DNA of 34,805 bases, from the NCBI GenBank assembly GCA_012270005.1, contig JAAXJD010000090.1, positions 1-34,805 of the forward strand, given 5' to 3'. Under the pieces are notes generated by a model that was given only the letters and a program-made list of their open reading frames with translations, searched no databases and was not told the DNA's origin. Both the position numbers and the translations under genes were made by a program. Position 1 is the first letter of the stretch. Every line of letters starts with the position of its first letter. The DNA comes from Flavobacterium sp. Lineage in GTDB: Bacteria > Bacteroidota > Bacteroidia > Flavobacteriales > Flavobacteriaceae. Below, one piece after another: positions 1-34,805 of this stretch.

Positions 1-10
1 ATTGTAACGG

Positions 11-18
11 TATTTTTG
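11..18 (+). promoter_or_regulatory. TAnnTTTG promoter box upstream of methyltransferase
   Basis: TATTTTTG fits the Bacteroidota -7 consensus TAnnTTTG and lies about 98 bases before the chosen methyltransferase ATG. The matching -33 element would be outside the window, so it cannot be checked. Confidence 0.35.
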
Positions 19-115
19 TTTTTTTGTGCAAGGAGAAATAAATCATCTAATGTGTAATTACAATGTGAAATATTTTTTTAAATTAACTACTTTTGAACTC
101 AAAATTTATATAGTT

Positions 116-1090
116 ATGGAAAAGGTTAGGTTTATAGATTTGTTTTGCGGAATAGGAGGGTTTAGGGTTGCTATGGATGAAGCATGTGTTGAGAACGATT
201 TGCAGCCGGAGTGTGTTTTTTCATCAGATATAGACAAATATTGTCAAGATAGTTATGAAAATAATTTTGGACATAGACCTAGTGGAGATATTACTCAGGT
301 CAATCCTAAAGACATTCCAAACCACGATATTCTTTTTGCAGGCTTTCCTTGTCAGCCATTTAGTATAATTGGTCAAATGAAAGGTTTTGATGATACGAGA
401 GGTACATTATTTTTTCACATAGCTAATATCTTGAAAGAGAAAAATCCTAAAGCTTTCGTTCTTGAAAATGTAAAACAATTAGTAGGTCATAACGGAGGTC
501 AAACACTACAAGTTATCTTAAAGACTCTTAGAGATCTAGGATATCACGTGCAGTATGCAGTGTTAAACGCTTTAGATTATGGGTTACCTCAGAAGCGAGA
601 ACGCGTTATTATAGTAGGTCATAAGCAGCCTATTTTGTTTTCTTTTCCATCGCCTGTAAGGCCATTCAAGCCATTAGATGATATATTAGAAAGAAAAGTA
701 GATGCTAAACATTATGCGTCAGAATACATAAGACTTAAAAGAAAAGATGCTCATAAGTCAGCATATAAATTGTCTATTTGGCATGAGAATAAGTCTGGTA
801 ATATATGTTCTTATCCATATTCATGTGCTCTAAGAGCAGGAGCATCTTATAATTATTTATTGGTAAATGGAGAAAGAAGGTTAACACCAAGAGAGATGTT
901 TCGCTTACAAGGCTTTCCAGACACATATAAGATTTTAGATAATGATACTCAAGCGCGTAAACAAGCAGGGAATGCTGTTCCTGTAAATTTGGTAAAGGCT
1001 GTTATTTTAAAGCTTCTGCCTTATGTAGCTACAACAATGGATATGACTAGTGTTTTAAGAGAATATGAAAGTGACTATTATACTAAGTAA
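116..1090 (+). CDS. DNA (cytosine-5-)-methyltransferase of a type II R-M system
   Basis: This enzyme transfers a methyl group from S-adenosylmethionine to C5 of cytosine in a specific DNA site, protecting it from the partner nuclease. All main C5-MTase motifs are visible: motif I DLFCGIGGF (residues 8-16), motif IV GFPCQPFS with catalytic Cys79, motif VI ENV (117-119), motif VIII QKRERV (159-164) and motif X GNAV near the C-terminus. The length, 324 aa, is normal for the family. The ATG at 116 is chosen because motif I then begins at residue 8; an upstream in-frame start at 26 would add 30 unrelated residues. The stop codon overlaps the next start by one base, so the two genes are translationally coupled. 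It is AT-rich compared with the core genes that follow, which suggests acquisition. Recognition sequence cannot be read from the protein. Confidence 0.95.
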   Translation: MEKVRFIDLFCGIGGFRVAMDEACVENDLQPECVFSSDIDKYCQDSYENNFGHRPSGDITQVNPKDIPNHDILFAGFPCQPFSIIGQMKGFDDTRGTLFFHIANILKEKNPKAFVLENVKQLVGHNGGQTLQVILKTLRDLGYHVQYAVLNALDYGLPQKRERVIIVGHKQPILFSFPSPVRPFKPLDDILERKVDAKHYASEYIRLKRKDAHKSAYKLSIWHENKSGNICSYPYSCALRAGASYNYLLVNGERRLTPREMFRLQGFPDTYKILDNDTQARKQAGNAVPVNLVKAVILKLLPYVATTMDMTSVLREYESDYYTK

Positions 1091-1839
1091 TGGCTATGAA
1101 ATCACCAAAACTCCGAACAGTAGACAAATCTCTGCCACCTTTTTCGCTGAATAAATTTCCTTCCGACTTTCCTTACAAGCTAGGTAAAGAACTGGTTTAT
1201 TTGCTAGCTTCTAAGGGGAAGCCAATATTGGAAGGGCCTGAATGGGAGGCCATTTTTGCTCATTGTATAGGGGCTGATTGGAAACCCTCGAATGTAGGGT
1301 TAGATGATGTGGTGCTTGGAAACACAGCCTGGGGCGCTAAAACTGTTAAGCATAAGAAACCATCATCTCAAAAAAAAGTAAGATTAATTTCAGGAAGAAA
1401 TTCTCCTGTTTATTCCTATGGAGATACAATTGACACTAATGCAGATCCAAATAAAGTAGGAGAATCTATATTAGAGATATGGAATGAGAGAGTGTCAGCT
1501 GTGCGCGAAAAATTTCAGAATTTGAGAACAGTAGTTTTAGTTAAATCTGACGATTTAACTGAAGTGGTAGTTTTTGAATTTGATACCATAAGATATGATC
1601 CCGAATTGTTTGTCTGGGAATGGAATAAAAATGGCAATTTAGTAGGTTACGAGAAGTCAAAAAAAGAACATAGATTTACTTGGCAGCCACATGGATCCCA
1701 GTTTACCATTATTGAAAATATTTCTAACAAAAGTTTAGTGATTAGAGTTAAAAAACCTGATGCTTTAGATAAAGAAGACGTTTTGAGAACTTTAGGATTT
1801 GATAAATCTTGGGTTTCAGTGGAACATAAAGAAGGTTGA
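1090..1839 (+). CDS. Candidate type II restriction endonuclease
   Basis: A 249-aa protein directly behind the cytosine methyltransferase, with a stop/start overlap (TAATG). I do not recognise the family from sequence alone. The position, the size and a stretch resembling a PD-(D/E)XK core make a restriction endonuclease the best reading: Asp72-Asp73 are followed about ten residues later by WGAKTVK (81-87), where Lys84 or Lys87 could be the catalytic lysine. Glu49/Glu51 in EGPEWE could supply another metal ligand. No signal peptide or membrane segment is seen, as expected for a cytoplasmic nuclease. Base composition matches the methyltransferase, so both were probably acquired together. Function is inferred from context; the specificity should match the methyltransferase. 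Confidence 0.7.
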   Translation: MAMKSPKLRTVDKSLPPFSLNKFPSDFPYKLGKELVYLLASKGKPILEGPEWEAIFAHCIGADWKPSNVGLDDVVLGNTAWGAKTVKHKKPSSQKKVRLISGRNSPVYSYGDTIDTNADPNKVGESILEIWNERVSAVREKFQNLRTVVLVKSDDLTEVVVFEFDTIRYDPELFVWEWNKNGNLVGYEKSKKEHRFTWQPHGSQFTIIENISNKSLVIRVKKPDALDKEDVLRTLGFDKSWVSVEHKEG

Positions 1840-1860
1840 TAAATTGCTAATATAAACAAA

Positions 1861-1892
1861 AAAACCGCCCTTACGTTGTAAGAGCGGTTTTT
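1861..1892. terminator. Bidirectional intrinsic terminator
   Basis: AAAACCGC at 1861-1868 pairs with GCGGTTTT at 1884-1891, with an inner CTTAC/GTAAG stem and a GTT loop. A-rich and T-rich flanks fit termination of both the R-M operon and the convergent ribonuclease gene. Confidence 0.8.
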
Positions 1893-1893
1893 G

Positions 1894-3447
1894 TTATTCT
1901 GAAACAGCGTTTCCGTTGCTGTCATAAAAGTGGTATTCTAAATACGTGTAAGCGTCACGTGGTATTACTTTTATCCATTTTTTGTGCTCCATGAACCATT
2001 TTGCACGTATGGATGGGAAACCTTTTGTAAGGTAAGCGGCCACAAACGGGTGGGTATTAAGCACCAGTTTTTTGTGGTTCCGTATAATTCTTTCAAGGTC
2101 GGCCGATATTTTGTCTATTACCAGTATAGGGGCTTCTATTTCGCCGCTACCCATAGGGTTTTCCTCCCTGGTTTTTATTTTTACTTCAGGCCTCACCCTT
2201 TGCCGTGTAATTTGTATCAGGCCAAATTTACTCGGTGGCAGGATCTTGTGTTTTGCTTTATCGTCGCTCATTTCCTCTCTCAGGAAATCATACAGTTTTT
2301 TGCGGTTTTCCGGATTGTTCATGTCTATGAAATCCACCACTATAATCCCTCCCATATCCCTTAGTCGCAGCTGCCTTGCAATTTCGGCGGCGGCTATAAG
2401 GTTTACTTCAAGGGCGGTATCTTCCTGGCTTAGTGCCTTGTTAGAGCGGTTGCCACTGTTTACGTCTATAACGTGCAGGGCTTCGGTGTGTTCTATAATA
2501 AGATACGCGCCTTTGCTCATAGATACCGTTTTTCCAAAAGAGGTTTTTATTTGCCTTTCTATGTTGTATTTTTCAAATAGGGGCAAATCCCTGTTTTGGT
2601 AATGCTTTACGATATTCGCTTTTTGCGGGGCTATCTCCTGCAGATAGTCCTTCGTTGCGTAATAAAGGTCTTCGTCGTCTGCGTAAATACCGGTAAAGGT
2701 ATCGTTAAACACATCGCGGAGTATGGATGACACTTTATTTACTTCACCCAGCACTTTGCTGGGGTGGTGTGCGCCCTGTAGCCTTTTGCACATGGCGGTC
2801 CACTTGTCGGTCAGGTTCTGGAGGTCTCTGTCCAGTTCTGCCACTTTTTTGCCTTCGGCTACGGTACGCACTATAACGCCAAAACCTTTTGGCCTTATGC
2901 TTTGTACCAGCCTTTTAAGGCGGTCTTTTTCCTCTTTAGATTCTATCTTTTGCGATATGGAAATACGATCGCTAAACGGTACCAGCACCACATAGCGGCC
3001 AGCCAGGGAAAGCTCAGAGCTTATACGTGGGCCTTTAGTACTTATGGGCTCTTTCACCACCTGTACCAGTACGCTCTGGTTAGAGCTTAGTACATCGGCA
3101 ATGGCTCCGTTTTTGTCTATTTCCGGTTCAAAAGCAAAATTTTTAAGGGAATAGTCTTTTAATTTACCTGCGCTTACAAGTTTTATGAATTTCAGCAAAG
3201 AAGGGAGATTTGGACCCAGGTCGTGGTAATGTAAAAATGCGTCTTTTTCAAAGCCCACATTTACAAAGGCCGCGTTTAGCCCCGGTACCGGTTTACGTAT
3301 TTTTGCAATAAAAATATCGCCTACATTAAACTGGCTTTTGTCTTCCTTTTCTTTGTGTAATTCTATTAGTTTTCCATCTTTTAATAAGGCAAAATCTACC
3401 GCTTCAGAACCAGAACGGATAATAAGTTCTTTGTTCACGCTGTACAT
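1894..3447 (-). CDS. rng: Ribonuclease E/G family endoribonuclease
   Basis: An endoribonuclease that cleaves single-stranded RNA in rRNA maturation and mRNA decay. The 517-aa protein has an N-terminal S1-like RNA-binding region (about 35-130) and the RNase E/G catalytic signature VIDVNSGNRSN with Asp328, followed by the second acidic site VVDFID around Asp372/Asp375. These correspond to the two magnesium-binding aspartates of the family. The zinc-link motif of E. coli RNase E and G (CPxCxGxG) is absent: the equivalent region reads REENPMGSGE with no cysteines. It ends against a terminator shared with the R-M genes. A 370-base stretch with two large inverted repeats separates it from the small basic gene upstream. 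Function is secure; whether it behaves as E or G is not. Confidence 0.95.
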   Translation of the reverse strand: MYSVNKELIIRSGSEAVDFALLKDGKLIELHKEKEDKSQFNVGDIFIAKIRKPVPGLNAAFVNVGFEKDAFLHYHDLGPNLPSLLKFIKLVSAGKLKDYSLKNFAFEPEIDKNGAIADVLSSNQSVLVQVVKEPISTKGPRISSELSLAGRYVVLVPFSDRISISQKIESKEEKDRLKRLVQSIRPKGFGVIVRTVAEGKKVAELDRDLQNLTDKWTAMCKRLQGAHHPSKVLGEVNKVSSILRDVFNDTFTGIYADDEDLYYATKDYLQEIAPQKANIVKHYQNRDLPLFEKYNIERQIKTSFGKTVSMSKGAYLIIEHTEALHVIDVNSGNRSNKALSQEDTALEVNLIAAAEIARQLRLRDMGGIIVVDFIDMNNPENRKKLYDFLREEMSDDKAKHKILPPSKFGLIQITRQRVRPEVKIKTREENPMGSGEIEAPILVIDKISADLERIIRNHKKLVLNTHPFVAAYLTKGFPSIRAKWFMEHKKWIKVIPRDAYTYLEYHFYDSNGNAVSE

Positions 3448-3462
3448 TTTTATCTGTGTATT

Positions 3463-3533
3463 GTTTATGGTTTATTGTTTATGGTTTATGGTTGCTCACG
3501 GCAACTACAAACTACAAACTACAAACTACAAAC
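3463..3533. repeat. Heptamer-repeat imperfect inverted repeat (33-nt arms)
   Basis: The left arm is four 7-base units (GTTTATG, GTTTATT, GTTTATG, GTTTATG) plus GTTGC at 3463-3495. The right arm is GCAAC plus four TACAAAC units at 3501-3533. A 5-base loop (TCACG) separates them. Each GTTTATG/TACAAAC pair matches except one A/C mismatch and one G/T wobble, so the whole folds as a long hairpin just upstream of rng. Confidence 0.85.
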
Positions 3534-3582
3534 CGTATCCAGATGGATTAAACAATAGTTATACAGGCATTGTTGTACCCGG

Positions 3583-3666
3583 CGATTCAGTAATCAGCTT
3601 TCAGCTTTCAGCAATTAGCACCCCGGGGTGATTAAATCTGAAATCTGAAAGCTGAAATTAAATCTT
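3583..3666. repeat. Second large inverted repeat (CTTTCAG/CTGAAAG)
   Basis: CAGCTTTCAGCTTTCAG on the left (from about 3595) mirrors CTGAAATCTGAAAGCTG on the right (to about 3654), around a perfect central palindrome CACCCCGGGGTG at 3619-3630. The arms extend to GATT/AATC outside. It lies 50 bases from the heptamer hairpin in the same intergenic region and resembles REP-like intergenic elements. Confidence 0.8.
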
Positions 3667-3817
3667 TTTTCAATGAACTTTTTTTAAAGTAAGACCTAAA
3701 GGTAACAGATAATAAACGAAAAGACAAACTAAGGCAGGTGTTTTTCATCCTTGCTCCGGTGTGCCGGGTTAATTGTCTATCATCTTTAGTCCTTACAAAA
3801 GAAAACAGTAGTTTACT
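3667..3817. other. Rest of the long rng upstream region
   Basis: Together with the two inverted repeats this completes a 370-base stretch between the small basic gene and rng. I see no ORF in this part. It holds a short CCGG-TGTG-CCGG hairpin near 3755-3770 and may be a long 5' untranslated region of the ribonuclease gene. No exact TAnnTTTG box was found on the minus strand here. Confidence 0.4.
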
Positions 3818-3910
3818 CTACTTTATCTTCTTTTGAAGTGTTGATCTCGCTCTTTTGATTCGTGTGTTAGTTGCTACTTTTTGTCTTTGTCTTTTTTTAC
3901 GACTTGGCAT
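3818..3910 (-). CDS. Tiny basic AURKAIP1/COX24-like protein
   Basis: Thirty residues, beginning MPSRKKRQRQKVATNTRIKR, and too short for ordinary gene calling. Twelve of 30 residues are Lys or Arg. It closely resembles, from memory, the short Bacteroidota proteins annotated as AURKAIP1/COX24-domain (pattern MPSGKKRKRHKVATHKRKKR), which are related to the mitochondrial small-subunit protein mS38 and probably bind the ribosome. Here several conserved basic or His positions are Gln, Asn or Leu, so this copy is divergent. It lies 29 bases downstream of HU and upstream of rng on the same strand, and could be cotranscribed with both. A ribosome-associated role is inferred from the family only. Confidence 0.72.
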   Translation of the reverse strand: MPSRKKRQRQKVATNTRIKRARSTLQKKIK

Positions 3911-3939
3911 AATGTTTAAGGTTGTTTTTGGTTAATAAA

Positions 3940-4236
3940 TTAGTTTGCTTTTACTTCAGTATTCGTTTTTACGCCGTCTACAAATATCTTAGCAGGTTTA
4001 AATGCCGGAATGTTGTGGGCAGGTATCTTGATGGTTGTATTCTTAGAAATATTCCTTCCTGTTTTTTCAGCACGTGTTTTGATGATGAAGCTACCAAAAC
4101 CCCTTAGGTAAACGTTATCTCCGGTTTCAAGTGAAGCTTTTACTTCTTCCATGAAAGACTCAACTGTTGCCTGAACATCACCTTTCTCAAGTCCAAGTTT
4201 CTCCGAAATTTTCGCTACGATGTCTGCTTTCGTCAT
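3940..4236 (-). CDS. hup: HU/IHF-family nucleoid DNA-binding protein
   Basis: A small dimeric DNA-bending protein. At 98 aa it has the standard length, with the N-terminal helical pair (MTKADIVAKISEKLGL), the GFGSF signature after residue 45 and a beta-arm region with IPAHNIPAFKPAK, where the family normally has Arg-Asn-Pro at the arm tip. It is divergent from mutY, and the two share an intergenic region with a TAnnTTTG box facing each way. The small basic gene follows 29 bases downstream. HU is the likelier identity; IHF-like use cannot be excluded because flavobacteria carry several paralogues. Confidence 0.93.
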   Translation of the reverse strand: MTKADIVAKISEKLGLEKGDVQATVESFMEEVKASLETGDNVYLRGFGSFIIKTRAEKTGRNISKNTTIKIPAHNIPAFKPAKIFVDGVKTNTEVKAN

Positions 4237-4276
4237 TTTTTCTAGATTTTATTTTGTATGTATTTTTTTGAGTGTG

Positions 4277-4308
4277 CAAATATAACAATTAAAAAAACAA
4301 TTATTCAA
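4277..4308 (-). promoter_or_regulatory. Promoter of the HU gene
   Basis: On the minus strand TATATTTG (4284-4277) matches TAnnTTTG, and a TTG at 4308-4306 lies 21 bases upstream, fitting the -33 element. Confidence 0.55.
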
Positions 4309-4341
4309 GGTAATCTATTAAAATTTAATAACATAAACTTT

Positions 4342-4349
4342 TAATTTTG
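4342..4349 (+). promoter_or_regulatory. TAnnTTTG box of mutY operon
   Basis: TAATTTTG lies 17 bases before the mutY ATG and faces away from the HU promoter. Confidence 0.55.
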
Positions 4350-4366
4350 CAAACCATCCCATAACA

Positions 4367-5407
4367 ATGACATTTTCTAAGTTATTAATAGACTGGTACT
4401 TGCAAAACAGGCGCGACCTGCCTTGGCGCAAAACACCGCATCCGTACCCTGTGTGGCTATCTGAAATTATGCTGCAGCAAACACGTGTAGCACAGGGTCT
4501 TCCGTATTTTAACAAGTTTATAGCGGCATTTCCTACCGTGCAGGATATGGCTAATGCACCCGAAGAAAAGGTACTGCACCTGTGGCAGGGCCTGGGCTAT
4601 TACAGCCGCGCGCGTAACCTGCACGCTACTGCAAAAATGGTAGCCTTTGATCTCGGCGGAAGCTTCCCTGACAGCTATGCCGGGCTGCTTAAGCTTAAAG
4701 GGGTAGGCGATTATACTGCCGCCGCCATTGCCTCTATATGCTATGGCGAGGCCGTGCCTGTGGTAGATGGTAACGTGTACCGGGTACTATCGCGCTATTT
4801 TGGTATTACTACAGATATTTCTTCTTCGGGTGCCAAAAAAGAGTTTACCGCCCTTGCTGCATCACTTAAGCCATCCGGCCATGCCAGCGCGTTTAACCAG
4901 GCCATGATGGAATTTGGCGCCCTGCAGTGCGTACCGAAAAGTCCGGATTGTGCTGTATGCATATTTAATGATACCTGTGCGGCCTACGCCACAGGCCGGG
5001 TAGCCGAACTCCCTGTAAAGCTGAAAAAACAAAAGGTTACAGACCGTTACCTTAATTATATAGTGGTAAAAGATGCCGCCGGTAAATTACTGGTGCAGCG
5101 TAGAAGCGAAAAAGGTATTTGGCATGGCCTGTACCAGTTTCCACTGCTGGAAACACAGGAATTTGCATCAAATGAAGCTACGGTGCCGCTTATACAGTCG
5201 TTTGCGCAACTGGATTTTGTACCGGAACAAATAACCCTGCTTTCGCCAGAGGTGGTAATTCACAAGCTTTCGCATCAAAAACTGCATATACGCTTTTGGG
5301 AGGTTACTACCACGCTTACGCTTCAGGATGCTGTTGAACCTGAACGGCTTAAAAATATACCGCTGCCCATAGTGCTGCACAATTTTGCTACGCGGCATTG
5401 GCAGTAA
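4367..5407 (+). CDS. mutY: A/G-specific adenine DNA glycosylase MutY
   Basis: Removes adenine mispaired with 8-oxoguanine in base-excision repair. Visible features are the SEIMLQQTR segment with catalytic Glu33, the helix-hairpin-helix region LKGVGDYTAAAI (110-121), catalytic Asp134 in VVDGNVYRVLSR, and the four-cysteine [4Fe-4S] loop with Cys188, Cys195, Cys198 and Cys204 (C-x6-C-x2-C-x5-C). The C-terminal part (about 225-346) is the NUDIX-like 8-oxoG recognition domain. The length, 346 aa, is normal. It starts a plus-strand run mutY-ssb-gldE-gldD, an arrangement I recall from gliding flavobacteria. Confidence 0.97.
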   Translation: MTFSKLLIDWYLQNRRDLPWRKTPHPYPVWLSEIMLQQTRVAQGLPYFNKFIAAFPTVQDMANAPEEKVLHLWQGLGYYSRARNLHATAKMVAFDLGGSFPDSYAGLLKLKGVGDYTAAAIASICYGEAVPVVDGNVYRVLSRYFGITTDISSSGAKKEFTALAASLKPSGHASAFNQAMMEFGALQCVPKSPDCAVCIFNDTCAAYATGRVAELPVKLKKQKVTDRYLNYIVVKDAAGKLLVQRRSEKGIWHGLYQFPLLETQEFASNEATVPLIQSFAQLDFVPEQITLLSPEVVIHKLSHQKLHIRFWEVTTTLTLQDAVEPERLKNIPLPIVLHNFATRHWQ

Positions 5408-5455
5408 CGGTATTATTAAGTATATTTGGTATAAACACTCAAAACCGCAATACTA

Positions 5456-5896
5456 ATGAATGGTACGTTAAATAAAGTAATGCTCATAGGTCACCTGGGC
5501 GACGATGTAAAGTTGCACTATTTTGATGGAGGCAACTGCATAGGCCGTTTTCCGCTGGCTACTAATGAGGTTTATATTAATAAGCAAACAAACGAGCGTA
5601 TTGTTACTACCGAGTGGCATAACCTGGTAGTGCGCAATAAAGCGGCCGAGGTGTGCGAAAAATACCTGAGTAAAGGCGATAAAATATATATAGAAGGACG
5701 CATAAAGTCAAGGCAGTGGCAAGGCGAAGACGGTACCCCTAAGTATACTACAGAGATACAGGTTACAGAGTTTACGTTTCTTTCTACGAAAAAGGAATAC
5801 GACCCGGCTAAGGCGCCTCAGCAGGGTGCACCGGCAGCTGCTCCGCGGCCGGACTATGATGTTACCCTACCCGAGAACGACGACCTTCCGTTTTAA
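5456..5896 (+). CDS. ssb: Single-stranded DNA-binding protein
   Basis: Coats single-stranded DNA during replication and repair and recruits partners through its C-terminal tip. The 146-aa protein has an N-terminal OB fold (about 1-110, starting MNGTLNKVMLIGHLG), a short Pro/Ala-rich linker and the acidic tail ENDDLPF, which is the classical partner-binding tip. It sits 48 bases after mutY and 27 bases before gldE, so it is probably in the same transcript. No oddities. Confidence 0.96.
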   Translation: MNGTLNKVMLIGHLGDDVKLHYFDGGNCIGRFPLATNEVYINKQTNERIVTTEWHNLVVRNKAAEVCEKYLSKGDKIYIEGRIKSRQWQGEDGTPKYTTEIQVTEFTFLSTKKEYDPAKAPQQGAPAAAPRPDYDVTLPENDDLPF

Positions 5897-5923
5897 ACCC
5901 ATGTATAACCAATAGTTTTAGTT

Positions 5924-7225
5924 TTGGACGATCCCGGCCCCCAGACCATACTGGTAACTGACTTTAATCTTGTGGCGGTTTTTGCCACCGTTGTACTGTT
6001 GTTGTTTTTTTCGGCGGTGGTTAGTGCTGCCGAGGTTGCTTTGTTTTCGCTTTCGCCAGATGATATTGCTGCACTTCGCACAAAAAATATCCGTAAGGTA
6101 GGTATTATAGCCACACTTATAGAAACTCCACGAAAACTGCTGGCTACACTTTCTATTACAAACACCGTTATTAATGTTTCGGCTATTGTGCTGTTTTTTA
6201 GTGCCCAGCCTTTTTCGGGCTTGCCTTATGCATGGTTTAGTGTAGTAGCCGGAGTAGTTGTTATTACCGCGCTGGTACTGGTTTTTGGGCAAATGATACC
6301 TAAAGCGCTTGCGGTACGGCATACTAAAGCTGTGGCGCTGGCCTTATGTTTTCCGGTGTATGTGCTTAGCCGTATACTCAGCCCTATAACGGTACCGCTT
6401 CGTAACCTTATATTGTACATTAATAACCGCATTAACCTTGGCAAGCAGGATTTTGACATCGACAGGCTGTCGCAGGCGTTGGAACTAACCGACTACGGCG
6501 GTGCAAACCAGGAGGAACAACGCCTGCTTGAAGGTATTGTAAACTTTGGTACTACTGAGGCCAGCGAGGTAATGACGCCACGTATAGATGTTTTTGCCCT
6601 GCCTGTAACTACGCCTTACCGTCAGCTGCTGGGGCTGGTTATAGAATCGGGTTACAGCCGCATACCGGTATACCAAAATTCTATAGACCAGATAAAAGGA
6701 GTGCTGTTTTTAAAAGATTTGTTGCCCCACACGGCCGTGGAAGATTTTAACTGGCAGCAAATGCTGCGCGAGCCGCATTATGTACCTGAGTCTAAAAAGC
6801 TGGATGATTTGCTGCGCGAATTTCAGGGGATGAAACGCCACTTTGCGGTGGTTATAGATGAGTATGGCGATACTGCCGGTATTATTACCCTTGAAGATGT
6901 GCTGGAAGAAATAGTAGGCGATATAAGCGATGAGTTTGACGCCGGGGATGATGTGGTGTTTAGCCAGATAGATGATAACATATATCTGTTTGAAGGCAAA
7001 ATAAGCCTGAAGGATTTTTACCGGATAACCGGCATTGATGAGGAAATTTTTGAACAGGAGCGGGGAGAGGCCGATACGCTGGCCGGATTTTTAATAGAGT
7101 TAAACGGTAATTTTCCTGAAAAGGGACAGAAAATTAATTTTAATGGCAATATCTTTACCGCAGAATCTGTTGATAACAGAAGAATAAAACAAATTAAGGT
7201 TACCCTGCATGAAACGCATACATAA
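5924..7225 (+). CDS. gldE: Gliding motility-associated protein GldE (CNNM/CorC-type)
   Basis: A membrane protein tied to gliding motility in flavobacteria, partnered with the lipoprotein GldD. It has the CNNM/HlyC-CorC architecture: an N-terminal DUF21 membrane region with about four hydrophobic segments (roughly 12-165), two CBS domains (about 200-335) and a C-terminal CorC_HlyC domain (about 345-430). The start is a TTG: an in-frame stop lies 18 bases upstream and no ATG precedes the first membrane segment. The resulting N-terminus MDDPGP resembles the MDPDP start I recall in other GldE proteins. It overlaps gldD by 17 bases. Ion transport is possible by family, but the precise biochemical role is unknown. 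Confidence 0.9.
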   Translation: MDDPGPQTILVTDFNLVAVFATVVLLLFFSAVVSAAEVALFSLSPDDIAALRTKNIRKVGIIATLIETPRKLLATLSITNTVINVSAIVLFFSAQPFSGLPYAWFSVVAGVVVITALVLVFGQMIPKALAVRHTKAVALALCFPVYVLSRILSPITVPLRNLILYINNRINLGKQDFDIDRLSQALELTDYGGANQEEQRLLEGIVNFGTTEASEVMTPRIDVFALPVTTPYRQLLGLVIESGYSRIPVYQNSIDQIKGVLFLKDLLPHTAVEDFNWQQMLREPHYVPESKKLDDLLREFQGMKRHFAVVIDEYGDTAGIITLEDVLEEIVGDISDEFDAGDDVVFSQIDDNIYLFEGKISLKDFYRITGIDEEIFEQERGEADTLAGFLIELNGNFPEKGQKINFNGNIFTAESVDNRRIKQIKVTLHETHT

Positions 7226-7781
7226 GTTTTTAGCATTTTATATATTGGCAGCTGCCGCAACTTTTTTTACAGCCTGTGGTGGCGATACCAGCCCTAAGCC
7301 CGACGGTTTTTTAAGGCTCGATTATGAGCTTGGTAACAATATGCACTTTAATCAGGGGTGCCCGTTTACTTTTGACTATAACTCTTTTGCGCGTATAAAG
7401 GATAAAGGTAATTGCAACCTGCTTATAGAATATCCTAAAATGAAGGCTACGATTTACCTTACCTACAAACCGGTAAATAATAATCTTGACCTGCTAATAA
7501 AAGATGCTGAAAAGCTGACGTATGAGCACGTTATTAAAGCCGATAACATAAATACCCTGCCGTATATGAACAAAGACAGCAAGGTGTACGGAATGTTTTC
7601 GAGCGTGGGGGGTAATGCTGCTACTAATGCACAGTTTTATGTAACAGACAGCGTGCACCACTTTGTTACTGGGTCTATGTACTTTTATGCCAGGCCTAAT
7701 TTCGACTCTATAATGCCGGCTGCCGCATACATTAAGAATGATATGCAAAACCTGGTAGAGTCTATCCGCTGGAAAAAATAA
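7209..7781 (+). CDS. gldD: Gliding motility lipoprotein GldD
   Basis: A lipoprotein required for gliding, and in this phylum linked to the type IX secretion machinery. The 190-aa precursor begins with a positively charged and hydrophobic segment ending in FFTAC, a lipobox with lipidated Cys23, followed by GGD. The rest is a soluble domain of the family's usual size with no further membrane segment. It overlaps the end of gldE by 17 bases and ends the mutY-ssb-gldE-gldD run; the next gene is convergent. Confidence 0.93.
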   Translation: MKRIHKFLAFYILAAAATFFTACGGDTSPKPDGFLRLDYELGNNMHFNQGCPFTFDYNSFARIKDKGNCNLLIEYPKMKATIYLTYKPVNNNLDLLIKDAEKLTYEHVIKADNINTLPYMNKDSKVYGMFSSVGGNAATNAQFYVTDSVHHFVTGSMYFYARPNFDSIMPAAAYIKNDMQNLVESIRWKK

Positions 7782-7817
7782 TTGCTTTTAAAAGCGAGAA
7801 AGTTTAATGTAATGGTG

Positions 7818-9662
7818 TTACATTTCCTTGATTAAACGCTCAAACGTTTCATCGTCGTTGATTTCCATTTTCTTTTTAATGCGGTATTTTTTAGTAATCA
7901 CACTTTCGTGAGAAATTTGCAATAGCGATGCGATTTCCTTGTTGCTTAAATTCAGTTTTAGCAGCGAGCAAAACTCAATATCGTTTTTAGTAAGTTTATT
8001 AAAGCGGTTTTGCAATGAGTTACTAAACTCAGGATGAACGTGATTAAAACGGGTTTCAAATTGTTTCCAGTAGTCTTCCTGGCGCGCTAGCAGTTGTAAC
8101 TCTTTCTTAAGGTCGCTTACGCGGCTTATTTCTCCGTTATTACACTTGTCTATCATTTGGTTCAGGCTATCCTGAAGGTTAGCCATACGCAGGGCCGTGC
8201 TGGTAAGTTCGCGCTGTTTTTCGTCTATAATATTACGCTGCGCATTGGTAAGTTCCTGTTCGTGCAGGTGCTGCTGGGCAATCATGTTTTTTTCTGCTTC
8301 TAATGATTGCAGCTTTGTTCTTTGCAATTTTGCCGTAATGCGGTAATTACGCAGCGCCATAAGCACCAGTACAAGCAGGGCAATACCTCCGGTTAAGTAC
8401 AGCCATCTGCGGGTTTGCTCTGCTTCCAGGTCTTTTTGGAGCAGTTTATTATTGGCTTCAAGACTGTGGTTTTTCTCCAGTTGCAGCTCGGTTTGAAACT
8501 TTGCCTGCATTTCGCGTATGGCTTTACTACGGTCTGCTTCGGCAAGGGAGTCTTTTATCTTTATGCTTTGCTGGTATGCCGCTATGGCAGCATCGGCCTG
8601 CTGGGTACCGCTGTAGGCATCTCCCACCGCTTTTTTGTAAATAGACTGGTCTTCGGGGTTGCTTTTACTGTACATATTAAGCTTATCTACCCTTTTTATT
8701 ACCTCTATGGCTTTGGCATATTGCTTGTGCTTGCTTAGCAGTCCTATATATTCTCCGGAAATACGTATAACCCTGTTAGAGCCCGATGCTATCATCAGGT
8801 CTGTAGCCTTGTCATACGCGGCAAAAGCCTTGTCATAATGTTTAAGATACTGCTCGGCGTTGCCCAACTTAGCATAGTTAACTCCCAGTATGGTTTTATC
8901 CCCAAAAAATTCTGAACCTTTTATAGATTCGTTAAGTACCTCTATAGCCTTGTTAAAGTTGTCGGTATGTATGTATGCCTCAGCCAGGTTGCCCAGGGTA
9001 AGGTAGTAGTTTTTCATTTGCCCCAGGCGTTTAAATTCGGGCAGGCAGGCATTATAAAGGTCTATGGCAAAACTGAAGTTTTTTTGTGCCAAATAGGTAT
9101 TGGCCAGTTTTTGCTGTACGGCGGGCAGCTTGTCTGTGGCCTTATCTTTTTTTAGTAGTTCTACGGCCTGTACCAGGTATTTTACAGATTTTTCGTAATC
9201 ACCCAGGGTGTTGTATACACTACCTATTTCTCCGTAAACGGTACCCATGCCACGGGCATTTTTTTGACTCCTGAATATTTCCAGCGACTGGTTCAGGTAG
9301 TTAAGCGCCATTTCGTGTTCGCCCTTGTTACGGTAGCCTACACCCAGCGGAATAAGGCTTTGCGCCCTTTTTTCAGGATAGTTTTCTAAGTAAGAAATGG
9401 ATTTTTTCTGGTAATAAATAAGCGAATCGTTATTGCCTCTCATACCAAAGTAAATACCGTATATGTTGTATAACGATCCGTAGATGGTATCGGTAAGGTT
9501 TGGTTTGCGCAAGGCCTGCTTTAACAGCGTAAGTGCACCTTCCGGATTTTTTAAAACCTGTGATTTTGCCTGCCTTTCCAGTTTATACGCTTCGCTAACG
9601 TGATTTTGCGCAAAGCATGAAAGGGATAAGAATAGTGCTATCTTAAAGTAAACGTGTTTCAT
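7818..9662 (-). CDS. TPR sensor-regulator with membrane segment and C-terminal HTH
   Basis: A 614-aa protein with a signal peptide (cleavage near CFAQ), many tetratricopeptide repeats (about 30-390), one transmembrane helix at about 420-440 (WLYLTGGIALLVLVLMALRNY), a coiled coil, and a C-terminal helix-turn-helix (about 555-600; LSNKEIASLLQISHESVITK) of LuxR-like type. The TPR part would lie in the periplasm and the HTH in the cytoplasm, suggesting a one-component membrane-bound regulator common in Bacteroidota. Ligand and target are unknown. A second gene of the same design is at 13227-14873. It is convergent with gldD. Confidence 0.82.
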   Translation of the reverse strand: MKHVYFKIALFLSLSCFAQNHVSEAYKLERQAKSQVLKNPEGALTLLKQALRKPNLTDTIYGSLYNIYGIYFGMRGNNDSLIYYQKKSISYLENYPEKRAQSLIPLGVGYRNKGEHEMALNYLNQSLEIFRSQKNARGMGTVYGEIGSVYNTLGDYEKSVKYLVQAVELLKKDKATDKLPAVQQKLANTYLAQKNFSFAIDLYNACLPEFKRLGQMKNYYLTLGNLAEAYIHTDNFNKAIEVLNESIKGSEFFGDKTILGVNYAKLGNAEQYLKHYDKAFAAYDKATDLMIASGSNRVIRISGEYIGLLSKHKQYAKAIEVIKRVDKLNMYSKSNPEDQSIYKKAVGDAYSGTQQADAAIAAYQQSIKIKDSLAEADRSKAIREMQAKFQTELQLEKNHSLEANNKLLQKDLEAEQTRRWLYLTGGIALLVLVLMALRNYRITAKLQRTKLQSLEAEKNMIAQQHLHEQELTNAQRNIIDEKQRELTSTALRMANLQDSLNQMIDKCNNGEISRVSDLKKELQLLARQEDYWKQFETRFNHVHPEFSNSLQNRFNKLTKNDIEFCSLLKLNLSNKEIASLLQISHESVITKKYRIKKKMEINDDETFERLIKEM

Positions 9663-9758
9663 AGCTGCTTATTAAAGCGTGTTTTTGCAGGAGCAAAAAC
9701 CGTGAGCTAAGTTAACAAAACTTTAGCATTTAAAAAATAGCTAATTTTTAAACACTGC

Positions 9759-10235
9759 TTAGTGTGTTAATTGTTCTAATTTATCAAATACAAGATGGGT
9801 TTCGTAGCCTTTTCTTAGCAGAAAATCAGCTACTTTCTTTTTCTTTTTAAGTGTTGAGGTTTCGCGGATTTTATCCCATTGTTCCTGCGCCAGCGTATCA
9901 AAATTTTGAATATAATCGTCTTCGTTGATTTCCTTCAGGGCTTTATCTATATTGTATTTTGATATGCCACGTAGTTTAAGTTCCTGTACTATGCGCCTTT
10001 TTCCCCAATGTTTTATGCGCCACTTACCGCGGGCAAAGCTGCACGCAAATCGTTCTTCGTTTAAAAAGTTGTGTTCTATAAGGTGCGCCATAATGTGGTC
10101 TATGGCCTGCGGAATCATGCGGAGGCTTTTTAGCTTTTGCAGTACTTCGTCATGGCAGCGGTCCTGGTAGCTGCAAAAGTACTCCAGCTTTCGTGTAGCT
10201 TCTTCTACGGTGTAAGAGGTGTGCCCTGTATCCAT
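9759..10235 (-). CDS. recX: Regulatory protein RecX
   Basis: RecX inhibits RecA filament growth and activity. The protein is 158 aa from the ATG at 10235, normal for RecX, and is almost wholly helical with the family's three-helix repeats; conserved stretches include YCSYQDR-like (FCSYQDRCHDEV), FLNEERFACSFARGKWRIKHWGKRRI and LRGISKYNIDKAL. A GTG at 10262 would extend it by nine residues, but that start lies inside the terminator of the upstream gene and ahead of the promoter box, so ATG 10235 is preferred. recA itself is not in the window. Confidence 0.92.
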   Translation of the reverse strand: MDTGHTSYTVEEATRKLEYFCSYQDRCHDEVLQKLKSLRMIPQAIDHIMAHLIEHNFLNEERFACSFARGKWRIKHWGKRRIVQELKLRGISKYNIDKALKEINEDDYIQNFDTLAQEQWDKIRETSTLKKKKKVADFLLRKGYETHLVFDKLEQLTH

Positions 10236-10240
10236 TAGCA

Positions 10241-10248
10241 CAAAGATA
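10241..10248 (-). promoter_or_regulatory. TAnnTTTG box of recX
   Basis: TATCTTTG on the minus strand ends six bases before the recX ATG, so the transcript would be nearly leaderless. Confidence 0.45.
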
Positions 10249-10251
10249 AAA

Positions 10252-10278
10252 AAATCCCGCACCTAAAGGCGCGGGATG
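10252..10278 (-). terminator. Intrinsic terminator after the cupin gene
   Basis: On the minus strand ATCCCGC and GCGGGAT pair around a short loop and are followed by a run of seven T. It separates the cupin-like gene from recX. Confidence 0.8.
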
Positions 10279-10284
10279 TTATGT

Positions 10285-11181
10285 TTACCCCACCGGGTTT
10301 TGTACGTATTCTACCGGTAGTTTTAGTTTTTTGTGGGTTCTTACCACCGCTTCGCGGTTTTTGTAATCTATCCACTTTTGGCCCCGTACGCGGCGCATAA
10401 GATTGTCAAAGTAGCGCATTACCGTAACGTTGTAAGCAGCTTTCATAAGATTAACCGGGTTTCGTGGAAACGCCCTTAAGCTCATGCTAAAGCCCGGTGT
10501 AAGGTACTTCATGTAGTGCCAGTAGCCCTCGGGCATGTACAGCATTTCGCCATGGTTTAGTTCGCACACCAGTCCTTTTGCCTCTTTTAGCGCCGGCCAT
10601 TTGTCAAAATCAGGGTTGTCAAAGTCTATGTCCTCCCTTGATATAAGCGCATGCGGCACTTTATACAAGTATGGCGTTTGCTCAGGGTCAAACAATATAC
10701 AGCGCTTTTTTCCATGAAAATGAAAGTGCAATATGTTGCTGTAGTCTATATCATAATGAATAAACACCCGGCTGTTTTCGCCGCCAAAAAATAGCATAGG
10801 CAGCTGTTTTACCAGTCGTAGGCCTATATCGGGCCATTTAAAATCGTTTTTAAGTGCCGGCACCTCCTTCATAAGGTTATAAAGGAAAATCCGGTAATTT
10901 GTGGGTTTTGATTTAAGCAGTTGTATATACTCGCTCATTTTCATAGAAGCATGCGCATCGTTAAACCCATCTTTGTGCGATACCGGCCGGTCATCATACA
11001 GTGGTACTGTTTTGTTTCCGGCTATGTCGTTTATATAGTCTAATTTCCATTTTTCGAAGGCCGGCCAGTCATGGGTAAGTTCCTCTATAACCAGCGGCTT
11101 TTGTTTCTTAACATAGTTGTTATAAAAGTCTTCTTTCGAAATGGTTTTTACACGCTCAATTTCTGTTAGATTTAAAGCCAT
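10285..11181 (-). CDS. Cupin-like (cupin_8 / JmjC-type) protein
   Basis: A 298-aa cytoplasmic protein of the cupin_8 family, whose characterised members are Fe(II)- and 2-oxoglutarate-dependent hydroxylases acting on proteins or small molecules. The likely facial triad is visible: HYDID (His and Asp of HxD) in the segment FIHYDIDYSNILHFHFHGKKRCILFDP, and a later His in MLYMPEGYWHYMKYL. GKKRCILFDP gives the basic residue pattern expected for 2-oxoglutarate binding. There is no signal peptide. The substrate is unknown. It is transcribed from its own TAnnTTTG box and stops at a terminator before recX. Confidence 0.82.
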   Translation of the reverse strand: MALNLTEIERVKTISKEDFYNNYVKKQKPLVIEELTHDWPAFEKWKLDYINDIAGNKTVPLYDDRPVSHKDGFNDAHASMKMSEYIQLLKSKPTNYRIFLYNLMKEVPALKNDFKWPDIGLRLVKQLPMLFFGGENSRVFIHYDIDYSNILHFHFHGKKRCILFDPEQTPYLYKVPHALISREDIDFDNPDFDKWPALKEAKGLVCELNHGEMLYMPEGYWHYMKYLTPGFSMSLRAFPRNPVNLMKAAYNVTVMRYFDNLMRRVRGQKWIDYKNREAVVRTHKKLKLPVEYVQNPVG

Positions 11182-11203
11182 ACGTTTAAGCAGATTAGCT
11201 ACA

Positions 11204-11211
11204 CAAAATTA
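11204..11211 (-). promoter_or_regulatory. TAnnTTTG box of the cupin-like gene
   Basis: TAATTTTG on the minus strand, 22 bases before the ATG. Confidence 0.45.
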
Positions 11212-11298
11212 CTAAAGGGTTGTTATTTGTAAGAAAATTGTTTCTTAAAATTTACCCAAATGTTATGCCATTGCGTATACTGCCAACGGTGAGCGGTG

Positions 11299-13164
11299 TT
11301 ATTTTTTTACAATAATAAACTCGGTGCGTCGGTTTTTGGCGTGTTCCTCATCGGTACACTTGTCGCCACATTTTACCAGAGGCTCGGTTTCGCCATAGCC
11401 TTTACCGCTGATTCGTTCGGGTGCTATGCCCTGACTAATAACGTATTGTACGGTAGCCCTTGCACGCTCGTCTGATAATTTAAGGTTATACTCGTCACTG
11501 CCCCTAGAGTCGCTGTGTGCCTTTACGCTGATAACCATCGTAGGGTTCGCCTTCATTATGCTTACCAGTTTGTTGAGCTCAAATGCGGCTTCGCGGGTTA
11601 CGAAGCTTTTGTCAAACTCAAAGTAGATGTTGTTCAGCATAATACGGTTTTCTACAATAAGTGCCGAAAGCGGGTTTAGTACCGCCTGCACCTGCTGCTT
11701 GCCACCCTTAGAAGCTGCCATGGTAAACGTTGCATTTTCGTATCCCGCCGCTTCTGCCTGAAACGTAAACGCCTTGTTGCAGTCTACTGCATAGGTAGTA
11801 CTACCATCGGCAGCGGTTTTGTGACTTTCTATAACATTGTTTCTATCATCCAGTATAGTTACGTTAGCCTGCGGTATTACCTTACCTGTAATTTTGTCTG
11901 TAACTGTAACAATGGCATCTACGCCACACAGTGGTATAGCCATGTACATATTGTCTTTTCCGGCTTTGTTACTGCTAAAAAAACCAATATTGTTTTCGGT
12001 ATTAAATGTAAACGAAAAATCATCTTTAGCCGAGTTAACCGGTTCCCCAAGGTTTTGAGGCTCGGTTTTTTGGATAAGGTCGGCTACAAAAATATCCAGT
12101 GCGCCAAAGCCTTTGTGTCCGTCTGAGGCAAAAAACAGCTTGTTATCTGCCGTAATAAACGGAAAGTTTTCGCGCCCTTCAGTGTTTATGGTGCTGCCTA
12201 GGTTTTCGGGTTCGCCGTACTGGTTGTCGCCTTTAATGGCTACTTTCCAAATATCTGTACTACCGCCCATAGATCCCGGCCTGTTACTGGCAAAATACAG
12301 TGTTTTACCATCGGCACTAAGGCTGGCATTCCCTGTACTCCATGTCTTTCCGTTAAACGGTACTGATTTTATATTTCCCCATTTGCCGTTTTTCTTCTCT
12401 GCCCGAAACAGGTGAATAAAGCCTGTACTGGCGCCCCCTTCTTTTACAAACGCACCGTTTATAAAGTTTTCGCTGGAAAAATACATCACGTTACCGTCTG
12501 CCGAAATGCATGCAGGCCCATCATGCCATTTGGTATTGATTTCGTTAATGGCCGATGGTTCTGTAAAAGCACCGTTGTTGTACGTAGCCCAGTACATATC
12601 CAGGAAAGGCTCCTCATTTCGCCCGTATTTTTTACGAAGGAGATAGCTGGAGCGGTTAAAATTAATAGTATTGTCATGAGATAATACACCGCCAAAATCG
12701 CTGTACTTATCGTCATTAATGTTCAGTATTTTTTCGTCGAACAGTTTTGCCTGGCTGCGTAGCCTGGGCAGGTAGTTAGGGTCTTTGCTAAACGCTATGG
12801 CGCGCTGGTCTGCCGGGGCGAGTTTGGCAAATTTTTGCATCTGCACATTGGCCTCTTCGTGTTTACCTTCTGCGCGCAGCATTTGTGCGTAGCGATAGTA
12901 GGTTTCGGCATCTTGGGGGAATTCGGTTGCTTTAGCATACCAGGTCGCTGCTTCGCGGGTGTTGTACACGTTAAAGTAACTTTCGGCAAGTTGCTTGTAT
13001 ACGTAGGGGTCTTTCTTTTTCTGGGCCAGCTTAAGGTATTCTTTAGCGGCATCTACATATTCAAAACGGGCAAAAAGGCGGTCGGCATTTTCGGTGTCCT
13101 TGTTTTGAGCAAAAATGGTATTGGCAGCCATAAGCGCAGCCATTACAAATAATTTCTTATTCAT
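11299..13164 (-). CDS. OmpA-family protein with TPR, PD40 propeller and CRD domains (PorE-like)
   Basis: A 621-aa exported protein with a signal peptide ending at FAQ. In order it shows TPR-like helices (about 25-130), a WD40/PD40 beta-propeller with repeated blades of the type ADGKTLYFASNRPGSMGGSD-like (about 150-395), a carboxypeptidase-regulatory-like beta domain (about 405-495), and an OmpA C-terminal peptidoglycan-binding domain (about 505-621) with NLKLSDERARA. This is the domain order of PorE, a type IX secretion component, and of OmpA partners of PorP/SprF proteins. No PorP/SprF gene is adjacent and there is no lipobox, so the T9SS assignment is an inference. It should sit in the periplasm or outer membrane, anchored to peptidoglycan. 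Confidence 0.83.
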   Translation of the reverse strand: MNKKLFVMAALMAANTIFAQNKDTENADRLFARFEYVDAAKEYLKLAQKKKDPYVYKQLAESYFNVYNTREAATWYAKATEFPQDAETYYRYAQMLRAEGKHEEANVQMQKFAKLAPADQRAIAFSKDPNYLPRLRSQAKLFDEKILNINDDKYSDFGGVLSHDNTINFNRSSYLLRKKYGRNEEPFLDMYWATYNNGAFTEPSAINEINTKWHDGPACISADGNVMYFSSENFINGAFVKEGGASTGFIHLFRAEKKNGKWGNIKSVPFNGKTWSTGNASLSADGKTLYFASNRPGSMGGSTDIWKVAIKGDNQYGEPENLGSTINTEGRENFPFITADNKLFFASDGHKGFGALDIFVADLIQKTEPQNLGEPVNSAKDDFSFTFNTENNIGFFSSNKAGKDNMYMAIPLCGVDAIVTVTDKITGKVIPQANVTILDDRNNVIESHKTAADGSTTYAVDCNKAFTFQAEAAGYENATFTMAASKGGKQQVQAVLNPLSALIVENRIMLNNIYFEFDKSFVTREAAFELNKLVSIMKANPTMVISVKAHSDSRGSDEYNLKLSDERARATVQYVISQGIAPERISGKGYGETEPLVKCGDKCTDEEHAKNRRTEFIIVKK

Positions 13165-13226
13165 GGAATGTTTTTGTTGGTAGCGGTAAAGATAGCGTAT
13201 TTTTTATTTTTTTTTAACACACACAA

Positions 13227-14873
13227 TTACACTGCAAGCAGGTAATCATAGAGGGATGTACCTTCGGGGAGTTCCATTTTTGCCGAGAGCCGCTCCTTGC
13301 GTTTACGGCATGCCTCGGGCGTTATATGCAATAGGGTTGCAATTTCTTTGGTGGTAAGGTTCATGTATATGTTGTTTTTTAAGCGCAGGTCGTTAGCGGT
13401 AAGTGCCGGGTGGGCGGTTTTCAGTTTTTCAAGCAGGCGGTTGTTTACTTCCTCAAAATGCGTTACAAAACTATCCCAGTCGGCAGTGCCTTTAAGGTGG
13501 ACTTTTAACGACTTTATGTGCTGCATAAGTGCCGGGTTACTTGCCAGTGCCGGATTTTCTCCCACGCTTTGTATAAGATCTTCTATAAGGGTATTACGCT
13601 CTGTAAGATAAAGGGCACGTGCCGAAAGTTTACGATTACGGGCTTCTATTTCGGTTTTCAGCCGTTCCTGCTCCAGCAGGGCAGCCGCTTCTTTTTCGTG
13701 TATTTGCTGAGCCAGGAGCAGCCTTTCATTTTTTTCCTGTTCCAGTTCCAGCTCCAGTGCTTTTTCATTCCGTTCTGATATTAGCTGCTTTTGCCTGTTT
13801 TTTACCGACTGGTTGCGGGCTATGAGTACTAAAATAATAATAAGCGCCAGGCCTGTGGCAGCAAGGTAGTACGTAAAATTCCGTTCTGATTTTAGCTTCT
13901 CTTTGTTTATGGCCAGCTGGTTTTGGTAGTCCTGCAGTTCAAACTTTACACGGCTGGTTTGGTAGAGTTCGGTATTTTTTGTTTTGGTCAGTTTCTTCTC
14001 GGTTGCTAACACCGAGTCTTTATAACGCAGTGCTCCCGTATAGTCCTGCTTAAGGGTGTATGCCTGTGCCAGCAGGCTATAAAGTTCCTGCTGCATGTTA
14101 AGCCCGGGTGTGGAGGCTAATATTTTGGTTATGCTTTTTATGGCTTCGTCTGCATTTTTTGTTTGTATGTAACTGCGTGCTATGACCATGTTAAGTATAA
14201 GCCCAATATCATTAAACCCCGGGTTTTTTAACGTGGGGAGTAGTTGCATGGCCGCCTGCCGTGCCTTTATGGCATTACCCAGGTAAAAATCGTTCTCAAT
14301 AAGTGTAGCCTGCCCCAGGCTGTAGAGGTTGGCATCCTGTTTTAGCATGGGTAGCGAAAGCAGTATGTAACGGCGGGCTTCCCTGTAGTTTTTTGCTTCG
14401 TTTTCTACCTGGCCTAAATTCATGGCATACAGGCCTGTTTTAAGCGTATCGCCATTTTCTGCTGCAATGTTGTAGGCCTTGTTAAGGTATTCTTTTGCCT
14501 TGGCGAAGTTTTTTTCGGTAGAGTAGAGTATGGCTATATTATTTAGCACCACCATTTCGCTGGTGGGGTTAAGTTTTTTTACTGCCAGGGTATAGCTTTC
14601 CAGGTAGTAGTTTAGCGCTTCGCCATAATCCAGCAGATTGTAATAATTGGCGCCAATATTATTAAGGGCAAGAAACTGCTGCTTGTACCAGTGGTTTTTT
14701 TCGGCCATGGCGCGTGCCTCGGTAAGCATTTCCAGCGATTTTGCATGCTGTTTTTGCCACATGGCATTTACGCCTCTTTTAATAAGCGTATCGCATTGAG
14801 CTACTGTCTGCGCGCATAGTGGTGTACAAAGCAGTGCCATTAAAAGGGATATGTAAAAATGGCGAAAGGTCAT
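13227..14873 (-). CDS. Second TPR sensor-regulator with membrane segment and HTH
   Basis: A 548-aa protein of the same design as the gene at 7818-9662: signal peptide (MTFRHFYISLLMALLCTPLCAQ), TPR array (about 25-290), transmembrane helix (about 335-352; YYLAATGLALIIILVLIA), coiled coil, and C-terminal HTH (about 500-540; TTKEIATLLHITPEACRKRKERL). The ATG at 14873 is preferred over an in-frame TTG at 14891, because it opens directly with the signal peptide and the promoter box overlaps the TTG. It may sense envelope state and regulate nearby genes; the haem locus lies directly upstream on the same strand. Ligand and targets are unknown. Confidence 0.82.
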   Translation of the reverse strand: MTFRHFYISLLMALLCTPLCAQTVAQCDTLIKRGVNAMWQKQHAKSLEMLTEARAMAEKNHWYKQQFLALNNIGANYYNLLDYGEALNYYLESYTLAVKKLNPTSEMVVLNNIAILYSTEKNFAKAKEYLNKAYNIAAENGDTLKTGLYAMNLGQVENEAKNYREARRYILLSLPMLKQDANLYSLGQATLIENDFYLGNAIKARQAAMQLLPTLKNPGFNDIGLILNMVIARSYIQTKNADEAIKSITKILASTPGLNMQQELYSLLAQAYTLKQDYTGALRYKDSVLATEKKLTKTKNTELYQTSRVKFELQDYQNQLAINKEKLKSERNFTYYLAATGLALIIILVLIARNQSVKNRQKQLISERNEKALELELEQEKNERLLLAQQIHEKEAAALLEQERLKTEIEARNRKLSARALYLTERNTLIEDLIQSVGENPALASNPALMQHIKSLKVHLKGTADWDSFVTHFEEVNNRLLEKLKTAHPALTANDLRLKNNIYMNLTTKEIATLLHITPEACRKRKERLSAKMELPEGTSLYDYLLAV

Positions 14874-14888
14874 GCCCGTGTTTTTGCC

Positions 14889-14896
14889 CAAATATA
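14889..14896 (-). promoter_or_regulatory. TAnnTTTG box of the second TPR-HTH gene
   Basis: TATATTTG on the minus strand, 15 bases before ATG 14873; it overlaps the alternative TTG start and so argues against it. Confidence 0.5.
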
Positions 14897-14910
14897 ACTA
14901 AACTCCCGTA

Positions 14911-14940
14911 AAAAATAAGCCCTCCGGTGGGGGAGGGCTT
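14911..14940 (-). terminator. Intrinsic terminator of the hmuR-hmuY operon
   Basis: AAGCCCTCC (14917-14925) pairs with GGAGGGCTT (14932-14940). On the minus strand the hairpin is followed by a T-rich tract just after hmuY. Confidence 0.85.
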
Positions 14941-14946
14941 CAGGTA

Positions 14947-15552
14947 TTAAAAAGTAGTGTTATCGTTTGGCTTATAAGCAAATTTAAACGTGTAATAGCG
15001 CGATGGCGATGTGGCCTCAGGTGAAGCAGGTGCATCTTTGTAGTAGCTCAGGATTTCAAATTTGGCGTATTTTCCGTCGTGGGTTTTTACTACATATACT
15101 TTACCGGCTACCGGGCTTATAATATGTGTGGCAGCATCATAATTATACCAGTTACTTATGGCATACGTACCGGTAGCGTCTTGTGTAAAGGTGCTTTCGG
15201 CAGGAATGGCTGTAACCGATGCAAAGGTTCCGGTTACGGTGCTGGCTGCCGCTACGCCCGTACGCGCAGGCTCATCTGTAACACCTATAACAGTACCACC
15301 GTTTACTATGATTGAAGTACCACGGAAGGCTATATCCCAACTGTCATCTGTTACGGTTGCGTTTTGCGAAAAGCTGAATTTAGTAAATGCCCCGCTTACC
15401 GGCTGGCCCTGGCCACCGCTTTGTGGTGCATACAGGTTAGATACTGTTACGGTTTCGGCAGCGGTAGCGGCAGGGGTGTTGTTGTCGTCGTTATCGCATG
15501 AAGCAAGTAAAACGGGTAAGGCAAGGACAGACGTTTTAAATAGTTTTTTCAT
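14947..15552 (-). CDS. hmuY: HmuY-family haem-binding lipoprotein
   Basis: A surface lipoprotein that captures haem and passes it to the TonB-dependent receptor encoded just upstream. The 201-aa precursor has a lipobox LLASC with Cys19 and an acidic DNDDNN linker, then a beta-rich HmuY fold with the family stretches SWDIAFRG, YNYDAATH and VYVVKTHDGKYAKFEILSY. His143 and His158 are candidates for haem ligands by analogy with the two-histidine site of Porphyromonas HmuY; this is not proven by sequence. It lies 31 bases after the receptor gene on the same strand and ends at a strong terminator, so hmuR-hmuY is an operon. Confidence 0.9.
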   Translation of the reverse strand: MKKLFKTSVLALPVLLASCDNDDNNTPAATAAETVTVSNLYAPQSGGQGQPVSGAFTKFSFSQNATVTDDSWDIAFRGTSIIVNGGTVIGVTDEPARTGVAAASTVTGTFASVTAIPAESTFTQDATGTYAISNWYNYDAATHIISPVAGKVYVVKTHDGKYAKFEILSYYKDAPASPEATSPSRYYTFKFAYKPNDNTTF

Positions 15553-15583
15553 CTTTGTGAGTTTTGAAATTATGTATTTAGGA

Positions 15584-17659
15584 TTAAAAATTATACTGAA
15601 GTTTTAGGTAGGCCACACGCCCCGGCAGGTTTGATATATTAACCGGATCGGTATAGTTTAAGAGGTTATTTGCCCCGCCCTGAAGCAGGAAATGTTTGCC
15701 AAAGGGCTGTGTAGCCGATGCGTGCAGCAGTACGTAACCTTTTACAAACGTGTCGTACTTATCCAGCACGCCCTGGCTGTCGTTAGAGTCGGTTAGGCCG
15801 TATTTACTGCGGTACACCGCCCTAAGGGCCAAATCGGTTTTCCATACAGGCACGGTGTAGTACAGTTTTAAATTAGCCATGTGGCGCGAGCGGTTAAACA
15901 ACCCGAAATAATCAGAGCGTTTTAGTTGGAACGATTCCAGCGTATTGCGGTCGCGGGCAAACACTTCCCCGTGTTTAATTTTGCTTATGACATCCGGGTC
16001 TTTGGCTACAAGGTATTGGTATCCGCCCTGTAAACGAAGGTTGTCAGTAATGTTGTACTGTGCGTTTAGTTCGGTTCCGTAGGTAAATACACGGTTTACA
16101 TTTATATAGCTGAATATGGTTTGAGACGTAGTGGTAAGTGCCACTGCGCGCGAATCGATGAGGTTGTTTATGGAGTTGTAAAAGAAGTTTATATCGGCTT
16201 TTAGTGCCTTTTTTTTATAATACGCGCCAAGGTTAAAGTTTATAGAACTCTCCGGCTTTAAAGGGCTCCCCAGGTTTACGTCGTAAAGGCGGGTGATTTG
16301 CCCGGCGGCTTCAAGCGCTTGTAGTTGTTCCTGCACTACATTATAGCCCAGCACGCTGTACCCTTGCGATGAATTGGTAAAATTGAAATACAATTGCCGG
16401 AAATCAGGGGCTTTATATCCGTAGCCTACCGATGTTTTTACAGACAAAGCCTCAGAAACCTTATAGTTAGCGGCAATCTTCGGGCTTAGCTGAGAGCGAT
16501 ACTTGATGTGGGCGTCGTAGCGCAGGCCGGTTAGCAGGTTAAGCCTGCCGCCGGGGTTATAGTCGTACTGTGCGTAGGCGTAACCCGAATTAAATACTGC
16601 TTCACTTTGAAAATAGGTGCGGTTAAGCGACTCATGGTTAAAACCAATACCGGTTGTAAAAATGCCTTTTTTAAGATTATACATTGTGCGAATCTCGGGG
16701 CGTATAAGCCACTGGTTGTAAAAGCTGTTTTCGTAAGGCGTGCCCTCAGGGCTGTTCAGATACTGGCCGTTGCGATAATTGGTGGTGTAAATTTCGTATT
16801 CCGCACGTGATTTGCTGCTCCATTTATGGTCCGCTTTTAGTTGTGCATTCCACTCGTTTATTTCTGTTTTTCCGCTATAATTGGTTTCGGCGCTATATAG
16901 TTTGTAATCCTGTAGCTGGTTGTAATACCTAAACGACCCGTTTATGTTAAGATTATCGTTTATCGTATAACCCAGCTTCGGCTGAATTGTGGTGTTTGCA
17001 TACGGTTCTACGGTTTTGTTTGGGGTAGAGGTGTTTAGGTCGTAACCGCCGTTTATGTAATGGTTTGCAAATAAAGATGCGACAAGCTTTTTGTAACCTC
17101 CGTTTAGTGTAACGTTAGCATCGTGGGTTTTAAACGATGCATAGCGGTAGGCAGCCACGCCTTTTAGCGTATTTGGTTTTGGTTTTTTGGTAATGATATT
17201 AATTACCCCTGCCAAAGCCTCTGACCCGTACAGTGCAGACGAAGCACCTTTAACTATTTCTATGCGTTCTATATTGCCTACGGTAATACGCGAAAGGTCT
17301 AGTGTGCCTGCAGTGCGCCCGGCAAGCGGCACCCCATCTATCATAATCATGGTGTAGGCAGCATCTAAGCCCTGCATTTGCAACCCTTCGCCACCGCCAA
17401 AGTCGGCTACTGTAATAAGCCCGGTTTGTTCAGATAGTATTTCGTTTAGCCGTGCCACACCTGCACGCGCTATGGTTGCAGAGTCTACCACCGCACCGGG
17501 TAGCGGCAGGTTAGCCAGCTGGCGGGTGTTTCGGGTGGCGGTTATCATTACCTCATTTAGCTGCGTGTTTTTTACCGAATCCTGCACCGTGTGCTGCTGG
17601 GCTACGGCATTACATCCACATAAAAAAATACCTGCTATGCAAATTTTATTTAGAAGCAT
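15584..17659 (-). CDS. hmuR: TonB-dependent outer-membrane receptor, HmuR-like
   Basis: An outer-membrane beta-barrel importer driven by TonB. The 691-aa protein has a signal peptide ending at AVAQ, a possible TonB-box region around LNEVMITATR, a plug domain (about 40-165) with MIMIDGVPLAGR and IERIEIVKGASSALYGSEALAGVINIITK, and a 22-stranded-type barrel ending in YLKLQYNF with a terminal Phe. The extracellular-side motif YKAPDFRQLY resembles the YRAP-type motif of haem receptors. Its partner HmuY follows directly, which makes haem the likely substrate. Iron control through Fur is likely by family but no clear Fur box was recognised. Confidence 0.92.
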   Translation of the reverse strand: MLLNKICIAGIFLCGCNAVAQQHTVQDSVKNTQLNEVMITATRNTRQLANLPLPGAVVDSATIARAGVARLNEILSEQTGLITVADFGGGEGLQMQGLDAAYTMIMIDGVPLAGRTAGTLDLSRITVGNIERIEIVKGASSALYGSEALAGVINIITKKPKPNTLKGVAAYRYASFKTHDANVTLNGGYKKLVASLFANHYINGGYDLNTSTPNKTVEPYANTTIQPKLGYTINDNLNINGSFRYYNQLQDYKLYSAETNYSGKTEINEWNAQLKADHKWSSKSRAEYEIYTTNYRNGQYLNSPEGTPYENSFYNQWLIRPEIRTMYNLKKGIFTTGIGFNHESLNRTYFQSEAVFNSGYAYAQYDYNPGGRLNLLTGLRYDAHIKYRSQLSPKIAANYKVSEALSVKTSVGYGYKAPDFRQLYFNFTNSSQGYSVLGYNVVQEQLQALEAAGQITRLYDVNLGSPLKPESSINFNLGAYYKKKALKADINFFYNSINNLIDSRAVALTTTSQTIFSYINVNRVFTYGTELNAQYNITDNLRLQGGYQYLVAKDPDVISKIKHGEVFARDRNTLESFQLKRSDYFGLFNRSRHMANLKLYYTVPVWKTDLALRAVYRSKYGLTDSNDSQGVLDKYDTFVKGYVLLHASATQPFGKHFLLQGGANNLLNYTDPVNISNLPGRVAYLKLQYNF

Positions 17660-17675
17660 TCTGAATAATTTGCTG

Positions 17676-17683
17676 CAAATATA
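17676..17683 (-). promoter_or_regulatory. TAnnTTTG box of hmuR
   Basis: TATATTTG on the minus strand, 16 bases before the hmuR ATG. Confidence 0.5.
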
Positions 17684-17703
17684 TGCTCTATTTTTATTTA
17701 TTC

Positions 17704-17715
17704 TAAATTAATTTA
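17704..17715. promoter_or_regulatory. Palindrome between divergent hmuR and DUF6607-like genes
   Basis: TAAATTAATTTA is a perfect 12-base palindrome midway between the two promoter boxes and touches the plus-strand box region. It could be a shared operator, for example for an iron regulator, but it is AT-only and may be chance. Confidence 0.3.
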
Positions 17716-17716
17716 A

Positions 17717-17724
17717 TATTTTTG
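17717..17724 (+). promoter_or_regulatory. TAnnTTTG box of the DUF6607-like gene
   Basis: TATTTTTG, 32 bases before the ATG at 17757. Confidence 0.5.
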
Positions 17725-17756
17725 CCCTGTCAAAATTTTAGAATCATATCCGTATT

Positions 17757-18671
17757 ATGAAAAACAACAGACTCTTTTTAATGCTAACTGCTTCATTGTT
17801 TACACTTAACGGCATGGCTCAGAAAGCCAGCCAGCAAGAGGATAAAAAAGCCATTAAATCCATGTGTGGCTGCTACGAAGTGCAGTTTAATTTTACTGAA
17901 ACCTTTAGTTACCCTAAAGACAGTGCCAGCTATAAACCCTCTGAAACCAAACACGAAAAAGCACTGGAGTGGATAGAGTTGGTAGAGGATACCCCTAACA
18001 AGGTGGTAATGCAGCACCTGCTTATAACTGGCCCCGGAGAAGATGATATTGTAAAACACTGGCGCCAGGACTGGCTGTATGAAAATACTGAGCTGTATAC
18101 TTTTTTTAAGGATAACACCTGGAAGTATAAAAAGCTATCTGCCAAAGAGGTAAAAGGGCAGTGGACACAAAAAGTATATCAGGTAGATGACAGCCCAAGA
18201 TATGAGGGCACGGCAAGCTGGGCGCATATAGACGGCAAGCATTACTGGATGAATACTACCGATGCACCGCTACCGCGCAGGGAACATACCAAGCGCAGCG
18301 ACTATAATGTGCTGAAAAGAAGGAATATTCATGAGATTACCGCTTTTGGGTGGTTGCACGAGCAGGATAACGACAAGCTGGTAAGGGATGCAAACGGTAC
18401 CGATGTATTACTGGCGCAGGAAAAAGGAATGGATGTGTATACTAAAGTAGCCGACAGCAAATGTAAAATAGCACAGGACTGGTGGGCAAAAAACAAATCG
18501 CTTTGGCTTAAAGTGCGTACCAAATGGGATAAGGTTTTTGCTGCCGATAAAGATTTGGCGCTTCAGGAAAAAGTAGATAAAAAATCGCTGTTCGGTAAGT
18601 TGTTTGCCTTAAAGGCAGATGCCAGCCAGCAGGAGGTAGATGCTATTATAGACAGTTTTGTAAATAAATAA
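17757..18671 (+). CDS. DUF6607-family secreted protein of the haem locus
   Basis: A 304-aa protein with a signal peptide ending at GMAQ. The mature start IKSMCGCYEVQFNFTETF matches the pattern I remember for DUF6607 proteins, often found beside hmuY or TonB receptor genes. It is rich in Trp and charged residues, with a CGC cysteine pair near the N-terminus, and has no membrane helix after the signal peptide, so it is probably periplasmic. It is divergent from hmuR with a shared 97-base promoter region, suggesting joint control by iron or haem. A role in haem uptake or processing is inferred from location only; the biochemical function is not known. Confidence 0.75.
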   Translation: MKNNRLFLMLTASLFTLNGMAQKASQQEDKKAIKSMCGCYEVQFNFTETFSYPKDSASYKPSETKHEKALEWIELVEDTPNKVVMQHLLITGPGEDDIVKHWRQDWLYENTELYTFFKDNTWKYKKLSAKEVKGQWTQKVYQVDDSPRYEGTASWAHIDGKHYWMNTTDAPLPRREHTKRSDYNVLKRRNIHEITAFGWLHEQDNDKLVRDANGTDVLLAQEKGMDVYTKVADSKCKIAQDWWAKNKSLWLKVRTKWDKVFAADKDLALQEKVDKKSLFGKLFALKADASQQEVDAIIDSFVNK

Positions 18672-18732
18672 ATCCCTTTTTATATATCAATTCTTTTAAA
18701 GTTAGTCAGTTTTTAAAATTTGAGTGAGCAAA

Positions 18733-18765
18733 AAAAAGCCCGAAACATAATGTTTCGGGCTTTTT
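18733..18765. terminator. Bidirectional intrinsic terminator
   Basis: AAAAAGCCCGAAACA (18733-18747) pairs perfectly with TGTTTCGGGCTTTTT (18751-18765) around a TAA loop. It serves the DUF6607-like gene and convergent bioB. Confidence 0.92.
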
Positions 18766-18786
18766 GTATGCTATATAAACAAGTTA

Positions 18787-19887
18787 TTATTCAGTAATTT
18801 CCTCTACAGACTTGCCGCTTGCTTTAAGGTTACGGTCTATAGTGTGGCCCGGGCGGCTCCATTTTGGTTTTTCGCCAAGCGACTGGTATGCCGAATCTTC
18901 AGCTTCTACCGTTTGTGGCTGCATTAGCTTGATGAACGGTTTTTGCGGCTGTAGCCCAAGTGTTTCAAACATTTTCATGTCCTCATTCACATCTGGGTTT
19001 GGCGTGGTAAGCAGCTTATCACCGGCAAATATAGAGTTAGCACCGGCAAAGAAGCACATGGCCTGTCCTTCGCGGCTCATTTGGGTACGGCCTGCCGAAA
19101 GCCTAACCTGTGTTTCAGGCATTACAATACGTGTAACGGCTACCATACGTACCATTTCCCATATTTCTACCGGGGTTTGGTCTTCAAGCGGAGTTCCGTC
19201 TACGGCAACAAGCGCGTTAATAGGCACAGATTCCGGTTGCGGGTTTAACGATGCCAGAGCTACAAGCATACCGGCACGGTCTTCTACCGTTTCGCCCATA
19301 CCTATAATACCTCCGCTACATACGGTAACGTTAGTTTTCCTTACGTTTTCTATGGTTTTAAGGCGGTCATCGTACCCACGGGTAGAAATTACCTCCTTAT
19401 AATATTCCGGAGACGTATCCAGGTTATGGTTATAGGCATACAATCCGGCTTCTGCAAGGCGCGCTGCCTGGTTTTCGGTAAGCATACCCAGGGTACAGCA
19501 AACCTCCATATCCAGTTTGTTAATGGTACGTACCATTTCCAGCACCTGGTCAAATTCAGGTCCGTCTTTTACGTTTCTCCATGCGGCACCCATACATACG
19601 CGGCTAGATCCTGAAGCTTTGGCACGAAGGGCCTGTGCTTTTACAGTTTGCACGCTCATAAGGTCGTTACCTTCTATATTGGTATGGTATCGGGCAGCTT
19701 GCGGGCAGTACCCACAATCTTCCGGGCAACCGCCGGTTTTTATGCTAAGTAGTGTACTTACCTGTACCACGTTAGGGTCGTGGTGCTGGCGGTGTACTGT
19801 AGCTGCTTCGTATAGCAGCTCCATAAAGGGCTTGTTATATAATGCTATTATTTCGTCCCTTGTCCAATCGTGTCTTTTGTTGCTCAT
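18787..19887 (-). CDS. bioB: Biotin synthase BioB
   Basis: Radical SAM enzyme that inserts sulfur into dethiobiotin in the last step of biotin synthesis. The 366-aa protein has the CxxxCxxC [4Fe-4S] motif [13 protein letters not shown] (Cys54, Cys58, Cys61) and the later cysteines of the [2Fe-2S] site in [19 protein letters not shown] and [14 protein letters not shown]. The end of the protein (PQPKPFIKLM onward, about 315-366) is a tail longer than in E. coli BioB. No other biotin gene is in the window. It has its own promoter box and ends at a strong shared terminator. Confidence 0.97.
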
Positions 19888-19904
19888 AACAAAATTATTT
19901 GCAC

Positions 19905-19912
19905 CAAAAGTA
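19905..19912 (-). promoter_or_regulatory. TAnnTTTG box of bioB
   Basis: TACTTTTG on the minus strand, 17 bases before the bioB ATG. A second match (TAATTTTG, about 19890-19897) almost abuts the ATG. Confidence 0.45.
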
Positions 19913-19952
19913 ACTAATTTATGGTTAAATGATATACGCTACCCCCTAAAGA

Positions 19953-20426
19953 TTAGTAGCTGTTGTGGTTAACGTCGTCTACCGCGTTGATTTTACGATC
20001 TTTATCTTTCCAGAACTGCATTAGCGTAAACGAGGTTATGGCGCAGGCTGCAAGCCCTTCCAGGAACAGGCTTATACCAAACTGGTACATTGATGGATTA
20101 CCACTACCAAACAGGTACGACTGATGGTATCTTTCCAGGTAGGTATCCCCGCCTTGTATACTCACATAGATTAAAAATGCGGCCACGCTCATTATTAAAC
20201 CACTTACCGATGTAAGCAGACCGGCAGCCAGGTTAGTATAGTAGCCATAATTGCCCTCATCATGGTTTTGCTGTAGCGTACGGTTTACGCCGTAAATTAC
20301 AAACACGAAATTAATAAGGCGTAAATAGATGTTTTTAGACAGCCCAAGTAATTCCATGAACAGGAAAAATACGCCTATACCTAAGAAAATGATGATTCCG
20401 TTTGTTAAGATTCTTGAAGTTTTCAT
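19953..20426 (-). CDS. Unknown small membrane protein
   Basis: A 157-aa protein with four likely transmembrane segments, at about 8-30, 33-50, 65-90 and 115-137, and a short charged C-terminus (KDKDRKINAVDDVNHNSY). I do not recognise it firmly; the size and four-helix layout recall DUF4199-type proteins of Bacteroidota. It lies between bioB and ribF, all on the minus strand, but separated from ribF by a terminator and about 250 bases that contain a structured leader. Function unknown. Confidence 0.75.
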   Translation of the reverse strand: MKTSRILTNGIIIFLGIGVFFLFMELLGLSKNIYLRLINFVFVIYGVNRTLQQNHDEGNYGYYTNLAAGLLTSVSGLIMSVAAFLIYVSIQGGDTYLERYHQSYLFGSGNPSMYQFGISLFLEGLAACAITSFTLMQFWKDKDRKINAVDDVNHNSY

Positions 20427-20456
20427 AAACAGGTAGTTTTAAAGTTGTTGTTTCAG

Positions 20457-20512
20457 TACTCATACCTCCTTTGCCGGCAACTGCGGTGCAGCACCTTATC
20501 AGGCAAAGGCTT
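20457..20512 (-). promoter_or_regulatory. Structured 5' leader of the small membrane protein gene
   Basis: CCTTTGCC (20468-20475) and GGCAAAGG (20502-20509) form a perfect 8-base stem enclosing a second hairpin GGTG-CAG-CACC (20485-20495). On the minus strand the outer stem ends in AAAGGAGG, a strong Shine-Dalgarno-like sequence that the fold would partly hide. It matches no riboswitch I can name. Confidence 0.45.
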
Positions 20513-20614
20513 ATACTAAAGTTACGTAAAATGTAAGTGCTTGTTCCTTAAACATTTGCCAATTGTTGTTAAGGAGTTTTAAAGTTGGGTTGTAACAAGT
20601 ACCGGTAAAAAACA

Positions 20615-20651
20615 AATCAGCCTTAAAATCATAATGATTTTCAGGCTGATT
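20615..20651 (-). terminator. Intrinsic terminator after ribF
   Basis: AATCAGCC (20615-20622) pairs with GGCTGATT (20644-20651), extended by an AAAATCAT/ATGATTTT stem. On the minus strand it is followed by a T-rich tract. Confidence 0.85.
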
Positions 20652-20674
20652 ATACTTTTGCTGAGGTTATTTTT

Positions 20675-21607
20675 TTACAGATTAAAATACGCCCGTGCCG
20701 TTTGTGCATCGTTATGTAACTGTGCTTTAAGCGCGTCCAGCGATTCAAATTTTTGTTCATCCCTAATCCTGGAGTGCAGGTTTAGCTGTAACGGTGTATC
20801 ATAAATGTCCTCGTTAAAATCAAAAAAATGCGTTTCTATGGTTTGCCCAAAGCCGCTTACCGTAGGCCGAACGCCTATGTTTAGCATACCGTATACCGTT
20901 TTTCCGTTTATCTGTGCCGATGCTGTGTATACGCCGTGCGCGGGTATAAGTTTGTAGTCTTCGGCTACGTGCATGTTTGCTGTGGGGAAGCCTATGGTGC
21001 GGCCCAGTTGCTGACCTTTGGCTACGATTCCGGTAATAAAGTACGGGTAGCCCAGGTAGTTGTTAGCCAGGGTTATGTTTCCTTCGGCAAGGGCATTGCG
21101 CACTTTGGTAGAACTTACGGGAGTTTGCTGCACTTCAAACGCCGAGATTTGCTGCACTTCAAAACCGTATTCTTTGCCCATTTCTTCAAGGTCCTGGGTA
21201 GTAGCGGTGCGGTTTCTGCCAAAACGATGGTCATGGCCTATAATAATTGCCGCTACATTAAGGCGGTCTACCAATATATTTTTTACAAATTCTTCGGCGG
21301 TAAGCCTTGAAAATTCCAGGCTAAAGGGGTGTATAATAAGGTTGTCTATGCCTTGTTGTTGTAGCAGGGTAGCTTTTTCTGCCATGGTATTAAGCAGTTT
21401 AAATTCGCTTCCCTGTTGCAGTACCATACGCGGATGCGGAAAAAAAGTAAGCACCGCACTTTGGTAGCCCGTTTTTCGTTTTGCCTGCAATAACCGGTTC
21501 AGTAATATTTTGTGTCCTTGGTGCACGCCATCAAAAGTGCCCAGGGTAACCACGGTTTTTATGTTTTGAGGGAACTCCTCTATAGCGTTGTAGATATTCA
21601 AAACCAA
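20675..21607 (-). CDS. ribF: Bifunctional riboflavin kinase / FAD synthetase
   Basis: Converts riboflavin to FMN and then FAD. The 310-aa protein has the N-terminal nucleotidyltransferase domain with GTFDGVHQGHK (about 23-33) and GHDHRFGRNR, and the C-terminal riboflavin kinase domain (about 185-310) with GRTIGFPTANM. Length and order are normal. It is a single gene with its own TAnnTTTG box and terminator, divergent from the metalloprotease gene. Confidence 0.96.
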   Translation of the reverse strand: MVLNIYNAIEEFPQNIKTVVTLGTFDGVHQGHKILLNRLLQAKRKTGYQSAVLTFFPHPRMVLQQGSEFKLLNTMAEKATLLQQQGIDNLIIHPFSLEFSRLTAEEFVKNILVDRLNVAAIIIGHDHRFGRNRTATTQDLEEMGKEYGFEVQQISAFEVQQTPVSSTKVRNALAEGNITLANNYLGYPYFITGIVAKGQQLGRTIGFPTANMHVAEDYKLIPAHGVYTASAQINGKTVYGMLNIGVRPTVSGFGQTIETHFFDFNEDIYDTPLQLNLHSRIRDEQKFESLDALKAQLHNDAQTARAYFNL

Positions 21608-21623
21608 TCCTGATTAATTAAGG

Positions 21624-21631
21624 CAAAATTA
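21624..21631 (-). promoter_or_regulatory. TAnnTTTG box of ribF
   Basis: TAATTTTG on the minus strand, 16 bases before the ribF ATG. Confidence 0.45.
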
Positions 21632-21748
21632 ATTTATTGTGTTAATATATGTTTTAAAATTGTATGTAATTCGTCAAATGTTTGAATTTTAACATAGTTT
21701 GTCGGTCAACACCATTGTTTGTGTCGACGAAAAACACAATATATGCAG

Positions 21749-21756
21749 TATATTTG
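21749..21756 (+). promoter_or_regulatory. TAnnTTTG box of the metalloprotease gene
   Basis: TATATTTG, 33 bases before ATG 21790; it supports that start over the in-frame ATG at 21682, which lies upstream of the box. Confidence 0.5.
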
Positions 21757-21789
21757 CGCACTATTTACTACCTAAACATTTTGTTAACA

Positions 21790-24498
21790 ATGAAAAAACA
21801 ATTCCTATTATGTGTTAGCGCCCTGTTAAGCATTACGGCCGGCTATTCGCAAAAGGGAGGCTCCTGGACGATACTAGAATCGTCTAAGGTAGAAACCCTT
21901 GGTGAAAAAAGCCCGCTTTTTGCCAATGCTAAGGAAGGCCTAACCCTTGTTTCCATTGATGTGGAAACACTTAAGAAGGCGCTTGCCACGGCGCCGGAGC
22001 GCTGGTCTGGCGCACCGGGGGTAATTATATCTATCCCTACGCTGGACGGATCTGCAGAACGCTATGAGGTTTTTGAAGCCTCAAACTTTTCTCCGTTACT
22101 ACAAAAGAACTTTCCTGAAATACGTTCGTATGCAGGGCACGGCTTAGATAATCCTACAGCACACCTTCGTATGAGTGTAGATCCGTCCGGGATTCAAACC
22201 ATGGTTATAAAAGCCGATAGTAAAGCTGAATTTATTGAACCTTATACCACAAATGCAGCTGTATATGCCATATTTCAATCGGGCGATAAGCGCGATAAAG
22301 GTAAACTGCCATGGTCTTGTACCACGCGCGAAGATGCTTCTTTAATTAACGCAGCAGATAAACTTACAGAGCGTTCTGCACAATCAAGCTCGCGTGTATT
22401 TAAAACGTACAGGCTTGCACTATCATGTACGGGTGAGTACGGTAACTACTTTAACGGCACGGCAGGTGCACTGGCGGCTATGAATACTACCATGACCCGT
22501 GTTAACGGCGTGTTTGAAATAGACCTGGCCCTTAACCTTATAATGATTGATAACGAAACCAGCATTATTTATACCAATGCTTCTACCGACCCGTATTCTA
22601 ATGCGACGGATATGGATAACTGGAATACAGAGCTGCAAAATACGCTTACATCTGTTATAGGTGAAGATGCTTATGACATAGGCCACCTTTTTGGTAAAAC
22701 AGGTGGTGGAGGTAATGCCGGCTGTATAGGCTGTGTTTGTATAGATGGGCAAAAAGGTAGTGGTATAACATCTCCATCTAACAATATACCTAAGGGAGAT
22801 AGTTTTGATATAGACTTTGTAGCGCACGAAATGGGCCACCAGCTGGGTGGTAACCACTCTTTTTCATATAACTATGAAGGTGTAGGAACTGCAAATATTT
22901 CTCCGCAAACAGAGCCGGGTAGTGGTAGTACCATTATGGGATATGCAGGAGTATCGCAAGGCTTTGACATACAACAACATTCAGACCCTTATTTTACCGC
23001 TGCTAACCTCAAGCAAATACAATCTAACCTGGCTAATAAGAGTTGCGGGCAAAATTCTTCAATGAATAACGCAGACTTTGTAGTAAACGCAGGTACAGAT
23101 TACAACATACCTAAGGGTACGGCATTTGTGCTTTCGGGAGTGGGTATGTCGGGCAATGCTTCAAACATTACCTACCTATGGGAAGAAAATGACCCTAGTA
23201 CTAGCACTACATCGGGTTCATCAAGCTTTCCTTCGCTAACAAAAACTACAGGAGCTAACTTCCGCTCTTTAGTGCCAACGGCTACGCCGGTGCGTTATTT
23301 CCCTGAACTTGAAACTGTGCTTACAGGTGCACTTTCTTCTACGTGGGAGTCGGTTTCAAATACAAGCCGTACCATGAAGTTTACCCTTACCGGTAAAGAC
23401 AACGTAGCAGGTGCATCTAACGACCGCGTAGGAGGCTATACAAAAACAGACGAAACCTCTATAGTTGTAAAGTCAGCTGCGGGTCCGTTCCAGGTTACTT
23501 CGCAGGCTACCACAGGTGTTACCTGGGATAACAACAGCCAGCAAACTATTACCTGGGATGTAGCAGGTACCACTGCCAACAGTATTAACTGTGCTAAGGT
23601 AGATATACTTCTTTCTACTAACGGAGGACAAAGTTTTGATACTGTTTTAGCAAGCGGTACTGCAAACGATGGTACACAGACTATAACGGTTCCGGCCGGT
23701 GTTACAGGTACAGATTGCCGTGTTATGGTAAAATCAGTAGGTAACGTATTTTATGCCGTAAATCTTGAAAGCATTGTTATAGGCTACACCCTGGTAACGA
23801 ACTGCCAAACATTTACAAATAACACGGGTGCAACCATACCGGACGGTAACTCTACCTACACCACGCAACAGGTAGCGGTTAGCGGAATTTCGGGAACTGT
23901 TTCATCTATAAACGTGGCTGTAAATGCTACACACACAGACCTAAGCGACCTTACTATAGCTGTACAAAACCCGCTTAATACAACTGTTAACCTGTGGTCT
24001 GCACAGTGTTCCAGCCGCCAAAACCTTAACGTAACCTTTAGTGATGCCGGTAGCTCTGTAGTGTGCGCCAGCCCTACTACCGGTACATATAAGGCGGTAG
24101 GTACCCTTAATAATTATGTAGGTTCTACCATTAACGGTAACTGGAAACTACGTTTTAGGGATACCCAAAGCGGTGATACCGGAAGTATAAATTCATGGGC
24201 CGTACAAATATGTTCATCTCAGTATGTACTAAGCACTCCTGAGGTAGGGCTAAGTAACTTTGTGGTGTATCCTAACCCTAACAACGGTACGTTTACTGTA
24301 GAGTTTACTTCTCAGAGCCAGAATGATATTACCATTATGGTACACGACATTCGTGGCAGGGTAGTATATAACAATAAGTTTGCCAATAGCGGCCTGTTTT
24401 CGGGTAACATAAACCTGAATAATGCAGAGCAGGGTGTATACCTTGTAACGGTACAAGACGGTGCCCGTAAAGAAACCCGCAAAATAGTAGTGAAATAA
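21790..24498 (+). CDS. Secreted M12B-like (reprolysin-type) metalloprotease with T9SS sorting domain
   Basis: A secreted zinc protease of 902 aa. The signal peptide MKKQFLLCVSALLSITAGYS starts at ATG 21790; an in-frame ATG at 21682 would put 36 odd residues before it and ahead of the promoter. After a propeptide-like region comes the metzincin site HEMGHQLGGNH (zinc ligands His346, His350, His356; catalytic Glu347) and the Met-turn IMGYAG (Met383). Beta-sandwich domains follow, then a P-domain-like (proprotein convertase) region at about 672-808 with DLSDLTIAVQNP and NGNWKLRFRDTQSGDTGSINSW. The last 80 residues are a type A T9SS sorting domain (YPNPNNGTF to KETRKIVVK). It should be exported by T9SS and attached to or released from the surface, degrading external protein. 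Confidence 0.94.
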   Translation: MKKQFLLCVSALLSITAGYSQKGGSWTILESSKVETLGEKSPLFANAKEGLTLVSIDVETLKKALATAPERWSGAPGVIISIPTLDGSAERYEVFEASNFSPLLQKNFPEIRSYAGHGLDNPTAHLRMSVDPSGIQTMVIKADSKAEFIEPYTTNAAVYAIFQSGDKRDKGKLPWSCTTREDASLINAADKLTERSAQSSSRVFKTYRLALSCTGEYGNYFNGTAGALAAMNTTMTRVNGVFEIDLALNLIMIDNETSIIYTNASTDPYSNATDMDNWNTELQNTLTSVIGEDAYDIGHLFGKTGGGGNAGCIGCVCIDGQKGSGITSPSNNIPKGDSFDIDFVAHEMGHQLGGNHSFSYNYEGVGTANISPQTEPGSGSTIMGYAGVSQGFDIQQHSDPYFTAANLKQIQSNLANKSCGQNSSMNNADFVVNAGTDYNIPKGTAFVLSGVGMSGNASNITYLWEENDPSTSTTSGSSSFPSLTKTTGANFRSLVPTATPVRYFPELETVLTGALSSTWESVSNTSRTMKFTLTGKDNVAGASNDRVGGYTKTDETSIVVKSAAGPFQVTSQATTGVTWDNNSQQTITWDVAGTTANSINCAKVDILLSTNGGQSFDTVLASGTANDGTQTITVPAGVTGTDCRVMVKSVGNVFYAVNLESIVIGYTLVTNCQTFTNNTGATIPDGNSTYTTQQVAVSGISGTVSSINVAVNATHTDLSDLTIAVQNPLNTTVNLWSAQCSSRQNLNVTFSDAGSSVVCASPTTGTYKAVGTLNNYVGSTINGNWKLRFRDTQSGDTGSINSWAVQICSSQYVLSTPEVGLSNFVVYPNPNNGTFTVEFTSQSQNDITIMVHDIRGRVVYNNKFANSGLFSGNINLNNAEQGVYLVTVQDGARKETRKIVVK

Positions 24499-24519
24499 TC
24501 ACTGCGTTATACATAAAAC

Positions 24520-24553
24520 AAAATGGCGGCTGTATTTACAGTCGCCATTTTTT
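24520..24553. terminator. Bidirectional intrinsic terminator
   Basis: AAAATGGCGGCTGT (24520-24533) pairs with ACAGTCGCCATTTT (24538-24551), with one G/T wobble, around an ATTT loop; shared by the metalloprotease gene and convergent pth. Confidence 0.9.
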
Positions 24554-24578
24554 ATTTTGTTGCTATTCTAATAAGGCG

Positions 24579-25202
24579 TTATTTGCCGTTAAAAGTGCTC
24601 ATGGTATTAGCAATACCCGATAGCGCAAACTCCCGTATGGCATCGGCAGACTTATCCAGGCGTTCGCCCATGGCCGTTTTTTCTTCTTCGCTCCATTCGC
24701 CCAAAACATAATTTACCTGCTGGCCTTTTTTAAAGGCATCTGTAATACCAAACCTGAAGCGCGGATAATCTAAAGTGTTTAAAATCTGCTGAATGTTCTT
24801 AAGCCCGTTATGCCCACCATCACTACCTTTTGCCTTAATGCGTATGGTGCCAAAGGGTATATTAAGGTCGTCTGTAACCACCAAAAGGTTTTCTTTGGCT
24901 ATGTTTTCTTTATCCATCCAGTACTTTACCGCTTTACCGCTAAGGTTCATGTAGGTATTAGGCTTTAGTAAAATCAGGGTGCGTCCCTTTAGTTTGTATT
25001 CGGCTACCTGGCCCAGTTTTGCGGTTTCCCAGCTGAGGCCTTCCTGTTGTACAAGGCGGTCCAGTATTTTAAAGCCTATATTGTGGCGTGTATTTACATA
25101 TTCGACACCGGGATTTCCCAGTCCGGCAATGAGGAATTTTTTCATGGGGTCTGTAATTGTTTCTTCTTTCTTGCCTTTAAAAAGGTTAGTAAGCCATTTC
25201 AT
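24579..25202 (-). CDS. pth: Peptidyl-tRNA hydrolase
   Basis: Frees peptides from tRNA after premature dissociation from the ribosome. The core begins KKFLIAGLGNPGVEYVNTRHNIGF with the catalytic His in TRHNIGF and conserved Asn residues in KPNTYMNLSG; DDLNIPFGTIRIK and GSDGGHNGLKNI complete the active-site signature. From ATG 25202 the protein is 207 aa with a 19-residue basic N-terminal extension (MKWLTNLFKGKK); ATG 25145 would give the shorter 188-aa form. The longer form is kept because similar extensions occur in flavobacterial Pth as I recall, though the promoter box almost touches this ATG. Confidence 0.94.
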   Translation of the reverse strand: MKWLTNLFKGKKEETITDPMKKFLIAGLGNPGVEYVNTRHNIGFKILDRLVQQEGLSWETAKLGQVAEYKLKGRTLILLKPNTYMNLSGKAVKYWMDKENIAKENLLVVTDDLNIPFGTIRIKAKGSDGGHNGLKNIQQILNTLDYPRFRFGITDAFKKGQQVNYVLGEWSEEEKTAMGERLDKSADAIREFALSGIANTMSTFNGK

Positions 25203-25206
25203 GGTG

Positions 25207-25214
25207 CAAAGATA
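25207..25214 (-). promoter_or_regulatory. TAnnTTTG box of pth
   Basis: TATCTTTG on the minus strand, four bases before ATG 25202. The transcript would start at or near the ATG, so it is either leaderless or begins translation at ATG 25145. Confidence 0.4.
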
Positions 25215-25272
25215 GGTTTTTTATATAATTTGCATCCCGCTATGGTTTACCTGGGTAAAACCCTAATTTGCA

Positions 25273-25317
25273 TTGCGGGTTTTCCGCAGTTAACATTTTT
25301 TTAAGAAATATAATATC
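25273..25317 (+). promoter_or_regulatory. Stem-loop element upstream of GLPGLI gene 1
   Basis: TTGCGGGTTTTCCGCA, followed by GTTAACATTTT and an ATAATAT, is repeated almost unchanged at 28656-28696 before GLPGLI gene 4. TGCGG and CCGCA form a five-base-pair stem with a GTTTT loop. Confidence 0.55.
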
Positions 25318-25401
25318 TGGAAGCGGAGTTTTATGTTTTACATTAGGGTGCCCCTGCTAACCAACCTGTGGGACCAACCAGTGAAAACCAAAACCGCTTA
25401 C

Positions 25402-26181
25402 ATGAAATCTTTTTTTCCACTATTTGCACTTGTTTTTACAACAGTTACTTTCTCGCAGCAGCGCCAATGCACTATGATAACCTACAAAATGTATATGGCT
25501 ATCCCTTTCGCTTCGTCGTATTCGGGAGGTTATGATAGACTTATTGCAAATGAAAGCGCAGGCATTTTTTATCATTTAGGTGGTGAGAATTATTCAGATG
25601 CCCAATCTGCAAAAAAATATACCGCCCCCATACCCGGCGATTTATTACCCATAATAGAAACCATGTATACCCGGGCCGATGCAGAGAAAAAAGAATTGTT
25701 ACTGTTTTCTCATTTGGCCAGGTCTACAGCATTAGTTAAAGATACGTATGGCGGCTTTAACTGGAACGTGGGTAGCGAAACAAAAGTAATAGCAGGGTAC
25801 ACCTGTTACAAAGCAGAGGCATACTACAGGGGGCGCACCTGGACGGCGTGGTTTACTCCACAAATCTCGGTACCCTTTGGCCCCTGGAAATTGCTCGGCC
25901 TGCCCGGCTTAATATTACAGGCGTATGACGCTACCGGTGAGGTTTCGTTTGATGCCGTACAGGTTTCTACCGCCGGTTGCGACCTATTACAACGTGATTT
26001 TAGATCATTGGTAAAAACTAAAAATAAAGTGCCCATGCCTTACAGGGAGTGCATTGAGAAGAACAAGGAGTTTTTTGATAATCTAGACAAGCAAATGGAT
26101 GCAGACTCAAAAGCCATAGTGGTGCCAGACTTTAAGGTGCCAAGGTTTGGTTATGAACTTAAATACGAATGGGAGGAGTAA
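25402..26181 (+). CDS. GLPGLI-family envelope protein 1
   Basis: A 259-aa exported protein of the GLPGLI family, a Bacteroidota family of unknown function. The signal peptide (MKSFFPLFALVFTTVTFSQQ) starts at ATG 25402; ATG 25333 in frame would add 23 hydrophilic residues. The family core is DTYGGFNW...TKVIAGYTCYKAE, YRGRTWTAWFTP and GPWKLLGLPGLIL (GLPGLI at 166-171). The protein ends in YELKYEWEE, a tail shared by all copies here. There is no membrane helix after the signal peptide and no T9SS domain, so it is probably periplasmic or at the outer membrane. First gene of an array that ends in an outer-membrane barrel. Confidence 0.9.
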   Translation: MKSFFPLFALVFTTVTFSQQRQCTMITYKMYMAIPFASSYSGGYDRLIANESAGIFYHLGGENYSDAQSAKKYTAPIPGDLLPIIETMYTRADAEKKELLLFSHLARSTALVKDTYGGFNWNVGSETKVIAGYTCYKAEAYYRGRTWTAWFTPQISVPFGPWKLLGLPGLILQAYDATGEVSFDAVQVSTAGCDLLQRDFRSLVKTKNKVPMPYRECIEKNKEFFDNLDKQMDADSKAIVVPDFKVPRFGYELKYEWEE

Positions 26182-26229
26182 GTCATTTATAAACCATCGA
26201 CACTATATAGCTACTTATTTACATACAAT

Positions 26230-26642
26230 ATGAAATCGTATACACTCATTTTACTTTTATTGGGGCTGAATTTCGCCTTTGCCAGCCAAAGCAGCAGCAC
26301 TTAAAAATAGAATATGATATTTATAAAGGACTGGCCATTCCTTATAAACTAAATGCCACGCTTTACATTAAAGATGGCGTTTCTATATGGCAGGAACATC
26401 ATAATTCCAGAGAACCATGGAGCGGACAACCGGTTGCTGAAAACCTGAAGGATATGAAAATAGATGACAATGCCTTAAGGGCAGAGGCTGCTCCCTGTAT
26501 ACGAACAGATATGAAAAATAAAGAAATCCTTATGCATGGAGGTATACTTAAAAACTGGTTTTTAGTAAAAGATAACTTTGTGCCTATTAAGTGGAATATA
26601 ACTAATACAGGCTATAACAAATTGGTCCTTTCAATTAAATAG
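26230..26642 (+). pseudogene. GLPGLI gene 2, N-terminal half (frameshifted, interrupted)
   Basis: ATG 26230 opens a signal peptide (MKSYTLILLLLGLNFAFAS) that hits a stop at 26302 in its own frame. In another frame the text continues as QHLKIEYDIYKGLAIPYK and runs to LVKDNFVPIKWNIT, the typical first half of GLPGLI proteins, then leaves the family pattern and stops at 26640-26642. A shift near 26285 therefore separates signal peptide and body. The second half, with the GLPGLI core, is missing. The matching C-terminal tail appears at 27774-27837, after about 1.1 kb of foreign-looking DNA. Confidence 0.8.
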
Positions 26643-26658
26643 AGCCACTTTTTTTCAT

Positions 26659-26736
26659 AACTTCCAACCCGGTAACAGAGAAAAACTCAACTTTGTAAGC
26701 CGCGCCGAGCTCATACCGGCGAAACATTACGAGTAA
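26659..26736 (+). pseudogene. Possible C-terminal remnant of an unknown gene
   Basis: An open frame reading NFQPGNREKLNFVSRAEL and ending in IPAKHYE before TAA looks like the end of a real protein, and this stretch is richer in GC than the DNA after it. Reading further upstream it runs into the GLPGLI pseudogene. I cannot name the parent gene; it may be left over from an earlier insertion or deletion. Confidence 0.3.
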
Positions 26737-26767
26737 GCGTTTCAGAATCGACGAATTCAATAACTTA

Positions 26768-27289
26768 ATGCAACAAGTCATAAAACAATTAATATCAGAA
26801 TTATTATATTTACTACTAGCTTTTGTCAGTGCAGTACTTATTTTAGTTTTCCTTATGTTACTAACATTCGCTGGCAGGTTGAATAATAAATTTTTAAACG
26901 TTTTAATTTATAAAAATTTTATTGATAATCCATTTCAAGGAATATTTGCTTTATCATTTATTTTAGCTTTTATAATAACACTTACAAGGCAAAAAAAATT
27001 AAACTTTAATGATTACATTGTCAACTATATTTTAATCTTTACAGGTTTTGGCTTATTATATTTCTTTAGTAGATTTATTTATAAAGCACAAAGAATGAAA
27101 GAAAATATGATGTCACAAATTATTTTTAATGCACAGACAATGAATGTAACAATAAAATCAGACCAGCATGCCGCTAACTTTAAACAATATAATTATGAAA
27201 TTGTATTGTTGAGCAGTTTACTTATTATTGTGGGATTCATAACTATTAAAACAATTTTAAAACAAAAGAAATGCATAACGCACACGTAA
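26768..27289 (+). CDS. Unknown four-helix membrane protein in inserted DNA
   Basis: A 173-aa protein with four likely membrane segments, at about 10-35, 55-72, 83-105 and 145-165, and a polar stretch between the last two (about 108-143). It is very AT-rich with many Asn, Ile and Lys codons, unlike the GLPGLI genes around it. I do not recognise a family. It lies between two fragments of a broken GLPGLI gene, beside an AbiV-like fragment, and is bracketed by a 12-base direct repeat. A defence or cargo role is possible from context but not shown. Confidence 0.6.
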   Translation: MQQVIKQLISELLYLLLAFVSAVLILVFLMLLTFAGRLNNKFLNVLIYKNFIDNPFQGIFALSFILAFIITLTRQKKLNFNDYIVNYILIFTGFGLLYFFSRFIYKAQRMKENMMSQIIFNAQTMNVTIKSDQHAANFKQYNYEIVLLSSLLIIVGFITIKTILKQKKCITHT

Positions 27290-27404
27290 GAATAGTTTAA
27301 GGAATAATTTTTAGAGAGTCAAAATTGAAAACTTTACTTTTTGCGCTGAAAAGTGTATAGCTTAAAGAACTCATTACGCCCACTGGTAACAGCACCTAAT
27401 CGAA

Positions 27405-27471
27405 AGTACTGGTTTTGTGCGACATAGAACCAGTTTATTTCATAACTTCGTTCTGTGTCGCACAAAATACT
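27405..27471. repeat. Long imperfect inverted repeat in the inserted segment
   Basis: TTTTGTGCGACATAGAAC (27413-27430) and GTTCTGTGTCGCACAAAA (27450-27467) pair with one wobble, extended by AGTA/TACT with a four-base bulge. A nested pair ACTGGTT (27408-27414) / AACCAGT (27428-27434) offers another fold. It could be a terminator-like or recombination-site structure. Confidence 0.7.
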
Positions 27472-27536
27472 GTGTTCCTAAGGCCGCAACTGCGCAAAGC
27501 CACGGAACATTGTAGGCAATTATCACAAACAATACA

Positions 27537-27770
27537 TTGAACAACAGTATTTCTATTTCTGAAGTTAAATTAGGCATTATAAAATGTCTAGAAAACGCAA
27601 GAGCTTTACTTGAAGATTCAAAATGTCTTTTGGACAATAATCGTTATTCTAGGTCTTATACATTGGCCCAACTCTCATTTGAGGAAACAGGAAAAGCATT
27701 TATGTTGTACGAACTATATGTTACAATACAATCTGGAAAAAGAGAAGATTTTGATTTCAAAAATTTCTAA
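27537..27770 (+). pseudogene. AbiV-like abortive infection protein, N-terminal fragment
   Basis: Seventy-seven residues from a TTG start, all helical in character: CLENARALLEDSKCLLDNN, then RYSRSYTLAQLSFEETGKAF. This is the pattern I know from the N-terminus of AbiV-family abortive-infection proteins, which are usually near 200 aa. The frame stops at 27770, exactly where GLPGLI tail sequence resumes, so the C-terminal two thirds are missing. A functional product is unlikely. The family call rests on pattern memory and short length; start codon uncertain. Confidence 0.6.
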
Positions 27771-27773
27771 CAT

Positions 27774-27837
27774 GAATCTTGAAGTTAAAACGGCACCACG
27801 CGGCGGCCTCGAACTTAAATACGAATGGGAGGAGTAG
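27774..27837 (+). pseudogene. GLPGLI gene 2, C-terminal tail fragment
   Basis: The frame ending at the TAG of 27835-27837 reads MNLEVKTAPRGGLELKYEWE plus E, the same ending as the intact GLPGLI proteins (ELKYEWEE, ELKYEWEK, ELKYEWEQ). It completes the broken gene whose first half is at 26230-26642; roughly 110-120 residues between them are lost. Confidence 0.75.
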
Positions 27838-27878
27838 CGGCAGCTTATACAATACAGCGTAATATATCATCAACCGTT

Positions 27879-28643
27879 ATGAAATATACTTTAGGAATCA
27901 TCTTCTTTTTTTGCATTAAGTCGTATGCCCAAACTAAAGCAGGGCTGAGGGTTCAGTACACCATGTTTTGTAATACCGATTTACCACTTAAGTACAAAAC
28001 CATTTTATGGATACAAGACAATGAATCTATTTATAAAGAGGAATTTAGCACTACTGAAAGGTGGGAAGAGAAGCCTACAGAAGCATCAACTTTTAATATT
28101 GAAAGGCTTAGGAATAATGAAGGGACGTATCTCAGGGTAGATAATAAAAACAAAACACTTCAGTTTTTTGATAAACTATCTGGGCATATTATATTAGTTA
28201 CAGACACTTACAACAGTTTTAAGTGGGATGTTACCAATGATACTAAAGTTATAGCGGGCTATAAATGTAATAAAGCAACAACAAGTTTTAGGGGCAGAGA
28301 ATGGATTGCGTGGTTTACGCCAGAGATACCGGTTTCTTTTGGTCCGTGGAAACTGCATGGGCTTCCGGGGCTTATACTGGAGTGTTATGACGTAACACAA
28401 CGATACAGAATATCTGCTGAAGGAATTAAAACCGAAACTTCTGCGCTATTTAGTAAGGATTTCAAAACGCTAATGGTGTCTAAAAATAAAGTAGCCATGC
28501 CGTATAGGGAGTTTTTAGAGAAGCAGGAGGAGGCCAGGAATAATAGATTGTCGAGCCTTGCTAACGTGCCGGGGTTACAAATTGATAAAGCAGAGAAACC
28601 TCCGCGTAATGGAATAGAACTAAAATACGAGTGGGAGAAGTAG
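27879..28643 (+). CDS. GLPGLI-family envelope protein 3
   Basis: A 254-aa exported GLPGLI protein. ATG 27879 starts the signal peptide (MKYTLGIIFFFCIKSYAQ); an in-frame ATG at 27825 overlaps the end of the broken copy and is unlikely. Conserved parts are FKWDVTNDTKVIAGYKCNKA, FRGREWIAWFTPEIPVSFGPWKLHGLPGLI-type core (GLPGLI at 161-166) and the tail IELKYEWEK. One Cys in the GYKC position is shared by all copies. It is 41 bases behind the tail fragment of gene 2 and 68 bases before gene 4. Function unknown. Confidence 0.9.
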   Translation: MKYTLGIIFFFCIKSYAQTKAGLRVQYTMFCNTDLPLKYKTILWIQDNESIYKEEFSTTERWEEKPTEASTFNIERLRNNEGTYLRVDNKNKTLQFFDKLSGHIILVTDTYNSFKWDVTNDTKVIAGYKCNKATTSFRGREWIAWFTPEIPVSFGPWKLHGLPGLILECYDVTQRYRISAEGIKTETSALFSKDFKTLMVSKNKVAMPYREFLEKQEEARNNRLSSLANVPGLQIDKAEKPPRNGIELKYEWEK

Positions 28644-28655
28644 GGTAATACTCTA

Positions 28656-28696
28656 TTGCGGATTTTCCGTAATTAACATTTTCCCGGACATAATAT
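28656..28696 (+). promoter_or_regulatory. Stem-loop element upstream of GLPGLI gene 4
   Basis: TTGCGGATTTTCCGTA, then ATTAACATTTT and ATAATAT, repeats the element at 25273-25317. The stem here is TGCGG/CCGTA, with a G/T wobble where the other copy has G/C, so pairing is kept despite a base change. Confidence 0.55.
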
Positions 28697-28711
28697 TGAT
28701 GATAATAATCT

Positions 28712-29491
28712 ATGAAGATACTATTAATTACAGCCTTGTGCATAAGTTCATTTTTCTGCTTTTCACAATCAAAAAAAATTAATGTAGAAGTGGGGTATTT
28801 AGAGTTTATGAATGTAACATTTCTGAATACTTACGGAAGATCATATTCAACACTTTTTGCTGATAATACTGCATCAATATATAAAAAATACGGTGGAGAG
28901 GTGTCTGAGGGGCAATCGTTTGATAAAAACGATTCACGGTTTGTGGAGATGTCTAAAAAAAAGTTTCATAACAATTACATCAAGACAGACTTGCTTAACA
29001 AAAAAATGTTGTTTTTTGGATCACTGACTCGGCATGATGTGTTGGTTGAGGATATTTACCCGGATTTACGGTGGACAATAACTGAAGAGCAAAAAGTGAT
29101 AGCTGATTATACCTGTGTAAAGGCCACTGTCTCTTACAGAGGGCGAGACTGGACAGCGTGGTTTACTCCTGAAATACCGCTTGCCGTTGGCCCATGGAAA
29201 TTACATGGTTTGCCAGGTTTAATACTAGAGGCTTACGATGCCACAGGTGAATGTACTTATAAAGCCATAACTGTAGCGTTTAAGGATAACAGCATATTAC
29301 ATAGCGACTTTACTAAACTGGTAAAAACAAAAAATAAGAAGCCTATTACCTATAGGCAGTTCTTACAAGACCGTAAAGAAGAGATAGATAATATAAGCAA
29401 AAAGCTAGACATGGAGAATCCTAATGTAATATCGGCAGATGTTAAAGTACCGCCTTTCGGCCTGGAGCTTAAATACGAGTGGGAACAATAA
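28712..29491 (+). CDS. GLPGLI-family envelope protein 4
   Basis: A 259-aa exported GLPGLI protein with signal peptide MKILLITALCISSFFCFSQ. Core motifs are LRWTITEEQKVIADYTCVKA, YRGRDWTAWFTPEIP and GPWKLHGLPGLILEAYDATGE (GLPGLI at 166-171). It ends in LELKYEWEQ. It carries its own copy of the upstream stem-loop element and is followed 41 bases later by the outer-membrane barrel gene, the pair most likely to be cotranscribed. It resembles copy 1 more than copy 3 in the segments before and after the core. Function unknown. Confidence 0.9.
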   Translation: MKILLITALCISSFFCFSQSKKINVEVGYLEFMNVTFLNTYGRSYSTLFADNTASIYKKYGGEVSEGQSFDKNDSRFVEMSKKKFHNNYIKTDLLNKKMLFFGSLTRHDVLVEDIYPDLRWTITEEQKVIADYTCVKATVSYRGRDWTAWFTPEIPLAVGPWKLHGLPGLILEAYDATGECTYKAITVAFKDNSILHSDFTKLVKTKNKKPITYRQFLQDRKEEIDNISKKLDMENPNVISADVKVPPFGLELKYEWEQ

Positions 29492-29532
29492 CTGTTTTTT
29501 AAAAGGAATACTATCTACGCCATACCGCCATT

Positions 29533-32178
29533 ATGTTTAAATATTTTATTATCTTTTTTTTCTGTTTTACCCTTCCGTTACTTGCCCAAACCGAAATAAG
29601 CGGCAGGATAAAATCAGAGGCCGGGGAGCTGCTCCCGGGGGCTTCGGTGTTGCTAAAAGACAATGAGCAAAAAATAGTGTCGTTTGCCATTTCTGCAGAT
29701 AATGGCGGCTACCAGCTTGAGGCTAAAAAACCGGGAGAATATACCCTGGAGGTAAATTTTTTAGGCTTCGAAAAGGTAGTGCTGCCCCTTACCGTTACAG
29801 AAAAAGATAAAACCCTTACCCACAACATAAGCCTTAAAGAAGGCGGCGCCACCCTAAAAGAGGTGGTTATAGAGGCAGATGTACCCATAAAACGCAAAGG
29901 CGATACCCTGGTGTACGATGCCAAGGCACTAAGCACCGGTAAAGAGGTGGTGGTAGAAGACCTGCTAAAAAACATACCCGGCATAACCATACAGCCCGAC
30001 GGTAAAATAAAATACGGCAATAAAGACATAGACCGCGTTATGGTAGAGGGCGACGACCTTTTTAACCGCGGCTACAGCATTATTACTAAAAACATGCCCA
30101 CCAAGCCTTTAGATAAGATAGAGATACTGCGCAATTACTCTAAAAATAAGCTGCTAAAAGGCGTAGAAAACTCAGATGCCGTAGCGCTAAACCTTACAAT
30201 AGACGAAAAGTATAAGGCGGTTTGGTTTGGCAACCTTACTGTGGGTTATGGTAATAAAAACCGCTATAACGCCACCGGTAATCTTATGAACTTTGGTAAA
30301 AAGTACAAAAACTACCTTACGGGTTCGGGTACTAATTCCGGGTTAGATTATGTGGGCGATATAAATGAAATGTATTACAGCAGTGCCGATCTGGAAACGG
30401 TAGGGATGGCGGCGCGCGCCACCCAGCTTATGCACCTTTCGGGTAGTGTATCGCGCATAGACGAAAAACGTTCACGGTTTAACAATGCCCAAAACACCAC
30501 CCTAAGCACTATTTTTCCGCTGGGCAGCAAAAGCAAGATGAGGTTAAACGGCTCGCTGGGTTTTGATAGGCTAAGTACTTACCGCAGCGCGCTATCGGTA
30601 TACGATTTTCAGGGGTCCAGCTTTACCAATACAGAGCAGGATTTATCCCGGAATAACCTGCAACGGGGGTATGTAAGCGCGTATTTTACTACAGATCTTT
30701 CGTCAAACCAAATGCTGCAAACGCTGAGTACCTTTAACATGGGCCGTAATAACTTTAATAACAGCCTTACCTTTAACGGCACCAGCACGCTGGAACGCCT
30801 ACAAACCCGCAGTACGTATTTTGACCAGCAGGCTACTTACACCCACAAATGGAACAAACGGAACGTGGTACTGCTTAAAAGCCGGTTTTTAACCGACATG
30901 CTGCCACAGGATTATAACATTAACAGCTACCTTATGGGCGATTTGTTTTCGTATAACAATATTTCGGCGGTGGCAAATGGCGTGCAGAGTAGTAAACAAT
31001 ATGCGGCACTGGAAGCCGACTTTAAACTGAAACAAAAAAATGACGACCTTATAGCCTTTACCGTAGGCTTTGAAAACAACAACGATGACCTGGCTACCCG
31101 TTTTAGCCTTTTTACAGATACCGGTGTGGTTAACCCGGATGATTTTCAGGCGCACGCCATATACAATGTGGGTAACCTTTACGGTAAAAGCAGTTACAAC
31201 TGGACGTTTAACAGTTTTTCGGTAGGGGCGGGGCTTACCCTTAACCAGCTGTTTAATCGTTTTAAAAGCGCCCAGGGCAGCAATACCCGGCAGCAGCCTT
31301 TTTTAGTAAACCCTAATGTTACTGTAAAGTATGAAATAAACGGGGATAATATGTTTTTCGGCTCGTACAACTACAATATTACAAATAGTGGGCTGCTACA
31401 GGTTAACGATGCATATTTACTCAACTCCTCGCGTGGGTTTAGTAAGGGGTTAGGCTACTTTAACCAGCTCGAAAGCACTTCGGCAAGCCTTAGCTATACT
31501 ACCAAGCATTATCTTAACCGTTACAGCCTTTCGGTGGGTGCTAACTATGGTAGGCAAAACGACGTTATAGCCAGCCGTACCCGTTTAGAACAAAACAGTT
31601 CGCTCTCTGAATCATTTATTATTAAAGGCGGCGATAACCTGTCGTTTAACCTTAATACGCATTTGGTAGTAAAAAAACTAAAGGGCTCTATAGGGTTTGA
31701 TGCCCGCGTATACCGTTATGTATATTTTAACGAAATAAACGGTTCTGGCCTGCGCGAAAATACATCGTACGGGCAAACGTATAAGGCAAGCTGGCACAGT
31801 AGTTTTAAGTCGGCTTTTAACTTCAGGCTGGCTTCAGAGTGGAACTTTTCTAAGGTAGTATCTGATTTTACGTTTAAAAACCACAACAAAACCAGTTACC
31901 TGGACCTAATGTATAAACCTACCGATGCGCTTATGTTTACCGCAAAGGCAGAACATTATAACTTTGGAGGGCTGGATAATAACAACAATTACTTCTTTGC
32001 CGATTTTGAGGCGTCGTACTCCTTTAAAAAAGATGCCTATGCTATAATGCTGGATGGGCGCAACCTTTTTAATACCCAAAATTTTACCACCTACAGCGTA
32101 AGCGATGTGGGCTATGCCACCAGCTCGTTCAGGCTGTTGCCCCGTTATGTAATGCTGTCGTTCAGGGTGAGGTTTTAA
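29533..32178 (+). CDS. Outer-membrane beta-barrel protein with CarboxypepD_reg domain (TonB-receptor-like)
   Basis: An 881-aa outer-membrane protein with signal peptide (ending LLAQ), a CarboxypepD_reg-like beta domain (about 20-105, TEISGRIKSEAGELLPGASV), a plug-like domain (about 110-225; VEDLLKNIPGITIQPDGKI and KPLDKIEILRNYSKNKLLKG) and a long beta-barrel ending in MLSFRVRF with terminal Phe. The plug lacks the usual GSSALYG-type segment of SusC-like receptors, so TonB-driven import is uncertain. Barrels of this type are commonly found beside GLPGLI genes, as here. It is the last gene of the array and is probably the partner of the GLPGLI proteins. Confidence 0.88.
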   Translation: MFKYFIIFFFCFTLPLLAQTEISGRIKSEAGELLPGASVLLKDNEQKIVSFAISADNGGYQLEAKKPGEYTLEVNFLGFEKVVLPLTVTEKDKTLTHNISLKEGGATLKEVVIEADVPIKRKGDTLVYDAKALSTGKEVVVEDLLKNIPGITIQPDGKIKYGNKDIDRVMVEGDDLFNRGYSIITKNMPTKPLDKIEILRNYSKNKLLKGVENSDAVALNLTIDEKYKAVWFGNLTVGYGNKNRYNATGNLMNFGKKYKNYLTGSGTNSGLDYVGDINEMYYSSADLETVGMAARATQLMHLSGSVSRIDEKRSRFNNAQNTTLSTIFPLGSKSKMRLNGSLGFDRLSTYRSALSVYDFQGSSFTNTEQDLSRNNLQRGYVSAYFTTDLSSNQMLQTLSTFNMGRNNFNNSLTFNGTSTLERLQTRSTYFDQQATYTHKWNKRNVVLLKSRFLTDMLPQDYNINSYLMGDLFSYNNISAVANGVQSSKQYAALEADFKLKQKNDDLIAFTVGFENNNDDLATRFSLFTDTGVVNPDDFQAHAIYNVGNLYGKSSYNWTFNSFSVGAGLTLNQLFNRFKSAQGSNTRQQPFLVNPNVTVKYEINGDNMFFGSYNYNITNSGLLQVNDAYLLNSSRGFSKGLGYFNQLESTSASLSYTTKHYLNRYSLSVGANYGRQNDVIASRTRLEQNSSLSESFIIKGGDNLSFNLNTHLVVKKLKGSIGFDARVYRYVYFNEINGSGLRENTSYGQTYKASWHSSFKSAFNFRLASEWNFSKVVSDFTFKNHNKTSYLDLMYKPTDALMFTAKAEHYNFGGLDNNNNYFFADFEASYSFKKDAYAIMLDGRNLFNTQNFTTYSVSDVGYATSSFRLLPRYVMLSFRVRF

Positions 32179-32218
32179 GTATAGATTTCAGAAGTACAGG
32201 GCAGGTATTGCCCCATAA

Positions 32219-32248
32219 AAAAAGCGCCCCGAAACCGGAGCGCTCTTT
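32219..32248. terminator. Bidirectional intrinsic terminator
   Basis: AGCGC (32223-32227) and GCGCT (32240-32244) with inner CCG/CGG pairs, one A/C mismatch, A-run before and T-rich after; shared by the barrel gene and rplY. Confidence 0.75.
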
Positions 32249-32268
32249 GTATAACGGATAAAAGTAAA

Positions 32269-32877
32269 TTACTTTTTCTTTCCTTTTGCTGGCTTTGCAG
32301 CTTTTGCAGCTTCCTGAGCAGCTTTCATAGCCGCACGAGAGATACGTACCTGAGCGATAACAGTGTTATCTGGCTGAAGTAGTTTGTAACCGTCTTGTGG
32401 AAGTTTAGTAATGTAAAGTTTGTTACCCATTTCAAGCTCAGTAATGTCAGCCTCAATAAAGTCTGGCAGGTTAGCAGGAAGGGCACGCACTTTAAGTTTA
32501 CGCTGGTTAAGGCGAAGAACACCCCCGGCCATAACACCTTTAGAGTTACCTACAACTTTTACAGGAACTTCCATAGTGATTTCTTTATCATCATGTAGTT
32601 GGTAAAAGTCAATGTGAAGGATTTTGTCAGACACTGGGTCAAACTGGATGTCCTGAAGGATAGCGTTAAACGTTTTACCGCCTTCAAGGTCAATTACAAC
32701 AGTGTGTACGTTTGGAGTGTACACAAGGTTTTTAAACGCCTTGTCTTCAGCAATAAAGTGTACTGGTTGTTCTCCTCCGTATAACACGCAAGGAACCATT
32801 CCAGCATTACGTGCCGCACGCGTTGCCGCCTTACCCACGCTTTCTCTTTCAGATCCTTTAATCGTAATTGATTTCAT
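32269..32877 (-). CDS. rplY: Large-subunit ribosomal protein bL25 (Ctc form)
   Basis: Binds 5S rRNA in the large ribosomal subunit. At 202 aa it is the long CTC form with an N-terminal L25 domain (about 1-90, [20 protein letters not shown]) and a C-terminal TL5-type beta domain (about 95-185), ending in an Ala/Lys-rich tail ([12 protein letters not shown]). It lies 34 bases downstream of prs on the same strand, an operon I recall as common in flavobacteria, where pth often follows. Here pth is about 7 kb away. Confidence 0.96.
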
Positions 32878-32911
32878 CTAAATGTTTATATATAATTAAT
32901 AAAATAGTTTA

Positions 32912-33853
32912 CTACTGTAAAAACTTGCCGCTTATAGATACGTTGTTTTGTACCATGTGCATTACTTCGGCAAACAGGCCTGCGCAGGTTACCACTTTTA
33001 TTTTAGAAGTTTCCTTCTTAAGCGGAATACTGTCGGTAACAATAAGTTCCTTCAGTTGCGACCTTTCAATTTTCTCATAAGCATCACCGCTTAGTATGGC
33101 GTGTGTACATATAGCGCGTACGCTTAGTGCACCTTTTTCCATCATCAGGTCGGCAGCTTTGGCAAGCGTTCCTCCGGTGTCTATCATATCGTCTATCAAT
33201 ATAATATTACGGCCTTTAACGTCGCCTATAAGTTCCATTGTTTCAATTTTGTTGGCTTCCTTGCGCTGCTTGTAGCATATTACCACATCAGACCCCAGGA
33301 ATTTGCTGTACGCATACGCCCTTTTGCTACCACCCATATCCGGTGAGGCTATGGTAAGGTTTTCCAGGTTCAGTGCCTTAATGTGCGGTACAAAGATGGT
33401 TGATGCAAACAGGTGGTCTACCGGTTTCTCAAAAAATCCCTGTATCTGGTCTGCGTGCAGGTCCATGGTCATAATCCTTGTGGCTCCGGCGGCTTCCAGT
33501 AGCTTTGCTACCAGTTTTGCCCCTATAGGCACGCGGGGTTTGTCTTTACGGTCCTGCCTTGCCCACCCAAAGTAAGGTATTACTGCGGTTATGTGCCTGG
33601 CCGACGCCCTTTTGGCTGCATCTATCATAAGCAGCAGTTCCATAAGGTTGTCTGTACTTGGGAAGGTAGAGCATACTAAAAACACTCTTAATCCCCTTAT
33701 CGATTCTTCAAACGACGGCTGAAATTCTCCATCGCTATAGTGCGAAAGCGACACCTTTCCTAAAGGTATGCCATAGCTTTCGGCTATCTTTTCGGCCAGA
33801 TACGTGCTTTTAGAGCACGCAAATATCTTGGCTTCCGGTTCAAGGTACGACAT
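32912..33853 (-). CDS. prs: Ribose-phosphate pyrophosphokinase
   Basis: Makes PRPP from ribose 5-phosphate and ATP for nucleotide, His and Trp synthesis. The 313-aa protein has the standard length, the ATP-binding region, the catalytic flexible-loop region KRAYAYSKFLG, and the PRPP-binding signature ILIDDMIDTGGTL. It is upstream of rplY in the same operon, with a TAnnTTTG box about 54 bases before the ATG. Confidence 0.97.
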   Translation of the reverse strand: MSYLEPEAKIFACSKSTYLAEKIAESYGIPLGKVSLSHYSDGEFQPSFEESIRGLRVFLVCSTFPSTDNLMELLLMIDAAKRASARHITAVIPYFGWARQDRKDKPRVPIGAKLVAKLLEAAGATRIMTMDLHADQIQGFFEKPVDHLFASTIFVPHIKALNLENLTIASPDMGGSKRAYAYSKFLGSDVVICYKQRKEANKIETMELIGDVKGRNIILIDDMIDTGGTLAKAADLMMEKGALSVRAICTHAILSGDAYEKIERSQLKELIVTDSIPLKKETSKIKVVTCAGLFAEVMHMVQNNVSISGKFLQ

Positions 33854-33906
33854 TTTAATTTACTGTTTAGTAGTTTGTTAGTGTTGTGTTGTTTCTAAAC
33901 AGGGTG

Positions 33907-33914
33907 CAAATTTA
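33907..33914 (-). promoter_or_regulatory. TAnnTTTG box of prs-rplY
   Basis: TAAATTTG on the minus strand, 53 bases before the prs ATG. Confidence 0.45.
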
Positions 33915-33978
33915 GGAATTTAATTTAACCCACGAAGTAAAAACCTGCCTATTTTTCGTGGAGTTAAATATATTTTTC

Positions 33979-33986
33979 TATTTTTG
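33979..33986 (+). promoter_or_regulatory. TAnnTTTG box of tRNA-Leu
   Basis: TATTTTTG, 28 bases before the mature tRNA 5' end. Confidence 0.5.
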
Positions 33987-34014
33987 CAGCGTAAAAATTA
34001 CCAAGTGGTAATAC

Positions 34015-34094
34015 GCCTGGATGGCGGAATTGGTAGACGCGCACGACTCAAACTCGTGTACTACGGTGTGTGGGTTCGATTCCCACTCCAGGTA
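34015..34094 (+). tRNA. tRNA-Leu (anticodon CAA)
   Basis: Eighty bases fold as a class II tRNA. The acceptor stem GCCTGGA pairs with TCCAGGT (G1-T72 wobble), discriminator A at 34094. The anticodon stem CACGA/TCGTG (34042-34046, 34054-34058) encloses loop CTCAAAC with anticodon CAA at 34049-34051, decoding UUG. The T arm is GTGGG-TTCGATT-CCCAC. The CCA end is not encoded. Confidence 0.96.
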
Positions 34095-34097
34095 CTA

Positions 34098-34130
34098 AAA
34101 AAGCCCTGATCATACAGATCAGGGCTTTTT
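34098..34130. terminator. Bidirectional intrinsic terminator
   Basis: AAAAAGCCCTGATC (34098-34111) pairs perfectly with GATCAGGGCTTTTT (34117-34130) around ATACA; serves the tRNA and the convergent permease gene, whose last codons it overlaps. Confidence 0.92.
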
Positions 34131-34805
34131 GTTTATAATAAGCTCTTTTACAATAATGTAAATACCCATGAGCAATACAAAATAGCCGAAACCCTTTTTA
34201 AGTTTTTCGCCCTCAATTTTTTGCGATGCGAATATGCCAATAAAAATTCCGAATACGGCTGCAAGGGTAAACGGCAACAGAAAACCCCACTGAACCGTAT
34301 TTCCATGCAGGTCGCCTACAAAACCTGCAAGTGATTGTATGGCAATGATAAACAGGGAGGTGCCTACGGCTTTTTTCATGGGCATGCCAGCCAGGAACAC
34401 TAACGCCGGTATAATAAGGAATCCTCCTCCTGCACCTACCGCTCCTGCAAGCACACCGGTAACTACGCCGCTAAGCGCCAGTTTTATAGGCGATGGCCCG
34501 ACGGTGTTCTGCACGAACGGTGCTGCCGAACGTATCATTTTTACGGCAGCGGTAAGCATTACCACGGCAAACAGCAGCATAAGCAGTAGTGCTTTAGTAA
34601 GCGTAAACGATGGGGTGCTAAAGATAACCTTAGGCAGGGCAGGGAGTACTGCGGCGCGCATAACATACGCCGTAACCAGAGAGGGTATGCCAAATACGGC
34701 AACAATATTAAACGCTACATTATGTTTCATGGCGTTTTTTATTCCGCCTACAAAAGCGGTACTGCCCACTACAAAAAGCGAGTAGCCCGTGGCAATAACA
34801 GGGTC
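34119..34805 (-). CDS. TauE/SafE-family (TSUP) membrane permease, partial
   Basis: The C-terminal 228 residues of a TSUP permease; members export sulfite, taurine-derived or other organic anions. The frame is open to the window edge, starting DPVIATGYSLFVVGSTAFVGG, so the real start lies outside. Six or more hydrophobic segments are visible. The repeat signature GVVTGVLAGAVGAGGGFLIIPALV (about residues 105-128 of the visible part) with its Gly-rich turn is diagnostic of the second half of the family. The C-terminus (KELIINKKP) overlaps the terminator. The substrate is not predictable. Confidence 0.9.
   Translation of the reverse strand, partial: DPVIATGYSLFVVGSTAFVGGIKNAMKHNVAFNIVAVFGIPSLVTAYVMRAAVLPALPKVIFSTPSFTLTKALLLMLLFAVVMLTAAVKMIRSAAPFVQNTVGPSPIKLALSGVVTGVLAGAVGAGGGFLIIPALVFLAGMPMKKAVGTSLFIIAIQSLAGFVGDLHGNTVQWGFLLPFTLAAVFGIFIGIFASQKIEGEKLKKGFGYFVLLMGIYIIVKELIINKKP

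Follow-up and report, generated by a model that had tools for sequence, protein, structure and literature searches.

We sought to determine how a GLPGLI gene in a Flavobacterium genome came to be split by an AT-rich insert. The locus lies within a 34,805-nt stretch of contig JAAXJD010000090.1 (assembly GCA_012270005.1), which we call the window and whose numbering we use throughout (Table 1). A preliminary description of this DNA held that the N-terminal part of the gene, frameshifted, and its C-terminal tail are separated by a membrane-protein gene and a truncated AbiV-like gene, and it traced this arrangement to one small defence cassette that was inserted and then lost sequence together with its host gene. 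Reading frames and alignments bear out the split. As for the insert, very probably it is a dead fragment of an integron-type array, of a type common in Bacteroidota, that may have come in by illegitimate joining, with AbiV as one of two cassette genes and with two recombination sites.

Table 1. Features of the broken GLPGLI gene, its insert and the neighbouring GLPGLI genes, in window positions.
Feature	Position	Strand	Basis and remarks
GLPGLI gene 1, intact (Porph_ging)	25402..26181	+	Pfam PF09697, 42 bits, scored on the longer ORF beginning at 25333; start taken, by choice, as the ATG at 25402
GLPGLI remnant, N-terminal part, frameshift near 26300	26230..26609 (end approximate)	+	alignment to gene 3
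attC-like site 1, decayed	26597..26735	+	model R1, 31 bits, E 2e-5 for the window (rough)
Left junction, GLPGLI / attC-like site 1	26602..26610		two overlapping similarities
Gene cassette 1 (R' to R''), membrane-protein-like gene	26726..27390	+	arm match
173-aa orphan protein	26768..27289	+	ORF
attC-like site 2, decayed	27381..27518	+	model R1, 41 bits, E 1e-7 for the window (rough)
Inverted repeat, terminal hairpin of site 2	27413..27467		surrounds TTTCATAACTTC, a motif shared with some other sites
Truncated AbiV cassette gene, about the first third, 77 aa	27537..27770	+	PF18728
Right junction, AbiV / GLPGLI tail	27766..27775		reading frames
GLPGLI C-terminal tail	27772..27837	+	reading frame and alignment to gene 3
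GLPGLI gene 3, intact, 254 aa	27879..28643	+	PF09697, 48.5 bits (ORF from 27825 scored)
GLPGLI gene 4, intact	28712..29491	+	PF09697, 46 bits

The remnant opens with an ATG at 26230 and meets an in-frame stop at 26302; a GLPGLI-type frame resumes at 26301 and continues to about 26609, and the tail reads MNLEVKTAPRGGLELKYEWEE. Residues 5–120 of gene 3 align with the N-terminal remnant and residues 242–254 with the last 13 residues of the tail, and roughly 115–120 GLPGLI codons, the GLPGLI motif included, appear to be missing from the broken gene. Pfam detects the Porph_ging domain with its GLPGLI motif in genes 1, 3 and 4 and gives no such match in the remnant. The remnant and the tail likely derive from one gene. 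Alternatively, sequence may have been lost between two neighbouring GLPGLI genes, a possibility raised by the identity of tail bases 27811–27836 to the end of gene 1 (26155–26180, 26 bases). No close relative of the locus, as needed for comparison with an empty site, was found among 59 other genomes. Loci that are orthologous by their outer-membrane protein (48–60% identity) hold two (at a contig end), six and eight tandem GLPGLI genes in G078, G197 and G022, respectively, and no attC-like site of the type seen in the window.

The insert is AT-rich, as had been noted, with a GC content in 300-base windows of 22–36% compared with 31–50% over the neighbouring GLPGLI genes and 40–50% further out. 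At its left junction, the alignment to a site in a relative (G007) starts at 26602–26603, whereas GLPGLI similarity extends to about 26609. The right junction, already thought to be placeable, could be narrowed to about 27766–27775, with the tail frame running from 27772. The view of a foreign insert accompanied by loss of host and cassette sequence is also supported.

A profile search returned a real AbiV match for the 77-aa frame (PF18728, HEPN_AbiV; 61.1 bits against a cut-off of 27.1, E 1.8e-16, profile positions 4–63 of 155), as the preliminary description had proposed, and PADLOC likewise matches it to AbiV (E 1e-4); it is the sole AbiV match in its own genome. Like AbiV in its first third, the window copy differs in being truncated at 27770: relatives have open frames of 197–213 aa, and the HEPN domain here is incomplete. 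Judging from the sequence, such a remnant cannot be functional as a defence gene. In three genomes with AbiV relatives, no site was found within the 1.5 kb examined on each side of the gene. The 173-aa orphan, hydrophobic as judged from reading its sequence, is matched neither in Pfam or PADLOC nor, at E ≤ 1e-5, in any of 248 further genomes of the genus. Neither of the two outcomes named in the preliminary description as refuting it, a conserved membrane protein within the GLPGLI array of relatives and a 77-aa frame unmatched by AbiV, was observed.

What had been overlooked is the intergenic DNA, where 26597–26735 and 27381–27518 appear as decayed attC-like sites under the model (R1) described below. 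Integrons comprise an IntI integrase, an attI site, attC sites and gene cassettes, and clusters of attC sites without an integrase are known as CALINs. Part of site 1 (26603–26703) is 88% identical over 101 bases to a noncoding stretch of G007 (contig C24). In the same search of 59 relatives, weaker matches connect 27424–27511 to G021 and about 26748–26812, near the start of cassette 1, to G029, where this sequence recurs directly behind a site. In all three loci, the matching stretches are sites that separate one small gene from the next. Visual inspection showed at least six gene units in relatives that open with GTT and about seven further bases and close with the reverse complement, which is the mark of integron cassettes.

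We built covariance model R1 from 25 aligned sites of other genomes, with the window excluded. In its three helices (R, L and inner), 18 of 22 pairs are maintained by substitutions in both partners, and 85.6% of paired cells are complementary across the 25 sites, compared with 26–40% when the partner is slid; because most of these sites were chosen by a scan requiring pairing and AAC/GTT, such pairing statistics are weak when taken alone. R1 gave 241 matches, from which we kept 219 distinct sites in 37 loci (217 of them outside the window, the 25 model sites included), leaving out matches cut by a sequence end, matches not spanning the model and copies in overlapping loci.

As a test on features not used in picking sites, we compared the seven variable bases of each R' with those of the next R''. 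Across 181 cassettes, the window's included, the mean agreement is 6.15 of 7, with 104 perfect and 158 agreeing at six or seven bases. Shuffling within loci yields a mean of 3.67 and at most 59 of 181 at six or seven, and shuffling across loci at most 18. In 54 cassettes almost all from outside the genus (L127 belongs to Flavobacterium), taken from selected neighbouring sites rather than from all matches, 31 agree at six or seven of seven bases, and shuffles reach at most 7. All sites within a locus point the same way in 37 of 37 loci. An ORF of at least 60 aa is present in 214 of 232 cassettes, lies on the strand of the sites in 196 of those 214, and fills a median 88.5% of the cassette. The crossover GTT is in register in 176 of the 192 sites not used for the model, a count limited to these sites because GTT was required in the model set.

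Seven of eight intact sites share one fold plan on the bottom strand, whose energy is lower than that of the top strand in six, equal in one and higher in one; the same eight also fold on the top strand. R1 has no match in the loci of six IntI-type integrases (L182, L187 and L198–L201), whose arrays may lie beyond the stretch examined. Rfam, searched for terminators and known RNAs, gave four sub-threshold matches in 26200–27900 (three miRNA, one PAGEV) and, in five array loci, one tRNA.

The window sites are weak by comparison, as most other sites score 50–120 bits. In site 1, the R'' arm is replaced by GLPGLI sequence and R' is ATTACGAGTA, with ATT in place of GTT; R' of site 2, ATTGTAGGCA, has the same change. 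On the bottom strand, site 1 folds no better than shuffled sequence does (z = -0.12), whereas its top strand reaches z = -1.97, and in site 2 the inner hairpin alone still folds. The arms that delimit cassette 1, ATTACGAGTA and CACTGGTAAC, agree at 5 of 7 bases, a level equalled by 1 of 72 other R'' arms, and this agreement could be chance. R1 matches the window's own genome twice (best 54 of 2369 first-look candidates scored); by their number and E-values, these would be the two window sites. They lie 646 bases apart, so that, judged by R1 sites, the window has the two sites within 4 kb and no integrase near that define a CALIN. In this genome (93% complete, 227 contigs), we found no recombinase of the family described next, the best match scoring 177 bits, which is Xer level. 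The fragment looks dead, because both sites carry ATT instead of GTT and no family recombinase was found in the genome.

In relatives, many of the arrays are headed by a tyrosine recombinase. Six of these proteins score 187–215 bits with TIGR02249, under its cut-off of 265, and five true IntI proteins score 441–487. Profile score sets the family apart, with at least 415 bits in 23 of 60 genomes and 202 for the next match. The distance from KGxxxR to LRH is 65–71 residues in the Bacteroidota family, 108 in six IntI-type proteins, among them the five scored with TIGR02249, and 73–75 in Xer-type proteins. The IntI-specific insert of about 41 residues is absent from the family, and a 16-residue stretch of the query corresponds to 58 residues in IntI4 (2a3v). 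Lacking this insert and scoring low with TIGR02249, the recombinase is not an IntI in the strict sense. It also carries an extra N-terminal stretch of about 70 residues.

The predicted fold reaches a pLDDT of 89 with a 34-row alignment and 38 from a single sequence. Compared over residues 68–344, the first ~68 residues being barely covered, the model resembles both XerA (5hxy; Z 24.4, rmsd 13.9) and IntI4 (2a3v; Z 22.4, rmsd 3.4 over 267 residues). It is akin to XerA, XerH and XerCD in fold and sequence (NF040815, 198–230 bits around the cut-off of 220), and differs from them in its linkage to attC-like arrays and in its separation by score (at least 415 versus at most 202 bits). In a quick tree, the IntI-type proteins group together (SH-aLRT 100), and a second clade unites 61 rows that are mostly Bacteroidota (87, with an open fork), with a few Bacteroidota rows outside it; two recombinases of the genus with 550–580 residues (L071 and L072) adjoin IntI (88).

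Sites are present at 14 of 20 recombinase loci (L070–L089), with the array downstream on the same strand in 13 and divergent in one; 11 of the 20 fed the model, and the independent positives among the 14 are L077, L084 and L089 only. We therefore drew the independent evidence for linkage from two other sets, one fetched by recombinase and one by sites. With the recombinase as the only criterion, we took the best 80 of 588 loci in named genomes. Sites occur at 18 of the 41 Bacteroidota loci, at none of the 38 that belong to other phyla and not at the single unassigned locus, and 44 of 45 sites lie downstream of the recombinase on its strand. This set includes Flavobacterium aciduliphilum, Algoriphagus ornithinivorans, Cyclobacterium, Algibacter onchidii, Winogradskyella ursingii and Seonamhaeicola aphaedonensis. 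Conversely, 7 of 12 loci fetched for their sites, drawn from the best-scoring R1 matches of a 296-genome survey, hold the recombinase, five on the array strand and two divergent. Across 60 relatives, sites are found in 21 of 23 genomes with the recombinase versus 18 of 37 without it (Fisher p 8e-4), at a mean of 17.0 versus 4.2 sites per genome (best 54 candidates per genome scored). Within the genus, sites are present almost as often without the recombinase (16 of 18 genomes) as with it (18 of 19), and only the counts differ (p 0.03).

We next looked for an attI as an R' partner of the first site's R'' arm behind the recombinase in 27 same-strand loci. A partner with 8–10 of ten bases is present in 24, with all ten in 16. 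In 20 of the 27 it lies 37–156 bases behind the recombinase stop, often after the motif TATAWAMDA, and many loci have an inverted repeat just upstream. The partner is 223–1660 bases away in L074, L142, L164 and L263, which may reflect a missed site; L138 has no R' partner behind the recombinase, and L076 and L149 were read out of register. Of 49 loci, 21 have TATAWAMDA no more than 180 bases from the stop, compared with 2% of random windows, and the other 28 lack it. The motif was derived from some of the loci in which it was later counted; those that have it and were not used for its derivation are L076, L077, L078, L082, L125 and L135. A predicted attI adjoining the recombinase gene is likely.

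Together, these findings make it probable that Bacteroidota have an integron class of their own, spread across the phylum and also on plasmids, with a recombinase lacking the IntI-specific domain, an attI of its own (TATAWAMDA|GTT, in many loci some 100 bases past the recombinase gene) and attC-like sites likewise its own; the genes stored in it would be toxin-antitoxin genes, defence genes and genes of unknown function. The system looks like an integron and, by its anatomy, would work like one, with one defining feature of IntI integrons lacking. Its closest known counterparts are integrons of the sedentary chromosomal type. It shares with integrons mostly one-gene cassettes whose R' and R'' ends match, an imperfect hairpin site with R and L arms and a variable loop, a single orientation, toxin-antitoxin and defence cargo, and a platform of integrase and, here, predicted attI. 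Unlike integrons, its recombinase has the ~70-residue N-terminal addition and no IntI-specific insert, and most arrays lie downstream of the recombinase on its strand (they are divergent in L075, L144, L255 and L262). The sites also differ, being about 125–205 bases long with unequal R–L spacers (3 and about 7), and R' starts with GTT but often departs from GTTRRRY, the integron R' consensus.

IntegronFinder and integron surveys require the additional IntI-specific domain (PMC9668308). In the IntegronFinder 2.0 paper (PMC9024848), Bacteroidetes are described as having earlier yielded integrases without cassettes and then one complete integron, in Salinibacter ruber, and known integrons are placed in Chlorobi and Ignavibacteriae. 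For the Bacteroidetes/Chlorobi group, intI genes were recorded in a survey of 2008 (PMC2426708), and later papers count Bacteroidota among integron-bearing phyla (PMC8618304, PMC9668308). Within the literature covered, which takes in neither preprints nor most subscription papers, we found no account of a system whose recombinase lacks the IntI domain. If our reading is correct, surveys that demand this domain would miss the recombinase, and cassette capture would be a widespread means by which genes, those for defence among them, move within a major phylum. If the recombinase uses folded single-stranded sites, the IntI-specific domain would be unnecessary for that chemistry, making the system a natural test of the need for it. 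The arrays may also account for many orphan genes between hairpins in Bacteroidota genomes, and the window illustrates the opposite end, stray cassettes decaying within host genes.

In live arrays, the head-encoded tyrosine recombinase would join folded attC-like sites to one another or to attI at G|TT, and genes would be gained and lost as small circles with matching ends. What we observe are sites, cassettes whose ends match, arrays linked to the recombinase and a predicted attI; recombination itself and the use of a folded single strand are what this anatomy suggests. The window appears to hold site 1 without its left arm, the complete cassette of the 173-aa protein and site 2, followed by an AbiV cassette of which the first third is left. 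This fragment of about 1.16 kb, standing in place of the missing GLPGLI codons, would have entered by illegitimate, microhomology-type joining, which is favoured because neither junction lies at a crossover (the left one is in the R'' arm, the right one inside AbiV). After insertion, both sites would have lost their GTT core. One illegitimate event with an array fragment is the simpler course compared with recombinase insertion plus deletions, and we prefer it at about an even chance.

Less probable, though a serious candidate, is insertion of the cassettes by the recombinase at a secondary chromosomal site, with two later deletions that trimmed both ends, the left one removing the first cassette gene and part of the GLPGLI gene and the right one the rest of AbiV and its site. 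This would require three events, and it fits poorly with the junctions, as neither lies at G|TT and the left one falls on the R'' arm, an arm that the known integron reaction leaves uncut. On the other hand, stray cassettes seem common, with sites in 16 of 18 sampled genomes of the genus that lack the recombinase, and for integrons in E. coli, cassettes are known to integrate outside arrays at attG sites (work cited in PMC12444791).

We consider it improbable that a stand-alone defence cassette of membrane protein and AbiV was inserted and then trimmed with the host gene, as first described. The AbiV match, the loss on both sides and the presence of defence genes among cassette cargo would agree with such an origin, but the site at 27381–27518 divides the two genes and another precedes them, and none of the 248 other genomes has the pairing, the membrane protein being unmatched there. 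An array contig misjoined into the GLPGLI tandem repeat during assembly is more doubtful still. Tandem GLPGLI genes and arrays may both break assemblies, and the 26-base identity between the end of gene 1 and the tail could have served such a join; against this, both sites show the same GTT-to-ATT decay, and the assembly yielded no further array sequence. Finally, intergenic hairpins are common and the inner hairpin at 27413–27467 is strong by itself, but that the hairpins are transcription terminators or repeat elements resembling attC by chance is scarcely credible given the matching cassette ends, the one-strand orientation, the recombinase linkage and the 88% identity of the G007 site over 101 bases.

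Returning to the integron-type array preferred here, R1 sites occur in at least 148 of 296 genomes and at least 85 of 139 genera across the GTDB phylum (best 11 candidates per genome scored); some of these genomes may come from Chlorobi-like groups, which are known to have ordinary integrons. We scanned 140 of 213 cassette ORFs for cargo, taking the 25 commonest families listed. Among the matches listed for these 140 proteins, Pfam finds four ParE toxins and three HNH nucleases, and PADLOC finds Shedu SduA, SspE, PD-Lambda-2 and HEC-06. The AbiV cassette fits this defence and toxin cargo, and defence genes in known integrons have already been published (papers cited in PMC12444791). One Chryseobacterium plasmid (L264) has the recombinase with no site found; another has the recombinase together with four sites, and its array includes a GLPGLI gene and a group II intron.

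The recombinase and its array are divergently oriented in loci L075 and L102 (sampled genome G022), L144, L255 and L262, a layout likewise found in classic integrons, and lie on the same strand in the remaining loci. A single recombinase clade holds L075 and L144, with L255 and L262 placed apart from it. In our quick tree, the long recombinases of L071 and L072 adjoin IntI. Just upstream of the predicted attI, following the recombinase stop, L080, L083, L089, L070, L084 and L124 each contain an inverted repeat, whose sequence varies among them.

The integron-like array of L263 is carried by a plasmid. In L236 a site follows a GLPGLI and outer-membrane-protein pair; GLPGLI genes themselves may be among the cassette cargo. 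Within the window, 26 bases near the end of GLPGLI gene 1 (26155-26180) are identical to 27811-27836, near the end of the stranded GLPGLI tail.

Array-associated features in fetched loci (L) and sampled genomes (G; C, contig)
Feature	Coordinates	Description
Chryseobacterium sp. SNU WT5 plasmid array	L263:8001-17035	recombinase, four sites, GLPGLI gene, group II intron
attC-like site	L236:220-358 (G155)	immediately 3′ of GLPGLI and outer-membrane-protein pair, same strand
Array-linked recombinase	L071:6691-8349	550-580 residues, long N-terminal extension
Array-linked recombinase	L072:3268-5010	550-580 residues, long N-terminal extension
Short C-terminal recombinase piece	G004:C1:480810-481058	
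Short C-terminal recombinase piece	G046:C1:322273-322563	
Short C-terminal recombinase piece	G048:C34:97526-97756	

The recombinase pieces in G004, G046 and G048 are perhaps leftovers of lost platforms. Many small contigs (4-20 kb) of G009 and G030 consist of arrays, and recombinase genes frequently lie close to contig ends; arrays therefore probably break assemblies.
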